Of a stretch of 64,000 nt of DNA, positions 1 to 64,000 are shown piece after piece. The stretch is from Modestobacter sp. VKM Ac-2982. Lineage in GTDB: Bacteria; Actinomycetota; Actinomycetes; Mycobacteriales; Geodermatophilaceae. The notes under the pieces are model-generated. The model saw only the letters and a program-made list of their open reading frames with translations, made no database searches and had not been told where the DNA came from. Both the position numbers and the translations under genes were made by a program. The DNA is taken from assembly GCF_026967935.1 (NCBI RefSeq), contig NZ_JAPVBL010000001.1:788082-852081 (forward strand), in the 5' to 3' direction. Position 1 is the stretch's first letter, and each line of letters starts with the position of its first letter.

Positions 1-1176
1 CTGCGGGTCCGTCGCTTCCGGGTGGTCCGCCGGGAGGGCCGGTCCGGTCCGGAGGTGTCGGCGGAGAAGGGCTTCCTCCGGGAGACCGGCAACGTGTTGT
101 TCCACTTCTCGCTGCTGGCGCTGCTGCTCGGCCTGGCCGGCGGCAAGTTGTGGGGCTACGAGGGCAGCATCCTGGTGACCGAGGGCCAGGGCTTCTGCAA
201 CGCGTTCCAGCAGTACGACACCCACCGGTCCGGGCCGCTGGTCGACGGTGAGGACCTCTCGCGGTTGTGCGTGGACCTCGACGACTTCGAGGCTCAGTAC
301 GAGGAGAACCTCACCGCCGCCTCCTACACCGCGGACATCAGCTGGGAGCTGGACGGCGCCGACCCGGTGAGCACCACCATCGGGGTCAACGACCCGCTGC
401 GGGTGGGTGGCGACCGGGTCTACGTCACCGGGCACGGTTTCAGCCCCGTCTTCAGCATCACCCGGCCGGACGGTCAGACGTTCACCGACCTGTCCACGCC
501 ATTCCTCCCTGCCGATCTGGGCACCATGCTCAGCCAGGGCGTGCTGAAGGTGCCCGACCTGGGCGCCGGCTCGACCGAGCAGCTGGCGATCGAGGGGTTC
601 CTCGCCCCCACCGGTGTGCTGGAGGCCGGCTTCCTGACCTCGATCGACCCGCGGCCGCTGGACCCGAAGGTGGGCATCGACGTCTACACCGGCTATCTGG
701 GGCTGGACTCCGGCATGCCGCAGTCCGTCTACGCGCTGGACCGTGACCAGATCGACCGTGGTGTGCTGACTCGGCAGGCCCGGACGAACCTCGCCGTGGG
801 GGAGTCGACCACCCTGCCCGACGGGACCGTGGTCACCTTCAGCGGCCTGAAGGAGTTCGCGGCTCTGCAGGTCTCGCACGACCCCGGCCAGGTGTGGGTG
901 CTGGGGGCGTCGATCGCCGTCCTGGTCGGGCTGCTCGGCATGCTGCTGGTCCGCCGGGAGCGGGTGTTCGCCCGCTCCGGCCCCTCTCCGGACGGCGGGG
1001 GTACCGTGCTGTCGATCGGCTCGCTGACCCGGGGCAGCGCTGACACCGGTCCTCGCTTCGCCTCGTTCACCGAGGACGTGCAGGAGGCCCTGGCCGCCCG
1101 CACCGACGCCCCGGCGAGCACCCCACCGGCCCGTGGACACGGGCCGGCACCCGATGAGGAGGCACCGCCGTCGTGA
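1..1176 (+). CDS. resB: Cytochrome c biogenesis protein ResB (5' truncated by window edge)
   Basis: C-terminal part of ResB (Ccs1), the membrane partner of CcsB in system II cytochrome c maturation, which delivers heme to apocytochromes on the outer face of the membrane. The frame is open from base 1, so the real start lies upstream; 391 residues are visible. A membrane segment near visible residues 35-55 is followed by a large extracytoplasmic domain, a last membrane helix near 299-321 and a disordered Pro/Ala tail. Its TGA overlaps the GTG of ccsB by 4 nt, the usual resB-ccsB arrangement. Confidence comes from the ResB-like fold pattern together with the adjacent ccsB. Confidence 0.9.
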   Translation: MRVRRFRVVRREGRSGPEVSAEKGFLRETGNVLFHFSLLALLLGLAGGKLWGYEGSILVTEGQGFCNAFQQYDTHRSGPLVDGEDLSRLCVDLDDFEAQYEENLTAASYTADISWELDGADPVSTTIGVNDPLRVGGDRVYVTGHGFSPVFSITRPDGQTFTDLSTPFLPADLGTMLSQGVLKVPDLGAGSTEQLAIEGFLAPTGVLEAGFLTSIDPRPLDPKVGIDVYTGYLGLDSGMPQSVYALDRDQIDRGVLTRQARTNLAVGESTTLPDGTVVTFSGLKEFAALQVSHDPGQVWVLGASIAVLVGLLGMLLVRRERVFARSGPSPDGGGTVLSIGSLTRGSADTGPRFASFTEDVQEALAARTDAPASTPPARGHGPAPDEEAPPS

Positions 1177-2138
1177 TCGACGAGTCGCTGGCCGCACTGT
1201 CCGACACCCTGTTCTCGGTCAGCGTCGGGCTGTACTCCCTGGCCGTGGTCGCGTTCTGCGCCGAGCTGGCGTTCGGCCGGTCGCGGCAGTCCCGGGAGCT
1301 CGTGGCCGCCGGCGGCCCTGCGGTGCCGCCGGCCGGGGCGTCGGCCGCGACCCCGCCCGCGGAGCCCGAAGGGGCCCGCCGGCTGGGCCTGGTCGCGATG
1401 GTGCTGACCGGGCTGGGGGCGGTCGCCCACGCCGGTGTGCTCGTCGCCCGCGGCATGGCCACCGATCGGTTGCCCTGGGGCAACATGTACGAGTTCGCCA
1501 CCGCGGTCGTGCTGGTGGCCGTCGTGGCCTACCTGGTGCTCGCCGTGCGGGCGCCGTCCCTGCGGCACATCGGCGTCTTCCTGCTCGCGCCGGTGGTGCT
1601 GTCGATGGTGCTGATCGGGCTGTTCCTCTACGCCGAGGCCGGCCCGCTGGTCGCCGCTCTGCGGTCGAGCTGGCTGGCGATCCACGTCAGCACCGCCACC
1701 ATCGGCTTCGGCATCTTCTTCGTCAGCGGCATCGCCAGCGTGCTCTACCTGGTGCGCACCCGGCGGGACGCCACGGTCGCGGCCGGTGCCGGCACGGCCG
1801 CGCCGTCGCTGCTGGACCGGCTGCCCACGGCGGCGGCGCTGGACCGCACCGCCCACCGCACCGCCGTCTTCGGCTTCCCGATCTGGACCTTCGCGGTCAT
1901 CGCCGGGGCGATCTGGGCGGAGAGCGCCTGGGGCCGGTTCTGGGGCTGGGACCCGAAGGAGACCTGGGCGTTCATCGCCTGGATCGTCTACGCGGCCTAC
2001 CTGCACGCGCGCACCACGGCCGGTTGGCGGGGGCGCCCCTCGGCGTGGATCAACATCGTCGGCCTCGCGGTGATGATCTTCAACCTGCTCTTCGTCAACC
2101 TGGTGTCGACCGGCCTGCACAGCTACGGCGGCGTCTGA
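1173..2138 (+). CDS. ccsB: Cytochrome c biogenesis protein CcsB (heme handling)
   Basis: CcsB (CcsA/ResC family), 321 residues, a polytopic membrane protein that exports and presents heme for attachment to cytochromes c, working in complex with ResB. The tryptophan-rich WWD-type signature is clear near residues 250-265 (WGWDPKETWAF). About eight hydrophobic segments are visible. The GTG start overlaps the resB stop as GTGA, giving tight translational coupling. The N-terminal 70 residues contain a Pro/Ala-rich loop. No later cytochrome maturation gene follows, so this is the end of the operon. Confidence 0.95.
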   Translation: MIDESLAALSDTLFSVSVGLYSLAVVAFCAELAFGRSRQSRELVAAGGPAVPPAGASAATPPAEPEGARRLGLVAMVLTGLGAVAHAGVLVARGMATDRLPWGNMYEFATAVVLVAVVAYLVLAVRAPSLRHIGVFLLAPVVLSMVLIGLFLYAEAGPLVAALRSSWLAIHVSTATIGFGIFFVSGIASVLYLVRTRRDATVAAGAGTAAPSLLDRLPTAAALDRTAHRTAVFGFPIWTFAVIAGAIWAESAWGRFWGWDPKETWAFIAWIVYAAYLHARTTAGWRGRPSAWINIVGLAVMIFNLLFVNLVSTGLHSYGGV

Positions 2139-2276
2139 CCCTCCTCCGGTAGCGCCGATGCTGGGCTGCTGGGCCGATCACCCACCGTCACCTTCGAGTG
2201 AGACGGGGCCGGCAGCACGCGCGATGAAGGGCTGCGAGGCGCTGCCCATGGCATCCTGACCGCATGACTGAGAGCG

Positions 2277-2672
2277 GTGGAGCTCACCGTGGGTAGGCAC
2301 TCGGCCGGGAACCGTGCGCTCGTCGACCCGATCGCCGCGGCCGCGCTGTCGCAGCGGGCCACGCCGGTGGAGCCACCCCAGCCGACTCCCGCACCCGACC
2401 TGGCGGAGAACCAGCAGGACGGCGGCCTGGGCTGGCCCGGCGAGCCGGGCGAGGGCTCCGGTCTCGGGTGGCCAGAGGACACCGCGGCGGACGACACCAC
2501 CGTGAGCGACACCGCGGCGGACGACCTCACCGCGAGCGGAACCACGGCTGCCGACACGACTGTGGCGGCGCTCGCTGCGGCCCCGGTTGCCCAGCGGAGG
2601 TCGGGCTGGCGCCGGTGGTTCGGTGGGAGCCCCGCGGTGCCACCCACGCCGTCGGGCAGCACCGCCGCCTGA
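2277..2672 (+). CDS. Hypothetical protein, Ala/Thr/Asp-rich with Trp-rich C-terminus
   Basis: I do not recognise this 131-residue protein. Codon third positions are strongly G/C, like real genes here. An Asp/Thr/Ala-rich low-complexity middle (about residues 65-100, with repeats of the type DTAADD) leads to a basic, aromatic patch RRSGWRRWFGG near residues 105-115. No membrane helix or signal peptide is evident. The GTG start is the first one after an in-frame stop at 2265 and has no good Shine-Dalgarno sequence; an ATG at 2264 in another frame closes after ten codons, so the true N-terminus is uncertain. A convergent-gene terminator follows at once. Confidence 0.6.
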   Translation: MELTVGRHSAGNRALVDPIAAAALSQRATPVEPPQPTPAPDLAENQQDGGLGWPGEPGEGSGLGWPEDTAADDTTVSDTAADDLTASGTTAADTTVAALAAAPVAQRRSGWRRWFGGSPAVPPTPSGSTAA

Positions 2673-2688
2673 GCGGGAGACCCAGAAG

Positions 2689-2726
2689 CGACGAGTCGCC
2701 GGCCCCGGAGGGCCGACGACTCGTCG
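2689..2726. terminator. Bidirectional hairpin terminator
   Basis: CGACGAGTCG pairs perfectly with CGACTCGTCG, and an inner GGCCC/GGGCC pairing extends the stem. It lies between convergent genes ending at 2672 (+) and 2764 (-). There is no U-tract, as is common in actinobacteria. Confidence 0.8.
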
Positions 2727-2763
2727 TGTGTCAGCGTGCGGGCCAGGCGACCCGCGGGTCAGG

Positions 2764-3009
2764 TCAGGCGGCGGTCGTCCCGTCGTCCCGCCGGGCCCGC
2801 CGCTCGAGCTCGCGCAGGAACTCCGGGTCGTCGTCGGGCGCCACCGGCCGGGTGGGCCGCTGCGCCCGGGGCGGGCGCGGCCCGCGGGTCGGACGCTCCG
2901 GACGACCGATGCCGCCGGACCCTCCCCGGCCACCGTCCTGCGCCGACGCAGCGCGCATCACCAGTACGACCACGGCCACCGCGATCACCAACATCACCAG
3001 GAAGACCAT
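2764..3009 (-). CDS. Small single-pass membrane protein with charged tail
   Basis: An 81-residue protein of unknown function. Residues 1-21 form one very hydrophobic helix (MVFLVMLVIA...), followed by a Gly/Arg/Pro-rich linker and an Arg/Asp-rich C-terminus (FLRELERRARRDD). I chose the ATG at 3009 because a strong GGGGGG-type Shine-Dalgarno lies just upstream and translation begins directly in the helix; a longer upstream open frame is shadow sequence over the lrp gene. It is divergent from the Lrp regulator with only 54 bp between starts, so the two may share a control region. The topology, a short membrane anchor with a cytoplasmic basic tail, is inferred. Confidence 0.75.
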   Translation of the reverse strand: MVFLVMLVIAVAVVVLVMRAASAQDGGRGGSGGIGRPERPTRGPRPPRAQRPTRPVAPDDDPEFLRELERRARRDDGTTAA

Positions 3010-3063
3010 CGGGCCACCCCCCTCATCACCACCAATGTACGACCGCGGCGATACTCGGACCCG

Positions 3064-3576
3064 GTGATCTCCTGCCCGACCGGGGCGGGCCCCGCGCCAG
3101 CGCCCTGCGGGCGTGCACCCGAGGAGCCGGAGGGCGACATCGACGCAGTCGACGAGCAGCTGATCAGCCTGCTGCGGGCCAACGGCCGGGCCAGCTACGC
3201 CGAGCTCGCCCGGCAGGTGGGGCTCTCGGCCCCCTCGGTGCACGAGCGGGTCGGGAAGCTGGAGGCCGCCGGCGTCATCACCGGCTACCAGGCCGTCGTC
3301 GACCCGGCCTCGGTCGGGCTCGGCGTCACGGCCCTGGTCGGGGTGATCGAGAGCGACCAGGTCGACGACACCGGCCTGGAAGAGGCGATGGCGGAGCTGG
3401 CGTCGGTGGAGGACTGCTGGCGGGTGGCCGGCAGCGAGGGGTACGTGCTCAAGGTGCGGGTTCCCGACATCCGGGCACTCGAGGACACCATCAGTGCGTT
3501 GAACAGGATCCGGGGCGTCGCACGCACCCGGACGACCGTGGTGCTGTCGACCAAGTGGGAGGGCCGTCGTGGCTGA
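3064..3576 (+). CDS. Lrp/AsnC-family transcriptional regulator
   Basis: A 170-residue regulator of the leucine-responsive family. Residues about 22-70 form the AsnC-type helix-turn-helix (IDAVDEQLISLLRANGR..., with SAPSVHERVGKLEAAGVI as the recognition part), followed by a ligand-binding RAM domain (about 80-155). Such proteins form dimers or octamers that sense amino acids. The GTG at 3064 gives the family-typical length; longer upstream reading is out of family. A GATACT box at 3050-3055 lies 8 nt before the GTG, consistent with a leaderless message. It overlaps the next gene by 8 nt, and its target is unknown. Confidence 0.9.
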   Translation: MISCPTGAGPAPAPCGRAPEEPEGDIDAVDEQLISLLRANGRASYAELARQVGLSAPSVHERVGKLEAAGVITGYQAVVDPASVGLGVTALVGVIESDQVDDTGLEEAMAELASVEDCWRVAGSEGYVLKVRVPDIRALEDTISALNRIRGVARTRTTVVLSTKWEGRRG

Positions 3577-3892
3577 ACAGACGAGGACCGGCGGGGCGTC
3601 GGTGCCCGGCGGCACCGATGAGGGGACGCCGAGCCGGGGCGGGGTCGCCCGGTGGCTGGCGATCTACACCCTCGGGCGGCTGGCGATCGCCGCCGCGCTG
3701 ATCGGGCTGCTGTGGGTGCTCGGGCTGCCCGGCACACCGGGCTTCCTGTTCGGGGTGCTGCTGGCGATGCCGGTGTCCTACCTGGTGCTCGGCGGGGTGC
3801 GCCAGCAGCTGACCAGTGCCCTGGTGGCCCGCAACGCCCGCAAGGAGCAATTGCGGGCCGAGCTCCGCGGCTCCGCCGCCGACGACGGCTGA
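3569..3892 (+). CDS. DUF4229-type small membrane protein
   Basis: A 107-residue protein with a polar N-terminus (1-25), two close membrane helices (about 28-50 and 55-78) and a basic tail (RNARKEQLRAEL). This layout matches the actinobacterial DUF4229 family, which has no known function and often sits near respiratory or menaquinone genes. The GTG start overlaps the lrp stop by 8 nt, so it is co-transcribed and probably coupled. Confidence 0.75.
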   Translation: MAEQTRTGGASVPGGTDEGTPSRGGVARWLAIYTLGRLAIAAALIGLLWVLGLPGTPGFLFGVLLAMPVSYLVLGGVRQQLTSALVARNARKEQLRAELRGSAADDG

Positions 3893-3984
3893 CGCAATCT
3901 CCGCATGGGGCTCATCGCTCCAGCGGTCGTCGATCGCTCTCTGGTGCGCGGCTCACCAGCGGGCACCTGAGTCGGCCTGCCTGC

Positions 3985-4692
3985 TCAGGAGCCGATGGCT
4001 CGACGGAGCCGCAGCCAGAGCTCGTCCGCGACCAGTCCGCGGTTGAGCACGTCCCAGTCCTGTCCGCGGTCGAAAGGGCCGTGGCCCTCGATCGATCCGA
4101 TGACGTTCCGCAGGTGGACGTCCTCCTCGGCGATCTCGCGGACCCGGGACCAGTTCGGGTCGCCGCGCCACAGCACGAGGTGCATCGAGGGGTCGAACGT
4201 GTTCGCGGTGCGGTCGACCCCACCCTGCAGACCGATATCCCGGCAGCCGGTGAAGTCGTTGCCCCGGACCACCGCCCGCTTGGCCGGATCGCTGGTCAGC
4301 GGGCGGGCATCGAAGTTGCCCTCCCACCGTCCCGAGAAGACGCAGTCCTCGAAGTGTGCGTGAACGGTGCCGAGGTCGAGCTTGACGTCGACGTCCTCGA
4401 ACCGGCACCTCACGAACCGGGCGATCCCCGGATCGAACGCGGGACAGCTCAGGCCGCTGAAGTCGCACTCGACGAAGAGCGGGATCTCACGACCGACCTG
4501 CCCCCGCTTCAGCGGTCGCGGCAGGACCTCGTTCAGTGCGCTCGTGGCATCGGCGATCGTCAGCCACGACACTGCCCAGTTCGACAGGTCGGCACCGCGC
4601 ACGGTCCCCGTGCCCTCGACCCTGACGTCGCCGCTCGGCCTGGCGCCTGCCTGCAGATCTGCACAGCTCACCGTGACCTGGTCCCGGTCCAT
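3985..4692 (-). CDS. Hypothetical protein with pentapeptide/beta-helix-like repeats
   Basis: An unrecognised 235-residue protein starting at an ATG (MDRDQVTVSC). The middle (about 85-170) repeats short blocks of the type F-x-x-C-x-F (VECDFSGL, VRCRFEDV, FEDCVFSG, VRGNDFTG), the rhythm expected of a right-handed quadrilateral beta-helix as in pentapeptide-repeat proteins, though the period is irregular. The C-terminal third is charged and probably alpha-helical. No signal peptide is seen. It stands alone between convergent and divergent neighbours and its codon use looks slightly less G/C-biased at third positions than that of the flanking men genes, so recent acquisition is possible. Confidence 0.6.
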   Translation of the reverse strand: MDRDQVTVSCADLQAGARPSGDVRVEGTGTVRGADLSNWAVSWLTIADATSALNEVLPRPLKRGQVGREIPLFVECDFSGLSCPAFDPGIARFVRCRFEDVDVKLDLGTVHAHFEDCVFSGRWEGNFDARPLTSDPAKRAVVRGNDFTGCRDIGLQGGVDRTANTFDPSMHLVLWRGDPNWSRVREIAEEDVHLRNVIGSIEGHGPFDRGQDWDVLNRGLVADELWLRLRRAIGS

Positions 4693-4795
4693 GACCCGCC
4701 CTCCACAGCGTCGTCTGCAGTCGATCGGTGCCGCGCGAGCGGCCCACTTGATGTCCCAGCTGCCGCCTCCAGGGCGGACGGCGGCGGGCGCGGCA

Positions 4796-5665
4796 CTAGC
4801 TGAGGGCGAGGCCGAGGCCGAGCAGGACGCCGGTGACCAGGGTGAGCTGCCCGGTGGCCTTCAGCGCGCCGATCAGCGCCGGCCCCCGGCCACCGCCCAG
4901 CACCAGGCGCACCGGCGGAACCGCCAGCGGGGCGGCCAGCAGGCCCAGCAGCGCCCACGGCCGGACGACGCCGATGCCGGCGATGACGAGGAAGGCGCCG
5001 ACCAGCAGCCCGGCGTAGAACACCCGGGTGCGGGCCTCGCCGAGCAGCACCGCCAGCGTCCGCTTGCCGACGGCGGCGTCCCCGTGCACGTCGCGCAGGT
5101 TGTTGACCACCAGCAGCGCGACCGAGAGCAGCCCGATCGGCACCGCGGCGGCGAACGCCAGGCCGTCCAGCGACTCGGTCTGGGCGAACGTCGTCCCCAC
5201 CACGGCGACCAGGCCGAAGAAGACGAAGACGAAGACCTCGCCCAGCGCCCGGTAGCCGTAGGGGATCGGCCCGCCGGTGTAGGTCCAGGCAGCGAGGATG
5301 CTCACCGCGCCGACGGCGACCAGCCACCAGCTGGACACCGCCGCGAGCGCGAGGCCGGCCACCGCTGCGACCGCGAAGGACGCCATCGCGGCGGTCAGCA
5401 CCTGGCGGGGGGTGGCTGCGCCGGAGCCGACCAGGCGCATCGGGCCGACCCGGTCGGCGTCGGTGCCGCGCTTGCCGTCGGAGTAGTCGTTGGCGTAGTT
5501 GACCGCCACCTGCAGGGCGAGCGCGACGACGAGCGCCAGCAGCGCCGGCACCAGCCGGAACCCGTCGAGCGCGGCCGCGGCGCCGGAGCCGACGAGCACC
5601 GGGGCGAGGGCGGCGGGCAGGGTGCGGGGGCGGGCGCCCGCCAGCCACTGGGCGGGGGTCGCCAT
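4796..5665 (-). CDS. menA: 1,4-dihydroxy-2-naphthoate polyprenyltransferase
   Basis: MenA transfers a polyprenyl chain from polyprenyl diphosphate to 1,4-dihydroxy-2-naphthoate, giving demethylmenaquinone at the membrane. The protein has 289 residues and about eight membrane helices. The prenyl diphosphate/Mg motif NDYSD (about 59-63) and the second Asp-rich motif (LRDVHGD, near 190) are both present, as in UbiA-superfamily enzymes. The ATG at 5665 begins MATPAQWLAGARPRTL, a typical MenA N-terminus, and overlaps the menE stop by one base (TGATG), so menE and menA are coupled. The donor is probably made by the polyprenyl synthase at 33305. Confidence 0.97.
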   Translation of the reverse strand: MATPAQWLAGARPRTLPAALAPVLVGSGAAAALDGFRLVPALLALVVALALQVAVNYANDYSDGKRGTDADRVGPMRLVGSGAATPRQVLTAAMASFAVAAVAGLALAAVSSWWLVAVGAVSILAAWTYTGGPIPYGYRALGEVFVFVFFGLVAVVGTTFAQTESLDGLAFAAAVPIGLLSVALLVVNNLRDVHGDAAVGKRTLAVLLGEARTRVFYAGLLVGAFLVIAGIGVVRPWALLGLLAAPLAVPPVRLVLGGGRGPALIGALKATGQLTLVTGVLLGLGLALS

Positions 5666-6825
5666 CAGTCGGTTCCTCTCGGCGTGCGGGTGATCAGCGT
5701 GCGGGCGACGGCCCGGCGGTCGGGCTTGCCGGTGTGCAGGGTGGGCACGGCGTCGACGACCCTCAGCTCGCGGGGGGCGGCTGCCGCGCCCAGCCGGGCG
5801 GCGACCCAGGGGCGCAGCTCGGCCAGGTCGGGGGTGGTGCCGGGCGCGGCGACGACGACGGCGACCACCCGCTGCCCCCACTCCGGGTCCGGCAGCCCGG
5901 TGACGACGGCGTCGGTGACCGAGGGGTGCTCGCGCAGCGCCGCCTCGACCCCCTGGGGGGCGACGTTGACCCCGCCGCTGATCACGACGTCGTCCAGTCG
6001 GCCGTGCACGGTGAGCCGGCCGGCGTCGTCCAGCGAGCCGGCGTCGCGGGTGCGGAACCAGCCGTCGCGGAAGGCGTCCGCCGTGCCGGCCGGGTCCAGT
6101 CGGTAGCCCGACGCCAGCACCGGGCCGGCGAGCTCGATCCCGTCGGTGACCCGCACGGAGACCCCGGCCAGGGGCACCCCGTCGTAGACGCAGCCGCTGG
6201 CCGTCTCGCTCATCCCGTAGGCGGTGCGCACCTGCACGCCGGCGGCGCGGGCTGCGGCGAGCAGGGCGGGGTCGGTGGCGGCGCCGCCGATCAGCACGCC
6301 GTCGAAGGAGGCCAGGGCGGCCGGCTCCTCGGCCAGGTACCGGCGCAGCTGGGTGGGCACCAGGGCGACGTAGCGGCGGTCACCGGCCGGCAGCCGGGCC
6401 GCGGCTGCCGTGAGCGACTCGCCCCGGCTGAGGACGACGGGCTCCCGGCCGGCCAGCGCGGTGCGGACGAGCACCTGCAGCCCGCCGATGGCCGAGGTCG
6501 GCAGCGCCAGCAGCCAGCTGCCGGGGCCGCCGAGCCGGTCGGCGGTGGCGGCCGCCGAGGCACGCAGCGCCGTCGCGGAGAGGAGCACGCCCTTGCCCGC
6601 GCCGGTCGACCCGGAGGTGACGACCACGAGGTCGGTCCCGGGCTCCAGCGGCTCGTCGGGGCGGAGCGCGGCACGGGCGGCGTCGGCCGGCCCGGTGCCG
6701 GCGGGCAGCACGGCCAGCGGCCGGTCGCCGTCCAGGCTGGACCGCAACGCCGGCCAGACGGTGTCGAGCACCGCCGCGGCCGCCTCGGGCGGCGGCGCGG
6801 CCACGAGGGTCAGCTGGCGGTGCAC
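5665..6825 (-). CDS. menE: o-Succinylbenzoate-CoA ligase
   Basis: MenE activates o-succinylbenzoate with ATP and CoA in menaquinone synthesis. It has 386 residues, short for an ANL enzyme but typical of actinobacterial MenE. The adenylation P-loop TSGSTGAGKG (about 70-79), the YGMSETA motif, the GRLDDVVISGGVNV hinge and the C-terminal catalytic lysine (HTGKPDRR, about 366) are all seen. The GTG at 6825 has a TAGCCT box 8 nt upstream and no clear Shine-Dalgarno, suggesting a leaderless message. It overlaps menA by one base. Confidence 0.95.
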   Translation of the reverse strand: MHRQLTLVAAPPPEAAAAVLDTVWPALRSSLDGDRPLAVLPAGTGPADAARAALRPDEPLEPGTDLVVVTSGSTGAGKGVLLSATALRASAAATADRLGGPGSWLLALPTSAIGGLQVLVRTALAGREPVVLSRGESLTAAAARLPAGDRRYVALVPTQLRRYLAEEPAALASFDGVLIGGAATDPALLAAARAAGVQVRTAYGMSETASGCVYDGVPLAGVSVRVTDGIELAGPVLASGYRLDPAGTADAFRDGWFRTRDAGSLDDAGRLTVHGRLDDVVISGGVNVAPQGVEAALREHPSVTDAVVTGLPDPEWGQRVVAVVVAAPGTTPDLAELRPWVAARLGAAAAPRELRVVDAVPTLHTGKPDRRAVARTLITRTPRGTD

Positions 6826-6833
6826 GAGGAGTC

Positions 6834-6839
6834 AGGCTA
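6834..6839 (-). promoter_or_regulatory. -10 box for leaderless menE-menA
   Basis: On the minus strand TAGCCT (TANNNT) ends 8 nt before the menE GTG, so transcription would begin at or next to the start codon. Confidence 0.55.
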
Positions 6840-6852
6840 CGGCGGCCCGCGC

Positions 6853-7410
6853 TCAGAACAGGTCGGGCACCAGCGCCAGGACGACGAACCGGATCGCGCG
6901 GCCGACCAGGCAGGTGACCACGAAGGCCCGCAGGCTCATCTTCGACGTCCCGGCGTAGAAGGCGATCGCCAGCAGGGGCGGGATGCCCACCGAACCGCTG
7001 AGCAGCACCACCCCCGGCCCCCAGCGGCCGGACAGCAGCGCGACGCCCCGGGCGTTGACCCGGCTCAGCCAGCGCCCCACCGGCCGGAGCGCCCGCTTCA
7101 CCGGCCCGCCCGGGGGTGGCTCCCCAGCGGCCTCGGCGGCGGCGATGGCGGCCGCCTCCGCCGCCCCGCGCTCGCGCAGCCGGTCCAGCCAGCGGGAGCT
7201 GGTCGCACCCCGGGCCGCGGAGAAGAGCAGCACCTTGCCCACGGTCTGGCCGACCGCTGCGGCCACCGCCCCGGCGACGGCCACGGTGGGGGAGTGGGTC
7301 ACCGCCAGGCCGATCACGTAGGCCTCGACCGGCAGGAACGGCGTGACGGCCGAGACCGCGCCGACCACCAGGCCGAGCGCGATCAGCCCGATGGTGCCGG
7401 CGTCAAGCAC
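6853..7410 (-). CDS. VTT/DedA-like membrane protein
   Basis: A 185-residue polytopic membrane protein. Hydrophobic stretches lie at about 5-30, 40-62, 128-150 and 158-182, with a charged central loop (about 70-115, RLRERGAAEAAAIAAAEA). The motif FLPVEAYVIGLA near the N-terminus and GSVGIPPLLAIAFYAG near the C-terminus resemble VTT (SNARE-associated/DedA) proteins, several of which act as phospholipid scramblases or envelope maintenance factors. Its ATG lies inside the end of the CDP-alcohol phosphatidyltransferase gene (8-nt overlap), suggesting a linked lipid role. Confidence 0.75.
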   Translation of the reverse strand: MLDAGTIGLIALGLVVGAVSAVTPFLPVEAYVIGLAVTHSPTVAVAGAVAAAVGQTVGKVLLFSAARGATSSRWLDRLRERGAAEAAAIAAAEAAGEPPPGGPVKRALRPVGRWLSRVNARGVALLSGRWGPGVVLLSGSVGIPPLLAIAFYAGTSKMSLRAFVVTCLVGRAIRFVVLALVPDLF

Positions 7411-8104
7411 GGGCGGCGGCGCCCGAGGTCGGCTGCGCGACGTGCACGAGGTCGGTCGGCCGGGGCAGCCGCAGCACCCGGCCCAGCGACCAGACCTTGA
7501 TCACCAGCACCACCGAGGCGGCGGCCAGGGCCACCCGCTGGTCGGGCACGAGCACCAGCAGCAGCACCAGCAGGGTCGTGTTGGTGACCTTGGCGACCAC
7601 GTGCCAGTTCAGCGTCCAGGCCAGCCGGTCGACGAGGAAGAAGTAGTTCGGGGAGAGCACCGGCCAGCGCATCGGCAGCAGGGTCAGCGGCAGGTCGACC
7701 ACGACGAACTGGAAGAGGAAGACCGCCACCGGCCAGGGTGCGTCGATGAACATCAGCAGCACGAGGGCGCAGCTGATGCAGTTGACCCGGTCGCAGACCA
7801 CGTCGAACACCGCGCCGAAGCGGGTCTCCTGGTCCCGCCAGCGGGCGACGTTGCCGTCGGCGGAGTCGCCGATCCAGTAGGTGAGGTAGGCGGCGAGCAG
7901 CCACGGCCAGGACTCCTGGACGGCGGCGGTGGTCACCATCGCCAGTGAGGTCAGCGTGCGGACCACGGTGACCAGGTTCGCGGCGTTGAGCAGCTGGCGG
8001 GGGTCCTCGCAGGCGCAGCCGCGCACGCCGCACCGCACCGGCAGCCCGGGGCCGCGGGGGCTGCGGTCGGCGGGGACGGTCCGTGCAGCCGTCGAGTGGG
8101 CCAC
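7403..8104 (-). CDS. CDP-alcohol phosphatidyltransferase family protein
   Basis: A membrane enzyme that moves a phosphatidyl group from CDP-diacylglycerol to an alcohol. The family signature D-G-x2-A-R-x8-G-x3-D-x3-D is complete near residues 81-103 (DGNVARW...GAVFDVVCD). It has 233 residues and about six membrane helices, plus a Cys-bearing N-terminus (CGVRGCACED). The GTG at 8104 is preceded by GGAGG at good spacing; the longer open frame upstream covers menC antisense and is not real. The acceptor alcohol cannot be told from sequence. A TAGCGT box at 8167-8172 probably drives it and the overlapping VTT gene. Confidence 0.88.
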   Translation of the reverse strand: MAHSTAARTVPADRSPRGPGLPVRCGVRGCACEDPRQLLNAANLVTVVRTLTSLAMVTTAAVQESWPWLLAAYLTYWIGDSADGNVARWRDQETRFGAVFDVVCDRVNCISCALVLLMFIDAPWPVAVFLFQFVVVDLPLTLLPMRWPVLSPNYFFLVDRLAWTLNWHVVAKVTNTTLLVLLLVLVPDQRVALAAASVVLVIKVWSLGRVLRLPRPTDLVHVAQPTSGAAARA

Positions 8105-8166
8105 GAGGGGACCTCCGGGTCTCGGGTGCGCCGGCTCTCCGGTCGGCAGGGCGGCGCTGCGACTGC

Positions 8167-8172
8167 ACGCTA
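8167..8172 (-). promoter_or_regulatory. Putative -10 box of the phosphatidyltransferase operon
   Basis: On the minus strand TAGCGT (TANNNT) gives a start about 55 nt before the GTG at 8104, leaving room for the GGAGG ribosome site. No convincing -35 is seen. Confidence 0.45.
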
Positions 8173-8226
8173 GGGGGCGGTTGGCCCGCGCACCAGGACC
8201 GCGCCCGGGTGTCCCGACGCCCCGCC

Positions 8227-8232
8227 TACGCT
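8227..8232 (+). promoter_or_regulatory. -10 box for leaderless menC-menD
   Basis: TACGCT is followed by 7 nt and then the menC GTG; no Shine-Dalgarno is present. This predicts a transcript beginning at the start codon. Confidence 0.6.
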
Positions 8233-8239
8233 GTCGGCC

Positions 8240-9202
8240 GTGGTCACCGCCCCTCCCGACGCCGCAGCGACGGCGCTGGAGGTGCACGTCTGGTCGGTGC
8301 CGCTGCGCACCCGGTTCCGCGGCATCGACGTCCGCGACGGGGTGCTCGTGCGGGGTCCGGCCGGCTGGGGGGAGTTCTCCCCGTTCTGGGACTACGACGT
8401 CGCCGAGAGCCGCCGCTGGTGGGCCGCGGCGCACGAGGCCGCCGTCCTCGGCTGGCCCGAGCCGGTGCGGGACAGCGTGCCGGTCAACGTCACGGTGCCG
8501 GCGGTGGGGCCGGAGCGGGCGCACGCCATCGTGACCGCGTCGGGGTGCGCCACCGCCAAGGTGAAGGTCGCCGAGCCCGGCCAGTCCGCCGCCGACGACG
8601 TGGCCCGGGTGGAGGCCGTGCGCGACGCGCTCGGGCCGGCCGGGGCGATCCGGGTGGACGCCAACGCCGCCTGGGACGTCGACACCGCGGTGGCCCGGCT
8701 GCGCGAGCTGGACCGGGTCCGCCTGGAGTACGCCGAGCAGCCCTGCGCCACCATCGCCGAGCTGGCCGCCGTGCGCCGGCGGGTCGACGTCCGGGTCGCC
8801 GCCGACGAGGTCGTCCGCCGCGCCGCAGACCCGCGGGCGGTCGACCTGCGCGAGGCGGCCGACGTGGTGGTGCTGAAGGTGCAGCCGCTGGGCGGGGTGC
8901 GGGCGGCCCTGGCGGTCGCCGAGGCGCACGGGCTGCCGTGCGTCGTCTCCTCGGCACTGGAGAGCTCGGTCGGGATCGCCGCCGGGGTCGCCCTGGCCGC
9001 CGCGCTGCCGGAGCTGCCCTTCGCGTGCGGGCTGGCCACCGTCGCGCTCTTCACCGACGACGTCACCTGTGAGCCGCTGCTGCCGGTCGACGGGGCGCTG
9101 CCGGTGCGCCGTCCGGAGCCCGACCGGCTGGCCGAGACCGCGGCCGACCCGGCGGTCGAGCAGCGCTGGCGCGACCGGCTGGCCGCGGTGACGGCACCGT
9201 GA
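8240..9202 (+). CDS. menC: o-Succinylbenzoate synthase
   Basis: MenC dehydrates SHCHC to o-succinylbenzoate. It has 320 residues and the enolase-superfamily TIM barrel. The catalytic K-x-K (AKVKVAE, about 107-109), metal ligands in RVDANAAWD (about 140) and EYAEQP (about 167-170), the VAADE motif (about 189) and the second catalytic lysine VVLKVQPLGG (about 213) are all in place. The GTG start at 8240 has no ribosome site but a TANNNT box just upstream. Its stop overlaps the menD GTG as GTGA. Confidence 0.95.
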   Translation: MVTAPPDAAATALEVHVWSVPLRTRFRGIDVRDGVLVRGPAGWGEFSPFWDYDVAESRRWWAAAHEAAVLGWPEPVRDSVPVNVTVPAVGPERAHAIVTASGCATAKVKVAEPGQSAADDVARVEAVRDALGPAGAIRVDANAAWDVDTAVARLRELDRVRLEYAEQPCATIAELAAVRRRVDVRVAADEVVRRAADPRAVDLREAADVVVLKVQPLGGVRAALAVAEAHGLPCVVSSALESSVGIAAGVALAAALPELPFACGLATVALFTDDVTCEPLLPVDGALPVRRPEPDRLAETAADPAVEQRWRDRLAAVTAP

Positions 9203-10947
9203 ACCCGGCCACCGCCTTCGCCCGGGTGCTCGTCGACGAGCTCGTCCGCGGCGGGGTCACCGACGCGGTGCTCGCCCCCGGCTCCCGTTCCGCACCGGTG
9301 GCGCTCGCGCTGGCCGACGCCGAGACCGCGGGCCGGCTGCGGCTGCACGTGCGGATCGACGAGCGGACGGCGGCCTTCCTCGCGCTCGGGCTGGCCAAGG
9401 CCAGCGGGCGGCCGGTGCCGGTGCTCACCACCTCGGGGACGGCGACCGCGCACCTGCACGCAGCGGTGCTGGAGGCGCACGAGAGCGGTGTCCCGCTGCT
9501 GGCGCTGACCGCGGACCGCCCGCCGGAGCTGCGCGCCACGGGTGCGAACCAGACGATCGACCAGGTCGGCCTCTACGGCGGCGCGGTGCGCTGGGCCCTG
9601 GACGTCGGGGTGCCCGAACCGGGGCGGGACGTGGCGCAGAACCGGTACTGGCGGTCGCTCGTCGCCAAGGCGCTGCTCGTGGCCCGGGGCGAGCTGTCCG
9701 GCGACCCCGGCCCCGTGCACCTGAACCTCGCGCTGCGCGAGCCGCTCATGCCCGACGACAGCGGCACCGGCCAGCCGCCGGCGCTGCCCTCGGGTGACCT
9801 GGCCGGGCGCCCCGACGGTGCGCCGTGGACGGTGTCGGCCGGGGACGGGGTGCGGACCGCGACGCTGACCGGCGGCGCACCGGCCGAGGGCGGCCGCACC
9901 CTGCTGGTCGCCGGGGACGCGCCGTCCGCGATCGGACGGGCCGCCGCCGTCGTCGCCGACCAGCGGGGCTGGCCGGTGCTGGCCGAGCCGAGCAGCGGGG
10001 CCTGGGGGGCGAGCGGGGCGCTGCGCGGGTCGGCGCTGCTGCTGGGGGCCGCGGACTGGCTGGCCGCGCACCGGCCCGACCGGGTGGTCGTCGTCGGACG
10101 GCCCACGCTGTCCCGGCCGGTCAACGCGCTGCTGGGCGACCCGGCGGTCACCGTGGAGACCTACGGGCCCACGCCGCGCTGGGCCGACCCGGGCCGGGGC
10201 AGCGCCGTTGTCGGCAGCGCCCAGCTCGACCCGGCCCTGGCGCTGCGCGACCCCGGCTCGCGGGCCGGCGGGGAGTGGGCGGGCCAGTGGACGCAGGCCG
10301 CCCGGCAGGTCGGGGCGGCGGTCGACGCCGAGCTGGACGCCCCCACGGGCGGGCTGACCGCGGCCCGGCTCGCCCGGGACCTGGTGGCGGCGTTGCCGGC
10401 CGGTGCGCTGCTGGTGCTCGGTTCCTCGACGCCGGTGCGCGACGTCGACCGGGTCGCCGTCCCGCGACCGGGGCTGACCGTGCTGGCCAACCGCGGGGTC
10501 GCCGGCATCGACGGCACGATCTCCACCGCGGTGGGGGCCGCGCTCGCGCACCAGGGTGCCGGCGGCGGGCCGGCGTTCGCGCTGATGGGCGACCTGACGT
10601 TCCTGCACGACCTGACCGGGCTGCTGCCCGGGGCGGGGGAGCCCCGGCCGGACCTGACCGTCGTCGTCCCGGACAACGACGGGGGTGGCATCTTCGCCCA
10701 ACTGGAGCCCGGGCAGCCGCAGTACGCCGCCAGCTACCGGCGGGTGTTCGGCACCCCGCACGGCCGGGACCTGGTAGCGGTGGCGCGCTCGCTCGGCTGG
10801 GCCGCGACCGCGGTCAGCGACCCCGCCCAGCTGGTGGCCGCGCTCGGTGCGGGCGGGCCGCGGGTGGTCGTCGTCCGCACCGACGCCGCGGCCGAGGCGG
10901 CCCTGGCCACCCGGCTGCGCGCAGCCGCGGTCACCGCGCTCGGCTAG
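9199..10947 (+). CDS. menD: SEPHCHC synthase (MenD)
   Basis: MenD is the thiamine-diphosphate enzyme that joins 2-oxoglutarate-derived succinic semialdehyde to isochorismate. It has 582 residues. The N-terminal Pyr domain carries the catalytic glutamate motif (RIDERTAAFLALGLAK, about 52-67) and the SGTAT stretch; the C-terminal PP domain has NRGVAGIDGT and the ThDP/Mg motif GDLTFLHD...NDGGGIF (about 458-497). It is coupled to menC by a GTGA overlap. It supplies the same pathway as menF (13799), which makes isochorismate. Confidence 0.96.
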   Translation: MNPATAFARVLVDELVRGGVTDAVLAPGSRSAPVALALADAETAGRLRLHVRIDERTAAFLALGLAKASGRPVPVLTTSGTATAHLHAAVLEAHESGVPLLALTADRPPELRATGANQTIDQVGLYGGAVRWALDVGVPEPGRDVAQNRYWRSLVAKALLVARGELSGDPGPVHLNLALREPLMPDDSGTGQPPALPSGDLAGRPDGAPWTVSAGDGVRTATLTGGAPAEGGRTLLVAGDAPSAIGRAAAVVADQRGWPVLAEPSSGAWGASGALRGSALLLGAADWLAAHRPDRVVVVGRPTLSRPVNALLGDPAVTVETYGPTPRWADPGRGSAVVGSAQLDPALALRDPGSRAGGEWAGQWTQAARQVGAAVDAELDAPTGGLTAARLARDLVAALPAGALLVLGSSTPVRDVDRVAVPRPGLTVLANRGVAGIDGTISTAVGAALAHQGAGGGPAFALMGDLTFLHDLTGLLPGAGEPRPDLTVVVPDNDGGGIFAQLEPGQPQYAASYRRVFGTPHGRDLVAVARSLGWAATAVSDPAQLVAALGAGGPRVVVVRTDAAAEAALATRLRAAAVTALG

Positions 10948-10955
10948 CTGGACGG

Positions 10956-10972
10956 TGAGCCCGGCCGGCTCA
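10956..10972. terminator. Short bidirectional hairpin
   Basis: TGAGCC and GGCTCA form a 6-bp stem between the convergent menD stop and the GGDEF-EAL gene stop, in a gap of only 22 bp. It is a weak terminator candidate. Confidence 0.4.
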
Positions 10973-13684
10973 GGCCTGGGCGACGGGCAGGTCGCCGGCG
11001 GTGGTCGCCGGCCGCGGTCGGGGGAGCGCCGGTGCGGCGGAGGCCTGGCCGAGCAGCAACAGCTCCGCCTCCTCGGCCTCCAGCGGCTTGGCGAACAACC
11101 AGCCCTGGGCCAGGTCGCAGCGCTCGGCCCGCAACCGGTCGCGCTGGGCCTCGGTCTCCACGCCCTCGGCGACGACCTCCAGCCGCAGCGTGCGGCCCAG
11201 CTGGATCAGCCCGTGCACGATCGCCGCGTCGTCGGCCGAGCCGTCGAGCAGGCTCACGAACGAGCGGTCGATCTTGAGCACGTCGACGTCGAACTGGCGC
11301 AGGTAGCTCAGGGACGAGTAGCCGGTGCCGAAGTCGTCCAGGGCCAGCCGGGTACCGAGGGCGCGCAGCTCGCAGAGCCGCTCGGCGACGGCGTCCGGGT
11401 CGGTGACCAGCGCGGTCTCGGTGACCTCCAGGACCAGGGACGACGGCGTGATGCCGCTGGAGGTCAGCGCCTCGGCGACGTGCTCGACCAGCGTGCCGCC
11501 GACCAGCTGCCGCGCGGAGACGTTGACCGCCATGGACAGCGGCGCCGGCCGGGGGTGGGCGCGCTGCCAGCGGGCGGCGGTGGCGGTGGCCTCGGCCAGC
11601 ACCCAGCGGCCGATCGACAGGATGTGCCCGGAGTCCTCCGCGATCGGGACGAACCGGTCCGGCCCGATCGTGCCGAGGGTGGGGTGCTGCCAGCGGAGCA
11701 GCGCCTCGAAGCCGACCACCCGCTCGGTCTGCAGGTCGACGACCGGCTGGTAGACCAGCCGCAGCTGGCCGGCGGCCAGGGCCCCGCCCAGCTCCCGCTC
11801 GAGCTCGATCCGTTCCAGCGCCGCGGTGCGCATGCCCGGGTCGAACACCACCCACTGGGCACGGCCGGCGGCCTTGGCCCGGTACATCGCGATGTCGGCG
11901 TCCCGGAACAGCGACAGTGGGGTCGCGTCGGGCTCGGCGGCGACGATCCCGATGCTGGCGGCCACGGTCACCCGGTGGCCGTGCAGCAGCACCGGCTCGT
12001 CGAGGGCCTGCAGCAGCCGCTCGGCCAGCGCGGCGGCGACCGGCAGGCCATCCCGGGTGTCGTCGATGAGGACGGCGAACTCGTCGCCGCCCAGCCGGGC
12101 CACGGTGTCCGCCGCCCGGACGACCCCCTGCAGCCGGGCGGCCACCGTGCGCAGCAGGTCGTCGCCGGCCAGGTGGCCGAGGCTGTCGTTGACGTCCTTG
12201 AAGCCGTCCAGGTCCAGGCACAGCACGATCGGCGGGCTGCCGGTGCGGCCGGCCCGGCGCAGCGCCTGCTCGGTGTGGTCGAGGAAGAGCGACCGGTTGG
12301 CCAGCCCGGTCAGCCCGTCGTGGAAGGCCTGGTGCGCCAGTTCCTGCTCGGCGAGCTTGCGCGGGGTGATGTCGTAGAGGCTGACGGCGATGCCGCCGAC
12401 GTCCGGGTCGTGCCGCAGGTCGACGGCGCGCCCGCCCAGCCACACCGTGCCGCCGGTGGGGTGGGTGCCGCAGAGCTCCAGCTCGACCGGTTCACCCGGT
12501 GCGAGCCGGGCCCGGTCGAGGGCCGTCAGGACGTCGTCGGGGTCGACGCCGATGCCGCTGAGCAGCTGGGGCAGCGAGCGCCCGGTGCAACCGCGGCGCC
12601 CGAGCAGCTCGGCCAGCGACCGGGAGTCCGAGGTCAGCCGCCCGTCGCGGTCGACGACGGCCACTGCGTCGGAGGAGGTCACCGCCAGCGCCTCGTACCG
12701 CCGGGCCAGGGAGTGGACCTCGGCCCGGGCGCGGCTCTGGTCGGTGAGCAGCCGCTGGGCGCGCACGATCATCAGCACGGTCAGCGTGGAGGTGGCCAGC
12801 AGGCCGGGCAGCGGGTCGATGTCCTCCCCGGCCAGCCAGGCCCGGAGCTCGAAGGCGCCGGGCACCAGCAGCGGCAGGAAGGCCAGGGTCATCCGCCAGC
12901 GTCCGGTCCCGGCCGTGGCGGGCGTCACCGTGGGGCCGGCTGGGAGGTCGGAGCGGTCCGTCCAGGGCAGCGTGGCGAGCGCGACCGCACCGATCAGCCA
13001 GCCGGCGTCCAGCCAGCCGCTGACCGTGTCCGGGGCGGCGAGCAGCAGCCAGGCCAGGTCGGAGGCGAGCCAGGCGGTGGAGCCGAGTCCGAGCAGCAGT
13101 GCCGGCACCCCCACCCGCGACTGCACGACCATGCCGCGCACCACCAGGCCGAGGACGACCGCGTCCAGCAGCGGGTAGGCCGCCCAGATGGCCCGGGTGC
13201 CCAGCGGCAGGCTGTCGTCGGTCAGCGTCGAGTGCACCGAGCTCTGCCAGACCACCAGCAGGGCGATGACCAGCACCGCCGCGCCGTCGAGCAGGGCGTG
13301 GAAGCGGGCTCCGGGGTGGCTGTCGCCGTCCCCGGCGTAGACGAGCAGGGCGGCCCCGAGGGCGCAGTAGGAGCCCAGGTAGGCGGCATCGGCGAGCGAG
13401 ACGTCCGGCGGGGCGTCGGCCAGCCACGCCTGCAGCTGCCACAGCACGTCGCCGACGGCGTTGAGCGAGACGGCGACCGCCACCCACCGGGCCGCCGGCC
13501 CCGGGCGGCACCGCCGGACACCCAGCCAGGCGGCGACCGCGGCGCCGACGGTCACGACCAGGTAGACGACCGAGGCCGAGGTGGACCCGCCGGTGAGGCC
13601 CACCAGGACGACGAGGGCAGCGGCCAGCGACAGCCACACGGCGGCGGCCGTGCGGCCGCCGTCGTTCGCCACCCTGCTGTCCAT
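10970..13684 (-). CDS. Membrane GGDEF-EAL cyclic-di-GMP protein
   Basis: A 904-residue signalling protein. Residues about 10-315 contain eight to ten membrane helices; a PAS-like sensor follows (about 330-445). An intact GGDEF motif (RLGGDEFAVLID, about 534) and an EAL domain with EALLRW (about 659), NVSARQL, EVTET, DDFGTGYSSL, LKIDRSF, EGVE and AQGW are present, so both cyclase and phosphodiesterase residues are kept. It should set local c-di-GMP in response to a membrane or PAS-sensed signal. I chose the ATG at 13684 over an upstream one because helix 1 follows directly. A GTGTCC/GGACAC repeat lies just upstream. Confidence 0.9.
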   Translation of the reverse strand: MDSRVANDGGRTAAAVWLSLAAALVVLVGLTGGSTSASVVYLVVTVGAAVAAWLGVRRCRPGPAARWVAVAVSLNAVGDVLWQLQAWLADAPPDVSLADAAYLGSYCALGAALLVYAGDGDSHPGARFHALLDGAAVLVIALLVVWQSSVHSTLTDDSLPLGTRAIWAAYPLLDAVVLGLVVRGMVVQSRVGVPALLLGLGSTAWLASDLAWLLLAAPDTVSGWLDAGWLIGAVALATLPWTDRSDLPAGPTVTPATAGTGRWRMTLAFLPLLVPGAFELRAWLAGEDIDPLPGLLATSTLTVLMIVRAQRLLTDQSRARAEVHSLARRYEALAVTSSDAVAVVDRDGRLTSDSRSLAELLGRRGCTGRSLPQLLSGIGVDPDDVLTALDRARLAPGEPVELELCGTHPTGGTVWLGGRAVDLRHDPDVGGIAVSLYDITPRKLAEQELAHQAFHDGLTGLANRSLFLDHTEQALRRAGRTGSPPIVLCLDLDGFKDVNDSLGHLAGDDLLRTVAARLQGVVRAADTVARLGGDEFAVLIDDTRDGLPVAAALAERLLQALDEPVLLHGHRVTVAASIGIVAAEPDATPLSLFRDADIAMYRAKAAGRAQWVVFDPGMRTAALERIELERELGGALAAGQLRLVYQPVVDLQTERVVGFEALLRWQHPTLGTIGPDRFVPIAEDSGHILSIGRWVLAEATATAARWQRAHPRPAPLSMAVNVSARQLVGGTLVEHVAEALTSSGITPSSLVLEVTETALVTDPDAVAERLCELRALGTRLALDDFGTGYSSLSYLRQFDVDVLKIDRSFVSLLDGSADDAAIVHGLIQLGRTLRLEVVAEGVETEAQRDRLRAERCDLAQGWLFAKPLEAEEAELLLLGQASAAPALPRPRPATTAGDLPVAQA

Positions 13685-13705
13685 GCCCTGTCGTCCCCCT
13701 TGCCG

Positions 13706-13723
13706 GTGTCCCGTTCTGGACAC
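13706..13723. promoter_or_regulatory. Inverted repeat upstream of GGDEF-EAL gene
   Basis: GTGTCC, 6 nt, GGACAC form a perfect dyad 22 bp before the ATG at 13684. It may be a repressor site; no regulator is identified. Confidence 0.35.
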
Positions 13724-13798
13724 TGTCGGGCCGCAGGCGGGTCGTCTTGACCCCAGGGGACCACCTTGCCGGGTGCGCTCGTCCCTCCGGGGGAGGCC

Positions 13799-15073
13799 TC
13801 AGTCCTCGAGGGCGGCCTGGAAGGCGGCCAGCTTCGCCTGGGTCTCGGCCAGCTCGGCGATCGGGTCGGAGTCGGCGACGATGCCGCAGCCGGCGAACAG
13901 CCGGGCCTGACGTCCGCCGTCGGCCCCGGTCAGCTCCGCGCAGCGCAGGGCGAGCCCGAACTCACCGTCGCCGCGGGCGTCCAGCCAGCCGACCGGCCCG
14001 GCGTAGCGGCCACGGTCCATCCCCTCGAGCTCGGCGATCACCCGGGCGGCGGTGTCGGTCGGGCTGCCGCAGACCGCGGCGGTGGGGTGCACGGCGCCCA
14101 CCAGCTCCAGCAGCCCGGTCGCGTCGTCGTCGCGCTGGCGACCGCGGACGTCGCTGGCCAGGTGCCGGACGTTGGGCAGGGTCAGCACGATGGGCTGCTC
14201 GGGCACGACGAGGTCGTCGACGAACGGCCGCAGTGCGTCGGCGAGTGAGTCGACCGCGTAGGCGTGTTCGGCGTGGTCCTTCACCGAGCTCTGCAGGCCC
14301 GCCGCCAGCCGGTCGTCCTCCGCGCCGGCGCCCCGCGGGGCGGTGCCGGCCAGCACGCGGGCGTCCAGCTCCCGGCCGGTCCGGCGCAGCAGCAGCTCGG
14401 GGGTGGCGCCCAGCAGGCCGTCGACGGCGAAGGTCCAGGTGTCCGGGAACCGCTCGGCCAGGCGCAGCAGCAGGCGGCGGGGGTCCAGCGGACGGTCAGC
14501 GGTGACCAGCAGGTCACGGGCCAGCACCACCTTGTCCAGCTCGCCGGCGTCGATCCGGGCGACCGCAGCGGCGACGGCGCCACACCAGGCCATCGCGTCC
14601 AGGGCGCCGTCGGCGTAGGCGAGCCGGCCGATCGAGGTGGCCGCGTGCTGCGTCGAGGTCTCGACGACCGTGAGCTGCTCGTCGTCCGCGTCGCCGGTGA
14701 CGGTCACCCAGGTGCACCCGTCGCGGCGGCCCACGACGACCTCGGGGACGACGAACACCGACGTCCCCACCGCCGGGTCGAAGGCCACGGAGGCGAACAG
14801 GACCGGCCCGGAGCCGGGGACGCCGACCGGGTCGTGGACCTCGGTGTCCGCGCAGCGCTGGGCCCACCAGTCGGCGGCCTCGGTGAGCGCGCCGGGGCCG
14901 GAGACCTCCAGCCGGTCGGCCTCGCCCCAGCCGACCATGCCCTCGCCGCGGCGCACCCAGGCCAGCGCACCGTCGCGGGGGAGGAGGGTCAGCAGCGGTG
15001 TGCGCCGGGTGCCCAGCGGGGTGGTGGTGACCGCTGCCGCGCTGGTCGCGGTGCGTGCGGCTGCCGTGGTCAC
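13799..15073 (-). CDS. menF: Isochorismate synthase
   Basis: The enzyme converts chorismate to isochorismate, the entry step of menaquinone synthesis. It has 424 residues and a C-terminal chorismate-binding domain: [57 protein letters not shown] and [19 protein letters not shown], all typical of MenF/EntC enzymes. The GTG at 15073 sits 6 nt after a TACTCT box, consistent with a leaderless message; a longer N-terminus would run into the divergent menG. No siderophore genes are nearby, so a menaquinone role is preferred over an EntC role. Confidence 0.92.
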
Positions 15074-15079
15074 CGCTCC

Positions 15080-15085
15080 AGAGTA
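15080..15085 (-). promoter_or_regulatory. -10 box for leaderless menF
   Basis: TACTCT on the minus strand, then 6 nt, then the menF GTG. It is paired back-to-back with the menG promoter within 40 bp. Confidence 0.6.
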
Positions 15086-15098
15086 GGAGGCGCGCAGG

Positions 15099-15104
15099 TA
15101 GCGT
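15099..15104 (+). promoter_or_regulatory. -10 box for leaderless menG
   Basis: TAGCGT, then 7 nt, then the menG GTG at 15112. No ribosome-binding site is seen. Confidence 0.6.
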
Positions 15105-15111
15105 CGCCGTC

Positions 15112-15828
15112 GTGGCGACCGGGGAACGGGCTGGGGCAACAGGGGCGCGAGCCGGGCTGGACAAGCGGCCGGCGGAGGTCGCGGCGATGTTCGACCGGGT
15201 CGCCGGCCGGTACGACCTGACCAACACGGTGCTCTCCGCCGGGCTGGACGCCGGCTGGCGCCGGGCCACCCGCGAGGCGCTGGGTGCGCAGCCGGGCGCC
15301 ACCGTGCTCGACGTCGCGGCCGGGACGGGGGTCTCCACCGTCGAGCTCGCCGCCGGGGGCGTGCGCGCGATCGCCTGCGACTTCTCCCAGGGCATGCTCC
15401 GCGCCGGGGCGTCCCGGCCGGTGCCGAAGGTCGCCGGGGACGCGATGGCGTTGCCGCTGGCCGACGAGAGCGTCGACGGCGTCGTCATCTCCTTCGGCCT
15501 GCGCAACGTCGCCGACCCGCAGGCCGCGCTGCGTGAGTTCACCCGGGTGACCAGGCCCGGCGGCACGCTGGTGGTCTGCGAGTTCTCCAGCCCCACGTTC
15601 TCCCCGTTCCGCACCGTCTACACCGAGTACCTGATGCGGGCCCTGCCGGCGATCGCCCGGGCGGTGAGCAGCAACCCGGAGGCCTACGTCTACCTGGCCG
15701 AGTCGATCCGGGCGTGGCCGGCGCAGTCCGAGCTCGCCCGGTGGCTGCAGGGCGCCGGCTGGGCCGACGTCGCGTGGCGCGACCTGACCGGCGGCGTCGT
15801 CGCCCTGCACCGCGGCACCCGGGTCTAG
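15112..15828 (+). CDS. menG: Demethylmenaquinone methyltransferase
   Basis: MenG (UbiE family) methylates demethylmenaquinone with S-adenosylmethionine, the last core step to menaquinone. It has 238 residues. The N-terminal motif [16 protein letters not shown], the SAM-binding loop [12 protein letters not shown] (about 65-76), and the signatures [10 protein letters not shown] and FTRVTRPGG are diagnostic. The GTG at 15112 fits the family N-terminus. It is divergent from menF across only 38 bp. In many actinobacteria a menJ-type reductase follows menG; here a small membrane protein takes that place. Confidence 0.96.
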
Positions 15829-15840
15829 GGACGGCTGCGC

Positions 15841-16185
15841 ATGGCCCATTCCTCTCCCAGTGCCCAGGTGCTGATCGTCGTCTCGCTCCTGGGCGTCCTC
15901 GGCCTCGGCGTCTGGGCGTGGGAAGTCGCCGGTTGGGGTGTGTTCGTCGTGTTCGGGCTGCCCGCGGTCGGCGCGGCTCTCGCCCTGTGGGCCGAACGCG
16001 CCAGCGTGACGATGCGGGGCCCCGCGACCGTCGCGGCGGTGGGGGCGATGTCGGTCGCCCGGGGGTGGGTCACGTTGCTGGCGGGCGGGCTGTACCTCCT
16101 GGTGCCCGCCCTCCTACTGCTGGTCGCCGCGGTGGTCTCCTGGGTCAGCAGGCGGCCGGACCTCGCCATCCGGCCGCGCCGCTGA
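15841..16185 (+). CDS. Small membrane protein, possibly DUF2568-like
   Basis: A 114-residue protein with four predicted membrane segments (about 10-28, 31-50, 60-78 and 82-100) and a basic C-terminus. The motif WGVFVVFGLPAVGAALALW resembles the YrdB/DUF2568 group, but I am not certain. It lies 12 bp after menG, so it is likely co-transcribed. Function unknown; a quinone link is only suggested by position. Confidence 0.65.
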   Translation: MAHSSPSAQVLIVVSLLGVLGLGVWAWEVAGWGVFVVFGLPAVGAALALWAERASVTMRGPATVAAVGAMSVARGWVTLLAGGLYLLVPALLLLVAAVVSWVSRRPDLAIRPRR

Positions 16186-16191
16186 GCGCTG

Positions 16192-16219
16192 CGCCCCGGC
16201 CCGGCGTCGAACCGGGGCG
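16192..16219 (+). terminator. Hairpin after the menG unit
   Basis: CGCCCCGG and CCGGGGCG form an 8-bp perfect stem with a 12-nt loop just after the stop at 16185. No U-tract. Confidence 0.55.
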
Positions 16220-16341
16220 TCGAGTGTCGAGCTGTCGACGCCTGGCGGCTGGCGCAGACGTGCACAGCTCCACACTCGGGGAGCGCCGAGTGGTCATCGA
16301 GACGGGTTTCCCGGCCGGACCGTGAGGAGCAGGCTCCGGGC

Positions 16342-16494
16342 ATGACGATCCCGCCCACCCCTGAGCCCCAGCCGCCGTCGCCGTCCCCGTCGCCGACCGA
16401 CCCGATCACCCCGCCGTCCCCGGCGCCCGTCCCGGGCCCTGACCCGACCGATCCCACCGCGCCGCCGCCGGCACCGGCTCCCGGACCGCTGTGA
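16342..16494 (+). CDS. Proline-rich 50-residue microprotein
   Basis: A small open frame starting at ATG (MTIPPTPEPQPP) with about half its residues proline, the rest mostly Ser, Thr, Ala, Asp. GAGGAG lies about 10 nt upstream and a strong hairpin terminator follows 30 bp after the stop, so it looks like a complete small transcription unit. There is no Cys, no aromatic residue and no membrane helix; it should be an extended, disordered polypeptide. I do not know a family. The C-rich codons could also arise by chance in GC-rich DNA. Confidence 0.45.
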   Translation: MTIPPTPEPQPPSPSPSPTDPITPPSPAPVPGPDPTDPTAPPPAPAPGPL

Positions 16495-16523
16495 GCCGCT
16501 GACCTGCGCTCTCGCGCCTGTCG

Positions 16524-16557
16524 GGACCCCTGGTGTGAACGCGGTCACCGGGGGTCC
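16524..16557 (+). terminator. Strong hairpin terminator upstream of nuo
   Basis: GGACCCCTGGTG and CACCGGGGGTCC pair at 11 of 12 positions around a 10-nt loop. It would separate the upstream microprotein unit from the nuo promoter. Confidence 0.7.
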
Positions 16558-16581
16558 TGGTGTTCCGCCACCCCTTCGGCA

Positions 16582-16587
16582 TAGGCT
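16582..16587 (+). promoter_or_regulatory. Putative -10 box of the nuo promoter
   Basis: TAGGCT (TANNNT) predicts a start near 16594, immediately before the twin Rex-type operators. No clear -35 hexamer is seen. Confidence 0.45.
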
Positions 16588-16601
16588 TCGACCACTCGAC
16601 C

Positions 16602-16619
16602 TTGTGAACCAGTTCACAA
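16602..16619. promoter_or_regulatory. Rex-type operator 1 (nuo)
   Basis: TTGTGAA-CCAG-TTCACAA is a perfect match in both halves to the actinobacterial Rex operator (TTGTGAA-N4-TTCACAA); the dyad even extends one base each side. Rex is the NADH-sensing repressor, known in Streptomyces to bind upstream of nuoA and cyd genes. Placed just after the predicted transcription start, it would block nuo when NADH is low. Confidence 0.85.
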
Positions 16620-16624
16620 GCACA

Positions 16625-16642
16625 GGGTGAAGCAGTTCACAA
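16625..16642. promoter_or_regulatory. Rex-type operator 2 (nuo)
   Basis: GGGTGAA-GCAG-TTCACAA keeps the whole right half and 5 of 7 left-half bases of the Rex operator. Its centre is 23 bp from operator 1, about two helical turns, so two dimers could bind the same side. Confidence 0.65.
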
Positions 16643-16747
16643 GGGGTCGCCCGGTCGTCGGATGTGAGCGGAGGTCGTCGCAGTGGTCCGCCCGAGGTCG
16701 TGCACGCCCCCCACCGTCCCGCGGAACACCTGCCTCGGGAGCTGCTG

Positions 16748-17110
16748 ATGCTGTCGAACTACGTGCCCCTGGTCGGGCTCTTCGTGCTCGCCGCAGGCTT
16801 CGCGCTCTTCTCGGTCACCGCCGCTCCGTTCATCGGCCCGCGCCGCTACAACAGCGCGAAGGTGCAGGCCTACGAGTGCGGGATCGAACCGGTCGACCAG
16901 CCGCTCACCGGCGGACGGATCCCGGTCAAGTACTTCCTCACCGCGATGCTCTTCATCGTCTTCGACATCGAGATCGTCTTCCTCTACCCGTGGGCGGTCG
17001 CCAACGACGCGCTGGGCCTGTGGGGCCTCGGCGCGATGGCGGTCTTCATCGGCACCGTCTTCATCGCCTTCGTCTACGAGTGGCGCCGCGGGGGGCTCGA
17101 ATGGGACTGA
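16748..17110 (+). CDS. nuoA: NADH-quinone oxidoreductase subunit A
   Basis: NuoA, a small membrane subunit of complex I, 120 residues, three helices. The conserved loop YECGIEPV and the FDIEIVFLYPWA stretch, with acidic residues in helix 2, are typical. The ATG at 16748 has GGGAG upstream; a longer frame to 16664 has no site. It is the first gene of a complete nuoA-N operon. The 3' end overlaps a 24-codon micro-ORF that leads to nuoB. Confidence 0.97.
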   Translation: MLSNYVPLVGLFVLAAGFALFSVTAAPFIGPRRYNSAKVQAYECGIEPVDQPLTGGRIPVKYFLTAMLFIVFDIEIVFLYPWAVANDALGLWGLGAMAVFIGTVFIAFVYEWRRGGLEWD

Positions 17111-17175
17111 CCGACACGGGACCGACCGACACGCAACCGACCGACACGCGACCGACCACGGATGGGGGGCGCTGA
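17101..17175 (+). CDS. Micro-ORF bridging nuoA and nuoB (TDTxP repeats)
   Basis: A 24-residue open frame whose ATG lies inside the last codons of nuoA and whose TGA is separated by one base from the nuoB ATG. It encodes three TDT(G/Q/R)P repeats from a 15-bp tandem DNA repeat (about 17108-17157). It could carry ribosomes from nuoA to nuoB; the peptide itself may have no role. No homologue is known to me. Confidence 0.35.
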
Positions 17176-17176
17176 G

Positions 17177-17845
17177 ATGGGCCTGGAGGAGAAGCTGCCG
17201 AGCGGCGTCCTGCTGACCAGCGTCGAGAAGCTCGTCAACTGGACCCGCAAGTCCTCGCTCTGGCCGGCCACCTTCGGCCTGGCCTGCTGTGCGATCGAGA
17301 TGATGGCGTCCGGTGCCGGCCGCTACGACCTGGCCCGCTTCGGCATGGAGGTGTTCCGCGCCTCCCCGCGTCAGGCCGACCTGATGATCGTGGCCGGGCG
17401 GGTCAGCCAGAAGATGGCGCCGGTCCTCCGGCAGATCTACGACCAGATGCCCGAGCCGCGGTACGTGCTCGCCATGGGGGTCTGCGCCAGCTCCGGCGGC
17501 ATGTTCAACAACTACGCGATCGTGCAGGGCGTCGACCACATCGTCCCGGTGGACATGTACCTGCCCGGCTGCCCGCCGCGGCCGGAGATGCTCACCGACG
17601 CCATCCTCAAGCTGCACCACAAGATCCAGCACCAGCCGCTGGGCGCCAAGCGCGCCCGGGAGCAGGCCGAGGCCCGGGCCAACGGGACGGCGCCGGAGCT
17701 GCACCTCGCGATGCCCTCCAGCGTCCGGGCCGACCCGGCGGCGCGGCGCGCCTACGAGCAGGCCGCGGCCGAGGGCCGCACCGGCCAGTTCGCCATCGAG
17801 CAGCGCGGAGGCAACGCCGTCGTCCTGCCCGGAGCAGGTCGATGA
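17177..17845 (+). CDS. nuoB: NADH-quinone oxidoreductase subunit B
   Basis: NuoB holds the terminal Fe-S cluster N2 that passes electrons to quinone. It has 222 residues; cluster cysteines are in [10 protein letters not shown] (about 36-45), VCASSGGMF and GCPPRPE. The C-terminal about 55 residues form an Ala/Arg-rich extension seen in actinobacterial NuoB. I chose the ATG at 17177 ([10 protein letters not shown]) rather than the one at 17162 because GGGGGGC lies at good spacing before it. The stop overlaps nuoC as ATGA. Confidence 0.97.
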
Positions 17846-18561
17846 GCGACGAGGCCGGCTTCGGGGCCGCGACCGAGCCCGGCGGGGGGTTCCGCAAGGG
17901 CGCCTTCGGGGTCACCGGCAGCGGCGACACCTCCGGCTTCGGTGGCCTCGTCCGGGTCGAGCCCGGCGGCGCCGTCGCGCTGCACTCCACCGACCGGCCC
18001 TACGGCGGCTGGTTCGACGAGGTCACCGACGCGCTGATCGACGCGGTGGGCGAGGCCACGTACGCCGCCGCCGTCCACCGGGTCCTGGTCGACCGGGGCG
18101 AGATCACCTACTTCGTCGCCCGCGAGCACCTGCTCACCCTGGTCCAGGCGCTGCGGGACGACGAGTCGCTGCGCTTCGAGCTGTGCAGCAGCGTCTCCGG
18201 CGTCGACTACGCCGACAGCGGCGGCCCGGCCGCGACGCCCGACCGGCCCCGGCTGCACGTCGTCTACCACCTGACCTCGATGACCTACCGCCGCCGGATC
18301 CGGCTCGAGGTGGCCGTCACCGTCGAGGACCCGCACGTCCCGTCGGTGAGCTCCGTCTACCCCACGGCGGACTGGCACGAGCGGGAGGCCTGGGACATGT
18401 TCGGCATCGTCTTCGACGGCCACCCGGCGCTGACCCGGATCCTCATGCCCGACGACTGGGAGGGCCACCCCCAGCGCAAGGACTACCCGCTCGGCGGCGT
18501 CCCGGTCGAGTACAAGGGCGCCCAGATCCCCCCGCCCGACGAGCGCCGGAGCTACCGATGA
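17842..18561 (+). CDS. nuoC: NADH-quinone oxidoreductase subunit C
   Basis: NuoC, the 30-kDa peripheral-arm subunit, 239 residues. The motif [19 protein letters not shown] followed by [19 protein letters not shown] is diagnostic. The N-terminal 60 residues are a Gly-rich extension. Separate from nuoD here (not fused as in some enterics). ATGA overlaps with both nuoB and nuoD indicate strong coupling. Confidence 0.96.
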
Positions 18562-19880
18562 CGACGACGAGCGACCCGTACGCCGGCTCCCGGGAGACCA
18601 CCGAGGGCCGGGTCTACACGGTCACCGGCGGCGACTGGGACCAGACCTTCGGCGCCGACACCCACGACGACCAGCGGCTCGTGGTCAACATGGGCCCGCA
18701 GCACCCCTCGACCCACGGGGTGCTCCGGCTGGTGCTCGACCTCGAGGGCGAGACCGTCACCCAGGCCCGCGTCGTCATCGGCTACCTGCACACCGGCATC
18801 GAGAAGACGACGGAGTACCGCACCTGGACCCAGGGCACGACCCTGGTCACGCGGATGGACTACCTGGCCCCGCTGTTCAACGAGACCGCCTACTGCCTGG
18901 CCGTGGAGAAGCTGCTCGGCATCGAGGCGCCGCCCCGGGCACAGACCATCCGGGTGCTGGTCATGGAGCTCAACCGGATCGCCTCGCACCTGGTCGCGCT
19001 GGCCACCTTCGGCATGGAGATGGGCGCGCTCACCGGCATGACCAACGGCTTTCGGGAGCGGGAGCTGGTCCTCGACGTGCTCGAGGAGATCACCGGGCTG
19101 CGGATGAACCACGCCTACGTCCGCCCCGGCGGGCTGGCGCAGGACCTCCCCGAGGGAGCCGTCGAGTCCGTTCGGGAGCTGCTCGCCGTCCTCCCCGAGC
19201 GGGTCGCGGGCACCCACCGGCTGCTCACCGGCCAGCCGATCTGGCAGCGCCGGCTCAAGGACGTCGGCTACCTCGACCTCACCGGCTGCGTGGCCCTCGG
19301 CGTCACCGGCCCGGTGCTCCGCGCGGCCGGCCTGCCCTGGGACATGCGCAAGGTCGAGCCGTACCTGGGCTACGAGACCTACGACTTCGAGGTGCCGACG
19401 GCGGACACCTGCGACGCATGGGGCCGCTACCTGGTGCGGATGGGCGAGATCACCGAGTCCATCAAGATCATCGGCCAGGCGCTGGACCGGCTCGAGCCGG
19501 GGCCGGTGATGGTCGAGGACAAGAAGATCGCCTGGCCGGCGCAGCTGTCCCTCGGCGCCGACGGCATGGGCAACTCCCTGGACCACGTCCGGCACATCAT
19601 GGGCCAGTCGATGGAGGCCCTGATCCACCACTTCAAGCTGGTCACCGAGGGCTTCCGGGTGCCGGCCGGCCAGGTCTACACGGCGATCGAGTCCCCCCGC
19701 GGCGAGCTCGGCTACCACGTCGTCAGCGACGGCGGGACGCGCCCGTTCCGGGTGCACGTCCGTGACCCCAGCTTCGTCAACCTGCAGGCCACCGCGGCGA
19801 TGAGCGAGGGCGGCATGATCGCCGACGTCATCGCCGCGATCGCCTCGATCGACCCCGTGATGGGGGGAGTGGACCGCTGA
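18558..19880 (+). CDS. nuoD: NADH-quinone oxidoreductase subunit D
   Basis: NuoD, the 49-kDa subunit, forms the quinone pocket with NuoB. It has 440 residues. [21 protein letters not shown] (about 48-68) holds the conserved His, and the C-terminus ends ...DPVMGGVDR as in the family. The ATG at 18558 overlaps the nuoC stop; the open frame further upstream is shadow sequence. Overlaps nuoE by one base. Confidence 0.97.
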
Positions 19881-20884
19881 TGAGTGCTCTTCCCGGTTCC
19901 TACGAGGGGACGGCGGTCACCGGGCTGGACTCCAGCCCGGTCGAGCCGGCCGCCCCGGACCTGCCACCGCTGACCGAGCAGACCGAGGCCGAGGCCCGCG
20001 AGCTGATGGCCCGCTACCCGCAGGAGCGGTCGGCGCTGCTGCCGATGCTGCACCTGGTCCAGTCCGTGCAGGGCTACGTGTCGCCCGAGGGCGTCGGCTT
20101 CTGCGCCCGGCTGCTCGGGCTGACCAAGGCCGAGGTGGGCGCGGTCGCGACCTTCTACACGATGTACAAGCGGCACCCGACGGGCAAGCACCTGGTCAGC
20201 GTCTGCACCAACACGCTCTGCGCCGTCCTGGGTGGGCAGCAGATCTACGACGCCGTCTCCGCCGACCTCGGCGTCGGCCACGACCAGACCGCGCCGGACG
20301 GCTCGGTCACCCTCGAGCACGCCGAGTGCCTGGCCGCCTGCGACTACGCGCCCGTGGTCACCGTCGACTACGAGTTCTACGACCAGCAGGACGTCGAGTC
20401 GGCCCGCGCGCTGGTCACCGCACTGCGGATGGGGGAGAAGCCGCCGCCCACCCGCGGGGCCCCGCTGACCGACTTCCGCGGCGTCTCCCGCCAGCTGGCC
20501 GGCTTCTCCCAGCACCCGGACCTGGAGAGCGAGCGAGCGGCGATCGACGCCCCGTCGGCCGGTGTGCCGACCCTGGTCGGCGTGCGGCTGGCCGTCGAGC
20601 GGGGCGAGGTGGCGCCGCCGATGCAGGCACCCGAGCCCGAGGCCGCGCCCGAGCCGGACGTCGAGCCGGCAGGGAGCGCGGGCGAGACGCCGTCCGAGCA
20701 GGCCGCCGACACCGCCGTCGCCTCCGCCGACACCCCGGCCGAACGGGCCGGTGCGGTGCAGCACCACCCGGACGCCCCCGAGCCCGCCGGCCGCCAGCCG
20801 GCCGAGCGCGGCCGCGAGGGCACCGACACCCCGCCCACCGAGTCCGGCGCCGGGCAGAACAGCTCGATCGAGCGGGAGGCCTGA
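19880..20884 (+). CDS. nuoE: NADH-quinone oxidoreductase subunit E with long acidic tail
   Basis: NuoE is the 24-kDa thioredoxin-like 2Fe-2S subunit (cluster N1a) of the NADH dehydrogenase module. It has 334 residues. Cluster ligands are in SVCTNTLC (about 112-117) and ECLAACDYAP (about 153-157). The fold ends near residue 235; the last about 100 residues are a Pro/Ala/Glu/Asp-rich, probably disordered extension ending SSIEREA, absent from enteric NuoE. TGATG start overlap with nuoD; nuoF begins 1 nt after the stop. Confidence 0.95.
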   Translation: MSALPGSYEGTAVTGLDSSPVEPAAPDLPPLTEQTEAEARELMARYPQERSALLPMLHLVQSVQGYVSPEGVGFCARLLGLTKAEVGAVATFYTMYKRHPTGKHLVSVCTNTLCAVLGGQQIYDAVSADLGVGHDQTAPDGSVTLEHAECLAACDYAPVVTVDYEFYDQQDVESARALVTALRMGEKPPPTRGAPLTDFRGVSRQLAGFSQHPDLESERAAIDAPSAGVPTLVGVRLAVERGEVAPPMQAPEPEAAPEPDVEPAGSAGETPSEQAADTAVASADTPAERAGAVQHHPDAPEPAGRQPAERGREGTDTPPTESGAGQNSSIEREA

Positions 20885-20885
20885 G

Positions 20886-22211
20886 ATGCCCCTGACCCCC
20901 GTCCTCACCGCGCGCTTCGACGCGCCCCGCTCCTGGACGCTGGAGACCTACGAACGCCTCGACGGCTACCGTGCGCTCCGCTCGGCCCTGGAGATGGCGC
21001 CGGACGACGTCGTCTCCCTCGTCAAGGACTCCGGACTGCGCGGCCGCGGCGGCGCCGGCTTCCCGACCGGGTTGAAGTGGAGCTTCATCCCGCAGCCCAA
21101 GCCGGGGGAGACCCCGACCGGCCCGGCGGCGGCGCCGAAGTACCTGGTGGTCAACGCCGACGAGGGCGAGCCGGGCACCTGCAAGGACCTGCCGCTGATG
21201 ATGGCCGACCCGCACTCGCTGGTGGAGGGCGTGATCATCACCGCCTACGCGATCCGCTCGCACTTCGCCGTCATCTACGTCCGCGGTGAGGCGGTGCACG
21301 CCCACCGCCGGCTGATGGCCGCCGTGCAGGAGGCGTACGCCGCCGGCTACCTCGGCAGCGACGTGCTGGGGTCGGGCTACGACCTCGAGCTGGTGGTGCA
21401 CGCCGGCGCCGGGGCCTACATCTGCGGCGAGGAGACCGCGCTGCTGGACTCCCTGGAGGGCTACCGCGGCCAGCCCCGGCTCAAGCCGCCGTTCCCCGCC
21501 GTCGCAGGCCTCTACGGCTCCCCGACGGTGATCAACAACGTGGAGACGTTGGCCAGCGTGCCGTACGTGGTCCGTGGTGGCGCCGAGTGGTTCAAGAGCA
21601 TGGGCCCGGAGAAGTCGCCCGGCCCGAAGATCTACTCGCTGTCGGGTCGGGTGGTGCACCCCGGCCAGTACGAGGCCCCGATGGGGACGACGATGCGCGA
21701 GCTGCTGGCCATGGCCGGCGGCGTCCGGCCCGGTCACGAGCTGAAGTTCTGGACGCCGGGCGGCTCCTCGACCCCGTACTTCACCGCCGAGCACCTCGAC
21801 GTCCCGCTGGACTTCGACTCGGTCGCGGCGGCCGGCTCGATGCTGGGCACCACCGCGCTGATGGTCTTCGACGAGACCGACTCGATCGTCGAGGCGACCC
21901 TGCGGTTCACCGAGTTCTACGCGCACGAGAGCTGCGGCAAGTGCACCCCCTGCCGGGAGGGCACCTACTGGCTGGTCCAGATCCTGGAACGGCTGGTGCA
22001 CGGGCAGGGCCGGGCCGCCGACCTCGACCTGCTCACCGACACCTGCGACAACATCCTGGGCCGTTCGTTCTGCGCCCTCGGCGACGGTGCGACCAGCTGC
22101 ATCGCCAGCTCCCTGAAGTACTTCAAGGACGACTACGTCGCGCTGCTGCCGGCCGAGGAGCAGGCCCGCCTCGGTCGTTCGCTGCGGCTCGAGCCGGTTG
22201 GAGCAGCCTGA
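20886..22211 (+). CDS. nuoF: NADH-quinone oxidoreductase subunit F
   Basis: NuoF binds NADH and FMN and carries a 4Fe-4S cluster. It has 441 residues. [16 protein letters not shown] (about 50-65) and [12 protein letters not shown] are the FMN/NADH motifs; [13 protein letters not shown] (about 348-360) and the later Cys in [10 protein letters not shown] hold the cluster. The ATG at 20886 begins [11 protein letters not shown]; upstream reading frame is shadow of nuoE. TGATG overlap with nuoG. Confidence 0.97.
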
Positions 22212-24730
22212 TGACCCTCACCCCGGCCACCCCCGAGCCCGCGCCGGCGCTGCCGCCGGGCGCGCCCGGCCCGCACACCCGACCCGACGCCGTGCACTGC
22301 ACCATCGACGGTTTCCCGGTCGCCGTGCCGAAGGGCACGCTGATCATCCGGGCCGCCGAGCAGATCGGCGTGCAGATCCCGCGGTTCTGCGACCACCCGC
22401 TGCTCGACCCGATCGGCGCCTGCCGGCAGTGCCTGGTGGAGGTGGAGGGGCAGCGCAAGCCGGTGGCCTCCTGCACCACCCCGGTGACCCCTGACATGGT
22501 GGTGCAGACCCAGCTGACCAGCCCGGTCGCCGACAAGGCCCAGCAGGGCACGATGGAGCTGCTGCTGGTCAACCACCCGCTGGACTGCCCGGTCTGCGAC
22601 AAGGGCGGGGAGTGCCCGCTGCAGAACCAGGCGATGAGCAACGGGCGGGCCGAGTCCCGGTTCGTGGAGACCAAGCGCACCTTCCCCAAGCCGCTGCCGA
22701 TCAGCTCGCAGGTGCTGCTGGACCGCGAGCGCTGCGTGCTCTGCGCCCGCTGCACCCGGTTCAGCCAGCAGGTGGCCGGCGACCCGTTCATCGAGCTTTT
22801 CGAGCGCGGCGCGTTGGAGCAGGTGGCGATCTACGAGGACGAGCCGTTCGAGTCCTACTTCTCCGGCAACACCACCCAGATCTGCCCGGTCGGCGCGCTG
22901 ACCAGCGCCACCTACCGGTTCCGCGCCCGCCCGTTCGACCTGCGCAGCGAGCCCAGCGTCTGCGAGCACTGCGCCAGCGGCTGCGCCCAGCGCACCGACT
23001 ACCGGCGCGGCACGGTGACCCGGCGACTGGCCGGGGAGGACCCGGCGGTCAACCAGGAGTGGAACTGCGACAAGGGCCGGTACGCCTTCCGCTACGCCAG
23101 CAGCAACGAACGGCTGATGACGCCGCTGGTCCGCCGGGACGGTGAGCTGCAGCCGGCGTCGTGGCCGGAGGCCTGGGCCGCCGCGGCCGAGGGGCTGCGG
23201 GCGGCGCGCGCGGCCGGCGGGGTCGGGGTGCTGCCCGGTGGCCGGCTGACCGTCGAGGACGCCTACGCCTACGCCGCCTTCGCCCGGGTGGCGCTGGGCA
23301 CCAACGACGTCGACGCCCGGGCCCGTGCGCACTCCGCCGAGGAGCTGGACTTCCTGGCCACGCACGTCGCCGGCACCGCCCCCGGGGCCGGTGGGGTCAG
23401 CTACGACGACCTGACCGCAGCCCCCGCGGTGCTGCTGGTCGGCTTCGAGCCGGAGGAGGAGTCGCCGATCGTCTTCCTGCGGCTGCGCCGGGCCGTCCGG
23501 ACGGCGGGCCTACAGGTGTTCGACGTCGCCCCCTTCGGCACCCGGGCCGCGGAGAAGCTGCAGGCCACCGTGCTGACCACCGTCCCGGGCCAGGAGGCCC
23601 AGCTGCTCCGCGACCTGGCCGCCAACCCGGTGGACGGCGTGCTGGCCGACGCGGCCGTCGCGCTGTTCCGCCCGGGCGCCGTCATCCTGGCCGGGGAGCG
23701 GCTGGCCGAGCTGCCGGGCGGCTTCTCCGCGGTCAGCGCCCTCGCCGCCGAGACCGGCGCCCGGATCGGCTGGGTGCCCCGCCGGGCGGGGGAGCGGGGC
23801 GCGGTCGAGGCCGGCGCGCTGCCGACCCTGCTCCCCGGTGGCCGCACCGTCGCCAACGCCGCCGACCGGGCCGCCGTCGCCCAGCGCTGGGGAGCCGACG
23901 TCCCGGCGACCCTGGGGCGCGACCTCACCGGCATCCTCACCGCCGTGCGCGACGGTGCCCTCGCCGGGCTGCTGGTCGGGGGCGTCGACCCCGCCGACCT
24001 GCCCGACCCGCTGCTCGCCGAGCAGGCGCTGCAGACCGCCCGCTTCGTGGTCAGCCTGGAGCTGTTCCCGACCGCGGTCACCGCGCACGCCGACGTCGTC
24101 CTCCCGGTCGCCGCCGCCCCGGAGAAGGCCGGCAGCTACCTGGACTGGGAGGGACGGGTCCGCTCGTTCGACGCGACCCTGCACGGCTCCGGGCAGCTCA
24201 CCGACGGCCGGGTGCTCCAGGGCCTGGCCGAGCACCTCGGCGTCGACCTGCGGGTGGGCTCGGTGACCGAGGTACGTGCCCAGCTGACCGCCCTCGGCGG
24301 CGCCGCGCAGGCACCCGCCGGCACCGGGGCCGACGTCGCCCCGGCACCGTTGCCGGAGCTCGCCGACGACGAGGCGGTGCTCGCCTCCTGGCGGCAGCTG
24401 GTCGACGTCGGGACGCTGCAGCGGGAGGAGCCGGCGCTGGCCGGCACCGCCCGGCCCCCGGTCGCCCGCCTGGGCAAGGAAGCCGCCCGCCGTCTCGGCG
24501 TGGCCGACGGCGACCCGCTCACCGTCACCGGCCCGGCCGGGGCGGTCACCCTGCCGGTGCGGCTGGTCGAGATGCCCGACGGGGTGGTCTGGCTGCCGAT
24601 GCGCTCGCCGGGCAGCGAGGTCCGCACCCAGCTCGGCGCCGGCCCCGGCTCCGTCGTCCGGCTGGCGGGTCCGCCGCCCACCCCGGCCGGCGCGACGTCC
24701 GTCTCGAGCCTGCGGGGAGCCCAGGAGTGA
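22211..24730 (+). CDS. nuoG: NADH-quinone oxidoreductase subunit G
   Basis: NuoG, the large Fe-S subunit, 839 residues. N-terminal 2Fe-2S ligands ([20 protein letters not shown]), His-Cys cluster ([17 protein letters not shown]), a further 4Fe-4S set (CVLCARC...QICPVGALT) and the extra N7 cluster (CEHCASGC...WNCDKGR) are all visible, N7 being found only in some bacteria. The C-terminal half is molybdopterin-oxidoreductase-like and is more divergent and Ala-rich. TGATG overlap with nuoF; GTGA overlap into nuoH. Confidence 0.96.
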
Positions 24731-26166
24731 CCGTCTTCGCCGCCGCCGACCAGCCGACGCTGGTGGACTTCGGGAACGACGTCTGGTGGATCGTGCTCAT
24801 CAAGATCGTCGGCATCTTCGGGGTGCTGGTGCTGATGACGCTGTTCGCCATCGTCTTCGAGCGCAAGGTCGTCGCCCGGATGCAGCAGCGGATCGGCCCC
24901 AACCGGGTCGGGCCGCGCGGCTACCTGCAGAGCCTCGCCGACGGCCTGAAGCTGGCGTTCAAGGAGGACATCATGCCGGCGCTGGCCGACAAGCCGGTGT
25001 ACTTCCTGGCGCCGGTCATCGCCACCATCCCGGCCTTCCTGGCCTTCTCCGTCATCCCGCTCGGCCCGACGGTCAGCATCTTCGGCGAGCGCACGCCCCT
25101 GCAGCTCGTCGACTCCCCGATCGGGGTCCTCATCGTGCTGGCCGCCTCGGCGATGGGCGTCTACGGCATCGTGCTCGGTGGCTGGGCATCCGGGTCGACC
25201 TACCCGCTGCTCGGCTCGCTGCGCAGCGCGGCGCAGATGATCAGCTACGAGATCGCGATGGGCCTGTCGATCGTCGCGGTGTTCCTCTACGCCGGTTCGA
25301 TGTCGACCTCGGAGATCGTGGCCGCCCAGGCCGACGGCACCGAGCTGTCCTTCTTCGGCCTGGAGTTCACCGGGCCCAGCTGGTACGCCGTCCTGCTGCC
25401 GGTCTCCTTCGTCATCTACGTCATCGCCGTGGTGGGCGAGACCAACCGGGCGCCCTTCGACCTCCCCGAGGCCGAGAGCGAGCTGGTCGGCGGTTTCCAC
25501 ACCGAGTACTCGTCGCTGAAGTTCGCGCTGTTCTTCCTGGCCGAGTACATCAACATCGTCACCGTCTCCGCGCTGGCCGCCACGCTGTTCCTCGGCGGCT
25601 GGCGGGCGCCCTGGCCGATCTCGATCTGGGACGGCGCCAACACCGGGTGGTGGCCGCTGTTGTGGTTCTTCGCCAAGGTCGTCGTCGCGCTGTTCTTCTT
25701 CGTCTGGCTCCGCGGCACGCTTCCCCGGCTCCGTTACGACCAGTTCATGCGCTTCGGCTGGAAGGTGCTGGTCCCGGTCGGGCTGGTCTGGATCCTCGTG
25801 GTGGCGACGCTGCGCGCCGTCGCCCGGGAGTCCGACCTGGACGCCGGTCAGGTCGCCGTCTTCGTCGGGGTGCCGATCGCCTTGGTGCTGCTGGGCGGGC
25901 TGCTGCTGGCCTCCCGGATGCGCAACCGGGACACCCGGGTCGCCGCCCGCGAGGCCGCCGCCGGCGGGCCGGCGCCGGCCGAGCCGCAGGTGCTGGACCC
26001 CCAGGGCCGGGACCGGGCCTCCGGCGGGTTCCCGGTGCCGCCGATGGACCTGGTCGTACCGCCCTCGCCACGGCTGCGCCGCCGCGAGTCCGTCGGCGCC
26101 GGGACCGTGGTCGGCACCGGCCGGCGCAGCAGCTCGACCACGCCTGAGGAGACCGACGATGTCTGA
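24727..26166 (+). CDS. nuoH: NADH-quinone oxidoreductase subunit H
   Basis: NuoH, the membrane subunit that forms the quinone entry site, 479 residues with about eight to nine helices. [20 protein letters not shown] (about 46-65) and the acidic loop [19 protein letters not shown] (about 238-256) are family marks. Residues about 405-479 are a Pro/Arg/Ala-rich cytoplasmic tail not present in E. coli. The GTG at 24727 overlaps the nuoG stop as GTGA. Confidence 0.96.
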
Positions 26167-26839
26167 GCCCACCCCGCCGCCCACCGCCGAGCCGACGTCG
26201 GGCGCCAGCCCGGCCCGGCGCGAGGGCACGGCCATCGCCCGGCAGTCCTCCGAGGCACCGTCCAACACGGCCCCCGGCAAGCGGTCCAGCTGGTTGCCCG
26301 GGCCCGCCCAGGGGTTCGGCGTCACCTTCGCCACGATGTTCAAGAAGGTGACCACTGAGGAGTACCCCGAGGTCCCGAAGCAGACCAAGCCGCGCTACCA
26401 CGGCCGGCACGTGCTCAACCGGCACCCCGACGGCCTGGAGAAGTGCGTGGGCTGCGAGCTCTGTGCCTGGGCCTGCCCGGCCGACGCCATCTACGTCGAG
26501 GGCGGCGACAACACCGAGGACGCCCGCTTCTCCCCGGGTGAGCGCTACGGCGCCGTCTACCAGATCAACTACCTGCGCTGCATCTTCTGCGGGCTGTGCA
26601 TCGAGGCCTGCCCCACCCGGTCGCTGACGATGAGCAACGACTTCGAGCTCGCCGACGACGACCGCCAGGCGCTGATCTACACCAAGGAACAGCTGATGGC
26701 CCCGCTGCTGCCCGGGATGGAGCAGCCCCCGCACCCGATGCGGCTGGGCGAGAACGAGCAGGACTACTACGTGCGCGACCCCAAGGCGGCGCCCCCGACG
26801 CAGCAGGCGGCCGAACCGGTGATCGAGGAACGGGCATGA
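26159..26839 (+). CDS. nuoI: NADH-quinone oxidoreductase subunit I
   Basis: NuoI carries clusters N6a and N6b. It has 226 residues. Two 4Fe-4S motifs are plain: [13 protein letters not shown] (about 95-108) and [13 protein letters not shown] (about 140-152). The first about 55 residues form a Pro/Thr/Ser-rich extension. Overlaps nuoH by 8 nt and nuoJ by ATGA. Confidence 0.97.
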
Positions 26840-27741
26840 GCCCCCTGCACATGGGCGTCCTGGCCGCGGCGGCGGACACCGAGGTGGTCATCGGCACCGG
26901 GGAGACGATCGTCTTCTGGGTGCTCGCCCCGGTCGCCCTGGCCGGCGCGCTGGGGATGGTGCTGTCCCGCAACGCCGTGCACTCCGCGCTGTGGCTGGTC
27001 GCCACCATGCTCAGTCTGGGCGTCTTCTACGTCGTCCAGGAGGCGCCGTTCCTCGGTGCGGCGCAGATCATCGTCTACACCGGCGCGATCATGATCCTGT
27101 TCCTCTTCGTGCTGATGCTGGTGGGCCGGGAGACGTCGGACTCGGTCGTCGAGACGCTGCGGGGGCAGCGGGTGGCGGCGATCGTGCTGGGCATCGGGTT
27201 CGCCGGGCTGGTCGGCGCCGGCATCGCGCGCGCCACCGAGGACCTGCCGGTGGTCGGGCTCACGGCGGTGCAGGGCACCGTGGGCGGGCCGGCCGCCGGC
27301 AACGTCGAGGCGATCGCCGCCGTCCTGTACGGCCGGTTCGTGCTGGCCTTCGAGGTCACCGGTGCGCTGCTCATCGTGGCCGCCGTCGGGGCGTTGCTGC
27401 TGACCCACGCCGAACGGGAGCCCGGCACCGCGCGCAGCCAGAAGGAGCGCTCCCGGGCCAGGTTCCTCACCGACCGGCCGCAGACGCTGCCCGGGCCCGG
27501 CGTCTACGCACGCGCCAACTCCATCGCCGCGCCCGGCCGGCTCCCTGACGGCAGCCCCGCGCCGAGCAGCTTCGCCACCGGGGTCGAGCCCGTGCAGGTC
27601 GACGAGCTGCCGCGCACCGGCAGCGTCGGCGCCGAGCGCGAGGGGCTGCCGCACGCCGGGGGCACCGACGCGGCGCTCGGCACGATCGGCGGCGGCACCA
27701 CCGGACCGGTCCCCGGCAGCGGAGAGGACGCTCCCCGATGA
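26836..27741 (+). CDS. nuoJ: NADH-quinone oxidoreductase subunit J with extended tail
   Basis: NuoJ, a membrane subunit, 301 residues. Five helices lie in the first about 195 residues, including the motif [18 protein letters not shown] of helix 3. A hydrophilic, Pro/Gly-rich tail of about 105 residues ([16 protein letters not shown]...) follows, making it nearly twice the enteric length. Coupled by ATGA to nuoI and nuoK. Confidence 0.95.
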
Positions 27742-28037
27742 CCATCACGAACTACCTGGTGCTCGCCGCGATCCTGTTCACCATCGGCGCGGTCGGCGTG
27801 CTGGTGCGGCGCAACGCCATCGTGGTGTTCATGTGCATCGAGCTGATGCTCAACTCGGTGAACCTCACCCTGATCACCTTCGCCCGGAGCACCGGGACGG
27901 TCGAGGGCCAGGTCATCGCCCTGTTCGTGATGGTCGTCGCCGCCGCGGAGGTGGTCGTCGGCCTGGCCATCATCATGTCGATCTACCGCACCCGCCGCTC
28001 GGCCTCCGTCGATGACGTCAACCTGCTGAAGTACTGA
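27738..28037 (+). CDS. nuoK: NADH-quinone oxidoreductase subunit K
   Basis: NuoK, 99 residues, three helices; the conserved membrane glutamates are in [11 protein letters not shown] (about 34-44) and [11 protein letters not shown] (about 70-80), needed for proton pumping. Related to MrpC. ATGA overlap with nuoJ; a 19-nt gap precedes nuoL. Confidence 0.97.
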
Positions 28038-28056
28038 GCGGATCGGGGACCCAGGA

Positions 28057-29973
28057 GTGAACGAGGTCGTGCCTGCGTCGATGCCGGTCGACGGGCTGTT
28101 GTCCGTCACGTGGCTGGTGATCGTGCTGCCGCTGGCCGGCGCCGCGCTGCTGCTGCTGGGTGGGCGGCGCACCGACCGGTGGGGGCACCTGCTGGCCACC
28201 GGGACGGTGGTCGCCGCCTTCGCCCTCGCCGTGGCCTGCACCGTCGCGCTGACCGACCGCGCCGGCCGCGCGGTGAGCCTGGACCTGTTCACCTTCATCG
28301 ACACCGGCAGCCTCGACGTCACCGCCGGGCTCCTCCTGGACCCGCTGTCGGCGGTCTTCGTCCTGCTGATCACCGGGGTCGGCGCGCTGATCCACGTCTA
28401 CTCGATCGGCTACATGGCGCACGACCCCGGCCGCCGCCGGTTCTTCGCCTACCTCAACCTCTTCGTCGCGGCGATGCTGCTGCTGGTACTGGGCAACAGC
28501 TACGTGGCCCTCTACGTGGGCTGGGAGGGCGTCGGCCTGGCGTCCTACCTGCTCATCGCGTTCTGGCACACCCGCCCGGCAGCGGCCACGGCGGCCAAGA
28601 AGGCCTTCCTGATGAACCGGGTCGGGGACGTCGGCCTGGCGCTGGCGATCTTCATCATGTTCGCCCAGCTCGGGACGACGTCCTACGCCGGCGTCTTCGG
28701 CGCGGTCGGGCTGCTCGCCGGCGGCACCGTCACCGCGATCGGGCTGCTCCTGCTGCTGGGTGCCTGCGGCAAGTCCGGTCAGTTCCCGCTGCAGGCCTGG
28801 CTGCCCGACGCGATGGAGGGCCCGACCCCGGTCTCGGCGCTGATCCACGCCGCCACGATGGTGACCGCCGGGGTCTACCTGATCGCCCGGAGCGCCCCGC
28901 TCTACGACGCCACGCCCACCGCGCGCACCGTCGTCCTGGCCGTCGGCGCGGTCACCCTGCTGATCGGGGCGATCGCCGGCTGCGCCCACGACGACATCAA
29001 GAAGGTGCTGGCCTACTCCACGGTCAGCCAGATCGGCTACATGTTCCTGGCCGTCGGGCTGGGCCCGGTCGGCTACGCGGCCGCCATCGCCCACCTGCTG
29101 GCCCACGGCTTCTTCAAGGCCGGGCTGTTCCTCGGCGCCGGCTCGGTGATGCACGCGATGGACGACACCGTCGACATGCGCCGCTTCGGCGGCCTGGCCA
29201 GGCGGCTGCCGATCACCTTCGTCACCTTCGGGCTGGGCTACCTGGCGTTGATCGGCTTCCCGTTCCTGTCCGGCTGGTGGACCAAGGACGCGATCATCGA
29301 GGTGGCGCTGGACCGCGGCGGCTGGTCGGGCTGGCTGCTCGGCGGGGTCGCCGTCCTCGGCGCCGGGCTCACCGCCTTCTACATGACCCGGCTGATGCTG
29401 ATGACCTTCTTCGGCCGGCCACGGTGGGAGGACGGCGTGCACCCGCACGAGGCGCCACCGTCCATGACGGCGCCGATGGTGCTGCTCGCCGTCGGGTCCG
29501 TCGCCGCGGGCTTCCTGCTGGTGGCGGTCTTCCCGCTGAGCGGCTGGCTGGAGCCGGTGTTCGGGGAACCGGAGGAGGCCGCGCACCTGGTGTCGCCGTT
29601 GGTGGTCAGCATCGTCGTCACCGTCGTCGTCGCCCTCGGGGCGCTCACCGCCTGGCTGTACGTCGGTCGCCGCGAGGTGCCGACGACGGCGCCGGCCCGG
29701 GTCTCGCCGGTGGTCACCGCCGCCCGCCGCGGCCTCTACGCCGACACGGTCAACGAGTCGCTCGTCATGCGCCCGGGGATGTGGCTGACCCGCGCGCTGG
29801 TCTGGCTGGACGCCCGCGGGGTGGACGGCGCGGTCAACGGCGCGGCCGCGGCCCTGGGCGGCGGATCGGCCCGGCTGGGGCGGGTGCAGACCGGGTTCGT
29901 CCGCAGCTACGCCCTCGGCATCCTCGGCGGCGCGGTGCTGGTCGCCGGCGCGCTGCTCGCGGTGACGGCATGA
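28057..29973 (+). CDS. nuoL: NADH-quinone oxidoreductase subunit L
   Basis: NuoL, the largest antiporter-like proton-pumping subunit, 638 residues, about 16 helices. The signature GWEGVGLASYLLI (about 152-164), the lysine helix around LMNRVGDVG, and LIHAATMVTAGVYLI are clear. I keep the GTG at 28057, with GGGG and AGGA upstream, but an ATG at 28081 is possible. The stop overlaps a 15-codon micro-ORF that runs to nuoM. Confidence 0.96.
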   Translation: MNEVVPASMPVDGLLSVTWLVIVLPLAGAALLLLGGRRTDRWGHLLATGTVVAAFALAVACTVALTDRAGRAVSLDLFTFIDTGSLDVTAGLLLDPLSAVFVLLITGVGALIHVYSIGYMAHDPGRRRFFAYLNLFVAAMLLLVLGNSYVALYVGWEGVGLASYLLIAFWHTRPAAATAAKKAFLMNRVGDVGLALAIFIMFAQLGTTSYAGVFGAVGLLAGGTVTAIGLLLLLGACGKSGQFPLQAWLPDAMEGPTPVSALIHAATMVTAGVYLIARSAPLYDATPTARTVVLAVGAVTLLIGAIAGCAHDDIKKVLAYSTVSQIGYMFLAVGLGPVGYAAAIAHLLAHGFFKAGLFLGAGSVMHAMDDTVDMRRFGGLARRLPITFVTFGLGYLALIGFPFLSGWWTKDAIIEVALDRGGWSGWLLGGVAVLGAGLTAFYMTRLMLMTFFGRPRWEDGVHPHEAPPSMTAPMVLLAVGSVAAGFLLVAVFPLSGWLEPVFGEPEEAAHLVSPLVVSIVVTVVVALGALTAWLYVGRREVPTTAPARVSPVVTAARRGLYADTVNESLVMRPGMWLTRALVWLDARGVDGAVNGAAAALGGGSARLGRVQTGFVRSYALGILGGAVLVAGALLAVTA

Positions 29974-30017
29974 CCACCCCTGACACCCCCACCCGCGGAG
30001 AGGCGGCCCAGCCGTGA
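29970..30017 (+). CDS. Micro-ORF bridging nuoL and nuoM
   Basis: A 15-codon frame (MTTPDTPTRGEAAQP) whose ATG overlaps the nuoL stop (ATGA) and whose TGA overlaps the nuoM GTG (GTGA). It would keep ribosomes moving over a 40-nt gap. GGAGAGG within it also serves as nuoM ribosome site. Confidence 0.4.
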   Translation: MTTPDTPTRGEAAQP

Positions 30018-31678
30018 GCGACGTCCCCTGGCTGGTCCTGATGATCGCCGTCCCGGCGGTCGGTGCGGCGGTGGTCGCGGCGCTGCCGGCCGCCCGGGAG
30101 GCGCTGGCCCGCCAGCTCGCCCTGGCGGTGAGCCTGCTGGTCCTGCTCCTCGCCGTGCTCACCACGATCGCCTTCGACCCCGGTGGTGACCGGTTCCAGC
30201 TGACCACCGCGGTGGCCTGGATCCCCGACTTCGGGGTCGAGTTCGCCCTCGGCGTCGACGGGATCGCGCTGTCGATGCTGCTGCTGATCGGCGTGCTGGT
30301 GCCGGTCGTCGTCGGCGCCTCGTGGCGGGACACCCCGATGCCCCGGCCGGGCCGCCCGGCGCGGTCGATGACCGCCTTCTGGGCCTGGCTGCTGCTGCTC
30401 GAGTCGCTGATGGTCGGGGTCTTCGCCGCCACCGACGTCTTCCTGTTCTACGTCTTCTTCGAGGCCATGCTGGTGCCGATGTACTTCCTGATCGGCAGCT
30501 TCGGGGGCCCGAACCGGCAGTACGCCGCGGTGAAGTTCTTCCTGTACAGCCTGCTGGGCGGGCTGGTCATGCTCGCCTCGGTGATCGGGCTGTACGTGGT
30601 CAGCAACTCCCAGCTGGGCGAGGGCACCTTCGCCTTCGACGCGCTGCGCCAGCTGGAGATCGACCCGAACGTGCAGAAGCTGCTGTTCGCCGGCTTCTTC
30701 CTCGCCTTCGCGATCAAGGCGCCGCTGGTGCCCTTCCACACCTGGCTGCCCGACTCCGGTGCCGAGGCGCCCATCGGCGGCGCCGTGCTCCTGGTGGGCG
30801 TGCTCGACAAGGTCGGCACCTTCGGCTTCCTGCGCTACTGCCTGCCGCTGTTCCCCGACGCCTCCCGCGACCTCGCCCCCTGGGTGCTGGTGCTGGCCGT
30901 GGCCGGGATCATCTACGCGGCGCTGCTCGCCGTCGGGCAGAGCGACATGAAGCGGCTGGTGTCCTACACCTCGATCGCCCACTTCGGCTTCATCGCGCTG
31001 GGCATCTTCGCCTTCACCACCGAGGCGGCCACCGGCGCGGTGCTGTACATGGTCAACCACGGCATCGCGACCGGCCTGCTGTTCATCGTCGTCGGCATGG
31101 TCATCGCCCGCGGCGGCTCCCGGCAGATCCGCGACTACGGCGGGCTGGCGGCCAAGGCGCCGCTGCTGGCCGGGGTCTTCCTGCTCGCCGGGCTGGCGTC
31201 GCTGGCGCTGCCGGGCACCAACAGCTTCGTCAGCGAGTTCCTCGTGCTCATCGGGGCGTTCCCGACCCGCCCGGTCTTCACGATCATCGCCACCGTCGGC
31301 ATCGTGCTGGCCGCCCTCTACGTGCTGCTGATGTACCAGCGGGTGATGCACGGACCGCCGCGCGGCGTGCTGCTGGTCGACGAGGACGACGCCGGGGACG
31401 GCGAGACCCTGCGGCCGGCCTCCGGCACGGGGGGCGCGACCGCGGTGCTGGAGGCCCCGGCGCGGGCGCGGGTGCTGGCGGTCCGCGACCTCTCTCGCCG
31501 GGAGATCGCCGTCGTCACGCCGCTGGTCGCCCTGATCCTGGTGCTCGGGGTGTACCCGCAGCCGCTGATCGACCTGGTCAGCCCGGCGGTCGAGGCGACC
31601 ATGACCGACATCGGCGTCGACCCCGGGGGCAGCACGCCGGCTGCACCGGGCAGCACCGGGACCGGGGGGACCGACTGA
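30014..31678 (+). CDS. nuoM: NADH-quinone oxidoreductase subunit M
   Basis: NuoM, an antiporter-like proton-pumping subunit, 554 residues, about 14 helices. The glutamate-bearing helix FFEAMLVPMYFLIG (about 154-167), the lysine region AFAIKAPLVPFHTWLPDSGAEAP and YTSIAHFGF are diagnostic. A long loop near residues 455-495 is Ala/Gly/Asp-rich. GTG start; one-base overlap with nuoN. Confidence 0.97.
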   Translation: MSDVPWLVLMIAVPAVGAAVVAALPAAREALARQLALAVSLLVLLLAVLTTIAFDPGGDRFQLTTAVAWIPDFGVEFALGVDGIALSMLLLIGVLVPVVVGASWRDTPMPRPGRPARSMTAFWAWLLLLESLMVGVFAATDVFLFYVFFEAMLVPMYFLIGSFGGPNRQYAAVKFFLYSLLGGLVMLASVIGLYVVSNSQLGEGTFAFDALRQLEIDPNVQKLLFAGFFLAFAIKAPLVPFHTWLPDSGAEAPIGGAVLLVGVLDKVGTFGFLRYCLPLFPDASRDLAPWVLVLAVAGIIYAALLAVGQSDMKRLVSYTSIAHFGFIALGIFAFTTEAATGAVLYMVNHGIATGLLFIVVGMVIARGGSRQIRDYGGLAAKAPLLAGVFLLAGLASLALPGTNSFVSEFLVLIGAFPTRPVFTIIATVGIVLAALYVLLMYQRVMHGPPRGVLLVDEDDAGDGETLRPASGTGGATAVLEAPARARVLAVRDLSRREIAVVTPLVALILVLGVYPQPLIDLVSPAVEATMTDIGVDPGGSTPAAPGSTGTGGTD

Positions 31679-33222
31679 TGGGCGCCATCGAGGCACCGGA
31701 CCTGTCGTACGCGGCGCTCGCGCCGCTGCTGTTCGTCTTCGGTGCTGCGTGCACCGGCGTCCTGGTCGAGGCGTTCGTCCCCCGGGCGGTGCGCCACCCC
31801 GTGCAGGTGGCGATCGCCCTGGTCGGCACGATCGGGGCCCTCGTCGCCACGCTGCTGCTGGCCGGCACCGAGGAGATCACCGCCGCCGGGGCGCTGGCCG
31901 TCGACGGACCGGCCCTGTTCCTGCAGGGGACGATCGCCGTCCTGGGGGCGCTGTCGGTGCTGCTGTTCAGCGAGCGCGCCCTGGACCCGGCCCGTTCCGC
32001 GTTCGTCGCCGCCGCCGCGGTGCCGGCCGGCAGCGTCCGGGACCGGGAGCTGGCCACCTCCGAGCGGGTGCAGACCGAGATCTACCCGCTGGCCACCTTC
32101 GCCATCGGCGGCATGATGCTGTTCACCGCCGCCAACGACCTGCTGATCATGTTCGTGGCGCTCGAGGTGCTCAGCCTGCCGCTGTACCTGCTGTGCGGGC
32201 TCGCCCGCCGCCGGCGGCTGCTGTCCCAGGAGGCGGCGGTCAAGTACTTCCTGCTCGGTGCCTTCGCCTCGGCGTTCTTCCTGTACGGGCTCGCCCTCGT
32301 CTACGGGGCCACCGGCAGCGTGCGGCTGTCCGACGTCCGGGTGGCCGTGGTCACCGAGGGCGGGAGCGCCCTCATGGTGCTCGGACTCGGCCTGCTCGTC
32401 GTCGGGTTGATGTTCAAGGCCAGCGTCGCGCCGTTCCACAGCTGGACCCCGGACGTCTACCAGGGCGCACCCACGGCGGTGACCGCCTTCATGGCCGCGG
32501 CCACCAAGGTCGCCGCCTTCGGGGCGGTGCTGCGGCTGCTCTACGTCGCCTTCGGCACCGCCGACTGGACCTGGCGCCCGCTCATCTACGCCCTGGCGAT
32601 CGTCTCCATGGTCGTCGGCGCGGTGCTCGGACTGACCCAGACCGACGTCAAGCGGATGCTGGCCTACTCCTCGATCGCCCACGCCGGCTTCCTGCTCACC
32701 GGGGTCATCGGCCTCGGCCCGGACGGCACCGGCTACGGGCTGGCCGCGACGATGTTCTACCTGCTGGCCTACGGCCTCACCACGCTCGGCGCGTTCGGGC
32801 TGCTCACCCTCGTCCGGGACGGCGACGGCGAGGCCACGCACCTCTCCCAGTGGGCCGGCCTGGCCCAGCGCTCCCCACTCGTGGCCGCCCTGATGAGCTT
32901 CTTCCTGCTGGCCCTCGCCGGGATCCCGCTCACCAGCGGGTTCACCGGCAAGTTCGCCGTCTTCCGGGCCGCGATCGAGGTCGGGGCCTGGCCGCTGGTC
33001 GTCACCGCCCTGGTCGCGAGCGCGATCGCGGCGTTCTTCTACCTGCGGGTGATCGTGCTCATGTACTTCTCCGACCCGGCGCCCGACGGCCCCACGGTCG
33101 GCGTCCCCGGACTGCCGACGACGATCGTGCTGGCGGTCACCGCGGCGGCCACGCTGGTGCTCGGCGTCCTGCCGGGGTCGGTGCTGGACCTGGCCGAGGC
33201 GGCGGCGGTGTTCGTCGGCTGA
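31678..33222 (+). CDS. nuoN: NADH-quinone oxidoreductase subunit N
   Basis: NuoN, the third antiporter-like subunit, 514 residues, about 14 helices. FVALEVLSLPLYLLCG (about 157-172), KASVAPFHSWTPDVYQGAPT (about 247-266) and YSSIAHAGFLL are characteristic. The ATG at 31678 shares its A with the nuoM stop (TGATG). It closes the operon; 82 bp separate it from the polyprenyl synthase. Confidence 0.97.
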   Translation: MGAIEAPDLSYAALAPLLFVFGAACTGVLVEAFVPRAVRHPVQVAIALVGTIGALVATLLLAGTEEITAAGALAVDGPALFLQGTIAVLGALSVLLFSERALDPARSAFVAAAAVPAGSVRDRELATSERVQTEIYPLATFAIGGMMLFTAANDLLIMFVALEVLSLPLYLLCGLARRRRLLSQEAAVKYFLLGAFASAFFLYGLALVYGATGSVRLSDVRVAVVTEGGSALMVLGLGLLVVGLMFKASVAPFHSWTPDVYQGAPTAVTAFMAAATKVAAFGAVLRLLYVAFGTADWTWRPLIYALAIVSMVVGAVLGLTQTDVKRMLAYSSIAHAGFLLTGVIGLGPDGTGYGLAATMFYLLAYGLTTLGAFGLLTLVRDGDGEATHLSQWAGLAQRSPLVAALMSFFLLALAGIPLTSGFTGKFAVFRAAIEVGAWPLVVTALVASAIAAFFYLRVIVLMYFSDPAPDGPTVGVPGLPTTIVLAVTAAATLVLGVLPGSVLDLAEAAAVFVG

Positions 33223-33289
33223 TCGGGACCGGTGGACCGGGGCGGTGGAGGTGGAGCGGGCCGGTGGGCCGAGGGCTGTGGACGACGGC

Positions 33290-33295
33290 TATCTT
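33290..33295 (+). promoter_or_regulatory. Putative -10 box of the polyprenyl synthase gene
   Basis: TATCTT lies 9 nt before the ATG at 33305, close enough for a nearly leaderless transcript independent of nuo. Confidence 0.45.
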
Positions 33296-33304
33296 CGTCG
33301 GTTG

Positions 33305-34381
33305 ATGACCGGAGCCGGCACCACCAACCCCCAGGGCGGCGGACTCGACCCCCAGCGCGAGGGCCCGACCTGGCACCGGCCCGCCCGCCCGGCCTCGACG
33401 ATCGGCCCCTGGCTGCCCGACGGCGAGCTGGGGGTGGCCCTGTCCGACGGGCTCGCGCGGGTGGAGGCCCGGTTGGCCTCCTCGGTCACCAGCGAGCACG
33501 CGTTCGTGAACGAGGTCGCCGGGCACCTCATGGCTGCCGGCGGCAAGCGGTTCCGCCCGGTGCTGGCCCTGCTCGCCGCCCAGCTCGGCGACGCGGACGC
33601 CCCCGAGGTCGTCGACGCCGCCGTCGTCTGCGAGCTGACCCACCTGGCCACGCTGTACCACGACGACGTGATGGACGAGGCCTCCGTCCGCCGCGGCGCC
33701 CCCAGCGCCAACAGCCGCTGGACCAACAGCGTCGCCATCCTGACCGGCGACTTCCTCTTCGCCCGGGCGTCGGACCTGCTGGCCGACCTCGGCCCGGAGG
33801 CGGTCCGGGTGCAGGCGCAGACCTTCGAGCGGCTGGTCACCGGCCAGCTCCGGGAGACCGTGGGCGCCCGGCCGGGCGAGGACGCCGTCGCCCACCACCT
33901 CGGGGTGCTGGCCGACAAGACCGGGTCGCTGGTCGCCACCTCCGCCCGGTTCGGCGCCTCGTTCGCCGGCGCCGCCCCCGAGCTGGTCACCGCGCTCACC
34001 GCGTTCGGCGAGGAGGTCGGGGTGGCCTTCCAGCTCTCCGACGACCTGATCGACATCGTCAGCGAGGGCGGCACGTCGGGGAAGCTGCCCGGCACCGACC
34101 TGCGCGAGGGGATCGCCACCCTGCCGGTGCTGTTCGCCCTGGCCGGCGACGACCCGGCCGAGGCCCGGCTCCGCGAGCTGGTGGCCGGCCCGGTCGTCGA
34201 CGACGCCGAGCACGCCGAGGCGCTCGCCCTGCTGCGCAGCTCGACCTCCCTCGCCCGCGCGACCGCGGTGCTCGGTGAGTACGCCGACCGGGCCCGGAGC
34301 CGGTTGTCCGCGGTGCCCGACGGCCCGGTGCGGGAGGCGCTGTCCGGGTTGTGCACCTACGTGGTGACCCGCACCAGCTGA
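33305..34381 (+). CDS. Long-chain polyprenyl diphosphate synthase
   Basis: A trans-prenyltransferase of the heptaprenyl/octaprenyl synthase kind, 358 residues from the ATG at 33305. GGKRFRPVLALLAAQ, the first Asp-rich motif HDDVMDEASVRRG (about 119-131) and the second FQLSDDLIDI (about 243-252) are complete. It makes the side-chain donor for MenA, so position after nuo fits the menaquinone theme. The ATG was preferred to an upstream GTG because the extra residues are low in family likeness and a TATCTT box overlaps them. Confidence 0.92.
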   Translation: MTGAGTTNPQGGGLDPQREGPTWHRPARPASTIGPWLPDGELGVALSDGLARVEARLASSVTSEHAFVNEVAGHLMAAGGKRFRPVLALLAAQLGDADAPEVVDAAVVCELTHLATLYHDDVMDEASVRRGAPSANSRWTNSVAILTGDFLFARASDLLADLGPEAVRVQAQTFERLVTGQLRETVGARPGEDAVAHHLGVLADKTGSLVATSARFGASFAGAAPELVTALTAFGEEVGVAFQLSDDLIDIVSEGGTSGKLPGTDLREGIATLPVLFALAGDDPAEARLRELVAGPVVDDAEHAEALALLRSSTSLARATAVLGEYADRARSRLSAVPDGPVREALSGLCTYVVTRTS

Positions 34382-34415
34382 GCCGCACGGCCGGATCGGG
34401 GGCATCCTGGGGAGG

Positions 34416-35585
34416 ATGACCCGACGCTCCTGGGTGGCCCTGCCACCGCTCCTGCTGCTCGTCGCATGCGGTGCCACCGACAGCGACGCCGGCGCGGCAG
34501 GTCCGGCGCCGGTGTCGGCACCCGCCGGTGCCCCCGAGCTGGACGTCGAGGTGGTCCTCGACGGGCTGGACCACCCCTGGGACGTCGCCCAGGCACCGGA
34601 CGGCACCCTGCTGGTCGACGAGCGCGCCGGTGGCCTGACCGTGGTGCTGCCCGACGGCGAGGCGCGCCCGCTGGACGCGGACCTCGACGACCTGTTCGCC
34701 GAGGGGGAGACCGGCCTGATGGGCCTCGCCCTGGACCCGGCCTTCGCCGACAACCGGCGCTTCTACACCTGCCAGGGTGTGCAGACCGACGCCGGCGCCG
34801 AGGTCCAGGTGATCGCCTGGACCGTCGACGAGGCGTGGACGGCCGCCACCCGGGTCGCCGACCCGCTGCTGGGCGGGATCCCCGTCAACTCCGACAGCGG
34901 CCGGCACGGCGGCTGCCGGGTCGAGTTCGGCCCGGACGGTGCGCTCTTCGTCGGGACGGGGGACAACGCCCTCGGGACCAACCCCCAGGACCTCGGCTCG
35001 CTCGCCGGCAAGGTCCTCCGGATCGACCCGCAGACCGGCGAGGCGCTTCCCGGCAACCCGTTCACCGACGACGCCGACGCCGCCGACCGGATCTGGACCT
35101 ACGGGCACCGCAACGTGCAGGGCCTGGCCGTGCGGCCGGACTCCGACCAGGTGTACTCGGTGGAGCACGGGCCCGACCGGGACGACGAGGTGAACCTGCT
35201 CCAGCCGGGCGCCGACTTCGGCTGGGACCCGGTCGGGTCGGGGACGTACGACGAGAGCGTGCCGATGACCGCTCCCGGCGACGTGCCGGCGGTGTGGTCC
35301 TCCGGCGAACCCACCATCGCGCCGTCCGGGGCGACGTTCCTCGACGGCGCGGAGTGGGGCGACTACGACGGGCTGCTGCTCATCGGCGTGCAGAAGGACA
35401 CCGGCGTCCTCGCGCTGCGGCTCACCGAGGACGGCGAGCTGGTCGAGTCCTTCCGGCTGCCCGAGCTCGAGGACACCTACGGCCGCATCCGCACCCCCGA
35501 GCAGGGGCAGGACGGCGCGCTGTACGTGACCACCGACAACGGCGACGGCGAGGACCAGGTGCTCCGGGTCACCCCGGCGAGCTGA
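34416..35585 (+). CDS. PQQ-type sugar dehydrogenase lipoprotein
   Basis: A six-bladed beta-propeller of the soluble glucose/sorbosone dehydrogenase family, 389 residues. The N-terminus MTRRSWVALPPLLLLVAC is a signal peptide with lipobox LVAC (Cys 18), so it is an extracytoplasmic lipoprotein. DHPWDVAQAPDG, GETGLMGLALDP, GDNALGTNPQDL, YGHRNVQGLA and EHGPDRDDEVN are the blade signatures. GGGGAGG sits just 2-3 nt before the ATG. Whether it truly binds PQQ is not certain. Its 3' end overlaps the convergent gene by 17 bp. Confidence 0.9.
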   Translation: MTRRSWVALPPLLLLVACGATDSDAGAAGPAPVSAPAGAPELDVEVVLDGLDHPWDVAQAPDGTLLVDERAGGLTVVLPDGEARPLDADLDDLFAEGETGLMGLALDPAFADNRRFYTCQGVQTDAGAEVQVIAWTVDEAWTAATRVADPLLGGIPVNSDSGRHGGCRVEFGPDGALFVGTGDNALGTNPQDLGSLAGKVLRIDPQTGEALPGNPFTDDADAADRIWTYGHRNVQGLAVRPDSDQVYSVEHGPDRDDEVNLLQPGADFGWDPVGSGTYDESVPMTAPGDVPAVWSSGEPTIAPSGATFLDGAEWGDYDGLLLIGVQKDTGVLALRLTEDGELVESFRLPELEDTYGRIRTPEQGQDGALYVTTDNGDGEDQVLRVTPAS

Positions 35586-36267
35586 GCGACCGGTCCCGTA
35601 CCCGCGCCGGCACCGGGACGCCGGCCGGGAGCAGCGGGTCGGGCACCGGCTCGCCGAGCACGGTGCGAAGCGGCAGCACCCCGGCCCACACCGGGGACGG
35701 GCCGGCATCGGCCGCGAGATCCCGTTCGTCGTCCCCGGGTGGGCCGGAGCGCACCTTCAGGCTCGCCTCGGTGAGGTCCAGTGACAGGACGGCGGTGGCG
35801 GCCAGCTCCCGGCGGTCCGGCTGCCTGGTCGCCGTCCAGGAGCCCGGTGCCAGCTGCTCGGTCAGGGCTGCCAGGGCGCGGAGCCGTTCCGCGGGGTCGG
35901 TGACCAGCTGCGCGATGCCGTGCACCACCGCGCAGCGGTAGTTCATCGAGTGGTGGAACGACGAGCGCGCGTAGACGACCCCGTCCAGGTGGGTGACGGT
36001 GAAGGCCACCGGCTGGCCGGTCGCGGCCACCCGCAGCGTGGCCGCCCCGGTGGAGCCGTGCAGGTACAGGGTGTCGTCCACCCGGCCGTACCCGGTGGGC
36101 AGCACCACCGGTGCGCCGTCGAGCACGACCCCCAGGTGACCGACGAGCCCGGCGTCGAGCACGGCGTAGAGCTCGGCGCGGTCGGTGCGGGCCCGCCGGG
36201 CTCCCCGGCGGACGGTGCTGCGGGCGGTGGGGGAGAGCGGGAGCTGGTCGGCGGGTGCGCTGGTCAC
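35569..36267 (-). CDS. Pyridoxamine 5'-phosphate oxidase-like split-barrel protein
   Basis: A 232-residue protein of the FMN-binding split-barrel group (Pyridox_ox_2 type): LDAGLVGHLGVVLDGAPVVLPTGYGRVDDTLYLHGS and SFHHSMNYRCAVVHG are characteristic. Substrate unknown; these may bind FMN, F420 or heme. The GTG at 36267 is divergent from a MocR regulator, which often controls vitamin B6 or amine genes, so regulation by it is likely. CACGAT lies 6 nt before the GTG, a possible leaderless promoter. Confidence 0.82.
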   Translation of the reverse strand: MTSAPADQLPLSPTARSTVRRGARRARTDRAELYAVLDAGLVGHLGVVLDGAPVVLPTGYGRVDDTLYLHGSTGAATLRVAATGQPVAFTVTHLDGVVYARSSFHHSMNYRCAVVHGIAQLVTDPAERLRALAALTEQLAPGSWTATRQPDRRELAATAVLSLDLTEASLKVRSGPPGDDERDLAADAGPSPVWAGVLPLRTVLGEPVPDPLLPAGVPVPARVRDRSLSSPG

Positions 36268-36286
36268 CGGACCATCGTGCGGGCAC

Positions 36287-36335
36287 GAGTGGCCTCTTCG
36301 AAGGGCCATTCCCCTACGATCTGGGCAGGCCACTC
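36287..36335. promoter_or_regulatory. Operator region between PPOX-like and MocR genes
   Basis: GAGTGGCCT at 36287 and AGGCCACTC at 36327 are exact inverted copies; GGCCATTCCC (36304) and GGCCACTCCC (36328) are near-direct repeats. A TACGAT box (36315-36320) lies between. MocR/GabR regulators bind such half-sites, so this is the likely autoregulated operator. Confidence 0.6.
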
Positions 36336-36360
36336 CCGGATGGCCCCGAGGGGAGTGCCC

Positions 36361-37731
36361 ATGGTCGACGTGCCGCCGCTGCCGCTGGACCGCACCTCCC
36401 GGGTGCCGTTGTCGGTGCAGCTGGCCGACGCCCTGCGCACGGTCACCGCCCAGGGCAGCCTGCGGGCCGGGGACCGGCTGCCCTCCACCCGGCAGCTGGC
36501 GACCGTGCTGGCGGTCAGTCGCACCGTCACCGCCGCGGCCTACGACCAGCTGCTGGCCGAGGGGTGGGTCCAGGGCCGGCGGGGCGCGGGCACCTTCGTG
36601 GTCGGCGCGCCCAGCGCGCCCGTACCGGCCCCCGCCACCCCGACCACCGTCCGCAGCCCCGCCCCGGCGGCGGTCGACCTGCGGGCGGGCACGCCCTGCC
36701 TGGAGGTGCTCGACCGGGCCGCCTGGCGCCGGGCGTGGCGGGCGGCCGGCGACGAGGAGCCCGACGGGTGGCCGGACCCGGCCGGTGCGCCGGGCTACCG
36801 GGCCGCGGTGGTCGAGCACCTGCTCCGCCACCGCGGGCTGCCGGCCGCGGCCGAGGACGTGCTGGCCACCGCGGGCACCTCCGCCGCCGTCGGCGAGGTG
36901 GCCCGGCTGCTGCCCGCCGGGTCCCGCGTCGGGGTCGAGGACCCGGGCTACCAGCGCGCCGTCGGCGCACTCCGCGACGCACAGGTGGAGGTCGTCGCGC
37001 TGCCGGTGGACGCCGACGGACTGGTCGTCACCGAGGTGCCCCGGGGGCTGGCGGCGGTCTACTGCACGCCGGCCCACCAGTGGCCGCTGGGCGCCCGGCT
37101 GGCCGCGTCCCGGCGGACGGCGCTGGTGGCCCGGGCCCGGGCCGAGGGCTTCTGGGTGCTCGAGGACGACTACGACGGCGAGCTGCGCTACGACGTCGCG
37201 CCGCTGCCCCTGCTCGCCGCGCTCGCCCCGGACGTCGTGGTGCACCTGGGCACCACGAGCAAGGTGCTCAGCCCGACCCTGGGCGTCGGCTGGCTGGTCG
37301 CCCCACCCGCGCTGCGGGAGGGCCTGCTCGCCCGCCGGACGGCGACCGGCACCCGCCCCGCCCGGGCCGGGCAGCGGGTGGTGGCTGCCCTGGCCGCCTC
37401 CGGTGACCTGTCCCGGCACCTGCGCCGGCTGCGGCGGGAGCTGCACGCCCGCCGCGACGAGGTGCTGGCCGCCGTCGCCGCCGCGGGTCGGGGCACCCTG
37501 GGCGACGCGGCGGGGGCGCACGTCGTCGTCCCGCTGCCGGATCTGGCGACCGAGGCGGCGGTGCTCGCCGCCGCCGCGGCGCGCGGCCTCGCCCTGGACC
37601 CGCTGTCCCGGCACTCACTGGACCCGGCAGCCGCTCAGGCGGGGGTGGTGCTGGGCTGGGCGGCGCCGACCCGCGCCGAGCTCACCCGGGCGCTGCCGGA
37701 GCTGACCAGGGTGCTGCTGCGAGGCGGCTGA
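36361..37731 (+). CDS. MocR-family regulator (GntR HTH + aminotransferase-like)
   Basis: A 456-residue chimeric regulator: a GntR winged helix (about 15-80, DRLPSTRQLATVLAVSRTVTAAAYDQLLAEG) joined by a Pro/Ala linker (about 82-100) to a fold-type I aminotransferase domain. The PLP lysine lies in HLGTTSKVLSPTLG (about 300) and EDDYDGELRY is conserved. It should sense PLP or an amine and control the divergent split-barrel gene. The ATG has GAGGGGAG upstream. Confidence 0.92.
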   Translation: MVDVPPLPLDRTSRVPLSVQLADALRTVTAQGSLRAGDRLPSTRQLATVLAVSRTVTAAAYDQLLAEGWVQGRRGAGTFVVGAPSAPVPAPATPTTVRSPAPAAVDLRAGTPCLEVLDRAAWRRAWRAAGDEEPDGWPDPAGAPGYRAAVVEHLLRHRGLPAAAEDVLATAGTSAAVGEVARLLPAGSRVGVEDPGYQRAVGALRDAQVEVVALPVDADGLVVTEVPRGLAAVYCTPAHQWPLGARLAASRRTALVARARAEGFWVLEDDYDGELRYDVAPLPLLAALAPDVVVHLGTTSKVLSPTLGVGWLVAPPALREGLLARRTATGTRPARAGQRVVAALAASGDLSRHLRRLRRELHARRDEVLAAVAAAGRGTLGDAAGAHVVVPLPDLATEAAVLAAAAARGLALDPLSRHSLDPAAAQAGVVLGWAAPTRAELTRALPELTRVLLRGG

Positions 37732-37738
37732 ACGACAC

Positions 37739-37771
37739 CGGACCCGCCCCCCGGTGAGGGAGACGGGTCCG
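37739..37771. terminator. Bidirectional hairpin terminator
   Basis: CGGACCCG pairs with CGGGTCCG between the convergent MocR and korB genes; a second small hairpin TGATCC/GGATCA follows at 37781-37795. Confidence 0.65.
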
Positions 37772-37800
37772 CTGCGGGTCTGATCCGGAGGATCAGGACG

Positions 37801-38925
37801 TCACTGCACGGTCCAGCTGTCGCCGCCGGCGAGCAGGGCGTCGAGGTCGGCGGGCTCCTGGGCCGCGGCGTCCTCGAGCTGGTCGGCCATCATCCGGTCG
37901 TAGGTGGGCTTGGCCACCGACCGGAAGACGCCCATCGGGCTGTACCGCAGGTCCTGGGTGGACAGTCGGGACAGCGCGAAGGCGTACGACGGGTCGTCGC
38001 GGTGCGCGTCGTGCACCACGATCTGGCTGGCGTCGACCTGGTTGGTCTCGGCGATCCGCAGGCCCCCGAAGTCGTCCCGGACGACGCAGGAGGCGCCACC
38101 TGGGCCGAAGACCAGCGGCTCGCCGTGCACCAGCGGGATCGTCCACATCGGGCCGGTGTTCGGGTCCTTGAGCAGCTCGAACGCGCCGTCGTTGAAGATG
38201 TTGCAGTTCTGGTAGATCTCCACCAGCGACGTGCCCTGGTGCTCGGCGGCCTGCCGCAGGACGTCGGTGAGCCCCTTGCGGTCGGAGTCCATCGCCCGGC
38301 CGACGAAGGTCGCGTCCGCGCCCAGCGCCAGGCTCACCGGGTTGAACGGGTGGTCCAGCGAGCCCATCGGGGTGGACTTGGTGACCTTCCCGACCTCCGA
38401 GGTCGGCGAGTACTGGCCCTTGGTCAGCCCGTAGATCCGGTTGTTGAACAGCAGGATCGTCAGGTTCACGTTGCGGCGCAGGGTGTGGATCAGGTGGTTG
38501 CCGCCGATGGACAGCGCGTCGCCGTCCCCGGTGACGACCCACACCGACAGGTCCGGGCGGGAGGCCGCCAGGCCGGTCGCGATGGCCGGGGCGCGGCCGT
38601 GGATCGAGTGCATCCCGTAGGTGTTCATGTAGTACGGGAAGCGCGAGGAGCACCCGATGCCGGACACGATGACCATGTCCTCGCGGGCGATGCCGAGGCT
38701 GGGCAGGAAGCTCTGGACCGCGTTGAGGATGACGTAGTCACCGCACCCGGGGCACCAGCGCACCTCCTGGTCGGTCTTGAGGTCCTTGGCCTTCAGGACC
38801 GTCTGCTTCTCACCGTGCGCGGCGACGGAGGCGTCGATGGCACCGGAGATCGTGGTGACGTCCGGGCCGCCGGCGGGCATGCCGAGGTCGTGCACGTGCG
38901 CGTTCGTGGACTCGATGGCGGTCAC
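37801..38925 (-). CDS. korB: 2-oxoacid:ferredoxin oxidoreductase beta subunit
   Basis: The ThDP and Fe-S subunit of 2-oxoglutarate (2-oxoacid):ferredoxin oxidoreductase, 374 residues. RWCPGCGDY (Cys 58, 61) and GIGCSSRFPYY carry cluster cysteines; TGDGDALSIGGNH...NNRIYGLTKGQ is the ThDP/Mg site. With KorA it oxidatively decarboxylates a 2-oxoacid and reduces ferredoxin. The GTG at 38925 overlaps the korA stop as GTGA. The substrate (2-oxoglutarate) is inferred from the actinobacterial family. Confidence 0.93.
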   Translation of the reverse strand: MTAIESTNAHVHDLGMPAGGPDVTTISGAIDASVAAHGEKQTVLKAKDLKTDQEVRWCPGCGDYVILNAVQSFLPSLGIAREDMVIVSGIGCSSRFPYYMNTYGMHSIHGRAPAIATGLAASRPDLSVWVVTGDGDALSIGGNHLIHTLRRNVNLTILLFNNRIYGLTKGQYSPTSEVGKVTKSTPMGSLDHPFNPVSLALGADATFVGRAMDSDRKGLTDVLRQAAEHQGTSLVEIYQNCNIFNDGAFELLKDPNTGPMWTIPLVHGEPLVFGPGGASCVVRDDFGGLRIAETNQVDASQIVVHDAHRDDPSYAFALSRLSTQDLRYSPMGVFRSVAKPTYDRMMADQLEDAAAQEPADLDALLAGGDSWTVQ

Positions 38926-40949
38926 AGAGCCGCTCCCGTCTGTGCAGGGGTGTCGGAGCCGGTGTCCAGGGTGGCCACCGTCCCGGTGGTCCCGTCGATG
39001 ACGTCCTGGAACACGGCCGCCAGCTCCGCGGCGCGGAACGGCAGCCCGCGCACCTGGGTGTGGCTGTGCACGTCGACCAGGTACTTGGCCCGCAGGATCA
39101 TGGCCAGCTGACCGAGGTTCATCTCGGGGCAGACCACCCGGTCGTACCGGGCGAGGATCTCGCCCAGGTCGGCCGGCAGCGGGTTGAGGTGGCGCAGGTG
39201 CACCTGGGCGATCGGGCGGCCCGAGGCGCGGATCCGACGGCAGGCCGCGCCGATCGGCCCGTACGTGGAGCCCCAACCGATGACCGCGACCCGGGCATTC
39301 CCGTCGGGGTCGTCGACCTCGGTCGCCGGGATCGAGGCGGCGATGCCGTCGATCTTGGCCTGCCGGGTGCGGACCATGAAGTCGTGGTTGTCTGCGTCGT
39401 AGGAGATGTTGCCGGTCTTGTCGGCCTTCTCCAGCCCACCGATCCGGTGCTGCAGCCCCGCCGTCCCCGGCACCGCCCACGGCCGGGCCAGGGTCTCCGG
39501 GTCACGCAGGTAGGGCAGGAACTCGCCGTCCTCGCCGTTGGGCTCGGTCGCGAACTCCGTCCGCAGGTCGGGGAGCTCGTCGGTGGCCGGGATCGACCAC
39601 GGCTCGGCGCCGTTGGCGAGGTAGCCGTCGGACAGCAGGATCACCGGCGTCCGGTAGGTCAGCGCGATCCGCGCGGCCTCCAGCGTGGCGTCGAAGCAGT
39701 CGCCGGGGGACCGGGGGGCGATGACCGGCACCGGGGCCTCGCCGTTGCGGCCGTAGAGGGCCTGCAGCAGGTCCGACTGCTCGGTCTTGGTGGGCAGCCC
39801 GGTGGAGGGGCCGCCGCGCTGCACGTCGACGATGAGCAACGGCAGCTCGGTCATCACGGCCAGGCCGATGGTCTCGGCCTTGAGCGCCACACCCGGGCCG
39901 GACGTCGTCGTGACGCCCAACGCCCCGCCGAAGGAGGCGCCCAGCGCCGCGCCGATGCCGGCGATCTCGTCCTCGGCCTGGAAGGTGCGCACGCCGAAGG
40001 CCTTGTGCTTGGACAGCTCGTGCAGGATGTCGCTGGCCGGGGTGATCGGGTACGCGCCGAGGAACACCGGCAGGCCCGAGCGCTGCCCGGCGGCGACCAG
40101 GCCGTAGGAGAGCGCCTGGTTGCCGGAGATGTGCCGGTACTTGCCCGGGGCCATCGGAGCCGGCTTGACCTCGTAGGAGACCGCGAAGGCCTCGGTCGTC
40201 TCGCCGTAGTTGAACCCGGCCCGGAAGGCGGCGATGTTCGCTGCGGCGATCTGCGGCTTGCGACGGAACTGCCGCTCCAGGAAGCGGATCGTGCCCTCGG
40301 TGGGCCGGTGGTACATCCAGGAGAGCAGGCCGAGGGTGAACATGTTCTTGCTGCGCTCGGCCTCCTTCTTGCCCAGGCCGGAGTCCGCGAGCGCGTCGGT
40401 GGTCATGGAGGTCAGTGGCACGCTCACCAGCTGCCACTTCTCCAGGGAGCCGTCCTCGAGCGGGTTGCTGGCGTAGCCCACCTTGGCCAGGTTCCGCGGG
40501 GTGAACTCGTCGGAGTCGGCGATGAGCAGGCCACCGCCGGGGAGGTCCACGAGGTTGGCCTTGAGCGCGGCCGGGTTCATCACGACCAGCACGTCGGGCG
40601 CGTCGCCCGGGGTCATGATGTCGTGGTCGGCGAAGTGCAGCTGGAAGCTGCTGACCCCGGGGAGGGTGCCCGTCGGCGCCCGGATCTCGGCGGGGAAGTT
40701 CGGCAGCGTCGAGAGGTCGTTGCCGAACGAGGCCGTCTCACTGGTGAAGCGCCCACCCGTGAGCTGCATCCCGTCGCCGGAGTCCCCGGCGAGCCGGATG
40801 ACGACGCGATCGAGCTCGACGACGCTCTTCACCAGTCCGCCGGGGGCGGAGCTGTGGGCGGCAGCGTCGATGGCGGGGTCCACGGCGGGGTGCATGCCAG
40901 GGGCAACACCGTTCGCGGTGGGGCTGATTCCGGGGTTGGTGCCAGTCAT
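38922..40949 (-). CDS. korA: 2-oxoacid:ferredoxin oxidoreductase alpha (gamma-alpha fusion)
   Basis: 675 residues. The N-terminal gamma domain (GDSGDGMQLTGGRF, about 55-70) is fused to the alpha pyrimidine-binding domain with GAYPITPASDILHELSK (about 295-311), followed by the C-terminal transketolase-like part. This fused form pairs with KorB in aerobic actinobacteria, where it can complement or replace the 2-oxoglutarate dehydrogenase. The ATG at 40949 has GGAGG about 9 nt upstream and a TAGCCT box at 40973-40978. The N-terminal 45 residues are Pro/Ala-rich. Confidence 0.94.
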   Translation of the reverse strand: MTGTNPGISPTANGVAPGMHPAVDPAIDAAAHSSAPGGLVKSVVELDRVVIRLAGDSGDGMQLTGGRFTSETASFGNDLSTLPNFPAEIRAPTGTLPGVSSFQLHFADHDIMTPGDAPDVLVVMNPAALKANLVDLPGGGLLIADSDEFTPRNLAKVGYASNPLEDGSLEKWQLVSVPLTSMTTDALADSGLGKKEAERSKNMFTLGLLSWMYHRPTEGTIRFLERQFRRKPQIAAANIAAFRAGFNYGETTEAFAVSYEVKPAPMAPGKYRHISGNQALSYGLVAAGQRSGLPVFLGAYPITPASDILHELSKHKAFGVRTFQAEDEIAGIGAALGASFGGALGVTTTSGPGVALKAETIGLAVMTELPLLIVDVQRGGPSTGLPTKTEQSDLLQALYGRNGEAPVPVIAPRSPGDCFDATLEAARIALTYRTPVILLSDGYLANGAEPWSIPATDELPDLRTEFATEPNGEDGEFLPYLRDPETLARPWAVPGTAGLQHRIGGLEKADKTGNISYDADNHDFMVRTRQAKIDGIAASIPATEVDDPDGNARVAVIGWGSTYGPIGAACRRIRASGRPIAQVHLRHLNPLPADLGEILARYDRVVCPEMNLGQLAMILRAKYLVDVHSHTQVRGLPFRAAELAAVFQDVIDGTTGTVATLDTGSDTPAQTGAAL

Positions 40950-40972
40950 GTGTGAGGTACCTCCGACCCGCC

Positions 40973-40978
40973 AGGCTA
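40973..40978 (-). promoter_or_regulatory. Putative -10 box of korAB
   Basis: TAGCCT on the minus strand gives a start near 40966 and a short leader holding GGAGG before the ATG at 40949. Confidence 0.5.
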
Positions 40979-41108
40979 CGTGCGCGGCGCGCCGCACGAC
41001 CGGCTCGGGCGTCGACGTGAGGCAAGCCACACAGGGTGGGCTCACCTCACCGGGCTGAGCCCGGGGTGCCGGGGGAACGGGGATCGGGCCGGGGGCGTTC
41101 TACCGCTC

Positions 41109-41972
41109 GTGCAACGCTGGAACAACGGACTGAAGACGGCTGTGCTCCTCGGCCTGATGGCCGGGGTCATCCTGCTGGTCGGCAGCTTCTTCGGTCGCGG
41201 TGGGCTGCTGATCGCCCTGGTCGTGGCGCTGGGCGTCAACGGCTGGGCGTACTTCAACTCCGACAAGCTGGCGCTGCGGGCCATGCGCGCCTTCCCGGTG
41301 ACCGAGACGCAGGCCCCGCAGCTCTACGCGATCGTGCGCGAGCTCGCGACCGAGGCCCGCCAGCCCATGCCCCGGCTGTACGTGAGCCCCACGGACCAGC
41401 CCAACGCGTTCGCCACCGGCCGCAACCCGCGCAACGCCGCCGTCTGCTGCACCCAGGGGATCCTGGAGCTGCTGGACCGCCGGGAGCTGCGCGGGGTGCT
41501 CGCCCACGAGCTGTCGCACGTCTACAACCGCGACATCCTGATCAGCTCGGTCGCCGGCGCGATGGCCACGGTGATCACCTACCTGGCGCACATGGCGATG
41601 TTCGCCTCGCTGTTCGGTGGCCGGTCCGAGGACCGGCAGGGCGGCGGGCTGGGCGGCCTGCTGCTGGTCTTCCTCGGCCCGGTCGCCGCCGGCCTGGTCC
41701 AGATGGCGGTCAGCCGCAGCCGCGAGTACCAGGCCGACGCCTCCGGCGCCCGGCTCAGCTCCGACCCGCTGGCGCTGGCCAGTGCCCTCTCCAAGCTCGA
41801 CCGCGGGGTGGCCGCCCGGCCGCTGCCGCAGGACGACCGGCTGGTCACCCAGAGCCACCTGATGATCGCCAACCCGTTCCGCGGCCAGGGCATGGCGTCG
41901 ATGTTCGCCACCCACCCGCCGATGGCCGAGCGCATCGCCCGGCTCCAGCAGATGGCCCGGGAACTGGGCTGA
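41109..41972 (+). CDS. htpX: HtpX-type membrane zinc protease
   Basis: An M48 metalloprotease for membrane protein quality control, 287 residues. Two N-terminal helices (about 8-45), the zinc motif HELSH (133-137) followed by a helix pair, and the third ligand in [13 protein letters not shown] are present. The GTG at 41109 gives [15 protein letters not shown], the family N-terminus; there is no clear Shine-Dalgarno, so it may be leaderless. A GTGAGG/CCTCAC dyad lies upstream (41017-41050). Confidence 0.93.
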
Positions 41973-42002
41973 CGGCCCCCTCGCCGCGGCGCGGGGGCCG
42001 TC
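41971..42002. terminator. Bidirectional hairpin terminator
   Basis: GACGGCCCCC and GGGGGCCGTC form a perfect 10-bp stem with a 12-nt loop between convergent htpX and yajQ; the stem begins in the htpX stop codon. Confidence 0.85.
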
Positions 42003-42009
42003 CCTCAGC

Positions 42010-42501
42010 TCACCTGTAGTTGTCGAACTGCAGCGCGATCTCGAAGTCCTTGCTCTTCAGCAGCTGCTGGACCGCCTGCAGGTCGTCGCGCTTCTTGCCG
42101 CTGACCCGGAGCTGGTCGCCCTGGATCTGCGCCTGCACGCCCTTGGGGCCCTCGTCGCGGATGGCCTTGGCGATCTCCTTGGCCTTGTCCGAGGCGATCC
42201 CCTGCTGGATCCGGGCGGAGATCCTGTAGACCTTCCCCGAGGACTGCGGCTCGTCGGCGTCCAGCGCCTTCATCGAGATGCCCCGCTTGACCAGCTTCTC
42301 CCTGAACACCTCGAGCGCCGCGGCCACCCGCTCCTCGGTGTCGGCCTGCAGGGCCACCGCCTCCTCGCCGGCCCAGGCGATGGTGGCGTTGACGCCGCGG
42401 AAGTCGAACCGCTGCGACAGCTCCTTGCCCGCCTGGTTCAGGGCGTTGTCGACCTCCTGCCGGTCGACCTTGCTCACCACGTCGAAGGACGCATCGGCCA
42501 T
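42010..42501 (-). CDS. yajQ: YajQ family nucleotide-binding protein
   Basis: YajQ (DUF520), 163 residues, two ferredoxin-like folds: [20 protein letters not shown] and [13 protein letters not shown] at the N-terminus, and [31 protein letters not shown] near the end, all family-defining. A Xanthomonas homologue is a c-di-GMP-binding effector, which is interesting beside two c-di-GMP turnover genes in this window. Preceded by GGAGGAACC, a strong ribosome site. Confidence 0.95.
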
Positions 42502-42590
42502 GTCGGTTCCTCCTCAGTGGGGACGACGCGCCGCCGGGGACCCGGCGAGGGCGTCGTCCCCCGTCTTGTAAGCTCTCCCGGTACCACCAC

Positions 42591-42672
42591 GGCGGGTTGC
42601 CCGAGTGGCCAATGGGAGCGGACTGTAAATCCGTCGGCTTAGCCTACGAAGGTTCGAATCCTTCACCCGCCA
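42591..42672 (+). tRNA. tRNA-Tyr (GTA)
   Basis: Acceptor GGCGGGT/ACCCGCC, anticodon GTA in CTGTAAA, a long variable arm as expected for class II tRNA-Tyr, and a TTCGAAT T-loop. CCA is not encoded. TAAGCT at 42569-42574 is a fitting -10 box. Confidence 0.96.
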
Positions 42673-42685
42673 CACCTGGTACGGC

Positions 42686-42711
42686 GGCCCCCGACCACGC
42701 GGTCGGGGGCC
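42686..42711. terminator. Bidirectional terminator
   Basis: GGCCCCCGACC and GGTCGGGGGCC form a perfect 11-bp stem with an ACGC loop, between tRNA-Tyr and the convergent TadE-like gene. Confidence 0.88.
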
Positions 42712-42719
42712 GTCCTCGT

Positions 42720-43157
42720 TCAGGCGGTCGGTGCCCGGGCGCTGGCCACGGCGGTGCGCTCCAGTGGCTCGCCGGCCAGGAAGAGCCAGCCGAAGGCGAT
42801 CGGGACCGACCGGCTGCACCGCACGGTCACCTCGGCCCCGTCGGTCGCCGCCGACCACGAGTCGAGGGCCACGCCGGCATCGCCGAGCTGGTCGGCCACC
42901 GCCGCCTCGGCCGCGGCGCGCGTCAACGGCAGCTCGGTGCCCACCCCGCGGGTGTAGACGGCGGCCTCGTCGGCCTGGTTCGCCGCCGCCAGCGCCGCAC
43001 CGTCGCAGATCGACTGGACCTCCTGCTGTTCCAGGAAGGCGTCGGAGGCGGCGATCGCCCCGAACGCCATCAGCGCGCCCACCAACCAGCAGACCAGCAC
43101 GAAGGGCAGCGTCGACCCGGCCTCGGGATCGCCTCGCTCGGGCCGTCCGGTTCGCAC
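42720..43157 (-). CDS. TadE/TadG-like pseudopilin-family membrane protein
   Basis: A 145-residue protein with a short basic N-terminus, one hydrophobic helix (about 14-35, STLPFVLVCWLVGALMAFG) and a C-terminal extracytoplasmic part. The stretch LEQQEVQSICDGAALAAANQAD is typical of TadG-like pilus assembly proteins (compare mycobacterial Rv3654c). No other tad genes are in the window. GTG at 43157 lies 6 nt after a TACGCT box, so leaderless. Two cysteines flank the domain and may form a disulfide. Confidence 0.75.
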   Translation of the reverse strand: MRTGRPERGDPEAGSTLPFVLVCWLVGALMAFGAIAASDAFLEQQEVQSICDGAALAAANQADEAAVYTRGVGTELPLTRAAAEAAVADQLGDAGVALDSWSAATDGAEVTVRCSRSVPIAFGWLFLAGEPLERTAVASARAPTA

Positions 43158-43163
43158 GCGGGC

Positions 43164-43169
43164 AGCGTA
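43164..43169 (-). promoter_or_regulatory. -10 box for leaderless TadE-like gene
   Basis: TACGCT on the minus strand, 6 nt, then GTG at 43157. Confidence 0.55.
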
Positions 43170-43198
43170 GAGGTCGCCCGCCACGGTGCTCCGCCGTC

Positions 43199-43297
43199 GT
43201 CCACCGGTTGTGGACAGAGCCTGTGGACGGTGTGGACGACGGCGCCCCACCCGGCCTGTGACGCCACCGGCCCTGTGGACGACGGCGGCGGTGGACA
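43199..43297. repeat. Cluster of GTGGAC motifs
   Basis: TGTGGAC occurs at 43209, 43222, 43231 and 43274, GGTGGAC at 43290, and one inverted GTCCAC at 43199. The first (TGTGGACAG) is 8 of 9 to the actinobacterial DnaA box complement TGTGGACAA. They fill the divergent gap between the TadE-like gene and the WXG cassette. Confidence 0.6.
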
Positions 43298-43322
43298 CCG
43301 CCCGGCCGCGAGACTGCCCGGC

Positions 43323-43604
43323 ATGGTCATCGAGGTGGTCCCGGCACGGCTGTACGCGCTGGCCGGGGTGCTGGACGCCGCAGCGGCCCGTGCCGGCCAG
43401 ATCGGCGCGGCCGGCGACGGGCCGGGGGTGGGTGGGCCGCTCGGCCCGGTCGTGGCCGGGTTCGGCGAGACGGTGGCGGCCGCCGGTGGTTGCCTGGTGG
43501 GCGAGCTCGCCTGGCTGCGCGGCGCCGTGACGACGGCAGCCGGTTCCTGGCAGCAGGTGGACGCCGGGCTGCTGCCCGGGCGTGGCACGGCGGTGCCCCG
43601 GTGA
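43323..43604 (+). CDS. Small WXG100-like helical protein
   Basis: A 93-residue, Ala/Gly-rich protein likely to form a helical hairpin: helix 1 about 6-30 (ARLYALAGVLDAAAARAG), a Gly/Pro turn about 35-45, helix 2 about 47-85. Size and shape recall ESX/WXG100 proteins, though no strict W-x-G is present in the turn. The ATG at 43323 lacks a clear ribosome site. It overlaps the next gene as GTGA. I do not recognise a family by sequence. Confidence 0.65.
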   Translation: MVIEVVPARLYALAGVLDAAAARAGQIGAAGDGPGVGGPLGPVVAGFGETVAAAGGCLVGELAWLRGAVTTAAGSWQQVDAGLLPGRGTAVPR

Positions 43605-45637
43605 GCGGGCTGCTCCCCACACCGATGGGGCTCCCCGACCCGCCGGGCTCCCCGGCTGCCCTGGGGGACGTCCTCGACCAGCTCGCCTCGGCCGGCTTCG
43701 CGGCGGGGACGACGGTCCACCTGCTGGGTGCGGCGACCGTCGACTCCGGCTGGCAGGGAGCCGATGCGGCGGCGCTGACCGCCGAGGTCGCCACGGCACG
43801 GACGGTGGCCGGGGAGCTGCACGGTGCGCTGGCGACGGCGGCCGCCCGGCTCGGTGACCACCGCGAGCTCTGGCTGGCAGTCCTCACCCGGATCGCGGAC
43901 CTGCGAGCCGATCAGCGCGAGCAGTTCGCGAGGGCCGGGTCCCGACTCGCCGTGCTGGTGGGGCCGGCGTGGGACGGCGGTGTCCCCGGTCCGGGCCGGG
44001 ACGAGGCCGCCGACCTCAGCGCCGCGGTCGCTGCCGACGACGTCGACCGGGCCGCCGAGCACCGGGCACTGCTGGACGACCTGGCCGCCGACGCCACGGC
44101 CGTCGCCGCGGTGCTCGCCGCGGTCGCCGCGCCACTGGGCGGGGCCGCCCGCCTCGGGGACGCCGCAGGGGTCACCGCCTGGCTCGCGGGGCGGATGCCG
44201 GGGTGGGGGGACGGCGCGTTCGCCGCGCTGGGGAGGGAGGCGGCGGCGGACCTCCTCCGGCCGGGCACGGCCCAGCGGCTCGATGCTGCGGCCGCCCGCT
44301 GGTCCGGCCACGCGGCGAGCCCTGCCTTCGCAGCTGCCGTGGCCGCGCGGCTCGGCGCCGAGGGCCTCCGCTGGCTGCTCACCGTGCTGGGCGAGGGGGA
44401 TGGCTCCGTCGACGCGCTGGCCGACCTGCTGGCGGGAACGCTCGGCTCGGTGGCCGGTGGGGCGGCCTCGGGGAGCCCGGCCCGTCGCGCCCTGGGCGAC
44501 CTGCGGCTGCCGCCGGCGGACCCCGACGGCGCGGTCGACGTGCTGGCGGTCGGGATGGGCACGGTGCTGGGCGCCCTGGCGGGCCGGCGTGGGGCCGGAG
44601 TCTCCGCCCTCGCTGCGTCCTGGGGGCGCCAGTTCCTGGCGCGGGAGGCGGCGCAGGGAGCTGGCGCGGCCGCCCGGGTGCGCCCGACGGCCGCCGACCC
44701 CGTGGAGACGGCGCTGACCGTGCTGCGCCGTGCCGGCGACGCAGGTCCGGCGGGCGAGCTGCTCGCCGACCCGGCTGTCTGGACGACGCTGCTGAGCCGG
44801 CCCTGGCCGGGCGGGACGGAGGACCTGGCTGCGGTCGTCACCCTCGCCGCGGCCGGCCCGGGTGCGGCGGCGGGCGGGGCGGCGCTCCAGTCGCTGGGCC
44901 GGGGAGTGGCGCCGGACTCACCGGACAAGGTGCTGGTCGACCAGGAGACTCTCGCCGGGATCGGCGCGGAGGTGAGCCGACTGGTGGCCGGACAGGTCGG
45001 TGTCGTGCTGCCGGTGCTGGAGGCGGCCGTGCGCGACGGCGGCCCGGAGGGTCGCCTCGATGCGTCGACCGACGCCGCGCTGCGCGGGCTGGCGCTCCTG
45101 TTCGCCGACGAGGCCCGGAGCGAGCCGGTGGTGACCGCTGTGCACGCCGCCCTGGCGGCCGTGGACGCACCTGCGTCGTCGTCGGCGGAGCTCGTCGGTG
45201 CCACCGTGGCGGTCCAGGAGCACGGGCAGCGGCTCAGGTACGGGCTCGCGTACAGCCAGGAGCACGAGGCGGCCGTCGACCGCCAGCTGCTGTGGACGCT
45301 CGGGGTGACCGTGCCCAGCTTCTTCCTCCGCGGGCCCCGGGGAGACCCGCTCAGTGCTGGCTTGGACCTGGCAGCGATCGCGGTCGGCGCGGACGGCGAG
45401 GTGCGGATGGGGCCGGACACCGGCCGGGTCCGCACGGCCGAGGACGCGCAGCGGGACGCCGTCGAGCTCCTGGGGGAGGAGACGCCGGTCCCCGGCGCGG
45501 TCGGGGCAGCCGCGCGGACCGGCTTCGCACAGGTGGCCGCCGTGCTGGGCTCGCTGGGGCCCCCGGAGCCCTCGCTGTGGGATCGGCTCGACGACCCGCC
45601 CCGCGCAGAGCTCCCGGAACCCCGTCCACCACGCTGA
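43601..45637 (+). CDS. Large Ala-rich protein with N-terminal WXG-like domain
   Basis: A 678-residue protein of unknown function. Residues about 15-110 look like a WXG100 helical hairpin with W-Q-G at 51-53 (DSGWQGADAAALTAEV). The rest is largely alpha-helical, Ala/Gly/Leu-rich, with a more defined region about 515-570 (VQEHGQRLRYGLAYSQEHEAAVDRQLLW). No toxin motif, membrane helix or signal peptide is evident. With the small partner directly upstream it resembles type VII secretion substrate pairs of actinobacteria; no secretion ATPase is in the window, so any secretion is inference. Confidence 0.7.
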   Translation: MSGLLPTPMGLPDPPGSPAALGDVLDQLASAGFAAGTTVHLLGAATVDSGWQGADAAALTAEVATARTVAGELHGALATAAARLGDHRELWLAVLTRIADLRADQREQFARAGSRLAVLVGPAWDGGVPGPGRDEAADLSAAVAADDVDRAAEHRALLDDLAADATAVAAVLAAVAAPLGGAARLGDAAGVTAWLAGRMPGWGDGAFAALGREAAADLLRPGTAQRLDAAAARWSGHAASPAFAAAVAARLGAEGLRWLLTVLGEGDGSVDALADLLAGTLGSVAGGAASGSPARRALGDLRLPPADPDGAVDVLAVGMGTVLGALAGRRGAGVSALAASWGRQFLAREAAQGAGAAARVRPTAADPVETALTVLRRAGDAGPAGELLADPAVWTTLLSRPWPGGTEDLAAVVTLAAAGPGAAAGGAALQSLGRGVAPDSPDKVLVDQETLAGIGAEVSRLVAGQVGVVLPVLEAAVRDGGPEGRLDASTDAALRGLALLFADEARSEPVVTAVHAALAAVDAPASSSAELVGATVAVQEHGQRLRYGLAYSQEHEAAVDRQLLWTLGVTVPSFFLRGPRGDPLSAGLDLAAIAVGADGEVRMGPDTGRVRTAEDAQRDAVELLGEETPVPGAVGAAARTGFAQVAAVLGSLGPPEPSLWDRLDDPPRAELPEPRPPR

Positions 45638-45659
45638 CACCGGTTCAGCGACACCCCAA

Positions 45660-45687
45660 CGTGACTCTGGGCAGATCGCTCGTCACG
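45660..45687. promoter_or_regulatory. Inverted repeat CGTGAC/GTCACG
   Basis: A 6-bp dyad with a 16-nt spacer just after the large WXG-like gene; may be a weak terminator or operator for the next unit. Confidence 0.3.
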
Positions 45688-45728
45688 CACAGTGGCGACA
45701 CAACGAAGATCATTAGCCCAGTCGTGTC

Positions 45729-45734
45729 TAATCT
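45729..45734 (+). promoter_or_regulatory. Promoter of the 27-residue microprotein gene
   Basis: TAATCT is the most AT-rich -10 box in the region, with ATTAG/CTAAT arms around it (45714-45732). Start predicted near 45741, giving a leader of about 110 nt. Confidence 0.5.
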
Positions 45735-45851
45735 TGCGCGTGTGGGTGACCCGCTGCAGTCTCTTCATTGCGGTCTGTGCCGGACGACGCTCTGCCCCCG
45801 CGTGGGCGGCTGCCGCGATCCCCGAGCCCACTCATGCCCTCAGGAGACGTC

Positions 45852-45935
45852 ATGTCTGCACGGACCATCCAGCCGAAGTCCACCGCCATCCGCGCCCCGT
45901 GGAAGTCGGGTCGGCCGTGGAAGTGGGGTCGCTGA
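45852..45935 (+). CDS. 27-residue cationic Trp-rich microprotein
   Basis: A very short gene: ATG with an ideal AGGAG Shine-Dalgarno 6 nt upstream, 27 codons, stop at 45933. The peptide has seven Lys/Arg, no acidic residue, and ends with a near-repeat PWKSGR-PWKWGR (about 16-27). It has its own putative promoter and a following hairpin, inside an otherwise gene-free gap before a GGDEF-EAL gene. It could be an antimicrobial-like or membrane/nucleic-acid-binding peptide, a leader peptide, or a small regulator. I know no family. Confidence 0.55.
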   Translation: MSARTIQPKSTAIRAPWKSGRPWKWGR

Positions 45936-45952
45936 CCGGACGCCGCCTGGTT

Positions 45953-45979
45953 CGAGGTGCCCTACATCGGGTGACCTCG
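45953..45979 (+). terminator. Hairpin after the microprotein gene
   Basis: CGAGGT/ACCTCG plus an inner CCC/GGG pairing form a bulged stem 17 nt after the stop. Confidence 0.45.
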
Positions 45980-46015
45980 GCTGAGCGAGTTCCTCGCAGG
46001 GCGCCTGTCCGCTGT

Positions 46016-46041
46016 TAGGTTCTGGCGACCGATCCCAGAAC
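46016..46041. promoter_or_regulatory. Promoter and dyad of the second GGDEF-EAL gene
   Basis: A TAGGTT -10 box (46016-46021) overlaps the inverted repeat GTTCTGG-N9-CCAGAAC (46019-46041), 10 bp before the ATG. A repressor bound here would cover the start of transcription. Confidence 0.5.
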
Positions 46042-46051
46042 AGACAGGGTC

Positions 46052-48595
46052 ATGTTGGCCGAGTCCGCGGTTCCTCTGCAGCAGGGGATCCCCCTCCTCA
46101 AGCGCCCCTGGGCGATCGCCGTCCTGGCGATCGTCGTGGCAGGGCTGCTGGCCTCGACGACCCTGCGAGACGGCTGGACGCTGTCCGCGCCACTGGTCCT
46201 CGTGGGGCTCGTCCTCGCTTTCGCCCTCGGCGAACTCGTGCAACTGGACCTCGAGTTCCGCAGGCAGACCATCTCTGCCTCGCCGACCGAGGTGGTCATC
46301 GTCTTCGGTCTCGTCGAGATCGGTGGGCCCTGGACCGCCACCGCGTTCCTGGTGGGAACTGTCCTCGCGATGCGCTGGCAGGGGTATCCCGCCGCCAAAC
46401 TGGTCTTCAACGCGGCTCTCGCCGTGGCCGAGATCGCCGGCGCGGTGGCGGTGCTGGACCTCTTCCGGCCGCTCGACGTGGAACGGCCCTCGTCCTGGCT
46501 GGCACTGATCGCTGCCGTCTTCGTCGTCTGGCTGATCAGCGTGATCGGGGTCGGAGCTGCGATCAGCTTGGCCGACGGCTTCCCCGGATGGCGCTTCTGG
46601 TTGAGCGCCCTGCCCAACGCGGCCATCGGGCCGCTCAGCGTCGTCGTCGCGGTGATCGCCCTCCTGCTCACCCGTCGGACGCCGTGGGCCTGGGTGCTCA
46701 TCGTGCCGTTGCTGCTGGCGATCTTCGTCCTGTTCCGACAGTCCTTCCGGGTCTCCCGTGAACGGCGGACGGTCCAGCGGGTCTACGACTTCGCCCGGCG
46801 GGTGGAGCTGGTGTCCGCCGACGAGGCCGGCACCCGGGAGATCGTCCGGGCCGTTCGTGAGCTCCTCAACGCCGACCGTGTGGCGCTGTGGCTGCCTCCG
46901 TACCTGGACGAGGGGCCGCAGCTGGTCGTCGATGCGGCCGACCGGGACCTGGCCTGGTACGACGGACCAGGCGACCCCGACGACCTGGTCCGGGCGCGCG
47001 CCGTCGTCCCGGGCGCCGATGGTCCCGTCTTCGTCTCCTTCGGTCGGGCCGACGACGCGGAGCGGGCAGCGCTCCTCCGCCGTGGTGCACGCGAGGTGCT
47101 CGGCGCGCCCGTGACCACCGCAGCCGGTGAGCCGGGATACCTGGAGGTGTGCGACCGGCAGGGGGACATCGTCTCCTTCGCCGACGGAGACCGCAGTGCG
47201 CTGGAGTCGATGCTGACCCACGTCAACGCCGCCATCCGCCAGCAGCAGCTGCTCAGCCAGATCCGGCACGACGGCGACCACGACCGGCTGACCGGGCTGC
47301 CCAACCGGCAGCGGCTGGGCGGGGAGATCGACGCACTGCTGCTGGCCGAGCCGGCGACCGCCCGTGCCGGGCTGGTGCTCGCGGCCCTGGACGGCTACAC
47401 CGACGTCACCGACACCCTCGGGCACGGCGCCAGCGACGAACTGCTCCTGGTCACCGCCGGGCTGCTCCGCGAGCACGCGCCGCCGCAGGCCGTCGTCGCG
47501 CGGATGGAGGGCGGCCAGTTCGCCGTCCTGCTGCCCGGCCTGTCCCTGGCCGCCACCGAGCGGGCCGCCCGCCGGCTGCGGGAGGCCGCCTCCACCCGCG
47601 CCCGGGTCGCCGGGCTCGACCTGGAGGTCGCGCTGACCATCGGGGTGGCCGCGGCGCCGGTCCACGGATCGGAGTCCGGCACGCTGATCCAGCGGGCGGA
47701 CGTCGCGCTGCTCGCGGCACAGGGCTCCGGGGGAGTGGCGACCTATCACCCCGTCCTGGACCAGCAGAGCCTGCGCCGCCTGCAGCTGGGTGCCGAGCTG
47801 GAGACCGCGATCGCCGACGGGCAGATCTCGGTGGTCTTCCAGCCCATCGTGGACACCCGCACCGCCGACATCGTCTCGGTGGAGACGCTCGTGCGGTGGG
47901 CCCACCCGCGCTACGGGGACATCTCGCCGGACGACTTCATCAGCCTGGCCGAGCAGATCGGCCGGATCGGCCTGCTCACCGACCACGTGCTGGACAAGGC
48001 GCTGGACCGCTGCCGGCGGTGGCTGGACCAGGACATCGCGCTGTCGGTCGCGGTCAACCTCTCCGCCCACTGCCTCGCCGAGCCGGACATCGTCGACCGG
48101 GTCCGTCGCGCGCTGCGCCGCCACGGTGTCCCGGGTGAGCTGCTGACCCTCGAGCTCACCGAGGGCAGCGTCGTCGACGACACGGTGCGCAACAGCACCG
48201 TGCTGGCCGACCTGCACGCGTTGGGCCTGCGGCTCTCCATGGACGACTTCGGCACCGGCTACTCCTCGCTGTCCCAGCTGCGGCTGCTGCCGATCGACGA
48301 GCTGAAGATCGACAAGTCCTTCGTGCTGGGCATGTCGACGAGCTCGAACGAGTCCTTCATCGCCCGGTCGATCGTCGAACTGGCGCACAACCTCGGGCTC
48401 CGCGTGGTCGCCGAGGGGGTCGAGGACGAGATGACCCGGGACCTGCTGACCCAGATGGGCTGCGACAAGCTGCAGGGCTTCCTCGTCAGCCGGCCGTTGC
48501 CCGAGGACCGACTGGAGGGCTGGCTGCTGGCCCGCACCGGCGTCCGTGCCGCCGCGCCGGGGGCCACCCACCGGCGACTGTTCGTCCGTACCTGA
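46052..48595 (+). CDS. Membrane GGDEF(degenerate)-EAL c-di-GMP phosphodiesterase
   Basis: An 847-residue protein. About seven helices (15-225) form a membrane sensor; a GAF-like region (about 240-395) follows. The GGDEF domain is degenerate: the signature reads EGGQF (about 485), so cyclase activity is unlikely. The EAL domain (about 575-825) has ETL in place of EAL (about 610) but keeps NLSA, ELTE, DDFGTGYSSL, LKIDKSF, EGVE and LQGF, so it should hydrolyse c-di-GMP. The ATG start has a weak ribosome site. Probably controlled by the dyad just upstream. Confidence 0.9.
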   Translation: MLAESAVPLQQGIPLLKRPWAIAVLAIVVAGLLASTTLRDGWTLSAPLVLVGLVLAFALGELVQLDLEFRRQTISASPTEVVIVFGLVEIGGPWTATAFLVGTVLAMRWQGYPAAKLVFNAALAVAEIAGAVAVLDLFRPLDVERPSSWLALIAAVFVVWLISVIGVGAAISLADGFPGWRFWLSALPNAAIGPLSVVVAVIALLLTRRTPWAWVLIVPLLLAIFVLFRQSFRVSRERRTVQRVYDFARRVELVSADEAGTREIVRAVRELLNADRVALWLPPYLDEGPQLVVDAADRDLAWYDGPGDPDDLVRARAVVPGADGPVFVSFGRADDAERAALLRRGAREVLGAPVTTAAGEPGYLEVCDRQGDIVSFADGDRSALESMLTHVNAAIRQQQLLSQIRHDGDHDRLTGLPNRQRLGGEIDALLLAEPATARAGLVLAALDGYTDVTDTLGHGASDELLLVTAGLLREHAPPQAVVARMEGGQFAVLLPGLSLAATERAARRLREAASTRARVAGLDLEVALTIGVAAAPVHGSESGTLIQRADVALLAAQGSGGVATYHPVLDQQSLRRLQLGAELETAIADGQISVVFQPIVDTRTADIVSVETLVRWAHPRYGDISPDDFISLAEQIGRIGLLTDHVLDKALDRCRRWLDQDIALSVAVNLSAHCLAEPDIVDRVRRALRRHGVPGELLTLELTEGSVVDDTVRNSTVLADLHALGLRLSMDDFGTGYSSLSQLRLLPIDELKIDKSFVLGMSTSSNESFIARSIVELAHNLGLRVVAEGVEDEMTRDLLTQMGCDKLQGFLVSRPLPEDRLEGWLLARTGVRAAAPGATHRRLFVRT

Positions 48596-48602
48596 GAAAG
48601 GA

Positions 48603-48653
48603 CCTCCCTGCCCCCCACCGCTCGCAGGCTCGCGGCGGGCCCCTGCAGGGAGG
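48603..48653 (+). terminator. Hairpin terminator
   Basis: CCTCCCTGC and GCAGGGAGG pair perfectly across a 33-nt loop just after the GGDEF-EAL stop. Confidence 0.6.
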
Positions 48654-48697
48654 CCGAAGGGCATCAGGTACAGTTCTGCACGGCTCTTCGGAGCAAC

Positions 48698-48770
48698 GCC
48701 CCTTTAGCTCAGTCGGCAGAGCGTCTCCATGGTAAGGAGAAGGTCTACGGTTCGATTCCGTAAAGGGGCT
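48698..48770 (+). tRNA. tRNA-Thr (GGT)
   Basis: Full cloverleaf: acceptor GCCCCTT/AAGGGGC, anticodon stem TCTCC/GGAGA with loop ATGGTAA (anticodon GGT), T arm TACGG-TTCGATT-CCGTA. No encoded CCA. TACAGT (48669-48674) is a possible -10 box. Confidence 0.96.
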
Positions 48771-48828
48771 CGTACGATCGAATGCCCGACCGCCGGTCCA
48801 GTCGGAAGACCGGGCCGCACGGTCGCCT

Positions 48829-48902
48829 GGCGGTGTAGCTCAGCCTGGTAGAGCAAGCGGCTCATAATCGCTGTGTCACCGGTTCAAGTCCGGTCACCGC
48901 TA
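48829..48902 (+). tRNA. tRNA-Met (CAT, elongator)
   Basis: Acceptor GGCGGTG/CACCGCT, anticodon stem AGCGG/TCGCT, loop CTCATAA. The initiator marks (C1-A72 mismatch, three G-C pairs in the anticodon stem) are absent, so elongator. The Thr-Met-rpmG order matches mycobacteria. Ile-CAT cannot be fully excluded. Confidence 0.9.
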
Positions 48903-48907
48903 CCCCA

Positions 48908-48933
48908 GACGGACCCCGGGAACGGGGTCCGTC
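48908..48933 (+). terminator. tRNA operon terminator
   Basis: GACGGACCCCG and CGGGGTCCGTC form a perfect 11-bp stem capped by a GGAA tetraloop. Confidence 0.85.
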
Positions 48934-49015
48934 GTCGTGTTCGGCATCCGCCGGGCGCGGGCACCACCCGACGCGTCGAGGAACTCTCGACCACCGACAA
49001 GGCGAGGATGCGCTC

Positions 49016-49180
49016 ATGGCAGCCACCGACGTTCGTCCGAAGATCACCCTGGCTTGCCAGGAGTGCAAGAACCGCAACTACATCACCCGCAAGAACCGGC
49101 GGAACGACCCCGACCGGATCGAGCTGAAGAAGTACTGCCCCACCGACCGCAAGCACACGGTCCACCGCGAGACGCGCTGA
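49016..49180 (+). CDS. rpmG: 50S ribosomal protein L33
   Basis: A 54-residue L33: [14 protein letters not shown] and [20 protein letters not shown] are unmistakable. The first zinc pair C14-x-x-C17 is present, but the second reads C41-P-T-D44, so one of four zinc ligands is replaced by Asp. It sits between tRNA-Met and hadA, as rpmG2 does in mycobacteria. Ribosome site GAGG 9 nt upstream. Confidence 0.96.
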
Positions 49181-49211
49181 CCGCAGCGGTCGCGAGGAGA
49201 GGGCGGGGAGC

Positions 49212-49658
49212 ATGACGCTGGACGCAGGACTGGTCGGGCGCAGCTACCCGCCCTCTGCCGTGTACGAGGTCGGGCGAGAGAAGATCGCGGAGTTCGCCAC
49301 GGCCCTGGCCGACCCGGACCCGGTCTACCGCGACCCGGCCGCCGCGCGTGCCGCCGGTCACCCCGACGTCATCGCCCCGCCGACCTTCGCCATCGTGCTC
49401 TCCCTCGGTGCGGCCGACGTCGTGGTCGAGGACCCGGAGGTCGGGCTCGACTACAGCCGGGTCGTCCACGGCGAGCAGCGGTTCACCCACCACCGCCCGA
49501 TCCGGGCCGGCGACCGGCTGGTCGCGACCGCCACGATCGACGCGGTGAAGACGGTGGCCGGCAACGACATGCTGACCACCCGGGTGGACCTGGCCACCGA
49601 GGACGGCGAGCCGGTCTGCACCACCCGCTCCATGCTCGTCGCCCGGGGCACGGCGTGA
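49212..49658 (+). CDS. hadA: HadA-like (3R)-hydroxyacyl-ACP dehydratase subunit
   Basis: A 148-residue hotdog protein (MaoC N-terminal / FAS1-like dehydratase domain). YPPSAVYEVGREKIAEFATALADPDP and VIAPPTFAIVL match mycobacterial HadA, the non-catalytic partner that binds the acyl chain. With HadB it forms a dehydratase of fatty acid elongation. GGGGAG ribosome site; ATGA-type 4-nt overlap with hadB. Here, without mycolic acid genes in view, its role in ordinary lipid synthesis is inference. Confidence 0.85.
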   Translation: MTLDAGLVGRSYPPSAVYEVGREKIAEFATALADPDPVYRDPAAARAAGHPDVIAPPTFAIVLSLGAADVVVEDPEVGLDYSRVVHGEQRFTHHRPIRAGDRLVATATIDAVKTVAGNDMLTTRVDLATEDGEPVCTTRSMLVARGTA

Positions 49659-50077
49659 GCCCGCGACCGGCCGACGTCGAGGTCGGCGCCGAGCTCCCCG
49701 AGCAGACCTCCCGGGTCACCCGCGCCGACCTGGTGCGGTACGCCGGGGCTTCCGGTGACTTCAACGTCATCCACTGGAACGAGCGGGTCGCCCGCGAGGT
49801 CGGCCTCCCCGGCGTGATCGCGCACGGGATGCTCACCGCCGGCCTCGCCGTCCGCGCGGTCACCGCCTGGGCCGGCGATCCGGCTGCCGTCGTCGACTAC
49901 CAGGTGCGCTTCAGCCGGCCGGTGGTGGTGCCGGACGACGAGCTCGGTGCCGAGCTCACCGTGCGCGGCCGGGTCGCCGCGCTCCTCGAGGGCGGCCGGG
50001 TGCGCATCGACCTCACCGTGACCAGTGGTGGCGAGAAGGTGCTGTCCCTGGCGCGCGCCGTCGTCGCGCTCGGCTGA
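49655..50077 (+). CDS. hadB: HadB-like (3R)-hydroxyacyl-ACP dehydratase catalytic subunit
   Basis: A 140-residue MaoC-type hydratase. The hydratase-2 motif YAGASGDFNVIHWNE holds catalytic Asp 35 and His 40, followed by GVIAHGMLTAGL. It pairs with HadA directly upstream (GTGA overlap). No hadC follows; instead a minus-strand aminotransferase lies before tRNA-Trp, unlike mycobacteria. Confidence 0.88.
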   Translation: MSPRPADVEVGAELPEQTSRVTRADLVRYAGASGDFNVIHWNERVAREVGLPGVIAHGMLTAGLAVRAVTAWAGDPAAVVDYQVRFSRPVVVPDDELGAELTVRGRVAALLEGGRVRIDLTVTSGGEKVLSLARAVVALG

Positions 50078-50093
50078 TCCCGCGCGTGGGGCG

Positions 50094-51347
50094 TCAGTCG
50101 GCGGAGCCCAGCAGCTGCTGCATCCGGCGGACCCCCTCCACCAGGTCGTCGTCCTCCAGGGCGTAGGACAGCCGGAGGTACCCCGGCGTGCCGAAGGCCT
50201 CGCCGGGGACGACGGCGACCTGTGCCTGCTCCAGCAGCAGCTCGGCCAGCTCGGCGCTCGTGGTGACGGTGCGGCCGGCGATCGACCGGCCGAGCAGCGC
50301 GGTGACCGAGGGGTAGACGTAGAAGGCACCGAGGGGCTCCGGGCAGGCGATCCCGGGGATCTCCCGGAGCATCCCGACCACGGTCCGGCGGCGGCGGTCG
50401 AGCGCGGCCCGCAGTTCCGCCACGCTGGACTGGTCGCCGGTCAGCGCGGCCACCGCGGCGGCCTGCGCGATGTTCGAGACGTGGCCGGCCGAGTGCGACT
50501 GCAGGGCCGTTGCGCCGGCCACCACGTCCGCCGGCCCGATCAGCCAGCCCACCCGCCAGCCGGTCATCGCGTACGCCTTGGCGACCCCGTTGACGACGAC
50601 GCACCGCGGCTGGATCTCCGGGACCAGGGCGGGCAGGGACGCCGCCGTCGTCCCGTCGTAGGTCAGGTGCTCGTAGATCTCGTCGGTGACCACCCAGAGG
50701 CCGGCCGCCAGTGCCCACCGGCCGATCTCGGCCACCTCCTCGGGCGGGTGGACGGCGCCCGTCGGGTTGGCCGGGGAGTTGAACAGCAGCAGCTTGGTGC
50801 GCGGGGTGCGCGCAGCCTCCAACTGCCCGACGGAGACGAGGTAGCCGCTGGCCTCGTCGGCGACCACGGGGACGGGGACGCCACCGGCCAGCCGGATCGC
50901 CTCCGGGTAGGTCGTCCAGTGCGGAGTCGGCAGCAGGACCTCGTCGCCGGGGTCCAGCAGCGTCGCCAGCACCTGGGCGACCGCCTGCTTGCCCCCGGCG
51001 GTGACCAGGACGTCGGTGGGCCGGGCGGTGAGGCCCGAGTCGCGCAGCGTCTTGGCGACGATCGCCTCCCGGAGCTCCATGAGGCCCTCGACCGGGGTGT
51101 ACCGGTGCATCGCCGGGTCCCGGGCCGCGCGGACGGCTGCGGCGACGACGTGGTCGGCCGTGGCGTGGTCCGGCTCCCCGGCGGCCAGGTTGACCACCGG
51201 CCGCCCGGTCGCCCGCAGCGCCTTGGCGCGGGCGTCTGCGGCCATCGTCGTCGAGGAGGTGAGGGCACCGACCCGCCGGGAGACCCGCCGATCCACCGGT
51301 GGCGCCGGCTCGGCGGGATCGGGCCCGGGCGCAGTGGCGGTCGACAT
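50094..51347 (-). CDS. PLP-dependent class I/II aminotransferase (aspartate aminotransferase-like)
   Basis: 417 residues, fold type [14 protein letters not shown], the NPTG motif in [20 protein letters not shown] and the PLP lysine in [16 protein letters not shown] (about 256), and the substrate-binding Arg in YLRLSYAL are present. The close likeness is to AspC-type Ib aspartate aminotransferases; exact substrate not certain. The ATG at 51347 is chosen since longer N-termini run into low-likelihood sequence; CACGAT 6 nt upstream is a possible weak leaderless promoter. Confidence 0.9.
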
Positions 51348-51457
51348 GATCCGATCGTGGCAGACGGGCGGGGACGCCCGGCCTGTCCGCTCGCCCCGTC
51401 TGAGGGCCCGGGCGGGGGCCTCGCCTCCCGTGTTCGCTGCCCCCCGGGTCGGTCCCG

Positions 51458-51463
51458 TACACT
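51458..51463 (+). promoter_or_regulatory. Putative -10 box of tRNA-Trp/secE unit
   Basis: TACACT, with a start near 51470 and about 100 nt of GC-rich leader before tRNA-Trp. Confidence 0.45.
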
Positions 51464-51571
51464 CGACGACCTGGGGCCTGTGGGACCCCGCCACCGGCGT
51501 GCCCCGGAGGCCCTCTTCGGGGGGTCACGTCGAGACTGGGGCCGCGCCGCGACGCGGGCCCGGCGATCCCT

Positions 51572-51647
<76 letters not shown>

Positions 51648-51667
51648 CGACCTGACGACCGACCGAG

Positions 51668-51714
51668 ATGAGCCGACCGAAGTGAGCCGGACCGACGTGA
51701 GCGAGGCGCTGTGA
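51668..51714 (+). CDS. Two chained micro-ORFs leading into secE
   Basis: ATG at 51668 opens a 5-codon frame (MSRPK) whose TGA overlaps a GTG at 51682; that opens a 10-codon frame ([10 protein letters not shown]) whose TGA overlaps the secE GTG at 51711. They are built from three 14-15 bp tandem repeats of the GACCGAnnTGAGC type (51661-51703). Peptides are too short for function; coupling or chance repeat are the options. Confidence 0.3.
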
Positions 51715-52175
51715 GCGAGAAGGACGGCGAGCCGAACGGCGAGCAGGTCGACGCCGAGCAGCTCGACGCCGAGACGCCGGGCGTGGATGACGCGGAGGCG
51801 CTCGAGGCCGCCGAGGCCGGTGTCGCCGACCAGGCGGAGTCCGACGAGGACAAGGTCGTCGCCACCCCCACCCAGCGCCGGTCCCGGTCCTCCCGCCGTC
51901 CGGCCGACCGGACGCCGGACGCCGGACCCACGGGGGAGGGCACCCGCACCCGGGCCGACGCCGAGCGGGCACGCGCCGCGGAGCTGAAGGAGAAGCGGAA
52001 CCTGGGGCGGTTCCTGCGCGAGGTCGTCGCCGAGCTGCGCAAGGTCATCTGGCCCGGCCGCAAGGAGCTGATCACCTACACCACCGTGGTGATCATCTTC
52101 GTGGCCGTCATGGTCGCGATCGTCGCCGGCCTGGACCTCCTCTTCGCCCAGGGCGTGCTCGCCGTCTTCGGCTGA
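51711..52175 (+). CDS. secE: Preprotein translocase subunit SecE
   Basis: SecE stabilises SecY in the Sec channel. It has 154 residues: a long acidic/basic disordered N-terminus (about 1-95), then the amphipathic helix and hinge [24 protein letters not shown] (about 101-124) and one membrane helix (about 125-147). The single-helix form is usual in actinobacteria. GTG start; ribosome site weak, consistent with coupling to upstream micro-ORFs. nusG follows after 40 bp. Confidence 0.95.
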
Positions 52176-52215
52176 CCGTCCGCGCCTGCACCGCACCCGA
52201 CAAGGAAGAGACCCT

Positions 52216-53112
52216 GTGACTGACCCCCGCGAGCCCTTCGAGACCGACAGCGCCGTCGAGGGCACCGACCTCGACGACGCGCGTGCGGACGTGCGCGGCA
52301 GCGCCGACCTCGAGACGGGCGCCGGCGAGACCGGGTCCGCCGAGGGATCGAGCGACACCGCCGACCAGGACACCAGCACCGATGCCGCCGACGTCGTCCC
52401 CGACGTCGAGACCGGGGAGCCGGCCACGCTCGCCGCCGACCCGGCGCCCGAGCCGGCCCCCGACCACGACCTGCCGGTCAGCGAGGCCCTCGAGGCCGCG
52501 GCGGCAGAGGACGAGGACCCGGCGGACGCCCTGCGCTCGACGCTGCGCGGGCAGTTCGGCGACTGGTACGTGATCCACTCCTACGCGGGCTACGAGAACA
52601 AGGTGAAGACCAACCTCGAGTCCCGGATCACGTCGCTGGACATGGAGGACTACATCTTCCAGATCGAGGTGCCCACCGAGGAGGTCACCGAGATCAAGAA
52701 CGGCAAGCGGACGCAGGTCAACCGCAAGAAGCTGCCGGGGTACCTGCTGGTCCGGATGGACCTCAACGACGAGTCCTGGGGAGCGGTCCGCAACACCCCG
52801 GGCGTCACCGGCTTCGTCGGGGCCACCTCCAAGCCCTCGCCGCTGAGCATCGACGAGGTCGTCAACCTGCTGGTCCCGGCGACGACCGCCAAGCCGGTCT
52901 CCGCGACCGAGGCCGCCCCCAGCGCCGGCCCCGCGCCGGAGGTCGAGTTCGAGGTCGGCGAGTCCGTCACCGTCATGGACGGTCCGTTCGCGACGCTGCC
53001 GGCGACCATCAACGAGATCAACCCGGAGCAGCAGAAGCTCCAGGTGCTCGTCTCCATCTTCGGCCGCGAGACGCCGGTCGAGCTGTCGTTCACCCAGGTC
53101 ACCAAGATCTGA
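52216..53112 (+). CDS. nusG: Transcription termination/antitermination protein NusG
   Basis: NusG, 298 residues. A 110-residue acidic Ala/Asp/Glu extension precedes the NGN domain ([19 protein letters not shown], about 116-134; [12 protein letters not shown]), and a C-terminal KOW domain ([18 protein letters not shown], about 250-267). It couples RNA polymerase to the ribosome or Rho. The GTG at 52216 has GGAAGAG upstream. Fits the secE-nusG-rplK order. Confidence 0.97.
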
Positions 53113-53163
53113 CCCTGGCACAGGCAGCGCAGCACCACCCCCGATCCGCAGAAGAAGGAAGTC

Positions 53164-53592
53164 ATGCCCCCCAGGAAGCGGTTGACCGCGGTCATCAAGC
53201 TCCAGATCAACGCCGGTGCGGCCACCCCCGCGCCGCCCGTGGGCCCCGCCCTCGGTCAGCACGGCGTCAACATCATGGAGTTCTGCAAGGCGTACAACGC
53301 CGCGACGGAGGCGCAGCGCGGCAGCGTCATCCCCGTCGAGATCTCGGTCTTCGAGGACCGGTCGTTCACCTTCGTCACCAAGACGCCCCCGGCAGCGCGC
53401 ATGCTGCTGAAGGCCGCCGGTGTGGAGAAGGGCTCGGGTGAGCCGCACAAGACCAAGGTCGCGACGGTCACCCGCGACCAGGTCCGTGAGATCGCGCAGA
53501 CGAAGATGGCCGATCTGAACGCCAACGACCTCGAGCAGGCCGAGAAGATCATCGCCGGCACCGCCCGGTCGATGGGCATCACCGTCAAGTGA
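53164..53592 (+). CDS. rplK: 50S ribosomal protein L11
   Basis: L11, 142 residues. [31 protein letters not shown] (N-terminal domain) and the RNA-binding C-terminal domain to SMGITVK are typical. Part of the GTPase centre. AAGAAGGAAG ribosome site. Co-transcribed with nusG. Confidence 0.98.
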
Positions 53593-53626
53593 CGGCAGCC
53601 GCCGGCTGACGGCGGCGTTGCACGAC

Positions 53627-53646
53627 CCGGGTCCACGCGGACCCGG
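53627..53646 (+). other. Hairpin in the rplK-rplA gap
   Basis: CCGGGTCC and GGACCCGG form an 8-bp perfect stem with an ACGC loop in a 128-bp gap. It may be a partial terminator, an RNase site or part of an L1 control element. Confidence 0.5.
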
Positions 53647-53720
53647 CCAGTACTCGTGGGAGGGCCTCGCCAGGCCCGCGCACCACGCGACCCCCGCTCC
53701 CGGGGGGAAGGAGAACCACC

Positions 53721-54440
53721 ATGGCAAAGCACGGCAAGCACTACCGCAAGGTCGCTGAGCTGGTCGACGCGGACAACCTGTACAGCCCGCTGCAGGCCGC
53801 CGGTCTGGCCAAGGAGACCTCGACCACCAAGTACGACGCGACCGTCGAGGTCGCCATCCGGCTCGGGGTCGACCCCCGCAAGGCCGACCAGATGGTCCGT
53901 GGCACGGTCAACCTGCCGCACGGCACCGGCAAGACCGCTCGCGTGATCGTCTTCGCGACCGGCGACAAGGCAGCCGAGGCCGAGGCCGCCGGCGCCGACG
54001 TCGTGGGCTCCGACGACCTGATCGAGCAGATCCAGGGCGGTTTCCTGGACTTCGACGCCGCGATCGCCACCCCGGACCAGATGGCGAAGGTCGGTCGCAT
54101 CGCCCGCATCCTCGGCCCCCGTGGCCTGATGCCCAACCCGAAGACGGGCACGGTGACCCCCGACGTCACCAAGGCCGTCAACGACATCAAGGGCGGGAAG
54201 ATCAACTTCCGCGTCGACAAGCAGGCCAACCTGCACCTGGTGATCGGCAAGACGTCCTTCGACCAGACCAAGCTGGTGGAGAACTACGCCGCCGCCCTCG
54301 ACGAGGTGCTGCGGGCCAAGCCGTCCGCGGCCAAGGGCCGGTACCTGAGGAAGATCACCGTCTCCACCACCATGGGCCCGGGCATCCCGGTCGACCCGAA
54401 CCGCACCCGCAACCTCACCGTGGACGAGCCCTCCGCCTGA
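53721..54440 (+). CDS. rplA: 50S ribosomal protein L1
   Basis: L1, 239 residues, protein of the L1 stalk and often an autogenous repressor of its own operon. [22 protein letters not shown] (about 116-137) and [15 protein letters not shown] are diagnostic. The GGGGGGAAGGAG sequence upstream is a very strong ribosome site. Confidence 0.98.
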
Positions 54441-54460
54441 TCGACGGACGCCGCCCCCGG

Positions 54461-54497
54461 CGAGGGCCCCGCAGCGCACGTCGCTGCGGGGCCCTCG
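54461..54497 (+). terminator. Terminator of the rplKA unit
   Basis: CGAGGGCCCCGCAGCG and its exact complement form a 16-bp perfect stem with a CACGT loop just after rplA. Confidence 0.9.
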
Positions 54498-54521
54498 TGC
54501 GTCCGGCCCCACAGGGGCGTG

Positions 54522-54767
54522 TACTCTTGCCGCTGTTCCCCCCAAGACCGCTGGTCGTCGCACGTCCGCGTGCGATCGAAGGTCCGGAAACGACCGGACG
54601 ACCCGCGCAGGTGGACGGTTCGACGAACGTGTCGCGGCACGGGCTCAGCGCCTGCACCGTGATCGTCCCTCGCCCCGTGCGCCCTGCGCCGGGGCGTTCC
54701 TCGTCTCCGGGCCCGATCGCCCCGGGCGCACGTCGCCGGTGGTCGCCCGACAGACGAGAGGAGGCCC
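54522..54767 (+). promoter_or_regulatory. rplJL promoter and structured L10 leader
   Basis: A TACTCT -10 box at 54522 predicts a start near 54534 and a 234-nt leader. It contains hairpins TCGCACG/CGTGCGA (54558-54575), GTCCGG/CCGGAC (54582-54599) and a CGCCCCG/CGGGGCG stem near 54672-54700. Such leaders bind the L10-L7/L12 complex for feedback control. The k-turn itself I could not place. Confidence 0.6.
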
Positions 54768-55400
54768 ATGCCCACGCAGGCGAAGGCCGCGGTGATCGAA
54801 GAGATCACCGAGCGGTTCCAGAAGTCCAGCGCGGCCGTGCTCACCGAGTACCGCGGGCTGACCGTGGCGCAGCTGACCGAGCTGCGTCGTTCCCTCGGTG
54901 CGGGCAGCAGCTACGCCGTCGTCAAGAACACCCTGACGAAGCGTGCAGCGGACTCGGTCGGTCACTCCGACCTGGCCCCGCTGCTCAACGGCCCCACCGC
55001 GATCGCCTTCATCGAGGGCGACCCGGTCGAGGCCGCCAAGGCCATCCGTGACTTCGCGCGGGCCAACCCGCTGCTGGTCATCAAGGGCGGCGTGGTCGAG
55101 GGCCGCACGGTCGACGCAGCCGAGGTCACCCGCCTCGCCGACGTCGAGTCCCGTGAGGTCCTGCTGGCCAAGCTGGCCGGCGCCATGAAGGGCAACCTCA
55201 CCAAGGCTGCCGGGCTGTTCCAGGCCCCGCTGTCGCAGGTCGCCCGACTGGCCGAGGCCCTCAAGGAGAAGAAGCCGGCCGAGGGCGCTGCTGCCTCGGA
55301 CGACGCTGCTCCCGCCGACTCTGCTGCTGACACCACCCCGGCCGCCCCGGCCACCAACGACGAGAGTGCTGCTGCGGACTCCGCGGCCAGCACCGACTGA
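54768..55400 (+). CDS. rplJ: 50S ribosomal protein L10
   Basis: L10, the stalk base that carries L7/L12 dimers, 210 residues. [24 protein letters not shown] and [10 protein letters not shown] are the N-terminal RNA-binding motifs; the C-terminal about 35 residues are an Ala/Asp/Pro-rich tail after the L7/L12-binding helix. GGAGG ribosome site. Confidence 0.98.
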
Positions 55401-55419
55401 CCCCCCTCAAGGAGACACC

Positions 55420-55809
55420 ATGGCCAAGCTTTCCACTGACGAGCTGCTCGACGCCTTCAAGGAGATGACCCTCCTGGAGCTGTCGGACTTCGTGAAGGAG
55501 TTCGAGACCACCTTCGACGTCACCGCTGCCGCTCCGGTCGCCGTCGCGGCTGCCGCTGGTGCCGGAGGCGGCGCCGCCACCGAGGCGCCGGTCGAGCAGG
55601 ACGAGTTCGACGTCGTCCTCGAGGCTGCCGGTGACAAGAAGATCCAGGTCATCAAGGAGGTGCGCGGCCTGACCTCGCTCGGCCTCAAGGAGGCCAAGGA
55701 CCTGGTCGACAACGCGCCGAAGCCGGTCCTGGAGAAGGTCGCCAAGGACGCTGCGGAGAAGGCCAAGGCCGCCCTCGAGGGCGCCGGCGCCACCGTCACC
55801 GTCAAGTGA
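55420..55809 (+). CDS. rplL: 50S ribosomal protein L7/L12
   Basis: L7/L12, 129 residues. N-terminal dimerisation helices ([20 protein letters not shown]), an Ala/Gly hinge (about 40-55), and the C-terminal domain [24 protein letters not shown] that recruits translation GTPases. I chose the ATG at 55420 with AAGGAG upstream; an earlier in-frame TTG-type start only adds rplJ-shadow residues. Confidence 0.98.
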
Positions 55810-55862
55810 CCCCCCACCCTGCCGCCGCCCCCGCGGCGGCCGGGTAGCACCACCCCGCACTG

Positions 55863-55904
55863 ACGACAGGGGCCGATCCACTCCGGTGGGTCGGCCCCTG
55901 TCGT
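55863..55904 (+). terminator. Very strong terminator after rplL
   Basis: ACGACAGGGGCCGA pairs with TCGGCCCCTGTCGT (14 bp) and the stem continues inward with CCAC/GTGG and a G-U pair, capped by TCCG. Confidence 0.92.
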
Positions 55905-56155
55905 GCGTCCAGATCGCTCCGGTGCGCCGTCCGGTCGCCCCTGGCCGGGTCTCCGTAGGCACGTCGTTCACCCACAGGTCCCGGCGTGGCAGTTCCCGCT
56001 GGGCTGCCGCACTGGCATCATCGGCAGGGCACTCGCCTCGCTCGCCCCCGATCCCGCGGTGCTGCGCTCCTCCTCCGGAGCCCAGTGTTCCCCGGGCCGG
56101 GTGGGCACCGGCCACCCCTCGTGGGTGGGTCCCCGGCCGCTCCGGCGGCCCGACG
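55905..56155. other. Gene-free stretch upstream of the rpoB promoter
   Basis: About 250 bases between the rplL terminator and the rpoB promoter. Open frames on both strands here have no codon bias or ribosome site. I see no repeat or RNA gene. Confidence 0.6.
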
Positions 56156-56184
56156 TGGACACCGGCGCTGAGCAGGGGTAGGGT
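56156..56184 (+). promoter_or_regulatory. rpoB promoter
   Basis: TGGACA (-35, 56156-56161; 5 of 6 to TTGACA), a 17-nt spacer and TAGGGT (-10, 56179-56184): the best housekeeping-type promoter in the window. Start near 56191, leader about 190 nt. Confidence 0.75.
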
Positions 56185-56380
56185 CTCCTGTTGCGCTGCC
56201 CTCTGACTGCCAGCCCGCCGAGACGGGTCACGAGGGGTGCCCGGGAACGGCTCCGGGAGACCCCGTGTTGACCGTACCGACGGGGCAGGCATCCGCGGTC
56301 AGCCTCGCCGACAACGACGACGACCCAGGACGAACTGCACCCACCGCCCGCACGTCGTGAGGTCCTCGAAAGGACGCATC

Positions 56381-59300
56381 TTGGCAGGCTCTCGCCCCAC
56401 CAGCATCACCCCCGGCACCACCGAGTCCAGCAGCACCCCGACCACCGCGGTCGACGTGCAGCCCGGTCCCCGCACCGGCGGCACCGACCACCAGAAGATC
56501 CCTGGCGCGCCGCTGCGCGTCTCCTTCGCCAAGATCCACGAGCCGCTCGAGGTCCCGGACCTGCTCGCGCTCCAGACCGCCTCCTTCGACTGGCTGGTCG
56601 GGAGCCCCGCGTGGCGGGCCACCCTCGCTCCCGAGGAGCAGGCCGGCGCGGTGGGCGGCCTGGCGGAGATCCTCGAGGAGATCTCCCCGATCGAGGACTT
56701 CAGCGGCTCCATGTCGCTGTCCTTCTCCAACCCGCGCTTCGAGGACGTCAAGGCGTCCCTCGAGGAGTGCAAGGACAAGGACATGACCTACGCGGCGCCG
56801 CTGTTCGTCACCGCCGAGTTCATGAACAACACCACCGGCGAGATCAAGAGCCAGACGGTGTTCATGGGCGACTTCCCGGTGATGACGAGCAAGGGCACGT
56901 TCGTCATCAACGGGACCGAGCGCGTCGTCGTCTCCCAGCTGGTCCGCAGCCCCGGCGTCTACTTCGACAAGAGCCTGGACAAGACGTCGGACAAGGACGT
57001 CTACAGCGCCAAGGTGATCCCCAGCCGTGGTGCGTGGCTGGAGTTCGACGTCGACAAGCGCGACACCGTCGGCGTCCGGATCGACCGCAAGCGCCGTCAG
57101 CCGGTGAGCGTCCTGCTCAAGGCCCTCGGCTGGACCGAGGACCGCATCCGCGAGCACTTCCAGTGGTCGCCCACGATGCTGGCCACCCTGGAGAAGGACC
57201 ACCTCGCCGGCCAGGACGAGGCGCTGCTGGACATCTACCGCAAGCTGCGCCCGGGCGAGCCGCCGACGCGTGAGTCGGCGCAGGCGCTGCTGGAGAACCT
57301 CTTCTTCAACCCGAAGCGCTACGACCTGGCGAAGGTCGGCCGCTACAAGGTGAACAAGAAGCTCGGCGTCGAGGTGCCCAAGGGCACCTCCACGCTGACC
57401 GAGGACGACATCGTCGCGACCATCGAGTACGTCGTGCGTCTGCACGCCGGCGAGCCCGACCACGGCGTCGACGACATCGACCACTTCGGCAACCGGCGCC
57501 TGCGCACGGTCGGTGAGCTGATCCAGAACCAGATCCGGGTCGGCCTCTCCCGCATGGAGCGCGTCGTCCGCGAGCGGATGACGACCCAGGACGTCGAGGC
57601 CATCACGCCGCAGACCCTGATCAACATCCGGCCGGTCGTCGCCTCCATCAAGGAGTTCTTCGGCACCAGCCAGCTCTCGCAGTTCATGGACCAGACCAAC
57701 CCGCTCGCGGGCCTGACCCACAAGCGCCGCCTGTCGGCGCTGGGTCCGGGTGGTCTGTCCCGTGAGCGCGCGGGCATGGAGGTCCGCGACGTGCACCCGA
57801 GCCACTACGGCCGGATGTGCCCGATCGAGACGCCGGAAGGCCCGAACATCGGCCTGATCGGCTCGCTGTCCTCCTTCGGCCGCGTCAACCCGTTCGGGTT
57901 CATCGAGACCCCGTACCGCAAGGTCGAGAACGGCACGGTCACCGACCAGATCGACTACCTCACCGCCGACGAGGAGGACCGCTTCGTCGTCGCGCAGGCC
58001 AACTCGCCGCTGGACGCGACGGGCCGGTTCGCCGAGGACCTGGTCCTGGTCCGCACCAAGGGCGGCGAGACCACCGACCTCGCGCCGGAGAACGTCGACT
58101 ACATGGACGTGTCGCCGCGGCAGATGACCTCGGTCGCGACGGCGATGATCCCGTTCCTCGAGCACGACGACGCGAACCGGGCCCTGATGGGCGCGAACAT
58201 GCAGCGTCAGGCGGTGCCGCTGCTGCGCAGCGAGGCGCCGCTGGTCGGCACCGGCATGGAGCTGCGTGCCGCCGTGGACGCCGGCGACGTCGTGGTGGCC
58301 GAGAAGGCGGGCGTGGTCGAGGACTCCACCGCCGACTACGTCACCGTGATGGCCGACGACGGGACCCGGCAGACCTACCGGCTGCTGAAGTTCCAGCGCT
58401 CGAACCAGGGCACCTCGATCAACCAGAGCCCGGTGGTCGAAGAGGGCCAGCGGGTCGAGGTCGGCCAGGTCGTCGCCGACGGGCCCTGCACCGACGAGGG
58501 CGAGATGGCGCTGGGCAAGAACCTGCTCGTCGCCTTCATGCCCTGGGAGGGTCACAACTACGAGGACGCGATCATCCTGTCGCAGCGCCTCGTGCAGGAC
58601 GACGTCCTGTCCTCGATCCACATCGAGGAGTTCGAGGTCGACGCCCGCGACACCAAGCTCGGTGCCGAGGAGATCACCCGGGACATCCCGAACGTCTCCG
58701 AGGAGGTCCTCGCCGACCTCGACGAGCGCGGGATCATCCGGATCGGTGCCGAGGTCGTCCCCGGCGACATCCTCGTCGGCAAGGTCACGCCCAAGGGCGA
58801 GACCGAGCTGACCCCGGAGGAGCGGCTGCTGCGGGCGATCTTCGGTGAGAAGGCCCGCGAGGTCCGCGACACCAGCCTCAAGGTCAAGCACGGTGAGTCC
58901 GGCAAGGTCATCGGCGTCCGGGTCTTCTCCCGCGAGGACGGCGACGAGCTGCCCGCCGGCGTGAACGAGCTCATCCGGGTCTACGTGGCCCAGATGCGCA
59001 AGATCAGCGACGGCGACAAGCTGGCCGGCCGGCACGGGAACAAGGGCGTCATCTCCAAGATCCTCCCGCAGGAGGACATGCCGTTCCTCGAGGACGGCAC
59101 CCCGGTCGACATCGTGCTCAACCCGCTGGGCGTGCCCGGCCGGATGAACGTCGGCCAGGTGCTGGAGATGCACCTCGGGTGGATCGCCAAGCAGGGCTGG
59201 GAGGTCGAGGGCACGCCGGAGTGGGCTGCGAAGCTGCCCGCCGCCGCCCGTCAGGCCGCTCCCGGCACCCGCACAGCGACCCCGGTGTTCGACGGCGCCA

Positions 59301-59890
59301 AGGAGGAGGAGCTCATCGGCCTGCTCGGCTCGACGACGCCGAACCGCAACGGCGAGCGGATGGTCAAGGAGACCGGCAAGGCGCGGCTGTTCGACGGCCG
59401 CTCCGGGGAGCCCTTCCCCGAGCCGATCGCCGTGGGGTACGTCTACATCCTGAAGCTGCTGCACCTGGTCGACGACAAGATCCACGCCCGTTCCACCGGC
59501 CCGTACTCGATGATCACGCAGCAGCCGCTGGGTGGTAAGGCGCAGTTCGGTGGTCAGCGCTTCGGTGAGATGGAGTGCTGGGCGATGCAGGCCTACGGCG
59601 CCGCCTACGCGCTGCAGGAGCTCCTCACCATCAAGTCCGACGACATCCTCGGCCGCGTCAAGGTGTACGAGGCGATCGTCAAGGGCGAGAACATCCCGGA
59701 GCCGGGCATCCCGGAGTCCTTCAAGGTGTTGCTCAAGGAGCTCCAGTCGCTCTGCCTGAACGTGGAGGTCCTCTCCGGCGACGGGCAGGCGATCGAGCTG
59801 CGTGACACCGACGACGAGGTCTTCCGCGCCGCGGAGGAGCTGGGCATCGACCTCAGCCGTCGCGAGCCGTCGTCCGTCGAGGACGTCTGA
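56381..59890 (+). CDS. rpoB: RNA polymerase beta subunit
   Basis: RpoB, 1169 residues. [21 protein letters not shown] near the N-terminus, the rifampicin region (about 428-460), [20 protein letters not shown], and [10 protein letters not shown]...[10 protein letters not shown] are canonical. The start is the TTG at 56381 (LAGSRPTS), 7 nt after AAAGGA, as TTG starts are usual for actinobacterial rpoB; a longer frame upstream has no site. Two rifampicin-region positions are unusual: Thr 439 (E. coli Asn 518) and Ala 443 (Ser 522). Confidence 0.97.
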
Positions 59891-59896
59891 TCGGCC

Positions 59897-59930
59897 GCCG
59901 GCCGGCCCTGAGCAGTCAGGGCCGGCCGGC
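59897..59930 (+). other. 15-bp perfect hairpin between rpoB and rpoC
   Basis: GCCGGCCGGCCCTGA and TCAGGGCCGGCCGGC form a 15-bp stem with a GCAG loop, 6 bp after the rpoB stop. It looks like an intrinsic terminator without U-tract, yet rpoC follows and has no clear own promoter, so it is probably an attenuator or processing site. A smaller CCCC/GGGG hairpin (59964-59976) includes the rpoC ribosome site. Confidence 0.7.
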
Positions 59931-59984
59931 ACCAACCCTCATCGACTAGAAGCGAAGAACTAGCCCCGGAAAGGGGTACATCGA

Positions 59985-62900
59985 GTGCTCGACGTCAACT
60001 TCTTCGACGAACTGCGCATCGGTCTGGCCAGCGGTGACGACATCCGCCAGTGGTCACACGGCGAGGTGAAGAAGCCCGAGACCATCAACTACCGCACTCT
60101 CCGTCCGGAGAAGGACGGTCTGTTCTGCGAGAAGATCTTCGGTCCCACCCGGGACTGGGAGTGCTACTGCGGCAAGTACAAGCGGGTCCGCTTCAAGGGC
60201 ATCATCTGCGAGCGCTGCGGCGTCGAGGTCACTCGCGCCAAGGTGCGTCGTGAGCGGATGGGCCACATCGAGCTGGCCGCGCCGGTCACCCACATCTGGT
60301 TCTTCAAGGGCGTTCCCTCGCGCCTGGGCTACCTGCTCGACCTGGCGCCCAAGGACCTCGAGAAGATCATCTACTTCGCTGCGTACATGATCACCTCCGT
60401 CGACGACGAGGCGCGTCACCGCGACCTGCCGACCGTCGAGGCCGAGATCAGCGCCGAGAAGTCCAACCTCGAGGGTCGCCGCGACGCCGACGTGGAGGCC
60501 CGCCAGCAGAAGCTGGAGGCCGACCTCGCCGAGCTGGAGGCCGAGGGTGCCAAGTCCGACGTGCGCCGCAAGGTGCGCGAGGGCGGCGAGCGCGAGATGC
60601 GCCAGCTGCGCGACCGGGCCCAGCGGGAGATCGACCGCCTCGAAGAGGTGATGGACACCTTCCGCAAGCTCGAGGTGAAGCAGCTCATCGCCGACGAGGG
60701 CCTCTACCGCGAGCTGCGCGACCGCTTCGGTGAGTACTTCGAGGGCGGCATGGGCGCTGCGGCGCTGCAGAAGCTGCTCGCCGGCTTCGACCTCGACGCC
60801 GAGGCCATCTCGCTGCGCGAGACCATCCGCAGCGGCAAGGGCCAGCGCAAGCTGCGGGCGCTCAAGCGGCTGAAGGTCGTCGCGGCGTTCCAGCAGACCC
60901 AGAACTCGCCCATGGGCATGGTGCTGGACTGCGTGCCGGTGATCCCGCCGGACCTGCGCCCCATGGTGCAGCTGGACGGTGGCCGCTTCGCGACCAGCGA
61001 CATGAACGACCTGTACCGCCGGGTGATCAACCGGAACAACCGGCTCAAGCGACTGCTCGACCTGGGCGCGCCGGAGATCATCGTCAACAACGAGAAGCGG
61101 ATGCTCCAGGAGTCCGTGGACGCGCTGTTCGACAACGGCCGTCGTGGCCGGCCGGTCACCGGTCCGGGCAACCGTCCGCTGAAGTCCCTGAGCGACCTGC
61201 TCAAGGGCAAGCAGGGCCGTTTCCGCCAGAACCTGCTGGGCAAGCGCGTCGACTACTCCGGCCGTTCGGTCATCGTCGTCGGCCCGCAGCTGAAGCTGCA
61301 CCAGTGCGGTCTGCCCAAGCAGATGGCCCTGGAGCTGTTCAAGCCCTTCGTGATGAAGCGGCTGGTGGACCTCAACCACGCGCAGAACATCAAGTCCGCC
61401 AAGCGGATGGTGGAGCGCGCGCGGCCGGTCGTGTGGGACGTCCTCGAAGAGGTCATCACCGAGCACCCGGTGCTGCTGAACCGGGCGCCGACCCTGCACC
61501 GTCTGGGCATCCAGGCCTTCGAGCCTCAGCTGGTCGAGGGCAAGGCCATCCAGATCCACCCGCTGGTCTGCACGGCGTTCAACGCCGACTTCGACGGTGA
61601 CCAGATGGCGGTGCACCTGCCGCTGTCGGCCGAGGCGCAGGCCGAGGCCCGCATCCTCATGCTGTCCAGCAACAACATCCTGAGCCCGGCCGATGGTCGC
61701 CCGATCACCGCGCCGACCCAGGACATGGTGCTGGGCCTCTACCACCTGACCTCCCTCGCCGGGACGGTCGAGGTGCCCGAGGGTGAGCGGCCGAAGTCCT
61801 ACTCCACGACCGCGGAGGCCGTCATGGCCTTCGACAAGGGCGTGCTCGGGCTGCAGGAGCGGGTCCTCATCCGCCTCGACGAGGTCTTCGGCGTCGACAG
61901 CGGCCCGAACGACCCGTGGGAGGCCCCCGAGGGCTGGGAGCCCGGCCAGCCGGCCCTCGTCTCCACCAGCCTGGGCCGGGTCCTCTTCAACGAGGCCCTG
62001 CCGGAGGACTACCGGTTCGTCAACTACCAGGTGCCGAAGAAGGCGCTGGGCGCGATCGTCAACGACCTCGCCGAGCGCTACCCGAAGGTGCAGGTGGCGG
62101 CGACGCTGGACGCCCTCAAGTCGGCTGGGTTCCGCTGGGCGACCCGTTCGGGCGTGACGATCGCGATCGACGACGTCGTCACCCCGCCGGTGAAGGCCGC
62201 GATCCTGGAGCGGCACGAGGACGAGGCCCGCAAGATCGAGCGTCAGTACGAGCGCGGCGTCATCACCGACGCCGAGCGTCGTTCCGAGCTCATCGAGATC
62301 TGGACGCGGGCACGCGCCGAGGTCAGCCAGGCGATGGTCGACAACTTCCCGACCACCAACCCGGTCTGGGTCATGGTCAACTCCGGCGCTCGCGGCAACA
62401 TGATGCAGATCAGCCAGATCGCCGGCATGCGTGGCCTGGTGGCCAACCCGAAGGGCGAGATCATCCCGCGGCCGATCAAGGCCAACTTCCGGGAGGGTCT
62501 GTCGGTGCTGGAGTACTTCATCTCCACGCACGGTGCCCGCAAGGGCCTGGCCGACACCGCGCTGCGGACCGCTGACTCCGGGTACCTCACCCGCCGGCTG
62601 GTCGACGTCTCGCAGGACGTCATCATCCGCGAGGAGGACTGCGGCACCGAGCGCGGCGTGATCATGCCGATCGGCACCGTGGTGGACGGCACGGTCATCC
62701 GTGACGCCCACGTGGAGACCAGCGTCTACGCCCGTGCACTGGCCGCTGACGTGGTCGCTGCCGACGGCACCCAGATCGCCCCCGCCGGGGCGGACCTGGG
62801 CGACGTGCTAATCGCTCAGCTCGTCGACGCCGGGGTCTCCGAGGTCAAGGTGCGCTGCGTGCTCACCTGCGAGTCGCTGCTGGGCACCTGCGCCACCTGC

Positions 62901-63884
62901 TACGGCCGGTCGCTGGCGTCGGGCAAGCTGGTGGACGTCGGCGAGGCGGTCGGCATCATCGCCGCCCAGTCGATCGGTGAGCCGGGTACGCAGCTGACCA
63001 TGCGCACCTTCCACACCGGTGGTGTGGCCGGTGCCGACATCACGCACGGTCTGCCGCGTGTGGTCGAGCTCTTCGAGGCCCGTGTCCCCAAGGGCAAGGC
63101 CCCGATCGCCGAGCTGGCGGGCACCGTCCGGATCGAGGACGGCGACCAGTTCCGCAAGCTGACCATCGCCCCGGACGACGGGTCCGAGGAGGTCGTCTAC
63201 GACAAGCTGTCGCGTCGCTCGCGGCTGCGGGTCGAGGACGGCGGGCACGTCGACGTCGGCGAGCAGCTGACCGAGGGTGCAGTCGACCCGCACGAGGTGC
63301 TGCGGATCATGGGCCCGCGTGAGGTGCAGCTGCACCTGGTGCGCGAGGTCCAGGAGGTCTACCGGAGCCAGGGCGTGTCGATCCACGACAAGCACATCGA
63401 GGTGATCATCCGCCAGATGCTGAAGCGGGTGACCATCATCGACTCGGGTGCGACGGAGTTCCTGCCCGGTGCGCTGGTCGAGCGGACGCTGTTCGAGACG
63501 GAGAACCGTCGGGTGGTCGCCGAGGGTGGCGAGCCGGCCTCGGCCCGTCCGGTGCTGATGGGGATCACCAAGGCGTCGCTGGCGACGGAGTCGTGGCTGT
63601 CGGCCGCCTCCTTCCAGGAGACGACGAAGGTGCTCACCGACGCCGCCATCCAGGGCAAGAGCGACAGCCTGCTCGGGCTCAAGGAGAACGTGATCATCGG
63701 GAAGCTGATCCCGGCCGGTACCGGCATCAGCCGCTACCGGAACATCACGGTCGAGCCCACCGAGGAGGCGCGCGCCGCCGTCTACACCATGGCCGGCTAC
63801 GACGACGGGCAGTACTACAGCCCGGACGTCTTCGGTCAGGGCACGGGCGAGGCCGTCCGGCTCGAGGAGTACGACTGGCGCTGA
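59985..63884 (+). CDS. rpoC: RNA polymerase beta' subunit
   Basis: RpoC, 1299 residues. GTG start ([39 protein letters not shown] is the standard actinobacterial N-terminus, shown here in part). Zinc site 1 in [20 protein letters not shown] (about 60-79), the catalytic Mg motif NADFDGDQM (about 533-541), zinc site 2 in [13 protein letters not shown], and the bridge/trigger region [19 protein letters not shown] type sequence ([21 protein letters not shown] part). The GGAAAGGGG ribosome site can pair with upstream CCCC. Confidence 0.97.
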
Positions 63885-63900
63885 TGCGCTGAGTGAGTGA

Positions 63901-63942
63901 CAGAGAGGCCCCGCACGCCAGCCGGCGTGCGGGGCCTCTCTG
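63901..63942 (+). terminator. rpoBC terminator
   Basis: A 19-bp perfect stem (CAGAGAGGCCCCGCACGCC with its complement) and an AGCC loop, 16 bp after the rpoC stop. Confidence 0.93.
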
Positions 63943-63951
63943 CGTCCTGTC

Positions 63952-63965
63952 GCGTCACGTGACGC
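63952..63965. promoter_or_regulatory. 14-bp palindrome GCGTCACGTGACGC
   Basis: A perfect dyad centred on CACGTG, just after the rpoC terminator and so likely upstream of the next gene. It may be an operator; the bound protein is unknown. Confidence 0.4.
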
Positions 63966-64000
63966 AAGGAGCCGGGTGACCCCGGCTCGCCGGGGATCAG

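Follow-up and report, generated by a model that had tools for sequence, protein, structure and literature searches.

A conserved candidate Rex operator with a young second copy at the nuo promoter of Modestobacter sp. VKM Ac-2982

Operator-like sites upstream of the nuo operon

The stretch of DNA analyzed here (the window; 64 kb, C1:788082-852081) carries a complete respiratory nuoA-N operon, in which all 14 subunits of complex I, nuoA to nuoN, are encoded at 16748-33222. The first gene, nuoA, scores 188.5 bits on NCBIfam model NF005922 (cut-off 155), and each of the other 13 subunits (B, D, F, G, J, M and C, E, H, I, K, L, N) likewise scores above its curated cut-off. The promoter region on the 5' side of this operon contains two operator-like sites, designated ROP1 and ROP2, and several neighboring elements. 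The features are as follows.

16523..16558, + strand: hairpin of 13 pairs that encloses the upstream dyad; may terminate the genes before it
16534..16549, no strand: upstream dyad TGTGA-N6-TCACC, TGTGAACGCGGTCACC; CRP-like or weak Rex-like, outside the main finding
16582..16587, + strand: -10-like hexamer TAGGCT, 14 nt before ROP1, with conserved spacing
16602..16619, no strand: candidate Rex operator 1 (ROP1), TTGTGAA-CCAG-TTCACAA, TTGTGAACCAGTTCACAA; perfect palindromic half-sites, 0/14 mismatches
16625..16642, no strand: ROP2, second Rex-like site, GGGTGAA-GCAG-TTCACAA, GGGTGAAGCAGTTCACAA; 12/14 half-site bases, 2 mismatches
16748..17110, + strand: nuoA, first gene of the operon, start ATG at 16748
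17162..33222, + strand: nuoB to nuoN, 13 subunits matched in NCBIfam
G000:C8:498030-498045 (L012, L326), elsewhere in the genome: copy of the pattern GTGTGAACNNGRTCAC before hppA (H+-pyrophosphatase), from a pattern search

The original prediction had described a perfect two-half Rex match, a second site that keeps 12 of 14 half-site bases, a distance of 23 bp between their centers and a TAGGCT box ahead of the pair, and each of these was recovered when the sites were scored and measured against the Rex consensus TTGTGAANNNNTTCACAA. ROP1 and ROP2 are the only matches with up to three mismatches in the 64-kb window; 100 shuffles of the window produced a mean of 0.11 such matches, and in none of the 100 did two occur together. 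With independent bases at the genome composition, 0.00016 perfect sites would be expected per genome, and any particular 100 bp would contain a site with at most two mismatches with a probability of 8e-6. In the whole genome, 13 sites had up to three mismatches (6 for the same pattern read backwards as a control), and only three had up to two: ROP1, ROP2 and one upstream of rex. The sites with exactly three mismatches (10 observed) are close in number to the 7.5 expected and therefore carry little weight by themselves; when their neighbors were examined, the one at hppA alone stood out.

The candidate -10 box was assigned solely from its conservation, because a sigma-70 promoter scan of the nuo upstream region found no promoter. 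A hexamer of the form TA[GC][ACG][CGT]T lies 12–16 nt 5' of the operator in 99 of 103 genomes of the family, at exactly 14 nt in 60 of them, with the variants TAGACT, TAGGCT, TAGAGT, TAGGGT and TACAGT.

The rex gene and conservation of the operator

Many Gram-positive bacteria gauge their NADH through Rex. The original prediction held that the window contains no rex gene, and this is correct: a genome-wide search, proposed with it as a check, found a single ortholog at C1:778298-778987, 9.1 kb to the left of the window and ~26 kb from nuoA, and the genome's only PF06971 match (C1:778322, E 2.9e-17) is the one there. The encoded protein scores 324 bits against the Rex equivalog model NF003992 (cut-off 226), and its residues 9 to 208 of 229 align with solved Rex structures; of the eight distinct solved sequences matched, seven are named Rex and one is an 'AT-rich DNA-binding protein'. 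Upstream of this gene lies an operator-like site of its own, TTGTTCAGGCGTTCACAA; the footprinted operator of Streptomyces avermitilis rex is TTGTGCACGCGTTCACAA (PMC5355995).

PF06971 was matched in 110 of 112 family genomes. In the 31 rex loci examined (the present genome and 30 relatives, drawn from these 110), a site with up to three mismatches was present upstream of rex in every case, and all 31 sites keep TTGT and TTCACAA.

The operator at nuo was then followed through the family. Of the 112 genomes searched, nuoA could be placed in 104, with a query that was one base out of frame, and the upstream DNA was readable in 103; G068, in which the nuoA match begins 288 bases into the contig, was left out of the 104, and G087 was judged from 307 bases of upstream sequence. 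All 103 genomes carry the operator, 97 without a mismatch and 6 with one. The half-sites are constant while the spacer and flanks vary, and the only operator position that varies is position 2, in those 6. Furthermore, when 209 permuted half-sites were put through the same upstream search at up to one mismatch, none was found in any family genome.

The distance to nuoA is not uniform. In 39 of the 103 genomes the operator stands at most 300 bases from nuoA, and in the remaining 64 it is found ~1.35–1.6 kb upstream. A first scan, limited to 450 bases upstream of nuoA, had recovered the 39, and the missing site in 64 genomes first seemed to count against Rex because PF06971 is matched in 110 of 112; this objection was dropped when the remaining genomes were read 1.5 to 1.7 kb upstream and the operator was found there. 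In the one such genome tested (G024), a gene of the geranylgeranyl-reductase family lies between the operator and nuoA, matching TIGR02032 above its cut-off and the MenJ model NF045655 below its cut-off. An example of the far arrangement is seen at L258:317-1609. The best match to the geranylgeranyl-reductase family gene in the present genome lies elsewhere and is only 37 percent identical.

The comparison was then widened to 80 named actinobacterial nuo loci, the best of 593 and family members included, with mostly 2.5 kb of upstream DNA. A site with up to two mismatches was present in 67 of these best 80; in the other 13, no such site was found in the upstream DNA scanned, which for one of the 13 came to 860 bases. 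These results indicate that the same operator precedes nuo in the relatives of this bacterium, and that only the weaker extra copy is peculiar to a few species.

Origin and fate of the second site

When the promoter is compared with itself at a shift of 23 bases, identity begins at the third base of ROP1 and extends one base beyond the end of the site. The duplicated stretch contains one change, in the spacer, and ROP2 carries its two mismatches at positions 1 and 2, which fall outside the stretch. This pattern points to a short tandem duplication, by which ROP2 is read as a recent 23-bp tandem copy of ROP1. Assuming 10.5 bp per turn, ROP2 would face ~70 degrees round the helix from ROP1.

The promoter alignment shows a gap of 21–22 bases at ROP2 in 11 of the 17 Modestobacter genomes with the operator next to nuoA. 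The six carriers of the insert (the present genome, G000, with G101, G102, G103, G090 and G086) form one clade with a support of 0.856 in a tree of nuoA-C from 13 Modestobacter and 2 outgroup genomes; the tree is unrooted and its outgroups fell apart, and no more than this support value for the clade of six was taken from it. ROP1 is perfect in all six. ROP2 is intact, with two mismatches, in four (G000, G101, G102 and G103) and has decayed in G086 (four mismatches) and G090 (five). Across the relatives ROP2 is not conserved, being intact in 4 of the 21 Modestobacter genomes with readable upstream DNA. Its sequence is identical in these four, whose promoters differ at 4 to 9 positions per 200 bases, and identity at this level of divergence is no proof of selection. 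Among the four, the G103 promoter (L020) is nearest to that of G102 (L017), with 4 differences in 200, whereas the G103 nuoA-C genes group with G086, which hints at a possible recombination of the promoter.

Is the tandem arrangement special to this clade? Two operator cores 4 to 34 bases apart were found in 9 of 396 phylum genomes sampled, the present one included, and the backwards-read control pattern gave no such tandem in the same 396. Four of the eight other tandems (L297-L300) are followed by one gene's length and then by nuoA and nuoB, and in three of these four the intervening gene belongs to the geranylgeranyl-reductase family. Of the remaining four, two (L230 and L232) adjoin pyridine-nucleotide oxidoreductase-like genes, with matches below the curated cut-offs, and beside the other two (L228 and L231) the chosen frames matched no NCBIfam model. 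The frame chosen beside L234 had no NCBIfam match either, and its operon was recognized by NuoA and NuoB. In Lentzea albidocapillata, two perfect sites lie 32 bp apart before nuoA. Within the family, a metagenome-assembled genome (G073, record L066, MAG MGR_bin242) carries the same Rex-like site twice, at a distance of 24 bp, ~1.4 kb before nuoA. The pair in G073 looks like an independent, recent duplication.

Since such pairs recur with varied spacing, the tandem form is no special machine of the Modestobacter clade. The twin is thus real as DNA, and it is young, neither conserved nor unique. The original prediction had singled out the tandem pair as the notable part of the locus; the pair itself stands, but its distinctiveness does not, as other tandem pairs precede nuo operons in the phylum.

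A phrase search on two or tandem Rex sites led to a paper on Streptococcus mutans. At Staphylococcus aureus ldh1, two Rex sites precede one gene, as in the nuo pair, and two shifted complexes were reported there, although the gene and the bacterium are different (PMC2883068). At S. avermitilis cydA1, the protected region lies around and downstream of the start, which resembles the arrangement predicted here, and two retarded bands were reported; on the other hand, cydA1 has a half-site beside a full site, whereas Modestobacter nuo has two full dyads (PMC5355995).

Does ROP2 have a function at all? It could be a functionless remnant of the local 23-bp duplication, with nuo regulated by ROP1 alone, and we consider the odds of this to fall just short of even. 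The match to ROP2 was lost in two of the six clade genomes (four and five mismatches) in which ROP1 is perfect throughout, a single operator is the usual state outside the clade, and the mismatches of ROP2 fall where the duplicated stretch ends, all of which would suit a remnant. Set against this are the 12 of 14 bases that ROP2 retains in four genomes, the recurrence of tandem pairs elsewhere, and the S. avermitilis probes, in which affinity was higher with one or two mismatches than with three (PMC5355995). From the sequence comparisons, then, ROP2 is probably either a weaker auxiliary site or a remnant, and as a bound site it would probably be a lower-affinity auxiliary one that slightly strengthens or grades the repression exerted at ROP1.

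Alternative readings and the predicted control of complex I

A third element lies upstream of the pair. The dyad at 16534-16549 is centered 69 bp upstream of ROP1, and its form TGTGA-N6-TCAC is kept in 15 of the 17 Modestobacter genomes with the operator next to nuoA; by eye, it is kept in G091, G094 and G100 despite the loss of the surrounding hairpin. The RNA of 16515-16575 folds at -30.4 kcal/mol (z -1.55), a stability equaled or exceeded by 14 of 200 shuffles, and a scan of the hairpin region for a terminator with a T-run found none. The pattern GTGTGAACNNGRTCAC occurs twice in the genome, at this dyad and upstream of hppA, and 0 times for the control. At hppA, a Rex-like site with 2–3 mismatches was found in 11 of 20 Modestobacter loci (23 genomes searched), always with the inner T replaced by A; Rex also targets hppA in S. 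avermitilis (PMC5355995), and the hppA site of the present genome is weak. The dyad may belong to Crp, or it may be a weak site for Rex. It is conceivable, though unlikely, that the nuo promoter of this clade works as a multi-operator redox switch, with a strong ROP1, a weaker abutting ROP2 and the dyad as a third site, which would give a graded NADH response or combine redox with cAMP-type signals for two proton pumps.

Could ROP1 and its copy belong to a different regulator? The Rex operator contains within it the consensus TGTGA-N6-TCACA, which is that of mycobacterial Crp (PMC7739888). The genome also encodes a protein of the Crp family, and the neighboring dyad fits the Crp consensus at 9 of 10 bases, so that a CRP/GlxR-type regulator has something in its favor. 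Nevertheless, we regard this assignment as improbable. Constraint in the 103 family sites is not limited to TGTGA-N6-TCACA: all 103 keep four bases that Crp leaves unspecified, A7 and T12 on the inside and T1 and A18 on the outside. Moreover, the left half of the rex-upstream sites is TTGTTC or TTGTGC, which breaks TGTGA. The fixed A7 and T12 and the broken TGTGA together favor Rex over Crp at ROP1. Weaker still is the notion that the inverted repeats are not operators and act instead as a terminator or as hairpins in RNA or DNA, which we hold to be very improbable. A strong hairpin does exist just upstream (16523-16558), but the half-site letters are fixed in 103 genomes, beyond what pairing would require and save for position 2 in 6, and the terminator scan found no T-run terminator.

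ROP1 is thus almost certainly a landing site of Rex, as judged from its sequence and conservation. The prediction that nuo is under Rex-type NADH/NAD+ control has strong support because the genome has a rex ortholog, this rex has an operator-like site of its own, and all 103 family genomes with readable upstream DNA carry the operator at nuo. Taken jointly, we assign a probability of about 0.94 to the reading that ROP1 is the Rex operator of nuo, mediating a repression that NADH would relieve, with ROP2 as a recent duplicate and probable auxiliary site. The original prediction, that a pair of Rex dimers controls nuoA-N according to NADH/NAD+, fares well as regards Rex control and less well as regards the pair, given that ROP2 has two mismatches, is confined to one clade and has decayed in two of its six members.

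How would such a switch operate? Assuming that transcription starts ~7–8 nt past the -10-like box, ROP1 would span about +7 to +24. At low NADH/NAD+, ROP1 would be occupied by a Rex dimer, which immediately 3' of the -10 box would cover the start point or lie directly beyond it and so block transcription of nuoA-N. As NADH accumulates, it would bind Rex, Rex would leave the operator, and complex I would be made and re-oxidize the NADH. That Rex binds, that it responds to NADH, where transcription starts and what ROP2 may contribute are all inferred from the sites and genes described above.

This scheme can be set beside S. avermitilis, in which Rex binds the nuoA1 promoter, so that Rex sites upstream of nuoA are known in Streptomyces, as the original prediction had noted, and in which NADH lowers the binding of Rex to its target promoters (PMC5355995). 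The repressor family, the 18-bp consensus, the operon and an operator upstream of rex are alike in the two systems. The placement differs: for nuoA1 of S. avermitilis, there is a single operator, which has two mismatches and falls in a region protected from -42 to -16, not downstream of the -10 box (PMC5355995), whereas Modestobacter nuo has a perfect operator downstream of its -10-like box and a second copy 23 bp on. Downstream positions are found at other S. avermitilis promoters, with protection from -3 to +25 at cydA1 and from +108 to +135 at wblE, and for these two the authors propose that Rex blocks the progress of the polymerase (PMC5355995). On the other hand, cydA, a target in S. avermitilis (PMC5355995), shows no site with up to five mismatches in the 1.5 kb scanned upstream of it here.

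A literature search for Geodermatophilaceae together with Rex found no matching paper. The link between Rex and complex I is itself known, having been measured in S. avermitilis (PMC5355995). The wide presence of the operator (103 of 103 readable family genomes; 67 of 80 named loci, the best 80 of 593) suggests that this control of complex I is old and strongly kept, and the occurrence of intact and decayed ROP2 in sister species amounts to a small natural experiment on what a second operator contributes.
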